Below, piece by piece: positions 1-64,000 of a stretch of DNA of 64,000 bases (positions are counted from its first letter, which is position 1; every line of letters begins with the position of its first letter). The notes below the pieces were generated by a model. It did not search any database. It saw nothing but the letters and a program-made list of their open reading frames with translations, and was not told the origin of the DNA. Made by a program: the position numbers and the translations under genes. The stretch covers positions 1,116,001 to 1,180,000 of the forward strand of contig NZ_CP097800.1 of the NCBI RefSeq assembly GCF_000612545.2, read 5' to 3'. Source of the DNA: Streptomyces sp. PCS3-D2 (GTDB lineage: Bacteria > Actinomycetota > Actinomycetes > Streptomycetales > Streptomycetaceae).

Positions 1-460
1 ACAGGCTGGCCGCGCGGAGCGGGCCCAGCCGCTCGGGGACGGGCCGCAGCAGGACCCTCTGGGCTGCCGAGGCGATCCGCCGGACCTGGCTCAGCTCGCT
101 CGCGCTGCGCGCCCGGGCCATCCGGCTGGTGGTGGCGCTGGCCAGCGCCACCAGGAAGAGGGCGATGAAGTTGCTGTAGACCTGCTGACTGCCCCAGGCG
201 TGGTTGTACGTGGCCGTGGCCACGCTCACGGCCACGGCCAGGCCGGCCGCGGCCAGGGTGCCCGCGGGGCCCATCGTCACCGCGGCCAGCGCGGGCGTGG
301 CGACCAGGAAGGGGCCTGTGTAGAGGACGTGTGCGGGCGTGAACTCGATGGCCAGCACCAGGAGCGCGATCGCGAAGGGTACGCACTTCGCGACGACGAA
401 GAGGACCTGGTGGTGGCCGCCGCCTCCCGGTCCCGGAGAAGGCCGGATGGGCACCCGCAT
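1..460 (-). CDS. PP2C/SpoIIE-type phosphatase, N-terminal part (truncated by window edge)
   Basis: Only the first ~153 residues lie in the window; the C-terminus runs off the left edge. From the ATG at 460 there is a short cytoplasmic start, then hydrophobic stretches (around residues 17-36, 42-80 and 92-107) that look like an integral-membrane sensor. These are followed by a basic linker and the motif RRIASAAQRVLLRPVPERLG. That last motif is typical of the segment just before the SpoIIE/PP2C catalytic domain in actinomycete membrane phosphatases, which dephosphorylate anti-anti-sigma factors. The catalytic domain itself is not visible, so the call rests on this linker motif and the membrane topology. 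It is transcribed divergently from the cyclase-family gene at 721. Confidence 0.6.
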   Translation of the reverse strand, partial: MRVPIRPSPGPGGGGHHQVLFVVAKCVPFAIALLVLAIEFTPAHVLYTGPFLVATPALAAVTMGPAGTLAAAGLAVAVSVATATYNHAWGSQQVYSNFIALFLVALASATTSRMARARSASELSQVRRIASAAQRVLLRPVPERLGPLRAASL

Positions 461-720
461 GCTTACAGACTGCGCCGCCGGTGGTCCTCGCCGCCACTCG
501 CCGCGGCCGGCACGCGCCGCCGGCACCGCCCCCGCCCCCGCCGGTCGCGCCGCCGTACGGCCGACCTTGCGGCGTCCCGGGCGTGGCCCGGCAGCCCCGC
601 GGGGAAGTCCTTGCCTACGCGCACAGGAGCAGAGGGGCGCGAGCCGCTCCGCTCCGGCTTCGACCGGATCGGATCAGCCGAGGAGCGACGGGTGGGCAGC
701 AAACGACAGGTGGGCAGCAG

Positions 721-1695
721 ATGAGCAACGGTCCCTCGGACGAACCCGCCGCCCCGCCCGGCGCCCGCCCCGGCCGCGACGGGCCCACGGTGTCGCGCGC
801 CGAGTTCGATGACCTGTTCGCCTCGGTCAGGACCTGGGGCACGTGGTCCGCGGCCGACCGCGGCGCGTGGAACCGGGTCACCGGGGACCACGTGCGGCGC
901 GCCGCCGCCCTGGTACGGTCCGGCACGACGGTGCAGCTGGGCCTGCCGTGGGACACCCGCGCGGGGCCGGACAACAGCAGGCCGGCCCTGCACTACATGT
1001 CCGACCTCGGCGATGTGGAGGCTCCGGAGCCGGCCACGCACAAGGACTTCATCGCCGCCGACTACCACGGCAAGGCCGTGAGCCACCTGGACGCGCTGTC
1101 CCACGTCGCCTATCGGGGGCGGCTCTACGACGGCCGCCCGGCGCGGGAATCCGTGGACGCCGGGGGCGCCCGTTTCGGTTCGGTGGAGGCGCTCGGCCCG
1201 CTGGTCACCAAGGGTGTGCTCCTGGATCTGCCGGCCGTCCTGGGCGCCGCCTGGCTGGAGCCGGGCCACGCGGTCCGCGCGCGGGACCTCGTCACCGCGG
1301 AGCGGGCGCTCGGGGTGACGATCGACGAGGGCTGCGCGGTACTGCTGCGTTCCGGCCGCTTCCGCAGGCGCCGCGAGCGGGGCCCCTGGGACACCGGCAC
1401 CGCGAGCGCGGGCTTCCACGTGGACGCCGTGCCGTTGCTGGCCGGGCGCGCGATCGCCCTGCTCGGCGCCGACGGAGACAGCGACGTGCGCCCCTCACCG
1501 GTGGAGGGCGTGCACTCCCCCGTCCACGCGCTGGCCGTCGCGGCCATGGGGGTGCCGCTCCTGGACAACCTGGACCTGGAGGCCCTGTCCGCCGCCTGCG
1601 CCGAGGCGGGCAGGCATGAGTTCATGATCGTCGTGTCGCCCCTGCGGGTGCCGGGCGGGACGGGCTCGCCGGTCAACCCGGTGGCGGTCCTGTGA
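721..1695 (+). CDS. Cyclase-family protein (kynurenine formamidase-like fold)
   Basis: This encodes 324 residues. The central part carries HKDFIAADYHGKAVSHLDALSHV, in which the His/Asp pattern around SHLDALSH matches the metal-binding HxxTHxDxxxH region of the PF04199 cyclase/formamidase family. A second conserved stretch (GVLLDLPAVLG) and the C-terminal HSPVHALAVAAMGVPLLDNLDLE also fit the family. Members hydrolyse formamides or act as polyketide cyclases; the substrate here is unknown. The frame stays open upstream to 481, but the ATG at 721 was chosen because conserved sequence begins soon after it and GGTGGG lies 5-10 nt upstream. The 11-mer GGTGGGCAGCA occurs twice (691-701 and 709-719) just ahead of the start. 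Confidence 0.75.
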   Translation: MSNGPSDEPAAPPGARPGRDGPTVSRAEFDDLFASVRTWGTWSAADRGAWNRVTGDHVRRAAALVRSGTTVQLGLPWDTRAGPDNSRPALHYMSDLGDVEAPEPATHKDFIAADYHGKAVSHLDALSHVAYRGRLYDGRPARESVDAGGARFGSVEALGPLVTKGVLLDLPAVLGAAWLEPGHAVRARDLVTAERALGVTIDEGCAVLLRSGRFRRRRERGPWDTGTASAGFHVDAVPLLAGRAIALLGADGDSDVRPSPVEGVHSPVHALAVAAMGVPLLDNLDLEALSAACAEAGRHEFMIVVSPLRVPGGTGSPVNPVAVL

Positions 1696-1782
1696 GGTGG
1701 CGGGCCCATGGGGTAGCGGGCCCGCGGGGTAGCGGGCCCGCGGGGAAGGGCCGCGCTGCAAGAGCGGATCCTCGCCGCCCCA

Positions 1783-1808
1783 TTGATTTAAAAGCGGAGG
1801 AATATACT
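1783..1808 (+). promoter_or_regulatory. Promoter-like AT-rich element before the GAF/PP2C regulator
   Basis: In an otherwise GC-rich gap, TTGATT (1783-1788) and TATACT (1803-1808) stand out as -35/-10-like boxes. They are 14 nt apart, shorter than the usual 16-18. The segment lies ~70 nt upstream of the regulator start at 1876. It is a guess from base composition and hexamer likeness only. Just upstream (about 1713-1745) are GC-rich short tandem repeats containing GGGCCCGCGGGG, possibly a terminator of the preceding gene. Confidence 0.3.
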
Positions 1809-1875
1809 CGAAAAGCATTCGCCCCGTGCGAACGTCCCGGCGCGGTAGGCGGCTCGGCAAGGGGAAGTGGTGCAG

Positions 1876-4725
1876 ATGGGAGTCACGGGAGGCCGGATCA
1901 GCCCCGTACGCCCCCGTGAGCGGTTTCTGCTGGGCGAGTCCGTCGAGGGCAGCGTCCGCGGCCCCATCCTGAACTCGTGGCGGCGCAGCCGGATGCTGGG
2001 GCTCTCGCCCGAGCAGGCGGACCTCCCGTACACCGATGACTTCGACCCCGACAGCCGGCTCGTACGGGCCGCCGTGCCGGTCCTCGACCAGCTTCAGACC
2101 AGGTTCTCGGGCAGCCAGATGAACATCTCGCTCGCCGACGGGAACGGGACGGTGCTGCAGCGCCGGTTCGGGGAGCCCGCCCTCGCCGGCCGGCTGCCGC
2201 CGATCCAGAGCGTCCCCGGCTTCGTCTTAGCCGAGCGTTACGCGGGCACCAACGGCATCGGCCTCGCGCTCGCCGAGCGGCGACTCTGCCAGGTCTACGG
2301 CGCCGAGCACTTCGCCGAGCGGTCTCAGTCGAACGCCTGCTCGGCGACTCCGATCCGCGACCAGTTCAGCGGCCACGTCGTCGGCGTCCTCTGCTTCGGA
2401 TACCCGCGCAGCTACGAGGACCCGGCCCTGGCCGTCCTGGTCCGCCGGGCGGCGGAGTCCATCGAGCACCGCCTCGTGGAGCAGGGTTCGGAGCGCGAGC
2501 GCGCCCTGCTGCGGACCTATCTCGGGGCCAGGCTGCGCACCGGCGGCGAGGAACCCGGCGCCGACGACGGGCGGCTGATCGGACTGGAGGAGTTCACCGG
2601 CGGCGGGCTCGACCGGCAGGACCAGATGGTCCTCAAGGAGAAGGCGACGGATCTCATCTGCACCCCCCAGAGGGCCGCGGTCGAGGTCTCCCTGTCCCAC
2701 GGACGGGCCGTCACCCTCTTGAGCAGCCCGGTCACCAGCGCCTCCGGCGTGGAGGGCGTGGTCGTCGAGGCCGTGCTCACCGGGGACTCCCCACCGGCAC
2801 ACCACCTCGCCGCCTCGAAGCCCACCGCTTCCGCTCTCGGGACCCTGGCCCTCGCCGCGACGGAACGCGCCGAATCGCTGTCCTGGCACCTCGCCGGCCC
2901 GGCCGACGCCGGGTCCGCGGACTCCGGGAGCGCCGGCCCGGCCGGCCCGGCCGGGCCGCACGACGCGTCCCACCCGCACGACGCGTCCCACCCGCCCGGC
3001 GCGGTCCGGGGCCTGGTGCTGGTGGGCGAGCCCGAGGTGGGCAAGTACGCCGTCGCCGCGCGCCGCCGACTGGAGCTGCTGGCCGAGGCCAGCAGCCGGA
3101 TCGGCAGCACCCTGGACGTGAGCCGCACCGCCTGGGAACTGGCCGAGACCGCCGTGCCGCGCCTGGCCGACTACGTCACGGTCGACCTGCCCGGAGCCGT
3201 CCTGCGCGGTGAGGAGTCCGCCGACCCGGGGGCCGACCTGCGCCGCACGGTGGTCCACGGCATCCGCGACGACTGCCCCTTCCATCCCGTCGGCCACCAG
3301 GTGCGGCTGGACCCCGGCACCCCGCACATGCGCTGCCTCGAGGGCGAGCCGGCCGTTCTGGAGACGGGCCTCCAGGCCACCACCCCGGGCTGGATGATCC
3401 CCGGCCTCGACCATGCCCGGGGAATCCTGGCGCACCACATCCACTCCATGATCTGCGTCCCCCTGCTCGCCCGCGGCGTGCTCCTCGGGATCGCCACCTT
3501 CTACCGCTCCCAGGACCCGGCCCCCTTCGGGGACGACGACACCCGGCTGGCCCGGGAACTCGCGGCCCGCGCCGCCCTCTGCATCGACAACGCCCGCCGC
3601 TACACGCGCGAGCACACCCTGGCCCTGGCCCTGCAGCGCAGCCTGCTCCCGCGCGCCCTCCCCGAACAGGGTGCCGTGGAGGTCGCCCACCACTACCAGC
3701 CCGCCGAGTCCGGGGTGGGCGGCGACTGGTTCGACGTCATCCCCCTCTCCGGCACCCGGGTCGCCCTGCTCGTGGGGGACGTCGTCGGGCACGGGGTGCA
3801 CGCCGCCGCGACGATGGGCCGACTGCGCATCGCCGCACGCAACTTCGCCGAGCTGGAACTGGCCCCGGACGAGCTGCTCACCCATCTGGACAACCTGCTG
3901 GTGCGGCTGGACCGGGAGGAGGACGATGCGAGCGCCACCGGCAGCACCGGCATCGTCGGGGCCACCTGCCTCTACGCCGTCTACGACCCCACGTCGCGGG
4001 TGTGCACGATGGCCCGGGCGGGCCACCCCCCGCCCGCACTGGTCCACCCCGACGGCGCCGTGGCCTTTCCCGAGCTGCCCGCCGGACCGCCCCTGGGCCT
4101 GGGCGGCCTGCCCTTCGAGACCGCCGAGTTCCGGCTCCCCGAACACAGCACGCTGGTCCTCTACACCGACGGGCTCGTGGACGGCCGCCACCGCGACGTC
4201 GACGTGGCGCTCGACCGGCTGCGCCACGCGCTGTCCCACCCGGACCGGAACCCGCAGGACACCTGCCGGGCCGTCATCGAGGCCGTGGCCCCCGACCATC
4301 CGGATGACGACATCGCGCTGCTCGTCGCCCGCACCCGTACCGTGCCCGCCGACCGGATCGCCACGTGGGACATGTCCCCGGACCCGTCCCTCGTCTCCGG
4401 CATCCGGGGCGCCGCGACACGGCAGCTCGCCGCGTGGGGGCTGGACGAACTCGGTTTCGCCGCCGAGCTGGTGCTCAGCGAGCTGGTCACGAACGCGGTC
4501 CGGTACGGCAGCGAGCCCATCCGGGTGCGGCTGATCCACGACCGGGCCCTGATCTGCGAGGTCTCCGACGGCAGCAACACCGCCCCGCACCTTCGGCGGG
4601 CCGCCGGCACGGACGAGGGCGGACGCGGCCTGTTCCTCGTCGCACAGCTCTCGCAGGCCTGGGGCACCCGGTACACCCCCCACGGCAAGGTCATCTGGGC
4701 CGAGTGCGCCCTGGACGCGGCATGA
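1876..4725 (+). CDS. GAF - SpoIIE (PP2C) phosphatase - RsbW-like ATPase multidomain regulator
   Basis: The protein has 949 residues. Residues ~1-200 resemble the N-terminal sensor part of AcoR-type activators (RGPILNSWRRSRMLGL, then a GAF-like segment with YAGTNGIGLAL). After a Pro/His/Ala-rich linker (~360-385, a repeated HDASHP), a second GAF domain follows (~400-580). Next comes a SpoIIE-type PP2C domain (~590-805) with VGGDWFDVIPL, VGDVVGHGVHAAATMGRLR and YTDGLVDGR. The C-terminus is a GHKL ATPase (~815-949) with ELVTNAVRYG and GGRGLFLVAQLS. Such proteins control partner-switching of anti-sigma/anti-anti-sigma factors. ATG 1876 is preferred over GTG 1867 because AAGGGGAA (1859-1866) is properly spaced only from the former. 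The AcoR-like head replaces the usual PAS/GAF sensor. Confidence 0.88.
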   Translation: MGVTGGRISPVRPRERFLLGESVEGSVRGPILNSWRRSRMLGLSPEQADLPYTDDFDPDSRLVRAAVPVLDQLQTRFSGSQMNISLADGNGTVLQRRFGEPALAGRLPPIQSVPGFVLAERYAGTNGIGLALAERRLCQVYGAEHFAERSQSNACSATPIRDQFSGHVVGVLCFGYPRSYEDPALAVLVRRAAESIEHRLVEQGSERERALLRTYLGARLRTGGEEPGADDGRLIGLEEFTGGGLDRQDQMVLKEKATDLICTPQRAAVEVSLSHGRAVTLLSSPVTSASGVEGVVVEAVLTGDSPPAHHLAASKPTASALGTLALAATERAESLSWHLAGPADAGSADSGSAGPAGPAGPHDASHPHDASHPPGAVRGLVLVGEPEVGKYAVAARRRLELLAEASSRIGSTLDVSRTAWELAETAVPRLADYVTVDLPGAVLRGEESADPGADLRRTVVHGIRDDCPFHPVGHQVRLDPGTPHMRCLEGEPAVLETGLQATTPGWMIPGLDHARGILAHHIHSMICVPLLARGVLLGIATFYRSQDPAPFGDDDTRLARELAARAALCIDNARRYTREHTLALALQRSLLPRALPEQGAVEVAHHYQPAESGVGGDWFDVIPLSGTRVALLVGDVVGHGVHAAATMGRLRIAARNFAELELAPDELLTHLDNLLVRLDREEDDASATGSTGIVGATCLYAVYDPTSRVCTMARAGHPPPALVHPDGAVAFPELPAGPPLGLGGLPFETAEFRLPEHSTLVLYTDGLVDGRHRDVDVALDRLRHALSHPDRNPQDTCRAVIEAVAPDHPDDDIALLVARTRTVPADRIATWDMSPDPSLVSGIRGAATRQLAAWGLDELGFAAELVLSELVTNAVRYGSEPIRVRLIHDRALICEVSDGSNTAPHLRRAAGTDEGGRGLFLVAQLSQAWGTRYTPHGKVIWAECALDAA

Positions 4726-4817
4726 CCGGGAATATCGGACATGAGCGAAATAGCCACGTAGCATCCTGACTGTTCCGCATCACAGCAAGACCTCCCCAGG
4801 CGGCCCCGGAGAAGTCC

Positions 4818-6401
4818 GTGCATGACACTCCCGTCACCTCGATGAGCCCGCCCTCGCGGCCCGGCGGCGAACCCCTTGTCCGGGTGCGCGGTCTCTCGAA
4901 GCGGTTCGGCGGCACCCTCGCCCTGGACTCGGTCGACCTCGACCTCCACAGCGGCAGCGTCCTCGCCCTGCTCGGGCCCAACGGGGCCGGAAAGTCCACC
5001 CTCATCAAGGTGCTCGCCGGGGTCCACCACGCGGACGCGGGCGAGGTGACGGTGGCCGGACACCCAGTCCCCTCCGAGGCCGCCCTGCGCCACATGTCCT
5101 TCATCCACCAGGACCTGGGTCTCGTGGAGTGGATGACCGTCGCCGAGAACGTCGCCCTGGGCACCGGCTACCCCCTGCGCCACGGGCTGATCTCATGGCG
5201 GCGGGCGCGGGAGCGCTGCGACGAGGCCCTGGGGATCGTGGCCGGCCACCTGAACGCCGAGGCCCCGATCGCCGACCTCGCCCCGGCCGAGCGCTCCCTC
5301 GTGGCCATCGCCCGTGCGCTGGCCGGACGGGCCCGGCTGGTCGTCCTCGACGAGCCGACCGCCACCCTCCCCACGGCCGACTGCGCCCGACTCTTCGGCG
5401 TCCTGCACACCCTGCGCGACCGCGGGCACGGCGTCCTGTACGTCAGCCACCGGCTCGACGAGGTGTACGAGGTCGCCGACACCTTCGCCGTCCTGCGCGA
5501 CGGCCGCCTCGTCAGCCACGGGCCGCTCGCCCCGTACTCCCCGGCGCGCCTGGTACGCGACATCGTGGGCCCCGAGCCGGCCCGCCGCGCACCCCTGGCC
5601 GCGGCGGGCGCCGCACCGGCACGCGCGGCCCCCGCCGCCGACCCACGCCCGGCCGTCCTGCGCCTCGACCGCGTCTCCACCGCCCGTACCGGGCCCGTCA
5701 CCCTCGACCTGCGGGAAGGGGAGATCCTGGGCATGGTGGGCCTGACCGGTGCCGGCCACATGCACCTGGGCCGCGCCCTCGCCGGCGTGCTTCCGCTCCT
5801 CGGCGGCCGGGCGCTGCTCGACGGCCGCCCGTACCGGCCGCACACGGTCGCCGCGGCCCTCCGCTCCGGTGTCGGCTTCGTGGCGGGAAACCGTCAGGAG
5901 GAAGGCTGCGCAGCCGAGCTGAGCGTCCGGGAGAACTTCCTGGCCAACCCGCGGGCCGCCGGTGTGCCGTGGTGGCGCTGGACCGGCCCGCGACGCGAGC
6001 GAGCGGAGGCCCGTGCCCTCATCGAACGGTTCTCGGTGCGCCCCCGCGACAGCGAGGTGCCCCTCGCCACCCTGTCCGGCGGCAACCAGCAGAAGGTGGT
6101 GGTCGGCCGCTGGCTGCGGGGGAGCCTTCGCCTGCTGATCCTGGAGGAGCCGACCGCCAGCGTGGACGTCGGGGCGAAAGCGGCGATCCACCGAATTCTC
6201 GGCGAGGCCGCCGCGGCCGGCCTCGCGGTCCTGCTCGTCTCCACCGACGCCGAGGAGGTCGCCGACCTCTGCCACCGCGCGCTGGTCTTCGGCCGCGGCC
6301 GGGTGGTGGCCGAGCTGGCGGGCGGCACCCTGAACGTCACCGAACTCACGCGCACCGCCTCCGACCTGCCCGCGGTCACCGGAAACGGCACGGACCGGTG
6401 A
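4818..6401 (+). CDS. Sugar-type ABC transporter, tandem ATP-binding protein (RbsA/XylG class)
   Basis: At 527 residues this has the normal length for a two-NBD carbohydrate importer ATPase. NBD1 has Walker A GPNGAGKST, Walker B VVLDEPTATL and the H-switch VLYVSHRL; its signature is the weak LAPAERSLVAIARAL usual for the first half of this class. NBD2 has the usual degenerate P-loop (GLTGAGHMHLG) and a good signature LSGGNQQKVVVGRWL followed by LLILEEPTASVDVGA. The start is GTG 4818, with GGAGAAG at 4808-4814. The stop overlaps the permease start by 4 nt (GTGA), so the two are translationally coupled. The transported sugar cannot be read from the sequence. Confidence 0.93.
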   Translation: MHDTPVTSMSPPSRPGGEPLVRVRGLSKRFGGTLALDSVDLDLHSGSVLALLGPNGAGKSTLIKVLAGVHHADAGEVTVAGHPVPSEAALRHMSFIHQDLGLVEWMTVAENVALGTGYPLRHGLISWRRARERCDEALGIVAGHLNAEAPIADLAPAERSLVAIARALAGRARLVVLDEPTATLPTADCARLFGVLHTLRDRGHGVLYVSHRLDEVYEVADTFAVLRDGRLVSHGPLAPYSPARLVRDIVGPEPARRAPLAAAGAAPARAAPAADPRPAVLRLDRVSTARTGPVTLDLREGEILGMVGLTGAGHMHLGRALAGVLPLLGGRALLDGRPYRPHTVAAALRSGVGFVAGNRQEEGCAAELSVRENFLANPRAAGVPWWRWTGPRRERAEARALIERFSVRPRDSEVPLATLSGGNQQKVVVGRWLRGSLRLLILEEPTASVDVGAKAAIHRILGEAAAAGLAVLLVSTDAEEVADLCHRALVFGRGRVVAELAGGTLNVTELTRTASDLPAVTGNGTDR

Positions 6402-7420
6402 GCCTCCGTCGCGCCCACTTCATCGGCACCTACGGACTGCTGACCCTGACGGTCCTGCTCTTCCTGGTCTTCTCCCTCGTCCTGCCGGCCACCTTCCCGA
6501 CACGGGACAACGTCTCCTCGATCCTGTCCAACCAGTCGATCCCCGCCATCCTCGCGCTCGGAGTGACGGTCCCGATCGCGGCCGGCCGGTTCGACCTGTC
6601 CATCGGCTACGGCCTGGGGCTGGCGCACGTCATGGTGTTGCACCTGATCGTCGACGAACACTGGCCCTGGCAGCTCGCCTGCCTCACGGTCGTCGTGGGC
6701 GGGGCGCTGGCCGGCGTCGTGAACGGGATCATCGTCGAGTTCGCGCGCATCGACTCCCTCATCGCCACCCTGGGCACCGGGAGCATCATGTACGCGGCCA
6801 CCGGCTGGATCACCGGCGGGAGCCGCATCGTGCCGGGCCCCGAAGGCCTCCCGGCCGCCTTCACCGCCCTGTACGACTCCACGTTCCTCGGGCTGCCGCT
6901 CCCCGCCTTCTACGTGCTCGCGCTCGTCGCCGTCCTCTGGGTGCTGCTGGAACGGCTCCCGCTCGGCCGGTACCTGTACGTCATCGGCTCCAACCCCAGG
7001 GCAGCCGCGATCCTCGGCATCCCCACGCACCGCTACTCCGTCGTCGCCTTCGCCACCTCCGGCCTGATCACCGGTTTCGCCGGGGTCCTCCTCGCGGCCC
7101 AGCAGCAGATCGGCAACCCGAGCGTCGGCCTGGACTACCTGCTGCCCGCCTTCGTCGGCGCCCTGCTCGGCTCTACCGCGATCACACCGGGCCGCGCCAA
7201 CGCCCTGGGGACGCTCGTCGCCGTGACCGTCCTCGCCGTGGGACTCGCCGGGATCGGCCAGCTCGGCGCGCAGTTCTGGGCGACCCCGCTGTTCAACGGC
7301 GCCACCCTGCTCATCGCGGTCGGCCTGGCCGGCTATTCCGCCCGCCGCCGGCTGCGCAGCGGCGCCACCACGACCGGCGGGGCCGCGCGGGCCCGGCACG
7401 GCCGGCAGGACACCCCCTGA
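6398..7420 (+). CDS. Sugar-type ABC transporter permease (RbsC class)
   Basis: This encodes 340 residues with about nine hydrophobic segments. The family features ILALGVTVPIAAGRFDLSIGYG (the conserved GxxDLSVG region), VNGIIVEFARIDSLIATLGT and LLPAFVGALLGS are all present. GTG 6398 overlaps the ATPase stop codon. It would form the membrane channel together with the ATPase upstream and the lipoprotein encoded 35 nt downstream. The longer open frame upstream is only the out-of-frame shadow of the ATPase gene. Confidence 0.92.
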   Translation: MSLRRAHFIGTYGLLTLTVLLFLVFSLVLPATFPTRDNVSSILSNQSIPAILALGVTVPIAAGRFDLSIGYGLGLAHVMVLHLIVDEHWPWQLACLTVVVGGALAGVVNGIIVEFARIDSLIATLGTGSIMYAATGWITGGSRIVPGPEGLPAAFTALYDSTFLGLPLPAFYVLALVAVLWVLLERLPLGRYLYVIGSNPRAAAILGIPTHRYSVVAFATSGLITGFAGVLLAAQQQIGNPSVGLDYLLPAFVGALLGSTAITPGRANALGTLVAVTVLAVGLAGIGQLGAQFWATPLFNGATLLIAVGLAGYSARRRLRSGATTTGGAARARHGRQDTP

Positions 7421-7455
7421 GACCACCTCGCAGCGCACCGAGCATCAGGAGCACC

Positions 7456-8586
7456 GTGTACCCCAACCACCGCATGGCCCTTCTCGCCGCCGCAGCCCTG
7501 GTCACCGCGGCCGTCGCCGGATGCGGCGGCGGCCGGCCCGGCACCACCGGCCCCTCGGCCGCGGGCTGCCCGGCCGTCGCCCAGCAGGCTCGGACCGGTG
7601 TCCGCGAGGCCGAGAGGACCGACAGCGCGTGGACCGGCCCCACGTCCGGCCCTGCCGCGGTCCCCGGCAAGAGCATCGTCTACGTGGCGCAGACCATGAC
7701 CAATCCGGGCGTCGCGGGCGTCGCGCGGGGCCTCCAGGAGGCCGCCGGGGCCATCGGCTGGCAGGTCCGGGTGATCGACGGGCAGGGCAGCCCGGCCGGC
7801 ATCCAGGCGGCGCTGAGCCAGGCCGTCACCCTCAAGCCGTCGGGCATCGTCATCGGCGGGTTCGACCCCCGTCCGACCTCCCGTCAGGTGGCGCGCGCCG
7901 AGGCAGCGGGCATCCCGCTCGTGGGCTGGCACGCAGTGGACTCTCCGGGCCCGAGCACGAACCCGCCACTGTTCACCAACATCACCACGGAGGTGCGGGA
8001 CGTGGCGAGGATCAGTGCGGACTGGATCATCGCCCACTCCGACGGCAGGGCCGGCGCCGTCCTCTTCACCGACGACTCGATCCCGTTCGCCCGGACGAAG
8101 GCCGACCTGATCCGGCAGCGTCTGGCCGACTGCCCCGGCGTGGAACTCCTGGCGTACGAGAACATCCCGATCCCGGACGCGAGCCGGCGCACCCCGCAGG
8201 AGGTCTCCTCCCTCCTGTCCCGCTTCGGGAAGAAGTGGACCCACTCGGTCGCCATCAACGACCTCTACTTCGCCGACGCCGCCCCGGCCCTGCGGGCCGC
8301 CGGGAAGCCCGGCGGCGGTCCGCCCGCCAACATCGGCGCCGGCGACGGCGATCCGTCCGCCTTCCAGCGCATCAACGGCCGGCAGTACCAGGCCGCCACC
8401 GTTCCGGAGCCGCTGACGCAGCAGGGCTGGCAGATCGTCGACGAGTTCAACCGCGCCTTCGCGGGCCGGCCCGCCAGCGGCTACGTCGCCCCCGTCCACG
8501 TCGTCACGGCCGACAACAGCGGCGGCGCCACGTCCTGGGACCCCCGGGGCTACCGGGAGGCGTACGAGAAGATCTGGCGCGGGTAG
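7456..8586 (+). CDS. Sugar-type ABC transporter substrate-binding lipoprotein
   Basis: This encodes 376 residues. A signal peptide ends in the lipobox VAGC (Cys ~23), so the protein is expected to be lipidated on the outer membrane face. The mature part starts the periplasmic-binding fold at KSIVYVAQTMTNPGVAGVARGLQEAA. It continues with LKPSGIVIGGFD, GIPLVGWHAVDSPG and a late GGATSWDPRGYREAYEKIW. This is the type I (RbsB/XylF-like) fold that delivers sugars to the RbsA/RbsC-type genes just upstream. GTG 7456 has AGGAG 4-8 nt ahead. Ligand unknown. It converges on the minus-strand gene ending at 8622. Confidence 0.9.
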   Translation: MYPNHRMALLAAAALVTAAVAGCGGGRPGTTGPSAAGCPAVAQQARTGVREAERTDSAWTGPTSGPAAVPGKSIVYVAQTMTNPGVAGVARGLQEAAGAIGWQVRVIDGQGSPAGIQAALSQAVTLKPSGIVIGGFDPRPTSRQVARAEAAGIPLVGWHAVDSPGPSTNPPLFTNITTEVRDVARISADWIIAHSDGRAGAVLFTDDSIPFARTKADLIRQRLADCPGVELLAYENIPIPDASRRTPQEVSSLLSRFGKKWTHSVAINDLYFADAAPALRAAGKPGGGPPANIGAGDGDPSAFQRINGRQYQAATVPEPLTQQGWQIVDEFNRAFAGRPASGYVAPVHVVTADNSGGATSWDPRGYREAYEKIWRG

Positions 8587-8621
8587 TCCGCGGCCGCGCG
8601 GCCGTCGCGCCGCCCGCCCGC

Positions 8622-9533
8622 TCAGGCCGCGGGGCGGGCTCCGGCGCGTACCGGGGTCCGCCGCGGGGCGTCCGCGCGCTCCCGGCCGAAGGCGAGGTCG
8701 GCCATCCGGCGCTCCGGTCCTCGGCGCCGCAGGACCTGGTAGGCGACGAAGGCCGCCGGGCCGAAGAACACCTGGGCGGGGACGATGCCGGGGTCGTCGC
8801 CGGTGGCCGCCGCGATCAGGTGCAGGGCGGCCACCGGCGCCACCGCGCCGAAGAGCACCACGAGTGCGGCCCCGGCCCGCAGCCCCCGCTTCCCGTACGC
8901 CTTGTAGGCGGTGGTGGTGAACAGGGCGTAGGCCAGCAGGTCGCCCATGCCGATGACGGCACCGAAGTCCTCACCGATGCGCAGGCCCGCGGCCGGCGCG
9001 TACGGGTAGCCCTGGACGGCATCGGCGAGCTCCTGGGTCAGCGGGACGACCCAGGCGAAGAAGGCGTCGTAGGCAGCGAGGGCGAGCAGGAACCACGCCA
9101 CGTTCTTCAACCGCATGCCGCCCTGGACGTTGATGTTCGTGGCGGAGACGACGACCAGGCCGACGACGGCGCTGTTGGCCACCCAGTACGGCGGCGCGGT
9201 CTCGCCGAAGGACAGGTGGGCGACGAGCACGCTCGCGATCAGCAGGACGATCAGCGCCCAGCGCAGCCGGCCGTTGCCGATGATCGGCTGGTAGCCGACG
9301 GACAGTCCGCCGGCGAAGACCAGGGCGAGCACGCAGGGCAGGACGCCGCCCGGCAGCGCGAGGTAGACGTAGGGCAGCGCGAGGACGAAGCCCATCATCA
9401 TGAAGATGTCCCGGCCGTTGAAGACGCCGACGGGCGGCCTCGCGGTGCGGACGGAGCGGAAGTACGCGATGGCGCCGGTGACGACCGCGAGGGCGAGGGC
9501 CGCGGTGACCGCGAGCTGGAAGAAGACCGTCAT
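8622..9533 (-). CDS. Presenilin/SPP-like GxGD intramembrane aspartyl protease candidate
   Basis: The protein has 303 residues and about eight or nine hydrophobic segments. Three sites match family A22 (signal peptide peptidase/presenilin). The first is KNVAWFLLALAAYDAFFAWV with the YD pair (Asp156). The second is FGAVIGMGDLLAYALF with GxGD (Asp198). The third is VPAQVFFGPAAF (252-262), which fits the C-terminal PAL region as PAxx(Y/F)xxPA. Both catalytic aspartates fall inside predicted membrane helices. Family knowledge: such proteases cut peptides within the membrane. The ATG overlaps the stop of the PaaK-like gene by 4 nt, placing it third in an operon that begins with a 29-residue membrane-like peptide, an obvious candidate substrate. 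The C-terminal ~35 residues are basic and probably cytoplasmic. The PAL leucine is Gln here. Confidence 0.65.
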   Translation of the reverse strand: MTVFFQLAVTAALALAVVTGAIAYFRSVRTARPPVGVFNGRDIFMMMGFVLALPYVYLALPGGVLPCVLALVFAGGLSVGYQPIIGNGRLRWALIVLLIASVLVAHLSFGETAPPYWVANSAVVGLVVVSATNINVQGGMRLKNVAWFLLALAAYDAFFAWVVPLTQELADAVQGYPYAPAAGLRIGEDFGAVIGMGDLLAYALFTTTAYKAYGKRGLRAGAALVVLFGAVAPVAALHLIAAATGDDPGIVPAQVFFGPAAFVAYQVLRRRGPERRMADLAFGRERADAPRRTPVRAGARPAA

Positions 9534-10942
9534 GCGTGGCTCCGGGTGAAGGTGTGCTCCGCCAGGTCGCAGCGGAGGGGGAAGCGGCGTGCGGCCTCCT
9601 CGTCGTCCAGCGGCAGGACGGTGACGCGTGCCTCGATGCCGCGGGCCAGCAGCCGCCCGGCCACCTCGCCCTTCGTCGCGGTCCGCGAGGCGACCTCCAC
9701 GTGGAGGCGGCCGTCGGCCCCGACCTCGGCCCGGTGGCGCAGCGGCCACGGCATGCCCGGGGTGCCGTCCAGGGCCTCCACCACGTCGCGCGGCGTGACG
9801 ACCGCCTCGGCGGTGCGCAGCAGGGTGCCCGCCTTGCCGAGGATCTGCGAGACGGCGGGCACGGCGGCCAGTTCGCAGTCCGGTTCGCCCTCCAGGGTGC
9901 GCACCACGTCACCGGTGTTGTACCGCAGCACGGGCATGCACTCCCGGTAGGGGTAGTACGGCGTGACGGTCAGTTCGCCGAGCTGTCCCGGGCCGACGGG
10001 CTCGCCCGTGTCCAGGCCGAGTACCTCGGTGTAGCCCATGTTGGGGTCGATGTGGAGGTGGCGCCGGCTGCAGGTGCGGCCGCCGACCGGCAGGAGTTCG
10101 GTCATGCCGAAGTTGTCGCCGATGGTCTCGGCGCCGAAGGTCTCGCGCAGGGCGTTCACGAAGGCGGGCGAGACGATCTCGCCGCCCGCGTAGATCGCCC
10201 GCAGACCGAAGTCGTCCGGCCCGTATCCGCGTCGGCGGGCCGCTGTGAGCATCCGGGCCAGGTAGCTGGGGTTGCCGGTGAGCAGGGTGGGGCGGGGGCC
10301 GCTGCCGCCGAGCAGGTGCTCGACGGACTCCTCGGGCGGTACCTGGCCGACCACGTGGCAGGAGGCTCCGACGAGCCGGCAGACCTCGACGTCCTCCTGT
10401 ACGGCCGCCGTCGCCCGGGAGCTGAGGTTGATCTGCATCCGGTCGCCGGGGCGAATGTCGCCGCGCAGCACCACGGACAGGGCGATCAGCGCGGGCCATA
10501 GCTCCATCTCGTAGCGGGAGAGCCATATCTGCACGGGACGGCCGGTGGTGCCGGTCGTCTGGGTGGCCAGGTAGGGCGCGCTGCACAGGAAGTCCGCCGG
10601 GCGCTCGATCAGGTCGGCCTTGCGGGTCACCGGGATCCGGGTGAGCGTCTCGGTGGTCAGTGCGCCGAGGTCGATGCCGGCGAGCCGCTCCCGGTAGAAG
10701 GGCGAGCGCTCGGCCAGTCGGCGCACGGTCCGCTGGAGCGCGCGGTTCTGCAGGTCGCGCCGCTCGTCCGGGTCGGCGAACGGGCCGTCCGCCAGTTCGT
10801 CGACGTCGTCGCCGAGGGAACCGAACTCCTCCAGCGTGGCGAGGGCGTCGGCGACCAGACGCTCCACGGCCCGTACGTTCAGCTTCCGGCCGAACACCAT
10901 GGCCATCGCGACCCGGACCTGCCGGACACCGGTCTCCAGCAC
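9530..10942 (-). CDS. PaaK-like adenylate-forming enzyme (phenylacetate-CoA ligase family)
   Basis: This encodes 470 residues. The P-loop is QTTGTTGRPVQ, followed by IYAGGEIVS, DNFGMTELLP (A5-like) and LRYNTGDVV (A7-like), in the order found in phenylacetate-CoA ligases and coenzyme F390 synthetase-like enzymes. These activate a carboxylate as the acyl-adenylate and pass it to a thiol. There is no carrier domain and no phenylacetate catabolic gene nearby. It sits between a tiny peptide gene and a GxGD protease gene, so a role in modifying that peptide or making an acyl group for it is inferred. GTG 10942 has a full AGGAGG at 10948-10953. Position in the operon argues against a role in aromatic degradation. 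Confidence 0.8.
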   Translation of the reverse strand: MLETGVRQVRVAMAMVFGRKLNVRAVERLVADALATLEEFGSLGDDVDELADGPFADPDERRDLQNRALQRTVRRLAERSPFYRERLAGIDLGALTTETLTRIPVTRKADLIERPADFLCSAPYLATQTTGTTGRPVQIWLSRYEMELWPALIALSVVLRGDIRPGDRMQINLSSRATAAVQEDVEVCRLVGASCHVVGQVPPEESVEHLLGGSGPRPTLLTGNPSYLARMLTAARRRGYGPDDFGLRAIYAGGEIVSPAFVNALRETFGAETIGDNFGMTELLPVGGRTCSRRHLHIDPNMGYTEVLGLDTGEPVGPGQLGELTVTPYYPYRECMPVLRYNTGDVVRTLEGEPDCELAAVPAVSQILGKAGTLLRTAEAVVTPRDVVEALDGTPGMPWPLRHRAEVGADGRLHVEVASRTATKGEVAGRLLARGIEARVTVLPLDDEEAARRFPLRCDLAEHTFTRSHA

Positions 10943-10970
10943 TCGTGCCTCCTCTCAGGCGTGAAGAAGA

Positions 10971-11000
10971 GGGGTGGGGGCGGCGCGCCGCCCCCACCCC
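10971..11000. terminator. Perfect 30-nt palindrome between peptide gene and PaaK-like gene
   Basis: The arms GGGGTGGGGGCGGCG (10971-10985) and CGCCGCCCCCACCCC (10986-11000) are exact complements with no unpaired centre. The palindrome starts 12 nt after the peptide stop codon (minus strand) and ends 29 nt before the next start. It could be a leaky terminator or an mRNA-stabilising hairpin that raises peptide transcript over enzyme transcript, as is common in peptide-precursor operons. No U-tract follows. Confidence 0.6.
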
Positions 11001-11011
11001 CCGCATCTGCG

Positions 11012-11101
11012 TCAGCTGGAAGAGCAAGAACCGAAGAAGACGGCCGTCATGGCACCCATGACGTACTTGAACTGCTTGGCGCTGGTCTTGATCGCGCTCA
11101 T
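11012..11101 (-). CDS. 29-residue membrane-like peptide, putative precursor
   Basis: This is a tiny gene with an excellent ribosome site: AAGGAGGA four nt before ATG 11101. The peptide starts MSAIKTSAKQFK (three lysines), continues with a hydrophobic core YVMGAMTAVFF and ends GSCSSS, with its only Cys at position 26. The layout is a positively charged head, one short membrane-spanning core and a small polar tail. That suits insertion in the membrane and cleavage by the GxGD protease encoded two genes downstream. The single Cys and following serines could be modification or cyclisation sites. It is first in the operon, ahead of a strong hairpin. I do not recognise the family; leaderless bacteriocin or autoinducer-like signal are alternatives. 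Confidence 0.7.
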   Translation of the reverse strand: MSAIKTSAKQFKYVMGAMTAVFFGSCSSS

Positions 11102-11178
11102 CGGATCCTCCTTTTGTCGCTCCTGGTGGACGCGCTTCCCGGGCCCCTTGAGGGGTCGTTCCGCCCGTCCCTGGGTGA

Positions 11179-11205
11179 CAACACCCTGGCGCGATCGCGG
11201 TGTTG
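11179..11205. promoter_or_regulatory. Inverted repeat CAACACC-N13-GGTGTTG upstream of the peptide gene
   Basis: CAACACC (11179-11185) and GGTGTTG (11199-11205) are exact inverted arms around a GC-rich 13-nt centre containing GCGATCGC. It lies 78 nt upstream of the peptide start and ~140 nt upstream of the IclR-type regulator. This is a plausible protein-binding site in the divergent promoter region. No function is shown. Confidence 0.4.
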
Positions 11206-11218
11206 CGGGCAATGATCG

Positions 11219-11235
11219 GGTCCGTTCAACGGACC
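11219..11235. promoter_or_regulatory. Operator-like palindrome GGTCCGTTCAACGGACC
   Basis: This is a perfect 17-nt palindrome (8-nt arms, one central base) in the 241-nt gap between the divergent peptide operon and the IclR-type regulator gene. Its half-site AACGGAC recurs as TACGGAC in the inverted repeat at 11294-11324. IclR-family proteins bind palindromic operators in such divergent gaps, so the neighbouring regulator is the natural candidate. Confidence 0.5.
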
Positions 11236-11293
11236 GGCGAAAGCGGAGGGCGGTACCACCGTTCCTGCTGATGAGCCGGGACGAACGGGGAGT

Positions 11294-11324
11294 TACGGAC
11301 ACCATCCGACCGATGTCGTCCGTA
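11294..11324. promoter_or_regulatory. Inverted repeat TACGGAC-N17-GTCCGTA before the IclR-type gene
   Basis: The exact arms TACGGAC (11294-11300) and GTCCGTA (11318-11324) end 18 nt before the regulator ATG. They share the ACGGAC core with the palindrome at 11219-11235. This position suggests autoregulation by roadblock or repression. Confidence 0.45.
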
Positions 11325-11342
11325 CGAAAGGGGGTTCCGCTC

Positions 11343-12146
11343 ATGGCCAGATCCGGCACTGAGGGGCGGGGTGTACTGGAGGGCGCGTTCGCGCTCATGG
11401 AAGTGCTCGCGCACGGCGACGAGGTAGGTCTGACCAAACTGGCGGCGGACGCCGAACTGCCGAAGGCCACGGCGCACCGGCTGCTCGGGCAGTTGGTCGC
11501 GCTCGGCGCGGTGCAGAGCGTCTCGGGCCGCTATCGGCTGGGGCCGAGGACGTTCCGGCTGGGGCAGGCGTGGCATCCGGCGCGGGCACTGCGGGCTGCG
11601 TCGGCGCGGCCCCTGCGTGAACTCGCCGCGGTCGGCGGTGGCAGGCTCGGGGTCAGCCTGTCGGTCCCCGAGGCGGGCAACGCCCTCGTGGTCGGGAGCA
11701 CGCGCAGCGAGGTGGACGAGGCGTTCGCGCTGCATCCCGGCGCGGTTCTGCCGCCGGGGAGCGCGGCCGAGCTGGTCCTGACGGCGTCGGCCCGGGAGGC
11801 GGGCCCGCCGCCGGGGTGGTCGCGGGCCGCGTGGTCACGGGAGGCGGTACGGGTCAGGGAACAGGGCATGGCCTTCCAGTACGGGCAGTGCGTGAGCGCG
11901 CTGTCGTGCGTGGCGGCTCCGGTGTTCTCCGACACCGGGCACGTGGTGGCCGCCGTGGCGGCGTCGGCACTGGACGGCAAACAGATCGCGCTTCTGGGCG
12001 AGGCCGTGGTCCGTGCGGCGGCGAGGGTGAGCACGAACCTGTCCCGGCTGCGGGCGCCCGCGGCGCGGCCGCGCCGCGAGGGGGAGTCCGCGCAGGGTCC
12101 GGCCGGCCGGGCCTCCCGGCACGCCGTGATGGCGCAACGGCACTAG
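11343..12146 (+). CDS. IclR-family transcriptional regulator
   Basis: This encodes 267 residues. The N-terminus is a classic IclR winged helix: GVLEGAFALMEVLAHG, then LTKLAADAELPKATAHRLLGQLVALGAVQ and YRLGPRTFRLG. The C-terminal effector domain is present but somewhat shorter and more divergent than usual, with CVAAPVFSDTGHVVAAVAASAL matching the conserved end of the ligand pocket. ATG 11343 follows AAAGGGGG. It is divergent from the peptide/PaaK/GxGD operon, with palindromic sites between them, so control of that operon and of itself is the simplest reading. The ligand is unknown. Residues after ~240 are basic and low in complexity. Confidence 0.85.
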   Translation: MARSGTEGRGVLEGAFALMEVLAHGDEVGLTKLAADAELPKATAHRLLGQLVALGAVQSVSGRYRLGPRTFRLGQAWHPARALRAASARPLRELAAVGGGRLGVSLSVPEAGNALVVGSTRSEVDEAFALHPGAVLPPGSAAELVLTASAREAGPPPGWSRAAWSREAVRVREQGMAFQYGQCVSALSCVAAPVFSDTGHVVAAVAASALDGKQIALLGEAVVRAAARVSTNLSRLRAPAARPRREGESAQGPAGRASRHAVMAQRH

Positions 12147-12161
12147 GTACAGGGCCCGTCC

Positions 12162-12208
12162 GGCGGAGGGGCGGGGCGGCGCCGGCGCGTCCGGCACGCC
12201 CCTCCGCC
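12162..12208. terminator. Hairpin after the IclR-type gene
   Basis: GGCGGAGGGGCG (12162-12173) and CGCCCCTCCGCC (12197-12208) form a perfect 12-bp stem with a 23-nt loop, 15 nt after the IclR-type stop codon. It is a likely terminator separating that gene from the P450 gene. Confidence 0.5.
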
Positions 12209-12397
12209 CGCGTCTGCCGGCCCGGCGCGGGTCGAGGCGCACCGGGACCGGGGTGACCGGCCGTTCGTGCGACATGGGTACCATCCGTCGAATTCCCATG
12301 CGAAGAACGGGCCGTGGTCGGATGTCCGGGCGCGCCCGTCACCCCGCCCCCACCGCACCGCACCGCACCACGAGCACCTTCGAGAGGCAGTCCGAAC

Positions 12398-13639
12398 ATG
12401 CCCCTGGCGATCCCGCCCTTCAGCGTGCTGTCCGACGCGTTCGACGCCGCACCCGAACGCTTCTTCGCGCACCTCAGGGAGCGGGTCCCGGTGCACTACG
12501 AGCCGACGATCGACGGCTACTTCCTCTCCCGTCACCAGGACGTGAAGCGGGTGCTGACCGACCAGGAGGCGTTCACCACCGAGATGCTCCAGGTACGCGC
12601 CGAGCCCGTGATGCGCGGGCGGGTCCTCGCCCAGATGACCGGCGCGGAGCACACGGCGAAGCGGAAGATCGTCGTGCGCGCGTTCACCGGCTCCGCCCTC
12701 CAGGACCAGATACGCGCCATCCGCGCCAACGCCGCCGAACTCATCGCCCCGTTCCTCCCGCAGGGCCGGATCGACCTGGTCGGCGACTTCGGCAAGCCCT
12801 TCGCCGTGCACGTCGCCCTGGACGTCCTCGGCCTGGACAGGGCCGACTGGCAGCAGGTGGCCCGCTGGCACAGCGGGGTCGCCGAGTTCGTCACCGGCCT
12901 GGCCCTGACCCCGGAGCGCCGACGGCACTGCCTGGACTGCGCGGAGCGACTGGAGGCCCACCTCGCCCCGGTCATCCGGCAGCGGCGCCGCCGGCCCGGC
13001 CGGGACCTGATATCGAAGCTGTGCACCGCGGAGTTCGACGGCATCACCATGAGCGATCGCGACGTCACCGCGCTGATCATCAACGTGCTGGTCGCAGCCG
13101 CGGAACCCGCGGACAAGACCATCGCCCTGCTCTTCAAGCACCTGATCGACCACCCCGAGCAGATGGCGCAGGTCCGCCGGGACCCGGAACTGCTCGCCGC
13201 GGCGATCGCGGAGACCCTGCGCCTGACCCCGCCCGTCCAGCTCATCCCCCGACAGACGGCGCAGGACGCCGTGTTCGCGGGGACCACCGTCCCGGCGGGC
13301 GCCACCGTCTTCTGCATGATCGGCGCGGCCAACCGCGATCCGGACGCGTTCGCCGACCCGGACTCCTTCGACATCCACCGCGCGGACCTGGGTACGGCCC
13401 GGTCGTTCACCGCGGCCGCCCAGCACCTGGCGTTCGGGAACGGGCTCCACCAGTGCGTCGGCGCGGCCTTCGCGCGTGCCGAGATCGAGACCGTCGCCGC
13501 GATGCTCCTGCCCCTGCTGGACGAGGTCCGCTACAGCCCCGGGTTCCGCTACCGGGAGACGGGCCTGTACACCCGGGGACCGGCCTCCCTGTCGCTGGAC
13601 TTCACTCCCGTGCGGGGAAGTGGAACCCGCCGCGACTGA
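12398..13639 (+). CDS. Cytochrome P450
   Basis: The protein has 413 residues, the normal length for a soluble bacterial P450. It has the heme-ligand loop FGNGLHQCVG (Cys353), the K-helix ETLR, and an I-helix reading NVLVAAAEPADKT. In the I-helix the usual AGxxT acid-alcohol pair is altered (AAEPADKT), which may affect oxygen activation. ATG 12398 starts the conserved region (MPLAIPPFSVLSDAF); an earlier in-frame start at 12314 adds a low-complexity tail and is less likely. It is the first of four same-strand genes ending with a carotenoid oxygenase, so it may oxidise an apocarotenoid or terpenoid. The substrate is an inference from context only. Confidence 0.9.
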   Translation: MPLAIPPFSVLSDAFDAAPERFFAHLRERVPVHYEPTIDGYFLSRHQDVKRVLTDQEAFTTEMLQVRAEPVMRGRVLAQMTGAEHTAKRKIVVRAFTGSALQDQIRAIRANAAELIAPFLPQGRIDLVGDFGKPFAVHVALDVLGLDRADWQQVARWHSGVAEFVTGLALTPERRRHCLDCAERLEAHLAPVIRQRRRRPGRDLISKLCTAEFDGITMSDRDVTALIINVLVAAAEPADKTIALLFKHLIDHPEQMAQVRRDPELLAAAIAETLRLTPPVQLIPRQTAQDAVFAGTTVPAGATVFCMIGAANRDPDAFADPDSFDIHRADLGTARSFTAAAQHLAFGNGLHQCVGAAFARAEIETVAAMLLPLLDEVRYSPGFRYRETGLYTRGPASLSLDFTPVRGSGTRRD

Positions 13640-13798
13640 CGGCCGTCTAGTGCGGTGACCGGCAGGGTTCGCCGGGGCGCCGCGACCCGGTGGACCGCCG
13701 CGGCCGTGGCACCGGCCGGGCGGTTCCGGCCGGGACCGGCAGCCACCGTACTCCCGGCCCCGAAAGCCCGTTGCCCCATCCCCCAAGCGGAGACGACG

Positions 13799-14191
13799 AT
13801 GAGACCGACCGACATCACCAGAGCCCTCAACGACCTGCTGTTCACGCCGGGTCTCGACCTCGACGAAGCCGTCGACCGGCACTTCACCCCCGACTACCGC
13901 CAGCGCACCGACGGCGTGTGGAGCGACCGCGCCTCCTTCGTCCAGCACATCGCGCGCCTGCGCACCCTGGTGCTCAGCGGTGGGATCGAGGTCCACGACG
14001 AACTCCGCGACGGCCCCCGTTATGCCGACCGCCACACCGTCACCCTGACCCAGCACAACGGACGCACCTCCCGCACCGAGGTCTACCTCTTCGCCCGCTT
14101 GGCCCCCGACGGCCGGTTCCAGTGCGTCGAGGAGACCACCCTCCTGGTGACCGGGCACCCCGACGACGGCAACCTCGGCAGCGTCAAGTGA
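13799..14191 (+). CDS. NTF2/SnoaL-like small protein
   Basis: This encodes 130 residues. The pattern DLDEAVDRHFTPDYRQRTDGVWSDRASFVQHIARLR matches the cone-shaped NTF2-like fold used by polyketide cyclases, isomerases and many uncharacterised proteins. It is followed by alternating strands ending VEETTLLVTGH. Catalytic residues cannot be assigned. ATG 13799 has GCGGAG ~7 nt upstream; the longer frame from 13655 reads as non-conserved sequence. It lies 160 nt after the P450 gene and 115 nt before the STAND ATPase gene, so a shared pathway is likely. Confidence 0.7.
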   Translation: MRPTDITRALNDLLFTPGLDLDEAVDRHFTPDYRQRTDGVWSDRASFVQHIARLRTLVLSGGIEVHDELRDGPRYADRHTVTLTQHNGRTSRTEVYLFARLAPDGRFQCVEETTLLVTGHPDDGNLGSVK

Positions 14192-14305
14192 GCTGAACGG
14201 GAGCTCCGTCAGGGGCTCCGACGGGGGAAACCGGAACGGAAGAGAGCGCTCTCCCTGGTGTGGGCACGCAGAGCGCCGGTGTGGAGCAAGGAGAGGGAAA
14301 CGACC

Positions 14306-16306
14306 ATGGTGTCCGTAGGGGAAAGACTCAGCCGGGCCCGAGTGCGGGCCTTCATCGGCCGGGACGAGGAACTCGACCTCTTCGGCCGGGCGTTGGCCGG
14401 TGATGCGCAGGCCCCGTTCGCGTTCTACGTGTGCGGGCCGGGCGGCATCGGGAAGTCCACGCTGCTCAGGCGGCTGGCCGACCACGCGCGCGCGGCGGGC
14501 CGGCTGCTCGTCGAACTCGACGGACGCTTCGTCAGCCGGGACCCGGGCGACTTCGAGCACGCCGCCGGGCCGTTCCTCGACGTACCGGGCACGGTCCTGT
14601 TCGTGGACTCCTTCGACCACTGCCAGTGGCTGGAGAGCTGGCTGTGGCACCACTTCCTGCCCCGCGCCGCGGACGACACCCTGGTCGTCCTCGCCGGACG
14701 GCGCGCTCCGCAGCCCCAGTGGACGGCCGACCCGGCCTGGTCCCGGCTCCTGCACGTGACCGAACTGGAGCCGTTCACCGAGGAGCAGGCCGGCAGCCTG
14801 CTGGTCGCGGCACGGATCCGGCCGGAACTGCACGACCGGGTGCTGCGCTTCGCCGGCGGCAACCCGCTCGCCCTGTCCCTCGCCGCCGCGGCGGGGTCGG
14901 CGGGCTGCGCCCGGGAGGAGATCTGGGCGCCGTCGGCGGACGTCCTGCGCACCCTGCTGGCGGGACTGATCGGCGAGGTCCCCACCGCCGCCCACCGCCG
15001 CGCCCTGGAGGTGGCGGCGCAGGCCCACTCGACGTCCGAGGAACTGTTGTCCTCCGTACTGCCCGACGAGGACGCCCACCTGCTGTTCTCCTGGCTCAGG
15101 GACCTGCCGTTCATGGAGTCCACGCACCGGGGACTCCACCCGCACGACGCCGCCCGCGAGACGCTCGCCGCCGACCTGCGCTGGCGCGCCCCCAACGCCT
15201 TCGAGGCGATTCGGGGGCGCCTGGCGGACGAATACCTGCGCCTGCTGCGGGAAGCGCCCGAGGAGCGGGTGTGGACCGTCACCGACGAGCTCTTCTACCT
15301 CTTCCGGGAGGGCGAGACCCTCTCCCGGCTGCGCACCTGGTCCCGCGACGAGGAGCTGCACGACCGTCCGCTGCACCCGGACGACGTGGACGTCGTCCTG
15401 CGGATGGCCGAGGAGACCGAGGGGCCTGCCTCGGCGGAACTGGTGCGCTACTGGGTGCGGCGCCAGCCGCAGGCCTTCAGCGTCTACCGCCTCGTGGACA
15501 CGGGCCGGATCGTCGCCTTCACGGCCCGGCTGGCCCTGCCGGCCCCGCCAGACCCGGAGGACCTCGCCACCGACCCCGTGGTCGCGGCCGCGTGGCGCCA
15601 CACCGACGCCACGGCACCGGTGAGCCCCGGCGAGCACATCGGGATCAGCCGCTTCTCGGTCTATCCCGAGCGCTACCAGGTACCGTCCCGCGTCATCGAT
15701 CTGAGCAGCTCCCGGGCCCAGGCGGAGGCCGCCCGGGCCCGCGGCCGAGCCTTCGGCTTCGCCGTCTTCCAGGACGCCGAAACCTGGGCCGAACGGGTCG
15801 AGGGCACCCTGCGCGACACCGGGGAGCGCCCCCGGGTCGGCGAGCACACCTACGGGCTGTTCGGCGTCGACTGGCGCGAGGTCCCCGTGGAGACGTGGCT
15901 CCTGCGCTTCATATCGACCCCCCACGCACCGGCCCCGGCCGCGCCGTCGGCCGTCTCGCGCACCGCTTTCGACCAGGCCGTGCGCGAGGCGCTGGCGCAC
16001 TGGCGCGACCCGAAGGCCTTCGCCGCCTGCGTCCTGATGCGCACGCGGCTCGCGGCCGACCTCGACGATCCCGTGGAGGAGCTGCGCACGCTGCTGCGGC
16101 AGGCCGTCGACGACCTGGCCGGTGACCCGCGCGGGGTGCGCGCCCGCGAGGCCCTCACCGCCGGGTACCTCTCCGGTGTCCCGACCCAGGAGGGCGCGGC
16201 CCGCCGCCTGGGGCTGCCGTACGGCACCTACCGCCGCCATCTGCGCCAGGGCCTGGACCTGCTCTGCGAAGCCCTGTGGCAACGGGAGCTGCAGGGCCCG
16301 CGCTAG
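14306..16306 (+). CDS. STAND-type ATPase regulator with C-terminal helix-turn-helix
   Basis: This encodes 666 residues. It opens with FIGRDEELDLFGRAL and a P-loop CGPGGIGKSTLLRRL (~residue 45), then VLFVDSFDHCQW (Walker B) and DDTLVVLAGRR. This is the AAA/STAND layout of MalT/AfsR-like regulators. The middle lacks recognisable TPRs. The last ~50 residues (GVPTQEGAARRLGLPYGTYRRHLRQGLDLLCEALW) resemble a sigma-region-4/LuxR-like helix-turn-helix. It probably senses a ligand and activates the surrounding P450/carotenoid oxygenase genes. ATG 14306 has GGAGAGGG upstream. A long open frame on the opposite strand is only a codon-bias shadow. Confidence 0.75.
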   Translation: MVSVGERLSRARVRAFIGRDEELDLFGRALAGDAQAPFAFYVCGPGGIGKSTLLRRLADHARAAGRLLVELDGRFVSRDPGDFEHAAGPFLDVPGTVLFVDSFDHCQWLESWLWHHFLPRAADDTLVVLAGRRAPQPQWTADPAWSRLLHVTELEPFTEEQAGSLLVAARIRPELHDRVLRFAGGNPLALSLAAAAGSAGCAREEIWAPSADVLRTLLAGLIGEVPTAAHRRALEVAAQAHSTSEELLSSVLPDEDAHLLFSWLRDLPFMESTHRGLHPHDAARETLAADLRWRAPNAFEAIRGRLADEYLRLLREAPEERVWTVTDELFYLFREGETLSRLRTWSRDEELHDRPLHPDDVDVVLRMAEETEGPASAELVRYWVRRQPQAFSVYRLVDTGRIVAFTARLALPAPPDPEDLATDPVVAAAWRHTDATAPVSPGEHIGISRFSVYPERYQVPSRVIDLSSSRAQAEAARARGRAFGFAVFQDAETWAERVEGTLRDTGERPRVGEHTYGLFGVDWREVPVETWLLRFISTPHAPAPAAPSAVSRTAFDQAVREALAHWRDPKAFAACVLMRTRLAADLDDPVEELRTLLRQAVDDLAGDPRGVRAREALTAGYLSGVPTQEGAARRLGLPYGTYRRHLRQGLDLLCEALWQRELQGPR

Positions 16307-16714
16307 CGCTGTGCCCGGAAGGGTTCACCGCCTCACGGCCCCGGCACGGCACCTCGCCGCGTTGTCGGACCGCGCGAGGACGCCGAGGACGGGGTGGGAT
16401 CCTCCGCCGTGCGCTGCGCCGCACCGGGGGCCGCGAGCCGGCACACCTTTGCGGCCACAGCACGGGGGAGGTCCGGCAGGACGGGGTGGACAGGTACGGA
16501 CAGCAGTGGACACGCCTCGTCCCGGCCGGGGCTGGAGGGTGGACACCGGCCGACGCGAGGCTGTGTACCACGAACGCGGCACGCAGCCGGACGCGCCGGC
16601 CGACCGCCGGCCGCGGCCGGTCCCGCGCACCTCCTCACCCGCCCGGCGCAGCCGGGCCGGGACGACGGCTGCCGCCCCACTCGCCCCACTCGCCCCCAGG
16701 AAAGAGATCGCGTC
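16307..16714 (+). other. Intergenic region with three GTGGACA repeats
   Basis: I see no gene in this 408-nt stretch. GTGGACA occurs at 16486-16492, 16506-16512 and 16539-16545, spaced 20 and 33 nt apart (about two and three helical turns). They lie 170-230 nt upstream of the carotenoid oxygenase start. The repeats could be binding sites for the ATPase-HTH regulator encoded just upstream. Confidence 0.35.
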
Positions 16715-18076
16715 ATGACCACTGTGAACCCGCCTTATCTGACCGGCCACTTCACTCCTGTCGCGGAGGAGGTCACGGCCACCGGTCTCACGGTCGAGGG
16801 CACCCTGCCGCCGGAGTTGTCCGGGCGGCTGCTGCGCAACAGCCACAACCCCAAGCCCGGTGTCACCCCCACCCACTGGTTCAAGGGCAGCGGCATGGTC
16901 CACGGCATCCGCCTGCGGGACGGCCGCGCCGAGTGGTACCGCAACCGTTGGGTCCACACCCCCGCCCTCGACGGCGCCCCCTACATGACCGAGAAGGGCC
17001 CCGACCTCACCGCCAGCGCCGCCGGCACCCACATCATCGAGCACGCCGGCCGGCTCCTCGCCCTGTGCGAGGCCAATCTCCCCTTCGAACTCGACGGGGA
17101 ACTCGGCACCATCGGCGCCTACGACTTCGACGGCAAGCTCCGCACCGCCATGACCGCCCACCCCAAGGAGGACCCGGTCACCGGGGAACTCCACTTCTTC
17201 GCCTCGTCCCCCTTCCCCCCGTACCTCACCTATCACGTCGCCGATGCCGAGGGCGCCCTCGTCCACACCGCCGAGGTACCCGGAGCCACCGCCTCCCTCA
17301 AGCACGACTTCGCCCTCACCCGGCGCCATGTCGTCTTCATCGAGGGCAACGTCACCTTCGACCCCGCCGAACACTCCGGCATCCCCTACGGCTGGAGCGA
17401 CCGGCAGCCCTCCCGGATCGGCGTGATGCCCCGCGGCACCGACGGACACCGACACATCCGCTGGTACTCCATCGAGCCGGGCAACATGCTCCACGTCTCC
17501 AACGCCTACGAAGACGGCCAGGGCCGCATCGTCCTGGAGGGCCCCACCGTCGACCGCGAGGGCTTCCGCCTCTCCTGGAACTGGTGGACCGGTGCCCCCG
17601 GCCGCGGCAGCGAACCCGTCTCCCGCTCCTACACCCGCCGTTGGACCATCGACATGGCCGCCGGCACCGTCGACGAGCGCATCATCGACGACCTCCCCAT
17701 CGAGTTCCCCACGCTCAACGAGGACTACCTGGGCGTCGAGAACCGCTACCAGTACGCCGTCGCCTTCCCCGACGAGAACGGCCTGGGCGGCTACGGGCTG
17801 GTCAAGTACGACCGCACCACCGGCGCCCGCCGCATTCACCAGGTCGGCGATGCCCGCCTCCCCGCCGAAGCGGTCTTCGTCCCCGCCGCGGGCGCCACCA
17901 ACGAGGACGACGGCTACCTCCTCACCGTCGTCTCCGACATCAAGCAGGACGCCTCGCAGCTCCTGGTGCTCGATGCCACCGGCTTGGGCACCGTCGCGAC
18001 CGTCCACCTCCCCCACCGCGTCACCGCGGGCCTCCACGGCTCCTGGATCCCCGACACCCCTCACCACGCGTCCTGA
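16715..18076 (+). CDS. Carotenoid oxygenase family protein (RPE65/lignostilbene dioxygenase-like)
   Basis: This encodes 453 residues. The four Fe(II)-binding histidines of the seven-bladed family can be placed: MTAHPKED, SLKHDFAL, NMLHVSNAY and AGLHGSWIPD near the C-terminus. Other family sequence includes GRLLRNSHNPKPG and HWFKGSGMVHG near the start and FIEGNVTFDP. These enzymes cleave C=C bonds in carotenoids, apocarotenoids or stilbenes with O2. No carotenoid synthesis gene (crtB/crtI/crtY) lies in the window, so the substrate must come from elsewhere. ATG 16715 follows AGGAAAGAG. Codon choice here is especially C-rich at third positions. The gene ends just before a strong hairpin. Confidence 0.92.
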   Translation: MTTVNPPYLTGHFTPVAEEVTATGLTVEGTLPPELSGRLLRNSHNPKPGVTPTHWFKGSGMVHGIRLRDGRAEWYRNRWVHTPALDGAPYMTEKGPDLTASAAGTHIIEHAGRLLALCEANLPFELDGELGTIGAYDFDGKLRTAMTAHPKEDPVTGELHFFASSPFPPYLTYHVADAEGALVHTAEVPGATASLKHDFALTRRHVVFIEGNVTFDPAEHSGIPYGWSDRQPSRIGVMPRGTDGHRHIRWYSIEPGNMLHVSNAYEDGQGRIVLEGPTVDREGFRLSWNWWTGAPGRGSEPVSRSYTRRWTIDMAAGTVDERIIDDLPIEFPTLNEDYLGVENRYQYAVAFPDENGLGGYGLVKYDRTTGARRIHQVGDARLPAEAVFVPAAGATNEDDGYLLTVVSDIKQDASQLLVLDATGLGTVATVHLPHRVTAGLHGSWIPDTPHHAS

Positions 18077-18091
18077 CACCGCGCACGGCGC

Positions 18092-18129
18092 TCAGGGGCC
18101 GTGCCAGATCGCTCTGGAACGGCCCCTGA
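18092..18129. terminator. Bidirectional terminator hairpin
   Basis: The outer arms TCAGGGGCCGT (18092-18102) and ACGGCCCCTGA (18119-18129) enclose an inner stem CCAGA/TCTGG around TCGC. It lies between the convergent carotenoid oxygenase gene (ends 18076) and the SpoIID-like gene (ends 18166), well placed to stop transcription from both sides. Confidence 0.8.
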
Positions 18130-18149
18130 AATGCGTTCTCATCCGAGGT

Positions 18150-19112
18150 GGGTGCCGGGTGGGGGTCAGCGGCTGGTGCCGCCCAGGCCGGAGGGCCCTT
18201 GCCAGGCACCATTGCTCACCCAGTCATTGGCGAGACTGCCATTGGCATCGACGAACGCCACATGCGTACCGGCCGCGTCAGTAGCAAGCCCGGAACCGGC
18301 CCGAGCCTTACCACCGATCCCCGACGGACCCTGCCAAGCACCATTACTCACCCAGTCATTCGCCACATTGCCATTCGTATCGACGAAGAAGACGTGATCA
18401 CCGGCCGCATTGAACGCCAACGGCGAATCCCCACGCGGCTGACCACCCATACCCGACGGGCCATACCAAGCACCATCGCTCACCCAGTCATTGACCAGAT
18501 TCCCACTGGCATCCACGAACGCCACATGCGTACCAGCCGCGTCAGTAGCAAGCCCGGAACCGGCCCGAGCCTTACCACCGATCCCCGACGGACCCTGCCA
18601 AACACCATTACTCACCCAGTCATTCACCACATTGCCATTCGCATCGATGAAGAAGACGTGATCACCGGCCGCATTGAACGCCAACGGCGAATCCCCACGC
18701 GCCTTACCGCCCAGCCCCGACGGGCCATGCCAAGCACCGTCAGCCACCCAGTCGTTCACCACATCACCATTCACATCGACGAACGCCACCAACGTGCCCG
18801 CCGCATTGGTCGCGATCGGCGAACCCGGCCGCGCCTTCCCACCGATCGCGGAAGGACCCTGCCACACCCCGTTACTCACCCAGTCGTTCATCACGTTGCC
18901 ATCGGCATCAATGAAGAACGCATGGTCGGCATTCGCATTCAAAACCACCGGCGAATCCGCGCGAGCCCTACCACCGATGCCCGCAGGACCCTGCCAAGCA
19001 CCATTGCTCACCCAATCGTTCGCAACACTCCCACTACCATCCACGAACGCCACATGCGTCGCACCGGCGTCCATCGACACCGGAGACGTCACGCCGCCAG
19101 CCGACGTGGCGA
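18150..19112. repeat. 963-nt direct repeat, copy 1 (partner 19931-20893)
   Basis: This segment and 19931-20893 are the same length. By eye they differ at about five bases: near 18330, two near 18370, near 18924 and near 19028. The repeat covers the whole seven-module C-terminal domain of the SpoIID-like gene plus its stop and ~16 nt beyond. Within the copy, 132-nt modules repeat in tandem. GC is visibly lower than in the flanking genes. Confidence 0.95.
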
Positions 19113-19866
19113 TCGATAGTCCAAGGTAGTAGGCACCCAGGATCGATTGCCAAGAGCGGCCGGCGAGGGCGCAGTTCTGCGAGCCCCACTGGCTGAGCGT
19201 ATTCGGGTACCTGGACAGTCCCGTTCCGCAGGCTTCGGACGTGCTTCCGGTGAGCGTCGCCTGGTACGAGGCTTGGAAGACCGAGCCGTTCTTGGTCATC
19301 ACCGAGGTCCAGGTCGACTGAACGGCCGAGTTGGTGACGGTGGTGGAGCTTCCGGGTATGTAGCGCTGATAGTTGATCGAGTCGTCGACGTTGTAGCAGG
19401 TGCCGCCGTACGACCCGCCACGCCAGTTGTTGACCCAGTACCACGCGTAGGTCTTCACCGCCATCGCACCGGCCTGCAGCGAGGCGGCCTGCCAGGAGGT
19501 GACCCATTCACTGGGCAGAACGTCCTTCACATACTCCTGGAACGGCACGTTGACCACGCCGATCTCGGTACCCGGGACCGGCGCGCCGACGCTGGTGTGC
19601 TGCGCGTATCGCAGCACCCGGATGCTGGCAGGTGGTGTCGAGTCGGACGAGTAGCCGCCACAGCTGCCGCTCGCTGCCGCCGGAGCCGCTGCGACCCGGG
19701 GAGTGGACAGGAGGGCCGACGGTGCGATCTGGCCGCTGATGGGCTGCGGCTGGCTCGTCGCGTTCGGCTGCGGGGAGGCGATTGCCGGCCCCGCCATAGC
19801 GAAGCTCAGGGCCGCCACCGCCATGACGCCGCTGAGCGTCAGACGTGGACCACGGATGACAGACAA
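18166..19866 (-). CDS. Exported SpoIID/LytB-domain protein with seven-repeat C-terminal domain
   Basis: This encodes 566 residues from TTG 19866, chosen because AAGGA lies 6-9 nt upstream and the frame then opens directly with a signal peptide (SVIRGPRLTLSGVMAVAAL...GPAIA). The GTG at 19893 adds nine charged residues and has no ribosome site. Residues ~90-235 match SpoIID/LytB (PFQEYVKDVLPSEWVTSW, LQAGAMAVKTYAWYWVNN), a glycan-strand lytic fold that acts on cell wall. The last ~308 residues are seven 44-residue repeats with consensus (H/F)VFFIDANGNVxNDWVSNG and WQGPSGIGGKAR. Seven such repeats suggest a seven-bladed propeller, perhaps a PLL-like lectin, for binding wall or host glycans; that part is inference. 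Confidence 0.85.
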   Translation of the reverse strand: MSVIRGPRLTLSGVMAVAALSFAMAGPAIASPQPNATSQPQPISGQIAPSALLSTPRVAAAPAAASGSCGGYSSDSTPPASIRVLRYAQHTSVGAPVPGTEIGVVNVPFQEYVKDVLPSEWVTSWQAASLQAGAMAVKTYAWYWVNNWRGGSYGGTCYNVDDSINYQRYIPGSSTTVTNSAVQSTWTSVMTKNGSVFQASYQATLTGSTSEACGTGLSRYPNTLSQWGSQNCALAGRSWQSILGAYYLGLSIATSAGGVTSPVSMDAGATHVAFVDGSGSVANDWVSNGAWQGPAGIGGRARADSPVVLNANADHAFFIDADGNVMNDWVSNGVWQGPSAIGGKARPGSPIATNAAGTLVAFVDVNGDVVNDWVADGAWHGPSGLGGKARGDSPLAFNAAGDHVFFIDANGNVVNDWVSNGVWQGPSGIGGKARAGSGLATDAAGTHVAFVDASGNLVNDWVSDGAWYGPSGMGGQPRGDSPLAFNAAGDHVFFVDTNGNVANDWVSNGAWQGPSGIGGKARAGSGLATDAAGTHVAFVDANGSLANDWVSNGAWQGPSGLGGTSR

Positions 19867-19930
19867 TTCCGATTCCTTGTCGGTGGACCGCACCGGCCGG
19901 CAGGACCGGTCCGGCTCGGTGGCTGTTGAT

Positions 19931-20893
19931 GGGTGCCGGGTGGGGGTCAGCGGCTGGTGCCGCCCAGGCCGGAGGGCCCTTGCCAGGCACCATTGCTCAC
20001 CCAGTCATTGGCGAGACTGCCATTGGCATCGACGAACGCCACATGCGTACCGGCCGCGTCAGTAGCAAGCCCGGAACCGGCCCGAGCCTTACCACCGATC
20101 CCCGACGGACCCTGCCAAACACCATTACTCACCCAGTCATTCGCCACATTGCCATTCGCATCGATGAAGAAGACGTGATCACCGGCCGCATTGAACGCCA
20201 ACGGCGAATCCCCACGCGGCTGACCACCCATACCCGACGGGCCATACCAAGCACCATCGCTCACCCAGTCATTGACCAGATTCCCACTGGCATCCACGAA
20301 CGCCACATGCGTACCAGCCGCGTCAGTAGCAAGCCCGGAACCGGCCCGAGCCTTACCACCGATCCCCGACGGACCCTGCCAAACACCATTACTCACCCAG
20401 TCATTCACCACATTGCCATTCGCATCGATGAAGAAGACGTGATCACCGGCCGCATTGAACGCCAACGGCGAATCCCCACGCGCCTTACCGCCCAGCCCCG
20501 ACGGGCCATGCCAAGCACCGTCAGCCACCCAGTCGTTCACCACATCACCATTCACATCGACGAACGCCACCAACGTGCCCGCCGCATTGGTCGCGATCGG
20601 CGAACCCGGCCGCGCCTTCCCACCGATCGCGGAAGGACCCTGCCACACCCCGTTACTCACCCAGTCGTTCATCACGTTGCCATCGGCATCAATGAAGAAC
20701 GCATGTTCGGCATTCGCATTCAAAACCACCGGCGAATCCGCGCGAGCCCTACCACCGATGCCCGCAGGACCCTGCCAAGCACCATTGCTCACCCAATCGT
20801 TCGCAACGCTCCCACTACCATCCACGAACGCCACATGCGTCGCACCGGCGTCCATCGACACCGGAGACGTCACGCCGCCAGCCGACGTGGCGA
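19931..20893. repeat. 963-nt direct repeat, copy 2 (partner 18150-19112)
   Basis: This is the second copy of the seven-module block, here forming the C-terminal part of the NlpC/P60-like gene. Identity with copy 1 ends abruptly where each protein's own catalytic domain begins, after GACGTGGCGA. This indicates recent duplication or gene conversion rather than old divergence. Confidence 0.95.
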
Positions 20894-21485
20894 CGACGTT
20901 CTTGTAGCGCAGGGCCTCGTAGTTCGTGATCGCGTGGCCGTCGAGCGTGCTCGCGTAGACGCTGCCCTTGGTCTGGTCGGCCACGGTGCCCGGGCGGTGT
21001 TCGGCGTCGTAGTAGAACGTTCCGGCGGACTTGTCGATCCACGAGTCGAACAGCACGACGTGGTCGGCTGTGTAGTCGAGTGCGTCGCCCGGCTGCAGGC
21101 CGGTATAGCCGATGACATTCTTGGCGGTGACGGTCGAGACATCGGGGAGGGTCCAGGTAACCAGGCTGTCCTTCAGGCCCCACGCCATCGAGATGAATCC
21201 GGAGCAGTCTGCGCGGTACGGTCCGCCGACCGCGTTGTCCTTCCAGGCGAGCGACTGGCTGTACGGAACTGCGTTGCTGATCCAGTCGTGCGCCCGGGCG
21301 ATGATCTGTCCCTGAGTGATCGCGCCACCGGGCGCGGCCGGACCGATGCTGCCGGTCGAGGTGGCGGGACCCACTGGAACGGTTCCGGCGAACGCGTCAC
21401 TGGTGGGTATCAGCGCGGCCATCGCGCCGAGCAGCGATACGGTCGCGAGCGCGGCGACGCCACGCTTCTTGGTTGTTGAGGACAT
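19947..21485 (-). CDS. Exported NlpC/P60-like (amidase-fold) protein with seven-repeat C-terminal domain
   Basis: This encodes 512 residues. ATG 21485 has GAAGGAAAG just upstream. A signal peptide (KKRGVAALATVSLLGAMAAL...DAFA) is followed by a catalytic-type domain at ~60-200. It contains PYRADCSGFISMAWGL (DCSGF with the catalytic Cys), LQPGDALDYTADHVVLFDSW (the DHVVLF His region) and YYDAEHRPG. This is the cysteine-peptidase/amidase layout of NlpC/P60 and related wall hydrolases. The rest is the same seven-repeat domain as in the neighbouring SpoIID-like protein, nearly identical at DNA level. The two probably attach different wall enzymes to the same target. Confidence 0.85.
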   Translation of the reverse strand: MSSTTKKRGVAALATVSLLGAMAALIPTSDAFAGTVPVGPATSTGSIGPAAPGGAITQGQIIARAHDWISNAVPYSQSLAWKDNAVGGPYRADCSGFISMAWGLKDSLVTWTLPDVSTVTAKNVIGYTGLQPGDALDYTADHVVLFDSWIDKSAGTFYYDAEHRPGTVADQTKGSVYASTLDGHAITNYEALRYKNVVATSAGGVTSPVSMDAGATHVAFVDGSGSVANDWVSNGAWQGPAGIGGRARADSPVVLNANAEHAFFIDADGNVMNDWVSNGVWQGPSAIGGKARPGSPIATNAAGTLVAFVDVNGDVVNDWVADGAWHGPSGLGGKARGDSPLAFNAAGDHVFFIDANGNVVNDWVSNGVWQGPSGIGGKARAGSGLATDAAGTHVAFVDASGNLVNDWVSDGAWYGPSGMGGQPRGDSPLAFNAAGDHVFFIDANGNVANDWVSNGVWQGPSGIGGKARAGSGLATDAAGTHVAFVDANGSLANDWVSNGAWQGPSGLGGTSR

Positions 21486-21517
21486 TTCTTTCCTTCGATC
21501 GTCGGCGAGTTCTCGGA

Positions 21518-22435
21518 TCAGCGGGTACCGGCCGGGTCGGCCAGCAAGTTCGTGAGCAGCGACAGCACGCTCGGGTCCTGCTTCGTGTCGTACGGAGCGA
21601 CCGAGGGGGACCTCTCGGCCAGTTCGTCGAAGTGCAGGACCAGGACCCGCGTGCCGCGTGCCGCGAGGTAGAGGTGGTTGGTCTGCGCGCCGTGGGCCGA
21701 GATGCCCTCGACGCCGGTCCAGATGCGTTCGAATGCCGCCGCGTTCGCGGCGGTGCCGGTCTGCCGCGACACAGCATCGGCCTTGAGGCGGTTCGAGCTC
21801 TGTAGGGCCCTGGACGTGGCCTGGCAGGAGCTCATTCCGGAGCGGACGCCCTCGTACGCGGCGCCCGCCGCCTCCTCGGTGCCGAAGGTGTAGATCTCCA
21901 GCACTGCGGAGTTGCCACCGCTGCTCAGGTACGGCTGCTGCTGCCACGTCGCGGCGCCGTGCACGCTCGCACACTCGTTCAGCGCGATGTCATGCCCGGT
22001 GATCTGACGCACCGGTCCCGGGGCTTGCGCGGTCCACGGCTGGTCCGTGACGGCAGCGAGGTCGGACGGGACCTTCGCGCTCGTCGCCGCGTCGAGTGCG
22101 GGCGCCGGCACTGGACTGCCCAGGGCAGCGGTGTTCCCCCTGTCGCGCTTCGCCGGCTCCCCGGCAGTGCCGGGCACCGCGGCAGCAGTCGGCGCCCCGC
22201 CGTCGCTCGGCGTCACGGCCGGCGCGTCCGCCACGGGCGGCTGCGTTGCGGACGTCGACGCCGCGTCCCCGGTGGAGGCCGCCGCCGTGGCGGCCGCCTC
22301 GACCTGATCCGTGGCGAGCGCATGCGTGCCACCGCCCCACACCGCCAGACTCAGCGCAGCGGCGCCGAGGGCGGCGCCGGCTGCCACCGCTACGGCCCGG
22401 CGGGATCCTCGTACGGAGAACTTGGCTGCTGGCAT
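21518..22435 (-). CDS. Exported or membrane-anchored protein of unknown function
   Basis: This encodes 305 residues. ATG 22435 has AGGAG 10 nt upstream. One N-terminal hydrophobic segment (RRAVAVAAGAALGAAALSLAVW) acts as signal or anchor, followed by a ~100-residue Ala/Thr/Pro-rich linker. The C-terminal domain (~135-300) has CASVHGAATW, a paired Cys in MSSCQATS, and GTRVLVLHFDEL. Its length and two-Cys layout recall extracellular PknH-like sensor domains, but I would not assign it. It lies 33 nt upstream of the NlpC/P60-like gene and is probably cotranscribed with it. Confidence 0.6.
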   Translation of the reverse strand: MPAAKFSVRGSRRAVAVAAGAALGAAALSLAVWGGGTHALATDQVEAAATAAASTGDAASTSATQPPVADAPAVTPSDGGAPTAAAVPGTAGEPAKRDRGNTAALGSPVPAPALDAATSAKVPSDLAAVTDQPWTAQAPGPVRQITGHDIALNECASVHGAATWQQQPYLSSGGNSAVLEIYTFGTEEAAGAAYEGVRSGMSSCQATSRALQSSNRLKADAVSRQTGTAANAAAFERIWTGVEGISAHGAQTNHLYLAARGTRVLVLHFDELAERSPSVAPYDTKQDPSVLSLLTNLLADPAGTR

Positions 22436-22598
22436 GGTGAACTGACTCCTAGAGACGAAAGGCAGGGGCGAAGGTGCCGGCCGCCCGGCACTCGACCGGC
22501 TCGGTGGGCGGCGCAAGAGCGCGCGAGGCCCCGACGGCGGGGGCAGGGCCACCGGATCTGGCGGCTTTCCGCGTTCGGCGAGGCAGTGCGGCAGGCGG

Positions 22599-22934
22599 TC
22601 AGGCCTTCGGGTGCCGCAGGTCGACGGCCTGCGGACTCGGGGCGCCGGCGGGCGGCAGATAGCGCCGCTTCAGCGTGGCTGACGCCTGGTGGCCGCGGGC
22701 CAGCAGCGTGGCAGCCCGGTGCAGCGGACTGTGGACTGCGGGTGAGGCGGGATCAGCCGAAAGGAAGTAGAAGAGGAGATCAACCCGATCGCTGTCGAGC
22801 GATCCGGCGATGTGCTCCAGGCCATCCTTGGGGGCGGTGTGAGCCCACAGGATGCCGACGACCTCAGCCACCTCGCCCACGCCGGCGGGCGGCACCTCAG
22901 GCCTGCGCCGCAGGCTCGTGTACACACAGTCCAT
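22599..22934 (-). CDS. Small protein of a regulator/peptide cassette, copy 1
   Basis: This encodes 111 residues from ATG 22934, only 7 nt after the stop of the exported-peptide gene, so translation is probably coupled. No known domain is recognised. It aligns without gaps around the core to the 108-residue protein at 34474-34800. LW (29-30), LEHI (39-42) and VDL (51-53) here sit exactly two residues earlier than LW, LEHI and VDL there. Both proteins also start M(D/E)xxxxSL and follow a small exported peptide gene that diverges from a TrmB/LuxR-type regulator. No signal peptide is seen, so it is probably cytoplasmic. A longer start at 23000 would overlap the peptide gene and is unlikely. Confidence 0.6.
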   Translation of the reverse strand: MDCVYTSLRRRPEVPPAGVGEVAEVVGILWAHTAPKDGLEHIAGSLDSDRVDLLFYFLSADPASPAVHSPLHRAATLLARGHQASATLKRRYLPPAGAPSPQAVDLRHPKA

Positions 22935-22941
22935 CGCGTAC

Positions 22942-23103
22942 CTATCCCCATTGGGCGTTGCCGGCGGGGTAGGTGGCGGCACCGGTCGCCGCCGTCGCAC
23001 CGGTGGCGCCGTGGACGGCGCCGGCCGCTACGGGTAGCAGGGCGACGACCCCGACCGCGAGGGCTGCGACCGCGGTGGCCAGAGTGAGACGAGTACAGAA
23101 CAT
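22942..23103 (-). CDS. Small exported peptide ending ...NAQWG
   Basis: This encodes 53 residues. ATG 23103 has AAAAGGA about 9 nt upstream. A short basic head (MFCTRLTLA) and a hydrophobic core (AVAALAVGVVALLPVAAGA) form a signal peptide. The remaining ~24 residues are Ala/Thr/Gly-rich and end TYPAGNAQWG. Trp is second-last, as in the peptide at 34261 (...GLIWD). It is the first gene of a minus-strand group and diverges from the regulator at 23421. A secreted signal or processed peptide is inferred; no family is recognised. Confidence 0.6.
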   Translation of the reverse strand: MFCTRLTLATAVAALAVGVVALLPVAAGAVHGATGATAATGAATYPAGNAQWG

Positions 23104-23420
23104 GGCTTCGGTCCTTTTCGAGAGATGCGACGGTGGCTCCATGCCGGTCTCACGTCCCGCGGTTGACGCTCGTTCCGGTGTCCATCCGTGGTCGACGGGG
23201 GCGCTCCCTGCCGACGGTGAACAGCTTCGTCGGTGGATCGACGGCCCGGGAAGGACCTGCGACTGTCGTCAACCCGCCTGGCACCATCCCGACAACTAGT
23301 CATGCACGCGTCAAGTCATGAGACCTTAAAGGATCTTGAAGCGCTGGTTCCCGAAGTGCGACGATGCGCTGGCGTGCGGACCGCGGACGGTCCGGACGCG
23401 GAACCCGGGGGGGGAACACG
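23104..23420. promoter_or_regulatory. Divergent promoter region between exported peptide and TrmB/LuxR regulator
   Basis: This is a 317-nt gap. Its right half is AT-rich for this genome (about 23290-23340). It holds the direct repeat AGTCATG at 23298-23304 and 23314-23320, and the inverted pair TCAAG (23311-23315)/CTTGA (23335-23339). These are candidate sites for the neighbouring regulator. No gene is seen in the gap. Confidence 0.4.
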
Positions 23421-24395
23421 ATGCTGGAAGCGCTGGGCCTGAGTGCGCTCGGAAGCAGGGTCTACCAGGCCATGCTCGATCATGCCGACCACGGTGTCGC
23501 TCAACTGGCCGAGCTGTGCGGGGCCTCCCCCTCACAGGTCCACGACTGCCTGGACGAACTGGCACGCCTGATGCTGGTTCGGGCCTCTACCGACCATCCC
23601 GGACACATGCGGGCCGTCTCGCCCGATGTCGGCCTGACGGACATGCTCGCGCGGCAGGAGGCAGAGCTGGCTGCCCGTCAGGCTCAGCTCGCCGCCTCCC
23701 GGGCGGCCGTTACACGCCTGGTCGCCGACAGCGTCGGTTCGCACGCCACCCACGGCGAGCGCCTCCTGGGGATGGATGCCATCCAACGCCGCATCGAGCA
23801 GCTGGCCCACGGCATGGCCCAGGAGTGCCTCGGCGTCCACCCCGGCGCCAGCCACCGCCCCGAGGACCTGGCGGCGGCACGAGCCGCCGACGAGGAACCG
23901 CTCAAGCGCGGGGTCGTCATGAAGACTCTCTACCAGGACACCACCCGCAACGATCCGCACACCACCGCCCACGCCCACTGGCTCCTCAGCCGCGGCAGCG
24001 AAGTGCGCACCGCCCCCGTCCTCCCCCAGCGCCTCGTGATCTTCGACCGGGCCCATGCGCTGGTCCCCATCGACCCCGCGGACACCCGCAAGGGCGCCCT
24101 GCACGTCACCGAGCCCGGCCTTGTCACAGCCCTCCTCGACCTCTTTGACCAGGCCTGGGCCACCGCCGTCCCGCTCGGCGCCCTGAGGTCCGACGACCCC
24201 GCGACCGGCCTCACCGACACCGAATGCCAACTCCTGCGTCTCCTGGCCGGCGGCCTCACCGACGACGGCGCCGGGCAACGCCTCGGCATCTCGTCACGCA
24301 CCGTCAGCCGCCACATGGCTTCGATCATGGAACGCCTCGGCGCCACGAGCCGCTTCGAAGCGGGCCTGAAGGCCGCCCAACGGGGCTGGCTGTAG
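23421..24395 (+). CDS. TrmB-like/LuxR-type transcriptional regulator (cassette copy 1)
   Basis: This encodes 324 residues. The N-terminus is a TrmB-like winged helix (ALGSRVYQAMLDHADHGVAQLAELCG, then VHDCLDELARLMLVRAS). The middle resembles the PLD-like ligand part of TrmB regulators (LPQRLVIFDRAHALVPIDPAD). Residues ~255-324 are a LuxR helix-turn-helix (TDTECQLLRLLAGGLTDD, LGISSRTVSRHMASIMERLGATSRFEAGLKA). It is clearly homologous to the protein encoded at 33033-34010. ATG 23421 follows GGGGGAA. It diverges from a small exported peptide gene and is the likely regulator of that operon, perhaps responding to the peptide; that link is inference. Confidence 0.85.
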   Translation: MLEALGLSALGSRVYQAMLDHADHGVAQLAELCGASPSQVHDCLDELARLMLVRASTDHPGHMRAVSPDVGLTDMLARQEAELAARQAQLAASRAAVTRLVADSVGSHATHGERLLGMDAIQRRIEQLAHGMAQECLGVHPGASHRPEDLAAARAADEEPLKRGVVMKTLYQDTTRNDPHTTAHAHWLLSRGSEVRTAPVLPQRLVIFDRAHALVPIDPADTRKGALHVTEPGLVTALLDLFDQAWATAVPLGALRSDDPATGLTDTECQLLRLLAGGLTDDGAGQRLGISSRTVSRHMASIMERLGATSRFEAGLKAAQRGWL

Positions 24396-24493
24396 TGCAA
24401 ACGCAACGCGTACCGGGCGTCGGGGGTGAGAGCCCTCACGATCGGCGCCCGCCGAGCGGGGCGGCGCCGGTTCTCGAATGATCACCAACGGCG

Positions 24494-24527
24494 GAGGCCG
24501 TTTCCGCCTTGTGGCGGAAACGGCCTC
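24494..24527. terminator. Strong terminator hairpin next to tRNA-Pro
   Basis: GAGGCCGTTTCCGCC (24494-24508) and GGCGGAAACGGCCTC (24513-24527) form a perfect 15-bp stem with loop TTGT. It lies 20 nt beyond the 3' end of the minus-strand tRNA gene and ~100 nt after the plus-strand regulator, so it can serve both. Confidence 0.85.
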
Positions 24528-24547
24528 TGACCTGCGACTCCTTCGAG

Positions 24548-24621
<74 letters not shown>

Positions 24622-24779
24622 ATGCCCGCTGACCTGGGGTTTCCCCTGGCCGAACGCGCATGAGAACGATACCGCATTTCCGTGGGTGGTCGCGCGCGCC
24701 TTTCCGCCACCGGTGCGCGATCAGGGCGGCCGGTGCCGGCGAGCGGCTCCGGATGGGCTGCGACCAGGCGCTTCGGGGC

Positions 24780-25325
24780 TCACGCGCGCCGGTCCTCCCG
24801 TTCGTGCAGCAGGGCCACCAGTTCCGCCGCCAGCCCCTTCGCGGCGACGAGTCCCTCCGTCCCCCACCGCCGCGGGGCCGTGTCCACCACGCACACCGTG
24901 CCCAGGACGATCCCGCGCCGGTCGGTCAGCGGCGCCCCCAGGTAGGAGCGGACCCCGCTCTCGTCCACCACCGGGTTGCAGGCGAAGCGGGCGAAGTCGC
25001 GCACGTCCTCCAGTACCAGCGCGCGCCTGCGTACCACCACGTGCGGGCAGTAGCCGTGATCGCGGGCCAGGACCCGCGCCGGGTAGGTGCTCCCGGGGGC
25101 GTCGGGCACGTGGTGCAGGCCCGCGAAGAACTGGCGCTCCTCGCCGACGAAGTTCACCCCCGCGCAGGGGGCCGCGAGGACGTCCGCCACACGGCGGGCG
25201 AAGGCGTCCAGTTCGGGGTCCACCCGCTCCCCCAGACCCAGTTCACGCAGGCGGACGGCTCGCGCCGGCGCCTCCCGGTCGACGGGCGTGAGCAGCAGGC
25301 GCCCGGTCGGTTCGTAGGAGGGCAT
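24780..25325 (-). CDS. GAF-domain protein, last gene of the conservon
   Basis: This encodes 181 residues, essentially one GAF domain. It contains PCAGVNFVGEERQFFAG, ARDHGYCPHVVVRRRALVLEDV, VRSYLGAPLTDRRGIVLGTVCVVDTAPR and a C-terminal helix rich in Leu/Glu. The layout resembles GAF domains that bind small ligands or act as sensor subunits. ATG 25325 overlaps the cvnD stop codon by one nt (TGATG), so it is translated with the conservon. Role inferred: sensory partner of the CvnA-D complex at the membrane. Confidence 0.8.
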   Translation of the reverse strand: MPSYEPTGRLLLTPVDREAPARAVRLRELGLGERVDPELDAFARRVADVLAAPCAGVNFVGEERQFFAGLHHVPDAPGSTYPARVLARDHGYCPHVVVRRRALVLEDVRDFARFACNPVVDESGVRSYLGAPLTDRRGIVLGTVCVVDTAPRRWGTEGLVAAKGLAAELVALLHEREDRRA

Positions 25326-26008
25326 CACGTTTCCCCCGGTTCTTTCGGCCCTGTCGTCGTGGCGGTCGTCGCTGGTGTCATCGATGCCGCCGCGGGCGAT
25401 CGGTCTGCGGACGTGCACAGCAGGTGGCGGACCAGGGCGGCGAGTGTCACCGTCCCGGACGTGGTCAGGCGTGCGTCGCACGGTACGACCGGTACCTCGG
25501 GCCCCAGGCCCACCGCGTCCCGAACCTCGTCGGGGGTGTAGCGGTGACAGCCGTCGAACTCGTTCACGGCGACGATGAAGCCGATCCCGCGCCGTTCGAA
25601 GAAGTCCACTGCCGGGAAGCAGTCGGCGAGGCGGCGGGTGTCCGCGAGCACCACCGCGCCGAGCGCGCCCGCGCACAGTTCCTCCCACAGGAACCAGAAG
25701 CGGTGCTGGCCGGGCATGCCGAAGAGGTAGAGCACGTGACGCCCGTCCAGAGCGATCCGGCCGAAGTCGAGCGCGACGGTCGTCGTGGCCTTGGCCTCGA
25801 CCCCGTGGAGCGGGTCGGTGCCGATGCCGACGTCGCTGAGCAGTTCCTCGGTGCTCAGCGGCTCGATCTCGCTCACCGCGCCCACGAAGGTGGTCTTCCC
25901 CGCCCCGAAGCCCCCCGCGACCAGGACCTTCAGCGTCACGGGGGCGTCACAGCCGTCGGCGTAGGCCATCGAGGACCGCCAGGAGGAGGAACTGGTCATC
26001 GGCGGCAT
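25325..26008 (-). CDS. cvnD: CvnD-type small GTPase of a conservon
   Basis: This encodes 227 residues from ATG 26008, preferred because GGAGG lies 5 nt upstream; starts at 26020, 25999 and 25969 are also in frame. P-loop VLVAGGFGAGKTTFVGAVSEI, then the family feature TTTVALDFGRI and VLYLFGMPGQHRFWFLWEELCAGALGAVVLAD (switch II region), and the base-recognition stretch IVAVNEFDG. This is the CvnD/Roc-like GTPase of actinomycete conservons, thought to form a membrane signalling complex with CvnA-C. The gene overlaps cvnC by ~60 nt. The C-terminus is a short Ala/Thr/Pro tail. Confidence 0.92.
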   Translation of the reverse strand: MPPMTSSSSWRSSMAYADGCDAPVTLKVLVAGGFGAGKTTFVGAVSEIEPLSTEELLSDVGIGTDPLHGVEAKATTTVALDFGRIALDGRHVLYLFGMPGQHRFWFLWEELCAGALGAVVLADTRRLADCFPAVDFFERRGIGFIVAVNEFDGCHRYTPDEVRDAVGLGPEVPVVPCDARLTTSGTVTLAALVRHLLCTSADRSPAAASMTPATTATTTGPKEPGET

Positions 26009-26378
26009 GCGTGCCTCCACCCGGGAACCGCGGCGGCTGCGCCGTCACGGCTCCGCATTCCATGAGATCGGACAGCAGTACCTTGACCACCGCGGCGGGG
26101 AGCCGCAGCTGGCCCGCGAGCTCGGCGACGGTGATCGCCGCGGCACCGGCGCACCACCTCAGCGCGAGGGTGTGCTCGGGCCCGAGCGGGACGCGCGGGC
26201 GTACGCCGGTCGCGCTCATCAGCGACAGCAGGTCGAGCGCGATCCCCGGTCTGGTCCGGCCGCCGCTGGCGGTGTAAGGGCGCACCACCCGCCCCGCCGA
26301 GTCGTCGAGCCACGGTGTGTCCCGCCCCTTCCCGTATCCGCCACAGGCCCTGTGCACCCCCCTGCCGTGGGCCCTCAT
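25947..26378 (-). CDS. cvnC: CvnC-type DUF742 protein
   Basis: This encodes 143 residues. The DUF742 core is easily read: VRPYTASGGRTRPG, LDLLSLMSATG, LGPEHTLALRWCAGAAAITVAELAGQLRLPAAVVKVLLSDLMECGAV, which is a winged-helix-like segment. ATG 26378 overlaps the cvnB stop (ATGA). Known role of the family: a conservon subunit that associates with the GTPase and kinase-like protein. The N-terminal ~15 residues are less conserved. The C-terminus continues as a Leu-rich helix overlapping the cvnD start region. Confidence 0.92.
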   Translation of the reverse strand: MRAHGRGVHRACGGYGKGRDTPWLDDSAGRVVRPYTASGGRTRPGIALDLLSLMSATGVRPRVPLGPEHTLALRWCAGAAAITVAELAGQLRLPAAVVKVLLSDLMECGAVTAQPPRFPGGGTHAADDQFLLLAVLDGLRRRL

Positions 26379-26809
26379 CGCTCCGCGTTCGCGGCGGGCC
26401 GCCGGGGCTCGGCCGCGAGGTAGGGACGGACGCTCTTGACCAGCATCGCCATCTCGTAGCCGAGGACACCGGCGTCGGCTTCGCGGTCGGCGAGGACGGC
26501 CAGGCAGGTACCGGACCCGGCCGCGGAGACGAAGAGGAGCGCGGTATCGAGCTCGACGACGACCTGCCGCACCCCTGCCCCGTCGCTGAAGCGTGCGCCG
26601 GCACTGCGGCCGAGTGAGTAGAGGCCACAGGCCAGGGCCGCGAGATGGTCGGCGCTGTCGTGGTCCATGCCGTGCACACAGGTCACGAGCCCGTCGGCGG
26701 TGAGGAGTACGGCGCTGCGGGTGTACGGCACGCGTTGGACCAGGCCGCTGAGCAGCCATTCGAGGTCCGAGAGCCGGCCGCCGGTCTCGGTCGCCATTTC
26801 GCCGCCCAT
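26375..26809 (-). CDS. cvnB: CvnB-type roadblock/LC7 protein
   Basis: This encodes 144 residues with the roadblock/LC7 pattern LEWLLSGLVQRVPYTRSAVLLTADGLVTC, HLAALACGLYSLG, VVVELDTALLFVSAAGSGTCLAVLAD and a closing MAMLVKSVRPYL. Roadblock proteins are regulatory partners (MglB-like) of small GTPases, here CvnD. ATG 26809 has AAGGAG 9 nt upstream. An in-frame ATG at 26872 overlaps the cvnA stop by 4 nt but would add a Thr/Pro repeat (PTPTPSTPTPST) encoded by a G-rich repeat, so it is a less likely start. Confidence 0.9.
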   Translation of the reverse strand: MGGEMATETGGRLSDLEWLLSGLVQRVPYTRSAVLLTADGLVTCVHGMDHDSADHLAALACGLYSLGRSAGARFSDGAGVRQVVVELDTALLFVSAAGSGTCLAVLADREADAGVLGYEMAMLVKSVRPYLAAEPRRPAANAER

Positions 26810-26868
26810 GGTGGTGCGCTCCTTGCCGGGGGTGCTGGGGGTGGGGGTGCTGGGGGTGGGGGTGGGGG

Positions 26869-28878
26869 TCATGCCTGGTTCTCCGACTGCCCCAGGCCGA
26901 AGCCCCGCCGGAAGGCGGCCATGAGGCCGGGATCGGGTGCGGGCTGCCCTGCGTCCGCGGGGCACCGCGGGTCCGGGGCGACGCGCAGCTGGGGCGCGAG
27001 GTGCTGCTGGGCTCGGCGCCGCGGCAACTCCGGCCGCTCGCCCGCGGCCCCGGCGCCGGCGCCCCGTACGTCCGGGCCGCCGGGCTGGGCCGGGACTGCG
27101 GGCCGGGCATCCGGCCGGCCGACTGCCGTCGGCGCCTCCGGTCCGGGCCCCGCCCCGGGCCCGGTGTCGGACGCGTTCCCCGCATCCATCACCGGCGCAC
27201 CCGGCCGCTCGACCGCAGGCACCGACCCGGCGCCCGGCCGGGACGCGGACGGGGGCTGGGACACGCCCCACGCAGCTGTCGCGGTGCCGGGCGCCGCCAC
27301 ACGGTCCGCCGGAGTCCGCGCCTCGGCCGGCCGCGTCGTCGCCGAGCCGGCCGGCTCGGCCGCCGACCCGGTGCCGGGAGCACCCGGCGGCCCACCGGCG
27401 GGAGCCGACCGCACGTCCGCCGCGGGGGCGGGCTCCTGCTCGGCTGCGGCCGGCGCCTGCGGCACGGGTCCCGCCGCCGCCCCGGGCTCCCGTCCGGTGA
27501 CGGGCCCGGGCTGTGACCAGGCCGGCGGTGCGGCAGCAGTCGCGGTCGGGGCGGCGGGCGCCGGAGGGCGGGGTTCGGAGCGGGGAGCCGGGACGGCCTG
27601 CTCCGCGCGACGGGGCAGCGGCATCCGCGCCGGCTCCAGCGGCGGCGTCACCCGCGAGCCCCCGGCCACGTCGGCGGGCTCGGCCGCGCCCAGCAGCTCC
27701 TGCGGCAGCACCAGCACCGCCAGGACGCCGCCGTAGATGTTCGACTTGAGCTCGACGGCGATCCCGTGCCGGCGGGCCAGCGCCGCGACGACGTACAGGC
27801 CGATCCGCCCGTCCGCGAGCAGGCTCCGGACGCTGACCTGGTCGGGATCCCCGAGCAGGGCGTTCATCCGCTGCTGTTCCTCGGCCGGCATGCCCAGTCC
27901 CCGGTCTTCCACCTCGACTGCGATCCCGGCGGTGACCCGCTCGGCGCGCAGCACCACATCGGTGTCGGGGGCGGAGAACACCGTGGCGTTCTCGACGAGT
28001 TCGGCCAGCAGGTGCACGACGTCGGCGACGGCGTGTCCGCGTACGGTGCCGCCCGCCGGCGGCACGACCTTGACCCGCGTGTACTGCTCGACCTCGGCGG
28101 CCGAGGAGCGGAGCACCTCGCTCAGGTCGATCGGCCGGGTCCACTGGCGGCGGGAGGCGGCGCCCCCGAGCACGGCGAGGTTCTCGGCGTGGCGGCGGAT
28201 CCGGGTGGCGAGGTGGTCGACGTGGAAGAGCTCCCTGAGCAGGTCCGGGTCCTCGACCGTGTCCTCCAGGCCGTCCAGCAGCAAGATCTCGCGGTGCACG
28301 AGGGACTGGAGCCGGCGCGCGAGGTTGACGAAGACCTCGACCTTGCGGTCGCTGTCGGACGGGGTGACGGGACCGGCCAGCCGTACCAGGGCCGTGTGGG
28401 CCTGTTCCCGGGCGCCGCGCAGTTCCTGGGAGAGCAGCCAGAACTCGTCCACCCCGGCCGGGTCGCCCCCGGTGAGCGGTGCGTTCGGCCCGCCCCGGAC
28501 CGGTCGCGGCGCCGCCTCGCCGCGCTCCAGCCGGTCGGCGGCCGCCCTCAGTTCCTGGCGGCCGCGCACACTGGAGCGTCGCAGCGCTTCGCACCGGTCC
28601 CGTACGGCCTTGGCCGCGCGCTGCGCGCCGAGCAGGGCGGCGGCGAGGGCGCCGATCGTGAGCAGGCCGCAGCCCGTGAGCACCGGCCAGAGCCGGGCGT
28701 CACGCTCGCCGGCCCCGCCACCGAGCTGGAGGGTGAAGATCACCGCGGCGGCGCCGCTGAGCGCGGCGGCGAGGGTGGGCAGGAGGGCGGCGCGTACCAG
28801 CTGGGGACGTATCTGCCGGCCGGGACCGGGGGCGGCATGTCTCGACGGGGCGTGGCGGGCGGCGCGGGGTCCGGACAT
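26869..28878 (-). CDS. cvnA: CvnA-type sensor-kinase-like membrane protein
   Basis: This encodes 669 residues. Two N-terminal membrane segments (around 31-52 and 63-84) leave a very short external loop. Then come a coiled linker, a dimerisation-like helix region (VEVFVNLARRLQSLVHREILLLDGLED, HLATRIRRHAENLAVLGG) and a GHKL ATPase domain (LAELVENATVFSAPDTDV, VEDRGLGMPAEE, IGLYVVAALARRHGI). The C-terminal ~240 residues are Pro/Ala-rich and disordered, a common CvnA feature. The usual phospho-acceptor His is not in a standard H-box, in line with its atypical kinase status. It heads the cvnA-B-C-D-GAF operon. Confidence 0.9.
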   Translation of the reverse strand: MSGPRAARHAPSRHAAPGPGRQIRPQLVRAALLPTLAAALSGAAAVIFTLQLGGGAGERDARLWPVLTGCGLLTIGALAAALLGAQRAAKAVRDRCEALRRSSVRGRQELRAAADRLERGEAAPRPVRGGPNAPLTGGDPAGVDEFWLLSQELRGAREQAHTALVRLAGPVTPSDSDRKVEVFVNLARRLQSLVHREILLLDGLEDTVEDPDLLRELFHVDHLATRIRRHAENLAVLGGAASRRQWTRPIDLSEVLRSSAAEVEQYTRVKVVPPAGGTVRGHAVADVVHLLAELVENATVFSAPDTDVVLRAERVTAGIAVEVEDRGLGMPAEEQQRMNALLGDPDQVSVRSLLADGRIGLYVVAALARRHGIAVELKSNIYGGVLAVLVLPQELLGAAEPADVAGGSRVTPPLEPARMPLPRRAEQAVPAPRSEPRPPAPAAPTATAAAPPAWSQPGPVTGREPGAAAGPVPQAPAAAEQEPAPAADVRSAPAGGPPGAPGTGSAAEPAGSATTRPAEARTPADRVAAPGTATAAWGVSQPPSASRPGAGSVPAVERPGAPVMDAGNASDTGPGAGPGPEAPTAVGRPDARPAVPAQPGGPDVRGAGAGAAGERPELPRRRAQQHLAPQLRVAPDPRCPADAGQPAPDPGLMAAFRRGFGLGQSENQA

Positions 28879-29599
28879 CGGCGTCCTCGGTACGTGGGGC
28901 CCGGCCCCCAGCGTTCCCGGGGCCCGGTGTTGATCACCGAATACCCACGCTAGACCCCGCCATCCCGCCGCGGACCGCCAGTTGGCGAACTTCCCGGGGG
29001 TGCTTCCCGCTCCCGGTGGAGCGCTCGTACAGCAGCACTAATGCGCCGGTCAGGCCGCTGCGGGCGCCCCGCGGCGCCCCTGCGGGCGCACGCGGACGCC
29101 GGCTGCGGCGCCGGCCCGGGCGGGGGCGGTACCCGTGTCCGGGCCGGCGCGCCCGCTGCGACCCGACGGACTCCGGCCTCGCCCGCCCGCTCACCACCGG
29201 CGACGCCACGCGGGACACCGTCGGCGCCGCGCCGCCCGCCTGGTGCGGGGTGCACGGCCGCAGGCTGCCCTTCCGCGGACAGCTGCGCGGGTGCGCCCGC
29301 CGTCCGCCCGGTGACGAACGGCCGCCACCCGGCCGGCTCGCCCAAAGGCTCGGGGGCGCCGCCCCCGAGCCCGGATCACGCCCCTCACCGCCGAGGCGCT
29401 CCAGCAGGGCGACACCGGTACGGGCCGTGTCGATCAGCGGTGTCCGACTGCACGTCGGGGGACGGTCCGCCGCCACGGCAGGCGGCCGTCGGCGGCGTAT
29501 ATGAAACGTAGATGGACGGCTGCGAGCCTCCTCGGCAGAACAACCCGCAAGCCAGCCAGGGGCCGCACACGGCACCTGGACGAACAGACAGGATCCACC
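28879..29599. other. Intergenic region, no convincing gene
   Basis: This is a 721-nt gap between the divergent cvnA and a small exported peptide gene. Open frames here are Arg/Pro/Gly-rich with no recognisable domain. It holds a hairpin at 29347-29371 and, near 29498-29515, an AT-rich island TATATGAAACGTAGATG that could be the promoter of the peptide gene ~85 nt downstream. The left end should carry the cvn promoter. Confidence 0.4.
29347..29371. terminator. GC-rich hairpin in the intergenic region
   Basis: GGCTCGGGGGC (29347-29357) and GCCCCCGAGCC (29361-29371) form an 11-bp stem with a 3-nt loop. It could be a terminator or a stray repetitive hairpin; no gene ends close by. Confidence 0.4.
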
Positions 29600-29791
29600 G
29601 TGCCGCACACCCGCACCGTCACGCGCCGTCTGGCCCTCGCCGTCCCCGCCGTGCTCCTGGCGCTGCTCGCCGTCGGTGCCACCGCCGGAGCCCCCGCCCT
29701 CACGGCGGACCGCAGCACGAGCGTCTCGGCCGACGACGCCACCATCCCCCGACCGCGCCTGGATCACAACGAGTTCAACAGCAAGGCGTGA
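29600..29791 (+). CDS. Small exported peptide overlapping the 3' end of the SARP gene
   Basis: This encodes 63 residues from GTG 29600, with AGGATCC upstream. The basic head PHTRTVTRRLA and hydrophobic LAVPAVLLALLAVGATAGAPA form a signal peptide. The mature part is ~35 residues, polar, ending PRPRLDHNEFNSKA. The last 17 nt overlap the end of the convergent SARP/AfsR gene. I recognise no family. An earlier ATG at 29501 would bury the signal sequence and is unlikely. It lacks the C-terminal Trp of the two cassette peptides. Confidence 0.5.
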   Translation: MPHTRTVTRRLALAVPAVLLALLAVGATAGAPALTADRSTSVSADDATIPRPRLDHNEFNSKA

Positions 29792-32700
29792 CCGCCGCGC
29801 GCGGCTTCAGCAGGGTGCGAGCCTCCGCGGCCTCCGGGAGGCCTGACCGCTCGAAGACCTCCCAGGCCTCGGTCGCGTGCCGCAGCCCCTCCTCGCGCCG
29901 GCCCGCTGCCAGGCAGACCCGGGCGTGGATCAGCAGGGCGTAGCCGCGGTCCCGGCCCCGGCCCGGCACCGTGCGCAGATGGGCCACGGCCCGGGCGGAG
30001 GCCTCCAGCGCCTCCCCGGTCCGGCCCAGGTCGCTCAGCGTCCGGGCGCTGCGGTAGTCGGCCTGTGCCCGCTGACCCGGGATCCGGGCCGCGTCGCACA
30101 GGTCGCGGCACTCCCCGTACGCGGCCAGCGCCTCGTCCAGCCGGCCGAGCTCGTGCAGGGCCTGTCCGCGCACGCACAGCGCGTGGGCGACCCCGTGGTC
30201 GTCGGCCATCTCCCGCAGCGCCTGCAGGGCTTCCTCGCAGGCGGGCAGCGCCTCGGCCGCCCGGCCGCCGCGGACGCGGGCCAGGGCGGCGTTGAGGGTG
30301 ATCGTCAGGGCGCCCGAGCGGTGGCCCTGCTCCCGCGCCAGGACGAGCGCCTCGTCGAAGCACGCGGAGGCCTCGCCGAAGCGGTGCTCGAACTGGGCGA
30401 TCACCCCGAGGTCGTTGTACGCCTGCTGCAGGATCGCCCGGTCGCCCGCCCGGCGGCAGGCCCGTACGGCCAGCTCGGCGGCTGCCCGGGCCCGGCCCAG
30501 GTCGGTGGCCTGGAGCGCCGCGTTCCCGGTGAGGAAGTGGGCGCGGCCGGCCGCGCGGTCGTTGCCGCGCAGGGCCGCGGCCCGGGCAAGTTCGGCGGCG
30601 GTCTGCGTGATCCGCGCGTACGGGATGTCCTGCCCGAACGAGCTGAGCGCGACCAGCAGGTCGGCGGCCATCGTCAGCTCCTCCGGGTCCGCGGCGTCCG
30701 GCCGCCGCACCACCAGCTGGACGGTGTGCAGCGCGCAGTCGAACTCCGCGACGACCCAGGCGCGGGCCTCGGTCAGGTCCGCGAGCCGCCCCGCCCCCGG
30801 TTCGGCCGCCGCCGCGACGATCGAGCGGTGGACCGGGTCCCCGGGGATCATCCGCTGGAAGGCCTCGGCCGCCATGCCCAGCAGGTGGTGCAGGAGGCAG
30901 TGCTGCACCGGCGGGCCGGCCTCACCGGCCGGGGTGGGCAGGTTGAGCGCGAAGTCCCGACCCAGCTCGTGGTGGCGGTAGCGGCCCGGCTCCGGTGATT
31001 CGAGCAGGGCGGCGTCCACCAGGGCTTCGAGCAGCTCTTCGGCATCCGGCTCGGCCAGGTCCAGGGCCGCGGCCGCCGCGGCGAGCCCGATCCCGGGTCT
31101 GGAGACGGGGGCGAGCCGGCGGAACACGCCGGCCTGGGGCCCGGTCAGCTGGCGGTGGCCCAGCTCGAAGACCGCCGCGACGGCCAGGTCGTCGGCCCGC
31201 AGCTCGGTCAGCCGCCGCCGCTCTTCGGCGAGCCGCGCCAGCAGGTGCGCGACGGTCCATCCGGGCCGGGCGGCGAGGCGGGCGGCGACGATGCGGACCG
31301 CCAGCGGCAGCCGGGCGCAGGCCGCGACCAGCGCGGCCGAGGCCTCCTCCTCCCGGTCCACCCGGTCGGCGCCGACGATCTGCCTCAGCAGCCCGAGCGC
31401 CTCCTCCGGCGTGAACTCCGCGAGCTGGACGTGGCGTCCCGACAGCAGCCCGCCCAGGCGGGCCCGGCTGGTGACGACCACGGCGCAGCCGGCGGCACCC
31501 GGGAGCAGCGGTTTGACCTGGGCGATGTCCCGGGCGTCGTCGAGCAGCAGGAGCAGTCGGCGGCCGTCCATGACGGTGCGGAAGAGCCGGGCGCGGTCCT
31601 CCGTCGAGGGCGGCACCTCGCGGCGGGGCACGCCGAGGCTTCCGAGCAGGCTGGCCAGGACGGTGCCGGGGTCGGCGGGGTCGCTGCCGGTCCCGCGGAG
31701 GTCGGCGTAGAGCTGGCCGTCGGGGTAGGCGTCCTTGACGTGGTGCGCGACCCGCAGGGCCAGGGCGCTCTTGCCGATGCCGCCCATCCCGCTCACGGCG
31801 GCGACGGCCAGGGCAGTGCGGGCCGGGTCGCCCAGGGCGTCGGCGAGGACCGCGAGTTCAGCGGTCCGGCCGCAGAAGTCGGCTATGTCGGCCGGCAGTT
31901 GGGCGGGCCGGAGGTACCCGGCCCGCCCCGGTTCGGCGTAGGACGTTTCGGCGCCCCCGCTCGGTGGCCCGGCGTCGACCCGGGCTTGGCCGGCACCCGA
32001 CTGCTCGGGGACTCGCGGAGGCGCGAAGGCCCCGGGCACACCGGTGGGGACGGCGGCCGCCGGCCCGCGCCGCGCCTCGGGTCCGGCGGCCCGGGTCGCG
32101 GCGGCAGGCAGCAGAGCCGGGTCTCCCGCCAGGACGCGGGCGTGCAGGGAGCGGAGCTCGGGGCCCGGGTCCAGGCCGAGTTCGTCGGCCAGCACCTCGC
32201 GGGCCCGGCCGAAGACAGCGAGGGCGTCGCCCTGCCGCCCCGCGGCGTACAGCGCGCGCATCAGGAGCCCGTACGGACGCTCCCGCAGCGGTTCGTCGCG
32301 GATGAGGGCGGTGAGCTCGGGGACGGCCCGCTCGTGCCGCCCGAGGAGCAGGTCCGTCCCGAGGCGCTCCTCCAACAGGTGCAGCCGCAGCTCCGCCAGG
32401 CGTGAGCGCTGGCTCTCGGCGAACGGCCCCGGCACCCCGGCCAGCGGCTCGCCCCGCCACAGGGCACCGGCCTCGGTCAGGGCTTCGGCGCAGCGCTCCG
32501 GCTCCCCGGCCGCGTGGGCGCGCGCGGCCTTCGCGGCCAGCTCCTCGGCCCGTACGGCGTCGACCGAGCCCGGCGGTACGGCGAGCCGGTAGCCGTCGTT
32601 CGCGGACTCCAGGACCTGGGCGCCGGTCTTCTCCAGGAGCTTGCGCAGCCGCCAGACGTAGGTCCGCAGGATCATCACCGCGGAGTCCGGAGCGGACTCG

Positions 32701-32852
32701 CCCCATACCGCGGCGGTCAGTTCGTGCAGCGGCACGACATGGCCCGCCCGGAGCGCCAGGACGGCGAGGGCCGCCTGCTGCTGCGGCGGTCCGCAAGTGA
32801 GCGCCGGTCCCCCGTGGGACATCCCCACGGATCCGAGCACGAAGAATTCCAC
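29775..32852 (-). CDS. SARP/AfsR-like regulator (winged helix - BTAD - NB-ARC - TPR)
   Basis: This encodes 1025 residues. Order: OmpR-type winged helix (~1-95; LAVLALRAGHVVPLHELTAAVWG, RTYVWRLRKLLE), BTAD helical domain (~100-250; LLMRALYAAGRQGDALAVFGRAREVLADELGLDPGPELRSLHARVL), NB-ARC ATPase (P-loop GMGGIGKSALALRVA near 355; LLLLDDARD) and a C-terminal TPR array with an N-A-A-x-A-R type pattern. This is the full AfsR layout, which activates secondary-metabolite genes by binding direct heptamer repeats. The start is GTG 32852 with AGGGGGA upstream; earlier frame sequence is not conserved. It lies 1.4 kb from the NRPS cluster and is its likely activator. Confidence 0.92.
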   Translation of the reverse strand: MEFFVLGSVGMSHGGPALTCGPPQQQAALAVLALRAGHVVPLHELTAAVWGESAPDSAVMILRTYVWRLRKLLEKTGAQVLESANDGYRLAVPPGSVDAVRAEELAAKAARAHAAGEPERCAEALTEAGALWRGEPLAGVPGPFAESQRSRLAELRLHLLEERLGTDLLLGRHERAVPELTALIRDEPLRERPYGLLMRALYAAGRQGDALAVFGRAREVLADELGLDPGPELRSLHARVLAGDPALLPAAATRAAGPEARRGPAAAVPTGVPGAFAPPRVPEQSGAGQARVDAGPPSGGAETSYAEPGRAGYLRPAQLPADIADFCGRTAELAVLADALGDPARTALAVAAVSGMGGIGKSALALRVAHHVKDAYPDGQLYADLRGTGSDPADPGTVLASLLGSLGVPRREVPPSTEDRARLFRTVMDGRRLLLLLDDARDIAQVKPLLPGAAGCAVVVTSRARLGGLLSGRHVQLAEFTPEEALGLLRQIVGADRVDREEEASAALVAACARLPLAVRIVAARLAARPGWTVAHLLARLAEERRRLTELRADDLAVAAVFELGHRQLTGPQAGVFRRLAPVSRPGIGLAAAAAALDLAEPDAEELLEALVDAALLESPEPGRYRHHELGRDFALNLPTPAGEAGPPVQHCLLHHLLGMAAEAFQRMIPGDPVHRSIVAAAAEPGAGRLADLTEARAWVVAEFDCALHTVQLVVRRPDAADPEELTMAADLLVALSSFGQDIPYARITQTAAELARAAALRGNDRAAGRAHFLTGNAALQATDLGRARAAAELAVRACRRAGDRAILQQAYNDLGVIAQFEHRFGEASACFDEALVLAREQGHRSGALTITLNAALARVRGGRAAEALPACEEALQALREMADDHGVAHALCVRGQALHELGRLDEALAAYGECRDLCDAARIPGQRAQADYRSARTLSDLGRTGEALEASARAVAHLRTVPGRGRDRGYALLIHARVCLAAGRREEGLRHATEAWEVFERSGLPEAAEARTLLKPRAAVTPCC

Positions 32853-33032
32853 GAGTTCCCCCTGTGCACGCGCACAGCTCCACCCGGCGGTCGGTCTCCA
32901 GTCGTACTGGCCCGCCGATGTACGGAGCGTCATCCTAAGCGGTTCACATGACCATGCCATCGGAATGGGTCGCGCAGGCGCGGCGGCGGCCCGGCCGGGT
33001 CCGCACGGCGGTTCGGAGTGACCGGTTCCGGG

Positions 33033-34010
33033 TCACACCCAGCCGAGGCGCGCCGCGCGCAGCCCGGCCTCGAAACGACTGCGCGCGCCCAGCCGTTCGA
33101 TCAGCGAGGCCATCATCCGTCGCGCGGTACGGGCCGAGATGTGCAGCTGTCCGGCGGCGGATTCGTCGGTGTGCCCCTCGGCCAGCAGGCCCAGCAGCGA
33201 TCGCTCCTGCTCAGTGGGTACGTACCGCGCCTCCGACGGATCCGCGCCCAGCGGCACGGCCGCGCCCCACTCCCGCTCGAAGAGCGCGACCAGCGGCGCG
33301 ATCACGCCGGGCGCGGAGAGGAACAGCGCACCCCGACGGCTGTCCGCCGGGTCCATGGGCAGCAGGGCGTGGGTCCGGTCGACCAGCACCATCCGGGTCG
33401 GCAACGCGGCGACCGTACGGAAGGCCCCGCCGCCGGCGAGCAGCGCCCGGCTGTAACGCAGCGTGCCCGGGTCCTCCCGGACGAGGTCGAGCCCGATGGT
33501 GCGGATCGCGACCCCGCGGGCGAGCACCAGGGCGTCGTTGCGTTCGGCGGCCTCCAGTGCGGCCGGGGACTGGGGGCCGCCCGGCATGAGGGTCAGCACC
33601 TCGGTCCTGGCTTCCAGTGCCAGGCGCTCCAACCGCCGCTGCACGGCGTCGAGTCCGGCCAGCCGCTCGACGCCCTCGGCCGGGCGACCACCGGAGCCGG
33701 TGCCAGCGAGGAGCCGGACCAGGGCCTGCTGGTGGCCGGCGGCCTGCCGGTGCCGGGTCATCAGTTCCTCGTGCTGCTGGTCCAGGAGCCGCTGCATCCC
33801 GAAGACCGGGTCGACGGCGGTGAAGCGGCCGGGCGTCTCGAAGGACGCCTGGACCAGGCGCAGCGCGAACAGCCGGTCGAGGCAGTCGCGGACCCGGTCG
33901 GGCTCCACCCCGAGCCGGGCGGCCAATTCGGCCAGGCCCAGTTCGGGCCGGGCGAGCATCTCCTCGTACACCGTCTGGTCGAGTTCCTCCAGGCCGAGCC
34001 CCGCGGACAT
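33033..34010 (-). CDS. TrmB-like/LuxR-type transcriptional regulator (cassette copy 2)
   Basis: This encodes 325 residues. ATG 34010 has AGGGGGAA upstream. The same layout as the protein encoded at 23421 is seen: an N-terminal TrmB-like helix (LDQTVYEEMLARPELGLAELAARLG, VRDCLDRLFALRLVQAS), a middle part with LPTRMVLVDRTHALLPMDPADSRRGALFLS, and a LuxR helix-turn-helix (TEQERSLLGLLAEGHTDE, LHISARTARRMMASLIERLGARSRFEAGLRAARLGWV). Homology covers the whole length. It diverges from a small exported peptide and a ~110-residue protein that lead into the NRPS cluster, so it is a likely pathway regulator. Confidence 0.88.
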   Translation of the reverse strand: MSAGLGLEELDQTVYEEMLARPELGLAELAARLGVEPDRVRDCLDRLFALRLVQASFETPGRFTAVDPVFGMQRLLDQQHEELMTRHRQAAGHQQALVRLLAGTGSGGRPAEGVERLAGLDAVQRRLERLALEARTEVLTLMPGGPQSPAALEAAERNDALVLARGVAIRTIGLDLVREDPGTLRYSRALLAGGGAFRTVAALPTRMVLVDRTHALLPMDPADSRRGALFLSAPGVIAPLVALFEREWGAAVPLGADPSEARYVPTEQERSLLGLLAEGHTDESAAGQLHISARTARRMMASLIERLGARSRFEAGLRAARLGWV

Positions 34011-34260
34011 CGTTCCCCCTCTTCGCTTGCGGTCGCCCCCGTCGATCTGCGACCAGCCTGCCCACCGGACATCTACGCGACATAGACGGGCCCTCCACGC
34101 GCGTCCACGCGGTTCGATCCGGCTGCCCGCGGGGGCCGCAGTCACAAAGCGTCCTGGCCGTTTCCGCCACCCCTGAACCCGTTCCCCCAGGTCAACACCC
34201 TGGTCAGGATGGAGGCGTGCCGCTCGGCACCTCTTCCCCACTCCCCATAAGGGCACCTCC

Positions 34261-34464
34261 ATGACCTCTCGCGTCCACACCGCCGTCCGTCCGGTCCGCA
34301 CCGCCGCCGTGGCGCTCGCCGCGGCCTTCGTCCACGCCGCGCTCGTGCTCACCGTCGGCGGACCGGCGGGTGCGGTCGCGGCCGGGGCTGGCACCGTCCA
34401 GGCGGCCCCGGCACAGCTCCCGGCCGCCCCGGGCGCGGTCGCCCGGGGCCTCATCTGGGACTGA
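34261..34464 (+). CDS. Small exported peptide ending ...RGLIWD
   Basis: This encodes 67 residues. ATG 34261 has AAGGG 8 nt upstream. The N-terminus is basic (MTSRVHTAVRPVR), then a hydrophobic core TAAVALAAAFVHAALVLTV and an Ala/Gly/Pro-rich stretch that ends GAVARGLIWD. Trp is second-last, as in the exported peptide at 22942 (...NAQWG). The ~6-12 residue C-terminal end after Arg would be a natural processed fragment. It diverges from the TrmB/LuxR regulator (gap 250 nt) and is followed 9 nt later by the ~110-residue cassette protein. Function not known. Confidence 0.6.
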   Translation: MTSRVHTAVRPVRTAAVALAAAFVHAALVLTVGGPAGAVAAGAGTVQAAPAQLPAAPGAVARGLIWD

Positions 34465-34473
34465 CCCGGTCGC

Positions 34474-34800
34474 GTGGAGCTGACCCTCGTCTCCCTCGTA
34501 CCGCCCGTGACCGTGACCGGGCCCGGTCCCGGTCCCGCGGACGACGGCCGCCTGCTCCGCCTGCTGTGGGGCGCGGCCCGCCCGGCGGAGCGACTGGAGC
34601 ACATCAGCGTGCGGAGCGGTCCGCACGGCGTGGACCTCGGACTCTTCACCGTGGCCACGCCCGGGACGACCGCCGCGGAGGCCGCCCTGGCCGTCTGCCG
34701 CCGCGCGCTGGCGCCCCCCTCCCCCTTCCACGGCTGGCACCTCGCCGCCGGACCCACCGGACTCGCGCGTCCCGGCGCGATACCGCCCACCACCACCTGA
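34474..34800 (+). CDS. Small protein of a regulator/peptide cassette, copy 2
   Basis: This encodes 108 residues from GTG 34474, 9 nt after the peptide gene. There is no signal peptide and no known domain. Its core LLWGAARPAERLEHISV...GVDLGLF matches ILWAHTAPKDGLEHIAG...RVDLLFY of the protein at 22599-22934, without gaps. The stop codon is 11 nt before the MbtH-like start, so it is probably cotranscribed with the NRPS genes. Function unknown; a partner of the peptide/regulator pair is inferred. Confidence 0.6.
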   Translation: MELTLVSLVPPVTVTGPGPGPADDGRLLRLLWGAARPAERLEHISVRSGPHGVDLGLFTVATPGTTAAEAALAVCRRALAPPSPFHGWHLAAGPTGLARPGAIPPTTT

Positions 34801-34811
34801 CAGGAGCACCC

Positions 34812-35024
34812 GTGACCAACCCCTTCGAGGACGACGAAGCCAGCTACTTCGTCCTCGTCAACCAGGAGAACCAGCACTCCCTGTGGCCCGCCTCGATCGA
34901 GGTGCCCGCCGGCTGGACGGCCACCCACGGCCCGGCCGGTCGCCAGGACTGCCTGGACCACATCGAGGTGACCTGGACCGATCTGCGCCCGGCCTCGCTG
35001 GTCGCTGCGCTCGGGGAGGTCTGA
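34812..35024 (+). CDS. MbtH-like protein
   Basis: This encodes 70 residues, the standard MbtH length. The signature is complete: MTNPFEDDEASYFVLVNQENQHSLWP (NxExQHSLWP), then VPAGWTATHGP and CLDHIEVTWTDLRPASL. MbtH-like proteins bind and activate NRPS adenylation domains, so it should serve the A domains of this cluster. GTG 34812 has CAGGAG 5 nt upstream. It opens the biosynthetic part of the operon. Confidence 0.96.
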   Translation: MTNPFEDDEASYFVLVNQENQHSLWPASIEVPAGWTATHGPAGRQDCLDHIEVTWTDLRPASLVAALGEV

Positions 35025-35028
35025 GCCC

Positions 35029-35877
35029 GTGACCGTCCAGCGCACCGCACGTCCCCGGCACTACCTGATGTGCCGCCCGTCCCACTTCACCGTCGACTAC
35101 CGCATCAACCCCTGGATGGACCCGGCCAAGCCGACCGACACCGACCTGGCCGTCCTGCAGTGGGAGCGGCTGTACGCCCTCTACCAGGAGCTCGGGCACA
35201 CGGTCGAGCTGATCGACCCGCTCCCGGGGCTGCCCGACATGGTCTACTCGGCCAACGGTGCCACCGTGCTCGGCGACCGCGTCCTGATGGCCCGCTTCCG
35301 CCACCCCGAGCGCGCCGCCGAAGCCCCCGCGTACCAGGCCTGGTTCGAGGCCAACGGCTACGCCGAGGTGGTCGCCCCGGAGCACGTCAACGAGGGCGAA
35401 GGCGACTACCTGGTCGCCGGGTCCCGGATCCTGGCGGGCACCGGCTTCCGCACCGACCCGGCTTCGCACGCCGAGGCCGAGCGCGTGCTCGGCGCACCGG
35501 TGGTGGGCCTGACCCTGGTCGACCCGCGCTTCTACCATCTGGACACCGCCCTCGCCGTGCTCGACGACGACGAGATCATGTACTTCCCCGGTGCCTTCTC
35601 CGCCGAGTCGCGGGCGGTGCTGCGCGCGCTGTACCCGGACGCTCTGCTGGCCACGGAGGAGGACGCCGAGGCCTTCGGTCTGAACGCGCTCTCCGACGGG
35701 CGCAACGTGCTGCTCGCCGAGGCCGCCCGCGGGCTCGCCGACCGGCTGGCCGAGCGCGGCTTCACGCCGATCGGCGTCGACCTGTCCGAGCTGTTCAAGG
35801 GCGGCGGCAGCGTCAAGTGCTGCACCCTGGAGCTCCGTCACGCCGCGCCGGCGCCGACCGCGGGCGGTGCCGCATGA
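35029..35877 (+). CDS. Dimethylargininase/amidinotransferase-fold hydrolase
   Basis: This encodes 282 residues. It matches the DDAH-like proteins of Streptomyces throughout: MCRPSHFTVDYRINPWMDPAKPTDTDLAVLQWERL, LPDMVYSANGAT, NEGEGDYLVAG, VDPRFYHLDTALAVLDDDE with the catalytic His, and FKGGGSVKCCTLELRH with the catalytic Cys. The family hydrolyses guanidino groups (methylarginine to citrulline, or arginine-like substrates). A primary-metabolism copy is usual next to ornithine aminotransferase, which is absent here. A cluster-located copy suggests it makes a precursor such as citrulline or removes an amidine. The stop overlaps the next start (ATGA). Confidence 0.85.
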   Translation: MTVQRTARPRHYLMCRPSHFTVDYRINPWMDPAKPTDTDLAVLQWERLYALYQELGHTVELIDPLPGLPDMVYSANGATVLGDRVLMARFRHPERAAEAPAYQAWFEANGYAEVVAPEHVNEGEGDYLVAGSRILAGTGFRTDPASHAEAERVLGAPVVGLTLVDPRFYHLDTALAVLDDDEIMYFPGAFSAESRAVLRALYPDALLATEEDAEAFGLNALSDGRNVLLAEAARGLADRLAERGFTPIGVDLSELFKGGGSVKCCTLELRHAAPAPTAGGAA

Positions 35878-36935
35878 GCCTGCACCCCACCGCAGCCGCC
35901 GGGGCCGTCCCCTTCGCCGGCGTCCTCGACTGGCTCATCGAGCCCGGCGCCCCGGCCACCGTCCGCGCCCCCGGGCTGGCCGACGCGGCCGCAGCTCGGG
36001 ACTGGCTCGCCGAGCACCGCACCGAACTGCGCGCCGGACTGGACCGGTTCGGCGCCGTGTACGTGAGCGGGCTGCCGGTCCGCAGCGTGGACGACTTCGC
36101 CGTCGTCCGCGACGAACTGGTCCGCCGGGCCACCCCGTACCGCGAGAAGGCCACGCCCCGCAGCGACTTCGGCTCGGGCGTCTTCTCCTCCACCGACCTG
36201 CCCGCCGCGCAGGCGATCCGTCCGCACAATGAGAACAGCTACACGCTGACCTTCCCCGGCCTGCTGCTCTTCGGCTGCCTGACCGCCCCCGAGGAGGGCG
36301 GCGCGACCCCCGTCACCGACTGCCGCGCGGTGTTGCGCTCGGTCCCCGCCGCGCTGGTCGAGCGGATGCGCTCCGCCGGCTGGGTCCTGACCCGCACCTA
36401 CTCCGAGAACCTCTCGGTCGCCTGGCAATCCGCCTTCGGGGCCGGCGCCCGCGAGGAGGTCGAGGCGTACTGCGCCGAGAACGCCATCGCCTGCGCCTTC
36501 GACGACGCGGGCACGCTGCGCACCAGCCAGGTGCGCCCGGGCATCGTCCGCCACCCGCGGACCGGCGACGAGGTGTGGTTCAACCACATGGCGTTCTGGA
36601 ACCGCTTCTCGCTGGACGAGGAGCTGCGTGAGGTCCTGCTGGACGAGCTCGGCCAAGACGGGCTGCCCTTCGACACGGGTCTGGGCGACGGCGTCCCGCT
36701 GACCGAGGCGGAACTGGCGGCCGTCAACGCCGCCTACGAGGGGGCCACCGTACGCCGTGCCTGGCAGCCGGGGGACCTGCTGATCGTCGACAACGTCCTG
36801 ACCGCGCACGGCCGCGACCCCTTCCGCGGCGACCGGCGGATCGTCGTCGCCATGGGCGACCCGGTTGCGGTGGCGGACTGCGCCCCGACCGTCGCCCCGC
36901 GCGCCGGAACCGTGGCGGAGGTGTCCCGTGGCTGA
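35874..36935 (+). CDS. SyrP-like Fe(II)/2-oxoglutarate oxygenase (TauD fold)
   Basis: This encodes 353 residues. The Fe-binding set is visible: RPHNENSYTLTFPG (HxE), then a distal His in NVLTAHGRDPFRGDRRIVVAMGDP with the 2-oxoglutarate-binding Arg. The HNE(M/N)SY form is that of SyrP-type hydroxylases, which beta-hydroxylate an amino acid held on an NRPS carrier domain; VioC-type free-arginine hydroxylases are a second possibility. It overlaps the A-T didomain gene by 8 nt, so the natural substrate is the amino acid on that carrier (Gln-like by pocket code). Confidence 0.85.
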   Translation: MSLHPTAAAGAVPFAGVLDWLIEPGAPATVRAPGLADAAAARDWLAEHRTELRAGLDRFGAVYVSGLPVRSVDDFAVVRDELVRRATPYREKATPRSDFGSGVFSSTDLPAAQAIRPHNENSYTLTFPGLLLFGCLTAPEEGGATPVTDCRAVLRSVPAALVERMRSAGWVLTRTYSENLSVAWQSAFGAGAREEVEAYCAENAIACAFDDAGTLRTSQVRPGIVRHPRTGDEVWFNHMAFWNRFSLDEELREVLLDELGQDGLPFDTGLGDGVPLTEAELAAVNAAYEGATVRRAWQPGDLLIVDNVLTAHGRDPFRGDRRIVVAMGDPVAVADCAPTVAPRAGTVAEVSRG

Positions 36936-38712
36936 GCCTCTGAACCTGGTGGAGCGGTTCATGGAGACCGTACGGTGCTTCCCCGACCGGGCCGCGGTGC
37001 ACGCCGCGGACGGTTCCCTGACCTTCGAGGAGCTGGCCGGACGCACGGCCCGCCTGGCGGCGGCGCTGCGCGCGCTCGGTGTCCGCCCGGGCGACCGGGT
37101 GGGCGTGAGCCTGCCCCGCGGCACGGGTTGGGCCGCGGTCCCGCTGGCGGTGTGGCGGGCCGGCGCGGCCTACGTCCCGCTGGACCCGGCGTACCCCGGG
37201 GAGCGGCTCGCGCACATTGCGGCCGACGCCGGGCTGCGTGCGGTGGTCGCGAGGGCCGGGGCCGTGTGGGCCGGGGGCCTGCCGGTCCTGGACCCGGAGA
37301 CGGCCGCGGCGGACCCGGCGGACACGGCGGACACGGGCACGGTCGTGCCGGCCGACGCGCTGCCGTCCGGCCGGGCCGGGCACCCGGCCACCGCCGCCTA
37401 CGTCATCCACACCTCGGGCTCCAGCGGCCTGCCCAAGGGCGTGGAGGTCACGCACGGCAGCGTCGCCGCCCTCGTGGCGGGGCTGGAGGAGCGGGGCGTC
37501 TACCCGTCCGGCCACCGCGTGGTCGCCTGGAACGCCAGCCTGTCCTTCGACGCGTCCGTGCAGCAGTGGGTCCGTGTGTGCCGCGGGGACACCCTGGTCG
37601 TCCTGGACGACGAGGACCGCACGGAGCCTGCCCGGCTGGACGCGCTGCTGGACGCGCACGGCGTGACCGACCTCGACTGCACGCCCTCGCACTGGCAGCT
37701 GACCGGCCCGCGGCTGCGGCCCGGGCGTCCGCTGCGGCTGCTGCTGGGCGGCGAGCCGGTGCCGACGCCGATGTGGCGGGCGCTGGCCGAGGACCCGGCC
37801 GTGGAGGGCTGGAACCTGTACGGCCCCACCGAGTGCACCGTCGACGCCACCGCGACCCGGATCACCGGCGACGACCCGCGCCTGGGCGAGCCGCTGCCCG
37901 GGGTCCGCGCCCACGTCCTCGACGAGGGGCTGCGGCCGGCCGCCACCGGCGAGCTGTACCTGTCGGGTCCCGGCGTGGCCGTCGGCTACGTCGGCCGGCC
38001 CGGCCTGACCGCGTCGCGGTTCGTCGCGGACCCCTTCGCCGCCGACGGCAGCCGGATGTACCGCACGGGCGACCTGGTGCGCCGACGGGCCGACGCCGGC
38101 CTGGAGTTCCTGCGCCGCACCGACCGGCAGCTCAAGGTCCGCGGCTTCCGGGTGGAGCCGGGCGAGCTGGAGGACCGGCTGCGCGACCACGCGGCGGTGG
38201 CGGCGGCCGTCGCCGTGGCCCGGACCGGGCCGGACGGCGACGCCCTGCTCGCGGCGTACTGGGTCCCGGCGCCCGGGGCCCGGGCGACCGACGCCGAGCT
38301 GCGCCGGCACTGCGAGGCCGCCCTGCCCGCGTACTTCGTCCCGTCCGTCCTCGTCATGCTCGACGCGCTCCCGCTGACGCCGAACGGCAAGGTGGACACC
38401 GAGGCGCTGCCGCCGCTGCCGACGGCCGCCGCGGCCGCGTCGGAATCCTCCGGGCGCGCCCCCGAGGGCCCGCTGGAGGAGCTGATCGCGGGCGTGTGGG
38501 CCGAGGTCCTCGGCCGGGACGGCGTCGACGCGGACGCGAACTTCTTCGCGCTCGGCGGCCATTCGCTGCTGGCGCTGCGCGTGGTGTCCCGGCTGAAGAA
38601 GAACGCCGGGATCGCGCTGCGGACCACGGACGTCTACCGCTTCCCCGTCCTCGCAGAGCTGGCCCGGCACGCGCGGTCGGTGCACGCCCTCGCCGCCGGG
38701 GAGCCCGCGTGA
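36928..38712 (+). CDS. NRPS A-T didomain, Gln-like pocket
   Basis: This encodes 594 residues from GTG 36928. The adenylation domain (~10-500) has [17 protein letters not shown] (A3), [12 protein letters not shown] (A5), YRTGDLV (A7) and the A10 lysine in LTPNGKVD. Pocket residues read by eye are D-A-Q-D-L-G-L-V-D-K, close to the known Gln code DAQDLGVVDK. The carrier domain follows with [14 protein letters not shown] (Ser ~544). There is no condensation domain, so it either starts a chain or loads a modified amino acid for transfer. Its position between the SyrP-like oxygenase and a thioesterase-like hydrolase, plus the A-less C-T module downstream, favours the second. Confidence 0.92.
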   Translation: MAEPLNLVERFMETVRCFPDRAAVHAADGSLTFEELAGRTARLAAALRALGVRPGDRVGVSLPRGTGWAAVPLAVWRAGAAYVPLDPAYPGERLAHIAADAGLRAVVARAGAVWAGGLPVLDPETAAADPADTADTGTVVPADALPSGRAGHPATAAYVIHTSGSSGLPKGVEVTHGSVAALVAGLEERGVYPSGHRVVAWNASLSFDASVQQWVRVCRGDTLVVLDDEDRTEPARLDALLDAHGVTDLDCTPSHWQLTGPRLRPGRPLRLLLGGEPVPTPMWRALAEDPAVEGWNLYGPTECTVDATATRITGDDPRLGEPLPGVRAHVLDEGLRPAATGELYLSGPGVAVGYVGRPGLTASRFVADPFAADGSRMYRTGDLVRRRADAGLEFLRRTDRQLKVRGFRVEPGELEDRLRDHAAVAAAVAVARTGPDGDALLAAYWVPAPGARATDAELRRHCEAALPAYFVPSVLVMLDALPLTPNGKVDTEALPPLPTAAAAASESSGRAPEGPLEELIAGVWAEVLGRDGVDADANFFALGGHSLLALRVVSRLKKNAGIALRTTDVYRFPVLAELARHARSVHALAAGEPA

Positions 38713-39527
38713 GCGTCCTCGACACCACCGCGGTGCGTCTGAAGGAGGCCGCGGAGGGCGCGCCCACCCTGGTCTGCCTCGGCTTCTGCGGCGGCGGCAC
38801 CGCCACCTTCCACGACTGGATCCCGGCCCTGCCGGACGGCGCCGGCCTGGTGGCCGTCTGCTATCCGGGGCGGGAGGGGCGGTTCGCCGAGGAGTTCGCC
38901 CGGACCTGGGACGAGCTCGCGACGGACGCCGCCGCCGGGGTCGCGGCGGTGGCCGGGCAGGGCCCGTACATCCTGTTCGGGCACAGCATGGGCGGCTGGA
39001 TGGCCTTCGACGTCACCGTACGGCTCGCGGCCGCGGGTGCGCCCGCGCCGCGCGCCCTGGTCGTCTCCGCCTGCAACGCCCCGGACCGCGGCGTCACCGA
39101 CCGGGACCGGTTCCTGGACCGGGGGCAGCACGACGACGAGTTGCTCGGCTGGATGCGCGCCCACGGCCTGCTGCCCGGGCACGTCCTCGACGAGCCCGAG
39201 CTGACCGAGATGGCCGTGGAGCTGATGCGGGCCGACCTGGCCGCCCGGGACACCTTCACCCACACCCCCGGCGCCCGGACCGCTGTCCCGCTCCAGGTGT
39301 TCTCCGGGGACGCGGACCCGGTCATCGGCGAGGACGTGGCGCCACGTTGGGCGGCGCTGACCGACGGACCGTTCCGCCACGACGTCCTGCCCGGCGGCCA
39401 CTTCTACACCCCGGAGGTGTGGCGGGACCTGCCCGCTCGGATCGATTCCCTGACGACCGGGGCCGCTGCGGCCCCCACCCCCGTCCTCCCCACGTCCGCC
39501 GCCCCGCGAGGGACGGCGGCCCCATGA
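38709..39527 (+). CDS. Type II thioesterase / possible carrier-to-carrier aminoacyltransferase
   Basis: This encodes 272 residues with an alpha/beta hydrolase fold: FCGGGTATFHDWIPALP, LFGHSMGGWMAF (nucleophile Ser), FSGDADPV (Asp) and LPGGHFYTPE (His). The general pattern is that of stand-alone thioesterases that clear misloaded carriers. In syringomycin-type systems a related hydrolase (SyrC) moves an aminoacyl group between carriers; SyrC uses Cys, whereas Ser is seen here. GTG 38709 overlaps the A-T stop (GTGA). The C-terminal ~30 residues are Ala/Pro-rich. Confidence 0.88.
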   Translation: MSVLDTTAVRLKEAAEGAPTLVCLGFCGGGTATFHDWIPALPDGAGLVAVCYPGREGRFAEEFARTWDELATDAAAGVAAVAGQGPYILFGHSMGGWMAFDVTVRLAAAGAPAPRALVVSACNAPDRGVTDRDRFLDRGQHDDELLGWMRAHGLLPGHVLDEPELTEMAVELMRADLAARDTFTHTPGARTAVPLQVFSGDADPVIGEDVAPRWAALTDGPFRHDVLPGGHFYTPEVWRDLPARIDSLTTGAAAAPTPVLPTSAAPRGTAAP

Positions 39528-40606
39528 AGAACGGCAGCTCCATGACCTTCTCCCCCGCCTTCGGCATCAGCCACGTCGAGTCCTACGTCGCCGACCTCGC
39601 GTCGGCGGCCGCCGAGATGACCGGCCGCTTCGGCTTCCGCGCGGTCGCCCGCGCCGAGTCCGCCGCCGCGGAGTCCCTGCTCCTGCGCCAGGGCCGGATC
39701 TCCCTCGTCCTGACCCAGGCCCGCTCACCGCACCACCCGGGCGCCGCCTACGTCCTGGCCCACGGCGACGGCGTCGCCGACATCGCGCTGAGCGTGCCCG
39801 ACGTGACCGCCGTCTTCGACGAGGCGGTCTCCCGCGGCGCGGTCCCGCTGGCCGTGCCGCGCCGGCACTCCGACGGCCGCACCCGGGCCGTGCTGGCCGG
39901 CTTCGGCGACGTCGTGCACACCCTCGTCGAGCCGGACCCGGCCGGGCTGCCCCCGGGCTTCACCCCGCTGCCGGACGCCGCCGAAGCGGACCCGGCGGGC
40001 GAACTCCTGGAGGAGTTGGACCACTTCGCGGTCTGCCTGCCCGCCGGGGAACTCACCAGGACCGTGGAGTTCTACACCCGCGTCCTCGGCTTCCGCATGA
40101 TCTTCCAGGAGCTCATCCGGGTCGGCGCGCAGGCCATGGACTCCAAGGTGGTGCAGAGCGCCTCCGGCGAGGTCACGCTGACCCTGATCGAGCCCGACAC
40201 CTCCCGGGAGCCGGGCCAGATCGACCGGTTCCTGGCCGAGCACGGCGGCGCGGGGGTCCAGCACATCGCCTTCGCCTCCCGGGACGTGGTCCGGGCGGTC
40301 GGGGCGCTGCGCGAGCGCGGCGTGACGTTCCTGAGCGTCCCCGACACGTACTACACGATGCTCGCGGACCGGCTCGACCTGACCCGGCACTCCACGCAGG
40401 AGCTCCAGCGCACCAGCGTCCTGGTCGACGAGGACCACGACGGGCAGCTCTTCCAGATCTTCACCCGCTCCACCCATCCGCGCCGCACCCTCTTCCACGA
40501 GGTGATCGAGCGGTTCGGCGCCCGCACCTTCGGCAACGGCAACATCAAGGCCCTGTACGAGGCCGTCGAGGCCGAGCGGCTGGGCGCCACAGAGGTCCTG
40601 CGGTGA
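39524..40606 (+). CDS. hmaS: 4-Hydroxymandelate synthase (HmaS)
   Basis: This encodes 360 residues. It is a two-part vicinal-oxygen-chelate enzyme of the 4-hydroxyphenylpyruvate dioxygenase superfamily. Fe ligands: His in ELLEELDHFAVCLP, His in GGAGVQHIAFAS and Glu in the C-terminal region after DGQLFQIFTRS. It is followed directly by hmo and hpgT, the other Hpg genes, so hydroxymandelate synthase rather than HPPD is the right call. It converts 4-hydroxyphenylpyruvate to 4-hydroxymandelate. ATG 39524 overlaps the thioesterase stop by 4 nt. An in-frame ATG at 39542 is an alternative start. Confidence 0.92.
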   Translation: MKNGSSMTFSPAFGISHVESYVADLASAAAEMTGRFGFRAVARAESAAAESLLLRQGRISLVLTQARSPHHPGAAYVLAHGDGVADIALSVPDVTAVFDEAVSRGAVPLAVPRRHSDGRTRAVLAGFGDVVHTLVEPDPAGLPPGFTPLPDAAEADPAGELLEELDHFAVCLPAGELTRTVEFYTRVLGFRMIFQELIRVGAQAMDSKVVQSASGEVTLTLIEPDTSREPGQIDRFLAEHGGAGVQHIAFASRDVVRAVGALRERGVTFLSVPDTYYTMLADRLDLTRHSTQELQRTSVLVDEDHDGQLFQIFTRSTHPRRTLFHEVIERFGARTFGNGNIKALYEAVEAERLGATEVLR

Positions 40607-41709
40607 GCGCCGGACACGACACCGCTCCGGTCCCGGTCCGGCTGGCGGACTTCGCCGGTCCCGCCCGCCGGGCCCTGCCGCCGGAGGTCTGGGACTTCAT
40701 CGCGGGCGGCAGCGGCGAGGAGCTGACCATGGCCGCCAACCGGGCCGCCCTGGACCGGATCCGCCTCGTCCCCCGCGTCCTGTCGGGTTCCGGGGCCCTC
40801 GACACCTCGGCCGAACTCCCCGGCGGCCGGGCGGCCCTGCCCGTGGCGGTCGCGCCGATGGCCTACCAGCGGCTGCTCCACCCCGAGGGCGAGCTGGCCA
40901 CGGCCCGCGCGGCGGCGGCCGCCGGGGTGCCGTTCACCCTGAGCACGCTGAGCAGCGTGCCGGTGGAGGAGGTCACCGCGCTGGGCGGGACCACCTGGTT
41001 CCAGCTGTACTGCCAGCGGGACCCCGGGCTCACCGCCGAACTGGTGCGGCGCGCCGAGCACGCGGGCTGTGCCGCGGTGATGGTCACGGTCGACGTCCCC
41101 TCGATGGGCCGGCGCCTGCGCGACCTGCGCAACGGCTTCGCCCTGCCGGCGGGCGTGGCGGCCGCACACCTCGACCCGGCCACCACCCGCCGGGCCGGCG
41201 AACGCCGGGCCGGCACGTGCGCGGTGGCGGAGCACACCGCCGAGTCCTTCGCCCGCACCCTGGGCTGGGACGACCTGGCCCGGTTGCGGGAACAGACCGG
41301 ACTGCCCCTGATCGTCAAGGGGATCCTCGATCCGGGTGACGCCGCGACCGCGGCAGCCGCCGGTGCGGACGCCGTCGTCGTCTCCAACCACGGCGGCCGC
41401 CAGCTCGACGGCGCGGTCGCCAGCGCGGACATGCTGTCCGCGGTCCGGGACGCGGTCCCGCCGCCCTGCCGGCTGCTGCTGGACAGCGGGATCCGCAGCG
41501 GTACCGACGTCCTCAAGGCCCTGGCGCTCGGCGCGGACGGGGTGCTGCTGGGCCGGCCCGTCCTGTGGGGTCTGGCTGCGGACGGCGCGGCGGGCGTGTC
41601 CCGGGTGCTGGAGCTGCTGGCTGCCGAACTGCGCTCCGCCATGGAGCTGTCGGGCTGCGGCACCCCCGCCGACGCCCCCTGGCTGACGGCGCTGGGGGCG
41701 GCCCGGTGA
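40603..41709 (+). CDS. hmo: 4-Hydroxymandelate oxidase (FMN-dependent)
   Basis: This encodes 368 residues of the glycolate/lactate oxidase family: PPEVWDFIAGGSGEE, LPVAVAPMAYQRLLHPEGE, TTWFQLYCQRD, LIVKGILDPGDA (catalytic Lys), VVVSNHGGRQLDG (SNHGGRQ active-site motif) and LLDSGIRSGTDVLKALALGADGVLLGRP. It oxidises 4-hydroxymandelate to 4-hydroxybenzoylformate, the second Hpg step. GTG 40603 overlaps the hmaS stop. Confidence 0.93.
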   Translation: MSAGHDTAPVPVRLADFAGPARRALPPEVWDFIAGGSGEELTMAANRAALDRIRLVPRVLSGSGALDTSAELPGGRAALPVAVAPMAYQRLLHPEGELATARAAAAAGVPFTLSTLSSVPVEEVTALGGTTWFQLYCQRDPGLTAELVRRAEHAGCAAVMVTVDVPSMGRRLRDLRNGFALPAGVAAAHLDPATTRRAGERRAGTCAVAEHTAESFARTLGWDDLARLREQTGLPLIVKGILDPGDAATAAAAGADAVVVSNHGGRQLDGAVASADMLSAVRDAVPPPCRLLLDSGIRSGTDVLKALALGADGVLLGRPVLWGLAADGAAGVSRVLELLAAELRSAMELSGCGTPADAPWLTALGAAR

Positions 41710-43016
41710 CCCCCGCTGCCGTGGCCCTGGACCGGGCCGATCTGCACGCGTCCCTCGCGGACCCCGCACTGCTGTCCATGACCTTCCTCAACGAGATCGC
41801 GGGACGGTTCCCCGAGGCGGTCTCCTTCGCCCCCGGGCGGCCGACGGAGGACTTCTTCGACCCGTCCGACCTGCACCGTTACCTCGACACGTACATCCAG
41901 CACCTCACCTCGGACAAGGGCTACGACGCGGCCGGGGTGCGGCGGGAGCTGTTCCAGTACGGCCGCACCAAGGGCGTCGTGCACGAGCTGATCGCCCATC
42001 ACCTCGAACGGGACGAGGGCATCGTCTGCGCCCCGGAGGCCGTCCTGGTCACGGTGGGCGCGCAGGAGGCGCTGTGGCTCGTGCTGCGTGCCCTGAAGGC
42101 CGGCCCGCGGGACGTGGTGCTGGCCCTGGACCCGACGTACGTCGGGCTGACCGGCGCGGCCCGGCTACTGGACCTCCCGGTGCGGTCGGTGCCCGAGGGC
42201 CCCCGCGGGGTGCGTCCGGAGCAGGTACGCGAGCGGATCCGCGAGGTCCGCGCGGCCGGGGAGCGGCCCCGGGCGCTGTACCTGGTACCGGACTTCTCCA
42301 ACCCGAGCGGCCACTCCCTGGGGACACAGTCGCGCCGCGCGCTGCTGGAGGTCGCCGAGCAGGAGGACATACTGCTGCTGGAGGACAACCCGTACGGGTA
42401 CTTCCGGATGACGGTCGGCTCCCGGCCTCCGACGTTGAAGGCCCTCGACACCGGGCAGCGGGTCGTCTACCTGGGCTCGCTGGCCAAGACCTGCTTCCCC
42501 GGCGCCCGGGTGGGCTTCGCCGTCGCGGACCAGCGGGTGACCGGGGCGGGCGGCCCGGCGCTGCTGGCCGACGAGCTGGCCCGGGCCAAGAGCATGCTGA
42601 CCGTCAACACCCCGCCGGTGACGCAGGCGCTGGTCGGCGGCATGCTGCTGGAGCACGGCGGCAGCCTGTTGGAGGCCAACCGCCGCCAGATCGAGGTCTA
42701 CCGGCGCAACCTGCGCGCCCTGCTGGACGGGCTGCACCAGCGGTTCGCCGGGGTGCCCGGGGTGTGGTGGATCGCCCCCGCGGGCGGCTTCTTCGTCGTT
42801 CTCGACGTGCCGTTCGAGGTGACGGACGCCCTGGTCGAGGAGGCCGCCGTCCGGCACGGGGTGCTCTTCACGCCGATGCGCCACTTCAGCGACCACGAGC
42901 GGGCCCGGCGCCAACTGCGGCTTTCGTGCAGCTCCTTGGATCCCGCCGTGATCGAGGACGGGCTCGACCGGCTGGCGGCGCTGGTCGACGAGCAGGGCGC
43001 GGCATCGCGTGACTGA
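41706..43016 (+). CDS. hpgT: Hydroxyphenylglycine aminotransferase (HpgT)
   Basis: This encodes 436 residues, the usual HpgT length. It is a fold-type I PLP aminotransferase of the MocR/2-aminoadipate group without the GntR head: SFAPGRPTEDFFDP, VTVGAQEALWLVLRAL, YLVPDFSNPSGHSL and LLLEDNPYGYFRM, with the PLP lysine in VYLGSLAKTCFPGARVGF. It aminates 4-hydroxybenzoylformate to L-Hpg using Tyr, which feeds 4-hydroxyphenylpyruvate back to hmaS. GTG 41706 overlaps the hmo stop. No prephenate dehydrogenase gene is seen in the cluster. Confidence 0.92.
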   Translation: MTPAAVALDRADLHASLADPALLSMTFLNEIAGRFPEAVSFAPGRPTEDFFDPSDLHRYLDTYIQHLTSDKGYDAAGVRRELFQYGRTKGVVHELIAHHLERDEGIVCAPEAVLVTVGAQEALWLVLRALKAGPRDVVLALDPTYVGLTGAARLLDLPVRSVPEGPRGVRPEQVRERIREVRAAGERPRALYLVPDFSNPSGHSLGTQSRRALLEVAEQEDILLLEDNPYGYFRMTVGSRPPTLKALDTGQRVVYLGSLAKTCFPGARVGFAVADQRVTGAGGPALLADELARAKSMLTVNTPPVTQALVGGMLLEHGGSLLEANRRQIEVYRRNLRALLDGLHQRFAGVPGVWWIAPAGGFFVVLDVPFEVTDALVEEAAVRHGVLFTPMRHFSDHERARRQLRLSCSSLDPAVIEDGLDRLAALVDEQGAASRD

Positions 43017-43077
43017 GCCCCTCGCCCCGCCCGCCCCCCTCCCTGCCCTCCCCGCACCCACCCCAGAAGGGACGTCC

Positions 43078-44604
43078 ATGCACGCCGACGAGGCGCACGG
43101 ACCACGGCATTCGCTCGTCCGGACCCTGATCCGCGCCGTCCGGCGCGACCCCGCGGCGGTCGCCGTCGTCGACGGCGGCGTCGCCCACACCTACGGCGAA
43201 CTCGACAGCCGCTCCGCCGACATCGCGGGCGGGCTCGCCGCCCGGGGCCTGGGACCCGACGACGTGGTCGCCGTCCACGGCCCACGGTCCTGGGAGCGGT
43301 GCGCCGCCGTGCTCGGCGCCTGGCGGGCGGGGGTGGGCGTGGTCTGCGTGGACCCGGGCATGCCCGCGCCGCGGGCCGCCCGGATCGCCCGACACTGCGC
43401 CCTGCTGGTCCGTCCCGACCACACCGCGCCGACCGGGCTCGGCCCCGCCGAGGTCGCCTTCGGCGAGCTGCGCGGCGCCCCGCTGGAGGAGCTGCGCGAG
43501 GGAATCCTCGGGTACGTCATTCCCACCTCCGGATCGACCGGTGAGCCCAAGTCGGTGGCCGTGGCGTCCTCGGTGCTGGCCGCGCTCGGCGACTGGCACG
43601 TACGGAACTGGGCCCACGACCGCCCGCCGCACACCCTCCAGGCGGCTTCCATCGGCTTCGACGTGGGCTATGAGGAGATCGTCGCCACCTGGCTGGCCGG
43701 GGCCGCGCTGGTCGTGGTCTCCGACGAGGAACGCCAGGACCCCTTCGCGCTGATGGACGTGATCCGCGCACACCGGGTCGCCCGGCTGTTCCTGCCGGTG
43801 GTGGGGCTGCACGCGCTGGCCACGGCCGCCGTGTTCGAACCGGGCGCGATGCCCGACCTGCGGGAGATCGCGGTCGCGGGCGAGCGCCTGGTCGTCAACT
43901 CCGAGGTGCGGGAGTTCTGCGCGGCCGCCGGGGTCGCGCTGGTCAACGAGTACGGGCCCAGCGAGACCCACGTGGTCACGCAGTACCGGCTGGATCCCCG
44001 GGAGGCCGCTTCCTGGCCCGAGCACCCGCCGATCGGCGGCGCCGTCGCCGGCGCGGAGCTGCTGCGCGAGGCGGACGGCGGGCTGCGGCCGTTCGCGGCG
44101 GGCGAGGAGGCGGAGCTGGTCGTCGGCGGGGGCAGTGTCGGCCTCGGCTACCTGGGCGACCCGGAGCTGACGGCGACCCGCTTCCGGACCCTGCCGCACC
44201 GCGACGGGATCCCGCGCCGTACGTACGCCACGGGGGACCTCGTCCGGTTCGACGGGGCGGACTTCCACTTCGTGGCCCGGGTCGACGACCAGCTCAAGGT
44301 GAGCGGGTACCGGGTCGAGCCCGGCGAGGTCGAGGCGGTCCTGGGCGCGGTCCCGGGGGTCCGCCGGGCCGTGGTGGTGGCGGTGGAGGTCGCGGGCTCG
44401 CGCCGACTCGCGGCCGTGTGGACCCGGACGGGGGCAGACGGCCCCGGGCCCGAGGAACTGGCCGCGGCGTGCGCGGCGCAGCTGCCGGCGTACATGGTGC
44501 CCCGGCACTTCCGGCCGGTGGCGGAGCTGCCGGTGACCGCCAACGGAAAGGTCGACCGGGCCGCCCTGCGGGCGCTGTTCGCCCCGGCCCGCACCGCCGT
44601 CTGA
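43078..44604 (+). CDS. Free-standing NRPS adenylation domain
   Basis: This encodes 508 residues from ATG 43078, preferred because AAGGGA lies 6 nt upstream; GTG 43009, which overlaps hpgT, would add a Pro-rich tail. Motifs: [17 protein letters not shown] (A3), NEYGPSETHVV (A5), TYATGDLVRF (A7) and VTANGKVD (A10). There is no carrier domain. Pocket residues by eye are D-V-E-F-A-A-E-V-V-K, which I cannot match to an amino acid. It should load the free carrier at the start of the next protein (T-E), whose product would be the D-configured first residue. Confidence 0.88.
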   Translation: MHADEAHGPRHSLVRTLIRAVRRDPAAVAVVDGGVAHTYGELDSRSADIAGGLAARGLGPDDVVAVHGPRSWERCAAVLGAWRAGVGVVCVDPGMPAPRAARIARHCALLVRPDHTAPTGLGPAEVAFGELRGAPLEELREGILGYVIPTSGSTGEPKSVAVASSVLAALGDWHVRNWAHDRPPHTLQAASIGFDVGYEEIVATWLAGAALVVVSDEERQDPFALMDVIRAHRVARLFLPVVGLHALATAAVFEPGAMPDLREIAVAGERLVVNSEVREFCAAAGVALVNEYGPSETHVVTQYRLDPREAASWPEHPPIGGAVAGAELLREADGGLRPFAAGEEAELVVGGGSVGLGYLGDPELTATRFRTLPHRDGIPRRTYATGDLVRFDGADFHFVARVDDQLKVSGYRVEPGEVEAVLGAVPGVRRAVVVAVEVAGSRRLAAVWTRTGADGPGPEELAAACAAQLPAYMVPRHFRPVAELPVTANGKVDRAALRALFAPARTAV

Positions 44605-44654
44605 CAACCCGCGCAGGCCCCGAGGGCCTGCGGAGAACGAGAACGAGGAAGACC

Positions 44655-46382
44655 ATGAGGGGAATCGACGTGACCGAGGCGGAGCAGATCCTGTGCGGTG
44701 TCCTGGCGGACCTGTTCGGAATCCGGGAGGTCGGCCCGCAGGACGGCTTCGTCCGGCTCGGTGGTGACAGCATCATCGCCGTGCAGGTGGTCGGCGCGGC
44801 CCGCCGGGCCGGGCTGCGCATCACCGTCCGGGACGTGCTGACCCTGCCGGACGTGGCGGCCCTGGCCGACGCCGCCCGGCCGCTGGCCCGGTCCGCCCGG
44901 TCGGGCGACGACGACGGCGTCGGGCCGGTCCGGCCGACGCCGGTCATGCACTGGCTCGACGAGCGGGGCGGGCCGGCCGACCGCTACTACCAGTACCTGG
45001 TGGTGCGGACCCCGGCCGGGCTGACCGGACAGGGCGCGTCCGAGGTGCTCCAGGCAATCCTGGACCGGCACGACATGCTGCGCGTGATCCGGGACGGCTC
45101 CGGCTGGCGGACCCGCCCGGCCGGGTCGGTGCCCGCCGCCCCGTGCCTGCGCCGGGTGTCGACGGAGGGCCGCCAGGCCACCGCCGAGGAGGTCGGTCGG
45201 GAGGTGCACGCGGCCCGTGACCGGCTCTCGGCCGGCGGCGGGGTGATCGTGCAGGCGGTCTGGTTCGACGCCGGGGCCGGGCTGCCCGGGGCGCTGGCCC
45301 TGGTCGTCAACCACGTGGTCGTGGACGGGATCTCCTGGCGGGTGCTGACCGGCGACCTCGCCCGGGCCGGGGAGGCTGTCGCCGCCGGGCGGGCCCCCGC
45401 CGGCGCCCTCGAACCGGTGGCCACCTCGTTCCGCCGCTGGTCCGAGCTGCTCACCGCGGAGGCGGCCGGGGAGCGGACCGCTGCCGAAGCCGCGTACTGG
45501 CGCGGTGTGGTGCGGCCGGGTGCGGGCATCGCGGGCCGCCGCCCGCTGGACCCGGCCCGCGACCACGAGGACCGCGCCGGGCACCTCGCCCTGAGCCTGC
45601 CCGCGGCGACGGCCGGGCCGCTGCTGACGTCGGTGGCCGACCGGCTGGGCGCAGACGCCAACGAGGTGCTGCTGGCCGGGCTCTCCCTGGCCCTGGCCCG
45701 GTGGCGGCCCTGCGGCCCGGAGGCCCTGGTGGAGCTGGAGGGCCACGGCCGGGAGGACATCGGCGCCGAAGCGGACCTCTCCCGCACGGTCGGCTGGTTC
45801 ACCACCCTCTTCCCCACCCGTTTCGCCCTGGACGGCCTGGGTGCGGCGGACGCCGAGGACGGCGGACCCACCGCCGGAGAGGCGCTGCGGCGGGTCCGGG
45901 AGCAGCTGCGGGCGATCCCGCGCAAGGGCATCGGGTACGGCCTGCTGCGCCACCTCGACCCGGTCGTCGGCAAGGAGCTCGCCGCGGCGGAGCCCGCGGG
46001 CATCGGTTTCAACTACCTCGGCCGGCTGGGCGGTCCGGCCGACGCCGACTGGCAGCTGCTGCCCGCCCACGGGGCCCGGCTCGACGCCCCGGGCCCGGGC
46101 ATGCCGATGGCGCACGCCGTCGAGGTGAACGCCTTCGTCCTGGAGTCGGCGGACGGGCCCGTCCTGCACGCCGACTGGGCCTGGGCCGAGGGCGTCCACG
46201 ACGAGGCGGAGGTCCGGGCGCTGGCCGACGGCTGGTTCCGGATGCTCGGCGCCCTCGTCGTCCACGCCGACCGCACCGGTCCCGCGGCCGCGTCCACGGT
46301 CCCGCCCGCCGCCGGCCTGACGCTCGGCGCGATCGGCCAGGACGAACTGGACGACCTCGCGGCCTCGCTCGGCCTCCTCTGA
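44655..46382 (+). CDS. NRPS T-E didomain
   Basis: This encodes 575 residues. A carrier domain comes first ([14 protein letters not shown], Ser ~38); the GGDSI form is that of carriers that feed an epimerisation domain. The E domain follows (~95-570): [16 protein letters not shown] (HHxxxDG region, with NH in place of the first His), [21 protein letters not shown] and [11 protein letters not shown]. It lacks A and C domains, so the carrier must be loaded in trans, most simply by the free A domain encoded just upstream. Substituted first His (NHVVVDG) is worth noting. ATG 44655 follows GAGGAAG. Confidence 0.9.
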
Positions 46383-46465
46383 CCCCGACCGGTCCGCACC
46401 TGCGCACCTGCGCACCTCCGCACCTCCGCCGCCCTTCGACGGTCTCCCAGAAAGCGACATCAGCC

Positions 46466-61594
<15,129 letters not shown>

Positions 61595-61598
<4 letters not shown>

Positions 61599-62875
61599 GC
61601 GCCGGTCGCGGCGCGCTGCGCCGCCGGGACTTCCGGCTGCTGTGGGCGGGGGAGTCCGTGAGCCAGTTCGGGAGCGCGGCCACCCGGGTCCTGCTGCCGC
61701 TGATCGCGGTGGACACACTGGACGCGGGGCCCTTCACGATGGGGGTGCTGGGCGCCGCGGCCTGGGTGCCGTGGCTGCTGTTCGGCCTGCCTGTGGGTGC
61801 GTGGACCGACCGGATGCGCCGCCGGCCGGTGATGATCGTGTGCAACGCGGTGTCGGCCCTGCTGATGCTGTCGCTGACCGCCACGGTCTGGCTGCAGGTC
61901 CTGACGACCGCTCAACTGATGCTGGTGGCGGTTCTGGCGGGCACCGCCGACGTGTTCTTCCGGGCCGCCTACAGCGCGTACCTGCCGACCCTACTGCCGC
62001 ACGAGGAGCTCGCCGACGGCAACGCCCGGCTCCAGACCAGCGAATCGGTCGCGGAGGTCGTCGCACCGGGGGCGGGCGGGGCGCTGGCCCAGGCCGGGGG
62101 CGCGGCAGCCGGTTTCCTCGCCGACGGGCTGAGCTTCCTGGTCTCGACGGCGCTGCTGCTGCGCATCCGGACCCCGGAAGGCCCGCCGGGCGGCGAGGAA
62201 CGGGCCGTCGGCCGACGGTCGTTGGTCACGGAGATCCGCGCGGGCGTGGCCTTTCTCGCCCGGGATCCGTTCCTGCGGACGATCCTGCTGTGCGACGCGG
62301 CGATGAACCTGTTCCTGGCCGGGGCGCAGTCCCTGTCGATCCTGTTCCTGAGCCGGACGGTGGGTGTGCCGGGCGCGCTGATCGGTGTCCTGATCGCGCT
62401 GGCCGGGCTGGGCGGGGTCCTGGGCTCGGTGGTCTCACCGCACCTGGCCCGCCGGTTCGGGACGGCCCGGGCGGTCCTGTTGTGCGCCTTCTGCGGAGGC
62501 CCGTTCGGGCTGCTGATCCCGCTCACCACGGACGGGGTGGGGCTGCTGGCCTTCCTGGTCGGGGAGTTCTGCCTGATGACCGGGGTGGTCGCCGGGAACG
62601 TCATCATCGTGAGCTTCCGGCAGGCGTACTGCCCACCGGACATGCTGGGTCGGGTCGGCTCCACCATCCGCTTCGTGATGTACGGAACGATTCCCGTCGG
62701 CAGCCTCCTCGGCGGCTCCCTCGGCGCCCTCCTCGGCGAACGCGACGCCCTGTGGCTCCTCTACGGCGGCAACGCGCTGTGCGCCCTGCTCCTCCTGACG
62801 GGCCCACTCCGCGCCGGGCAGGACCTCCCGACGGTCCCGGAGCCGGCCCAGGAGGGGAACGGGGTCGCCCCGTGA
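61595..62875 (+). CDS. MFS transporter, probable product exporter
   Basis: This encodes 426 residues with about twelve hydrophobic segments. It opens [31 protein letters not shown], the MFS_3 (enterobactin exporter EntS-like) head, and has the loop 2-3 motif [17 protein letters not shown] 61595 overlaps the NRPS stop codon by 4 nt, which ties it to the cluster. Export of the peptide and self-protection are inferred. It ends the cluster. Confidence 0.92.
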
Positions 62876-63349
62876 GCGGCCCAGGAGCCGGCTTCTCCCT
62901 GGAATGGCAGGTCAGCGCCAGGACCAGGTCCTTATGCCGCCGCGCGAGACCGCATTCAGGGGTGGGCGGGCGACGAAGGAGAATCCGCTGATCTGCCGGT
63001 ACGCCGCATCACGGAAGACGAGCGGGCCGGACACCCACTCCTTCGACGCCGCCACCGGCGATGAGGAGGAGGACCGCAGTGGCCCAGGTTTTCTCCCCAA
63101 GTGGTGCACATTCGCTGCCCGTTACGGAGCTCTGGCCCACTGGTCGTGGCGTGGCCAGGCAGGATGATCAGAGGGCGATGGAGAGGCATGGACCGTGTGC
63201 GGCTACGGCGATGCGTCGCCGTAGCCGCCATCCGAACCGTTCGGGTTCCCGCCACGAGCCGACCCATGCTCAGTGTGGAGGTTCTCGCACGCCGCAGCCG
63301 CGTGGCCAGGGCAGGTCTCGCTCTCCCCGGAGGCGGTGGCCGGGTGCGG
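62876..63349. other. Intergenic region after the NRPS cluster
   Basis: This 474-nt region has no convincing gene; open frames have no domain and poor codon bias. It carries the strong hairpin at 63199-63228. GC and base order differ from the cluster, so this may be the cluster boundary. Confidence 0.45.
63199..63228. terminator. Strong hairpin between NRPS cluster and convergent gene
   Basis: GCGGCTACGGCGA (63199-63211) and TCGCCGTAGCCGC (63216-63228) form a perfect 13-bp stem with loop TGCG. It is between the plus-strand cluster and the convergent minus-strand gene, well placed as a shared terminator although it is 320 nt from the MFS stop. Confidence 0.7.
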
Positions 63350-64000
63350 TCAGGTCGGGCCGTAACCCGGGTATCCGTTGACGAAGGCTTCGTAGAGCAG
63401 GTAGGCATTTGCGGACTCGACCACGAGGCCGAAGAGGACGAGGAACATGGTCACGGCCACGGAGCCGGCCTTCTCGCCGCGGGACTCCGGGACCCGCACG
63501 ATGTGCGGCTTGTCCGGGTGGTAGGCGGCCTCGACGGTCGGACCGCCGCCGCGATGGTGCAGGGTCCGCTTCTCCCCGTGCAGGTCCGTGTAGACGTACG
63601 TGCCGAATCCGCCGCCCATGATGCGCGAGTGTCCGACCTGTCGGGCCTGGACCGTGATGCCGTCGCGCGGCAGGTACCACTGGAGGTAGAGGTCCTCCAC
63701 ACCCATCCGCGCGTAGGCCAGGCTCGCCGCGCCGACCGGCCCGACGAGCAGGGTCAGGAGCGCGACGATCCACTGGCCGTGGATGCCGACGGCGAGCGCG
63801 AGGGCGAAGAAGACGGACCCGACCGAGACCAGCCCGATCCGCGTCCTGCGACGGCCTCTGCGTCTTCGTTCCTCGTCCGGCGTCTCGGTCAGGACCCGCA
63901 CGACGACCAGCGCCGAGCCGTCGACCGGTTCGGCCCCGGCCGCGCGTTCGGGCAGGTTCGCGGTGACCGCGTCGGCGAAGAGCGCCGCGGCGGCCTCGCT
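63350..64000 (-). CDS. Membrane protein of unknown function (5' end outside window)
   Basis: The frame is open from the right edge, so the start probably lies outside; a GTG at 63901 is an internal alternative. About 216 residues are visible. The N-terminal visible part is soluble (LFADAVTANLPERAAGAEP). Two adjacent hydrophobic segments follow a basic run ([10 protein letters not shown] then IGLVSVGSVFFALALAVGI and IVALLTLLVGPVGAA). A middle domain has GITVQARQVGHSR, FGTYVYTDLHGEKRTLHHR and AAYHPDKPHIVRVPES, and a third segment lies near the C-terminus. The soluble stretch between membrane segments resembles DUF3592-like proteins. Function unknown. Confidence 0.65.
   Translation of the reverse strand, partial: SEAAAALFADAVTANLPERAAGAEPVDGSALVVVRVLTETPDEERRRRGRRRTRIGLVSVGSVFFALALAVGIHGQWIVALLTLLVGPVGAASLAYARMGVEDLYLQWYLPRDGITVQARQVGHSRIMGGGFGTYVYTDLHGEKRTLHHRGGGPTVEAAYHPDKPHIVRVPESRGEKAGSVAVTMFLVLFGLVVESANAYLLYEAFVNGYPGYGPT

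Follow-up and report, generated by a model that had tools for sequence, protein, structure and literature searches.

We investigated a window of 64,000 nucleotides from Streptomyces sp. PCS3-D2 (contig NZ_CP097800.1), in which an earlier note had seen an operon of a tiny peptide gene, a gene for a PaaK-like enzyme and a gene for a polytopic membrane protein with protease motifs. The three genes lie on the minus strand at the place given there, with motifs as described. The features of the locus are as follows.

11012..11101, minus strand: tiny peptide gene, translated to the 29 residues MSAIKTSAKQFKYVMGAMTAVFFGSCSSS, stop at 11012-11014
11107..11115, minus strand: ribosome site of the peptide gene, recognised by its sequence
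10969..11002, minus strand: GC-rich hairpin between the peptide and ligase genes, with a 15-bp stem and a 4-base loop
9530..10942, minus strand: PaaK-family adenylate-forming ligase (P0001), 470 aa, GTG start
8622..9533, minus strand: presenilin/SPP-fold (GxGD) membrane protein (P0002), 303 aa, with D156, D198 and P252
11219..11235, no strand: palindrome GGTCCGTT-C-AACGGACC in the gap that separates the peptide gene from the divergent IclR gene; a possible operator
11343..12146, plus strand: IclR-type regulator, the divergent neighbour (Pfam HTH_IclR, E 2.8e-11)

The ribosome site, which had been called near-perfect, reads AAAAGGAGG and stands 5 bases upstream of the ATG. Its GGAGG is invariant across the 11 upstream regions aligned in A4 (those of the window and 10 loci), and the palindrome is kept in 11/11 upstream regions of clade A Streptomyces, one arm carrying a single C/T change. 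The hairpin is followed directly by TTCTTC and may be an attenuator or a 3'-stabiliser. It was scored in 43 cases, namely the window and 42 loci whose peptide gene lies upstream, with L069 and L071 outside this count. Its stem score reached at least 10 in 42/43, the single miss being L070, and the region folded with z < -2 in 35/43. Downstream, the ligase stop and the ATG of the membrane protein overlap (ATGA).

The IclR gene adjoins the trio at L027-L031 in a set of 18 loci and was found at 8 of 46 loci by crude gene calling. This neighbour is limited to the trios of clade A Streptomyces, where it probably regulates the operon through the shared palindrome.

Distribution of the trio

Relatives of the trio were collected at 46 loci in two bacterial phyla (the sets of 46 and 18 loci share species and are not independent); of the alignments, A5 covers the window and 26 of the 46. 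The peptide gene stands beside the other two in these relatives, a conservation on which the earlier note had made its proposal depend. The system is patchy, with at least 19 of 296 Streptomyces genomes carrying it, a lower bound since the best 7 candidates per genome were scored; among 396 sampled genomes of the phylum the window's own match was the only one, likewise a lower bound, with the best 5 candidates scored per genome. Some copies sit on large replicons listed as plasmids.

Gene calling around the loci showed only the trio to be common to them; the neighbours were called by a crude method based on GC, which misses some known genes and found the membrane protein gene in its own frame at 28/46 loci. 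Within 6 kb, no receptor, immunity or export gene common to the loci was found. ABC-type ATPases form a cluster with members at 7/46 loci, of which only the three from Actinomadura are closely related and in the same position. A role in PaaK phenylacetate catabolism was rejected, as nothing beyond the trio is shared in these gene calls. Anti-phage defence was rejected in the absence of a PADLOC match at E<=0.1, and a virus-borne system because none of 93 pattern stretches in viral contigs was a relative.

The ligase and the membrane protein

The ligase has the PaaK fold, the P-loop TTGTTG and the RYxTxD motif, in agreement with its first identification as a PaaK-like enzyme (L119 was left out of the ligase search). 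Fold and motifs are those of the PaaK-family natural-product AMP ligases BagE/FevW, NatL2, AjiA1 and ClxA, for which we know of no link to a peptide gene or a protease. FevW has been proposed to couple two molecules via adenylation (PMC6692506). The trio ligase differs from these enzymes by an N-terminal part in which E39-F40-G41 is invariant and by a particular C-terminal motif, R-[CA]-D-L-x-E-x-x-F, with no lysine within, present in 43/43 loci (43 of the 46; L073, L084 and L090 left out). Considering that this motif occupies what we take to be the site of the catalytic A10 lysine in canonical ligases, adenylation by the trio ligase is not certain.

In the membrane protein, Y155, D156, G195, G197, D198, P252 and P259 are invariant in 37/37 aligned sequences (A2, the window and 36 of the 46 loci). 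The motifs Y155-D156, G195-M-G-D198 and P252-A...F...G258-P259 are as first described. In the predicted model, the YD and GxGD motifs lie in adjacent membrane helices (142-161 and from 196), and the invariant P252 stands just before helix 254-269. The motif at this position, overall P-[ALV]-x, is not PAL: clades A and B have PAQ, and clade C has PLL, PLM or PVL.

The earlier note had proposed a comparison with A22 profiles, and no match was obtained: no A22 Pfam model matched at E<=1 in the 37 members, which places the protein beyond the present limits of the Pfam family. PF06550 likewise gave no match in the window's genome, the control matches being in 2/14 genomes, both archaea. A search with protease-family sequence profiles against solved structures returned one match, judged to be chance, so that a comparison of folds was needed. 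The AF2 model, built from only 37 alignment rows, presents the presenilin/SPP fold, as the proposed comparison with SPP had anticipated. It shares with SPP/SPPL (MEROPS A22B), presenilin (A22A) and archaeal PSH this common fold, the YD in the sixth helix, the GxGD where the seventh begins, the Pro where the last membrane helix begins and a beta-hairpin between TM6 and TM7. The structural alignments with these relatives give about 12-15% identity; unlike them, the trio protein is bacterial, lacks the Pfam A22 match and is encoded beside ligase and tiny peptide genes. No prepilin-type GxGD protease was among the 50 structural matches listed, an absence that carries no weight.

DSSP on the model gave eight membrane-length helices, the seventh of which (196-244) is long enough for two; splitting it yields nine predicted spans and a C-in end. 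The charge pattern is N-out/C-in, as in SPP; against this topology, loop 6, placed outside, has as many basic residues (mean 1.6) as loop 5, placed inside (1.5). The earlier note's reading of a GxGD protein is supported by the conserved motifs and by the A22 fold of the model, and not by the Pfam A22 models. By predicted fold and by motifs, the membrane protein is an outlying branch of A22.

The peptide family

Peptide homologues are present at 44/44 assessable loci, of 46 in all, and the profile search showed that the peptide co-occurs with the ligase and membrane protein genes. The pN/pS of the frame is 0.24 in 12 clade A Streptomyces sequences and, by a cruder count, 0.27 in clade B (6 sequences) and 0.39 in clade C (18 sequences). 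The low pN/pS together with the co-occurrence indicates that the frame is more than chance, and a chance open reading frame was rejected on these grounds.

The peptides are 22-29 residues long (22 in clade C), and M1, Tyr13 and Phe23 are invariant in the alignment of 32 peptides (A3). The basic head and single hydrophobic segment are compatible with an SPP-type substrate, as had been suggested; the core, with about 11 residues, is short compared with a complete membrane span. The tail, 3 to 6 residues long, also varies in sequence, and the GSCSSS ending described in the earlier note is not a family-wide trait, since Cys is missing from the peptides of clade C, Nonomuraea, Actinomadura syzygii and the Chloroflexota loci. 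A mechanism requiring Cys is therefore unlikely to apply across the whole family. A lipoprotein reading of this Cys was rejected on the same losses, and also because in several clade A/B peptides the Cys follows N, Y or L. Both Chloroflexota loci carry two or more peptide copies each.

A proposed route to a small peptide product

These features lead us to propose, with a probability of about 0.6, a self-contained system in which the peptide would be joined to an acid, or activated, by the ligase and cut by the protease, yielding one small peptide product. The tiny gene would be expressed above the level of the enzymes, because the hairpin follows it. The peptide is predicted to insert as type II, N-in: the basic head would stay in the cytosol, and the tail, short and variable, would face outward. 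The cytosolic PaaK-family enzyme would then turn a carboxylic acid into an acyl-adenylate and join it to the peptide, preferably at the invariant interfacial Tyr13; alternatively, it could activate a carboxyl group of the peptide. In a last step, for which fold and topology were computed, the GxGD protease would cut the hydrophobic core near the invariant Phe23 and release the C-terminal end outside, so that no dedicated exporter would be needed. The product would most likely be a signal or an antimicrobial.

The peptide could instead be a small structural or regulatory subunit, comparable to CydX, KdpF or PEN-2 in gamma-secretase, of a ligase and presenilin-fold membrane complex with another role, e.g. 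acid activation at the membrane. Its tight co-occurrence with both partners would be expected of such a subunit, and its strongly conserved core with the invariant Tyr and Phe could pack against a partner; however, the repeated copies in both Chloroflexota loci, a hairpin that would lift the peptide above the enzyme and a tail varying in length and sequence fit a precursor better, and we regard the subunit as unlikely. An immunity or self-protection unit, in which a membrane-active toxin or antimicrobial is held down by the protease with the ligase as modifier, seems very improbable: a short, hydrophobic and basic peptide in a small, stand-alone, patchy unit partly borne on plasmid-listed replicons would suit it, but it leaves the ligase unexplained, and neither a PADLOC match nor a shared immunity or export gene was found. 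Least probable is a non-protease of presenilin fold serving as scaffold or transporter for the ligase product, with the peptide regulating translation or localisation, since the missing Pfam A22 match in 37 members and the degenerate PAL motif are set against YD, GxGD and PAL-position Pro residues invariant in 37/37 sequences from two phyla.

The preferred reading, a precursor matured by ligase and protease, can be compared with known systems. In RiPP operons a small precursor gene comes first, followed by a hairpin and then by the modifying enzyme and protease. The trio resembles this layout in its gene order with the hairpin and in the tandem precursors of some loci, and its anatomy appears compatible with a RiPP biosynthetic operon; it differs in having no known RiPP modifying enzyme, and we know of no RiPP class whose leader or core the peptide presents. 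The SHP/Rgg-Eep system of streptococci likewise pairs a tiny basic-hydrophobic peptide gene, for peptides of about 22-23 aa, with an intramembrane protease, Eep, a site-2 metalloprotease whose gene does not accompany that of the peptide. The SHP genes were once unannotated, and the protease is required for the signal (PMC3150281). That system has no ligase, and its peptide genes lie beside rgg regulators, whereas the sole regulator shared at trio loci is of IclR type, in clade A Streptomyces only; an Rgg-type regulator was not seen by the trio peptide gene in a search that used no Rgg-specific model. More tentatively, the trio may define a new ribosomal peptide class, whose 22-29-residue precursor would be acylated by the ligase, either through a phenol ester at the invariant Tyr or through activation of its own carboxyl end, and then released by a dedicated presenilin/SPP-type protease as a secreted, modified signal or antimicrobial without an exporter.

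In humans, presenilin is the protease associated with Alzheimer's disease. Accounts of intramembrane proteolysis in bacteria usually centre on rhomboids and site-2 proteases. A review of regulated proteolysis in bacteria takes eukaryotic presenilin as its aspartyl example (PMC7593790). No description of the trio, of a Streptomyces A22 protease or of such peptides was among the open-access matches listed (titles and abstracts), a scope outside which most subscription journals fall. The folds of the enzymes are known, while the system and the peptide family look new, and the presence of relatives in two phyla suggests an undescribed route to a small peptide product. If true, bacteria would have a system for peptide maturation with an A22-type protease at its centre. 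Such a protease, with the gene of its putative substrate only two genes off, would offer a minimal, genetically tractable model of this enzyme class, and through the system a new group of peptide signals or natural products could come to light in antibiotic producers.

The trio and its relatives

The three genes lie in the window, in this order:

11012-11101, minus strand, peptide gene of 29 codons
9530-10942, minus strand, PaaK-like ligase of 470 aa
8622-9533, minus strand, membrane protein of 303 aa, its start overlapping the ligase stop

The motifs and protein sizes that the earlier note had read for them match the sequence. The sole Pfam name obtained was the AMP-binding domain of the ligase; the membrane protein gave a single Pfam match that scored far under the cut-off, and the peptide had no match. 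NCBIfam named neither the peptide nor the membrane protein; its matches to the ligase, all far under the cut-off, included the PaaK, DVU_1553 and BagE/FevW models. In the annotation of one relative's locus (L117), the ligase is a 'phenylacetate--CoA ligase family protein' and the membrane protein a 'hypothetical protein'; the peptide is present in the DNA, yet absent from the listed genes, this gene table being incomplete.

With the membrane protein as query, 19 of 296 Streptomyces genomes were positive, including the window's own, and the trio was intact in 16 of the 18 relatives' loci (about 20 kb each), the exceptions being G269 and G019. Another 46 loci, drawn from named genomes and overlapping with the first set, span Streptomyces, Actinacidiphila, Actinomadura, Actinoallomurus, Nonomuraea and two Chloroflexota MAGs (L069, Anaerolineales; L070, Thermomicrobiales). 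The ligase gene is directly upstream of the membrane gene in all 46, and the peptide gene upstream of the ligase in 42. Two loci (L050 and L061) stop at a contig edge, where the peptide is not assessable; in L071 it is found downstream of the membrane gene instead; the Anaerolineales locus carries at least two copies on the opposite strand, and the Thermomicrobiales locus two tandem copies, each preceded by a good ribosome site. Despite these shifts of place, strand and copy number, the peptide is present in 44/44 assessable loci. At L069:4502-5150 (minus strand), in the Anaerolineales locus, a third ORF accompanies the two good peptide copies; it starts with MKKLI, ends with GRSLN and differs in between, and is possibly a decayed copy.

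Additionally, a plasmid collection contained four replicons with trio genes, three of them, one being Embleya, with the peptide. On the fourth, from Nonomuraea gerenzanensis (L118), the ligase is truncated, the membrane gene frameshifted, and a search found no peptide. This locus, the frameshifted G269 locus (L036) and the G019 locus (L044; a fragment only, without ligase) are degraded: each has a broken or fragmentary membrane gene and a ligase that is truncated, broken or absent, and none yielded a peptide. Conversely, a profile built from 32 peptides matched 17 of the same 296 Streptomyces genomes at E<=1.3e-6, all within the 19 having the membrane protein, and the remaining two are the degraded loci. 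Six more genomes gave weak matches (E 0.015 to 0.1); no strong match without partner genes was seen among the 296.

Peptide family and membrane proteins

The peptides fall into three groups; that of the window belongs to clade A.

Groups of peptides
Group 1: 28-29 residues, with Cys; clades A and B
Group 2: 22 residues, without Cys, MVKHYIKYAFSTLTAAMFASMV type; clade C
Group 3: 24-29 residues, without Cys; Nonomuraea, Actinomadura syzygii, Chloroflexota

All 32 aligned peptides share M1, Tyr13 and Phe23; Lys or Arg precedes the Tyr, nine residues separate Tyr from Phe, and beyond the Phe comes a tail that varies and is 3 to 6 residues long. The pN/pS ratio is 0.24 in clade A Streptomyces, 0.47 in five sequences from Actinomadura and Actinoallomurus and, by a cruder count, 0.27 in clade B and 0.39 in clade C. 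The gene product is thus selected as a protein.

Clade C membrane proteins (e.g. L037:9019-10053, minus strand) are extended at the C-terminus, the extension including some 40 residues in a conserved stretch. DUF5678 matched weakly in 3/37 membrane protein members (best E 0.064).

Flanking elements and neighbours

A GC-rich hairpin follows the peptide gene in 42/43 loci, its stem sequence differing from clade to clade, and folds below z -2 versus dinucleotide shuffles in 35/43. The window and some of its clade A relatives have a T-rich run after the hairpin, which most loci lack. This anatomy suggests that the peptide is produced in larger amounts than the enzymes encoded after it. The trio of clade A Streptomyces adjoins a divergent IclR gene, and a 17-base palindrome with one variable base, which may be an operator, lies between the IclR and peptide genes in 11/11 of these clade A loci.

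The neighbourhoods have no gene in common other than the trio, plus IclR in clade A Streptomyces. An ABC-type ATPase cluster occurs in 7/46 loci. Only its three Actinomadura members are closely alike (72-90%) and share one position, just past the trio on the opposite strand; the others are about 30% alike and scattered in position.

L055:6857-8041, minus strand, ABC-type ATPase gene
L056:6849-8027, minus strand, ABC-type ATPase gene
L057:4135-5310, minus strand, ABC-type ATPase gene

The next gene in L055 resembles a transporter permease. In the window, a cytochrome P450 (12314-13639, plus strand) lies beyond the IclR gene and passes NCBIfam TIGR04538, 'cyclodipeptide synthase-associated' (513.9 vs cut-off 500 bits). 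Two neighbouring window ORFs (18166-19893 and 19947-21974, both minus strand) differ in their N-terminal parts and share, by eye, nearly identical repetitive C-terminal halves built of NDWVSNGAWQGP-type units; the pair resembles the product of a recent duplication.

Proposed mechanism and novelty

Most likely, a precursor peptide would be made in excess and inserted N-in, the ligase would modify it on the cytosolic side, the SPP-type protease would cut it near the outer end of its hydrophobic core, and a short C-terminal peptide would be set free outside. The trio, its linkage, the folds, the charge pattern and the hairpin are computed; the cleavage, modification, release and role of the peptide we infer. 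The main rival is that the peptide acts as a small subunit; a precursor is favoured, though not decisively, by the hairpin after the peptide gene and by the presence of more than one copy in each Chloroflexota locus.

SHP pheromones depend on the site-2 protease Eep (PMC3150281), and the trio as proposed would work alike, although the Rgg feature of that system was not seen at the loci. Its layout resembles that of RiPP operons. Among the listed matches of an open-access literature search, nothing concerned the trio system. We rate the system as categorically new, with known enzyme folds; judged separately, its membrane protein would form a new branch of the A22 fold and its ligase a new one among PaaK ligases.
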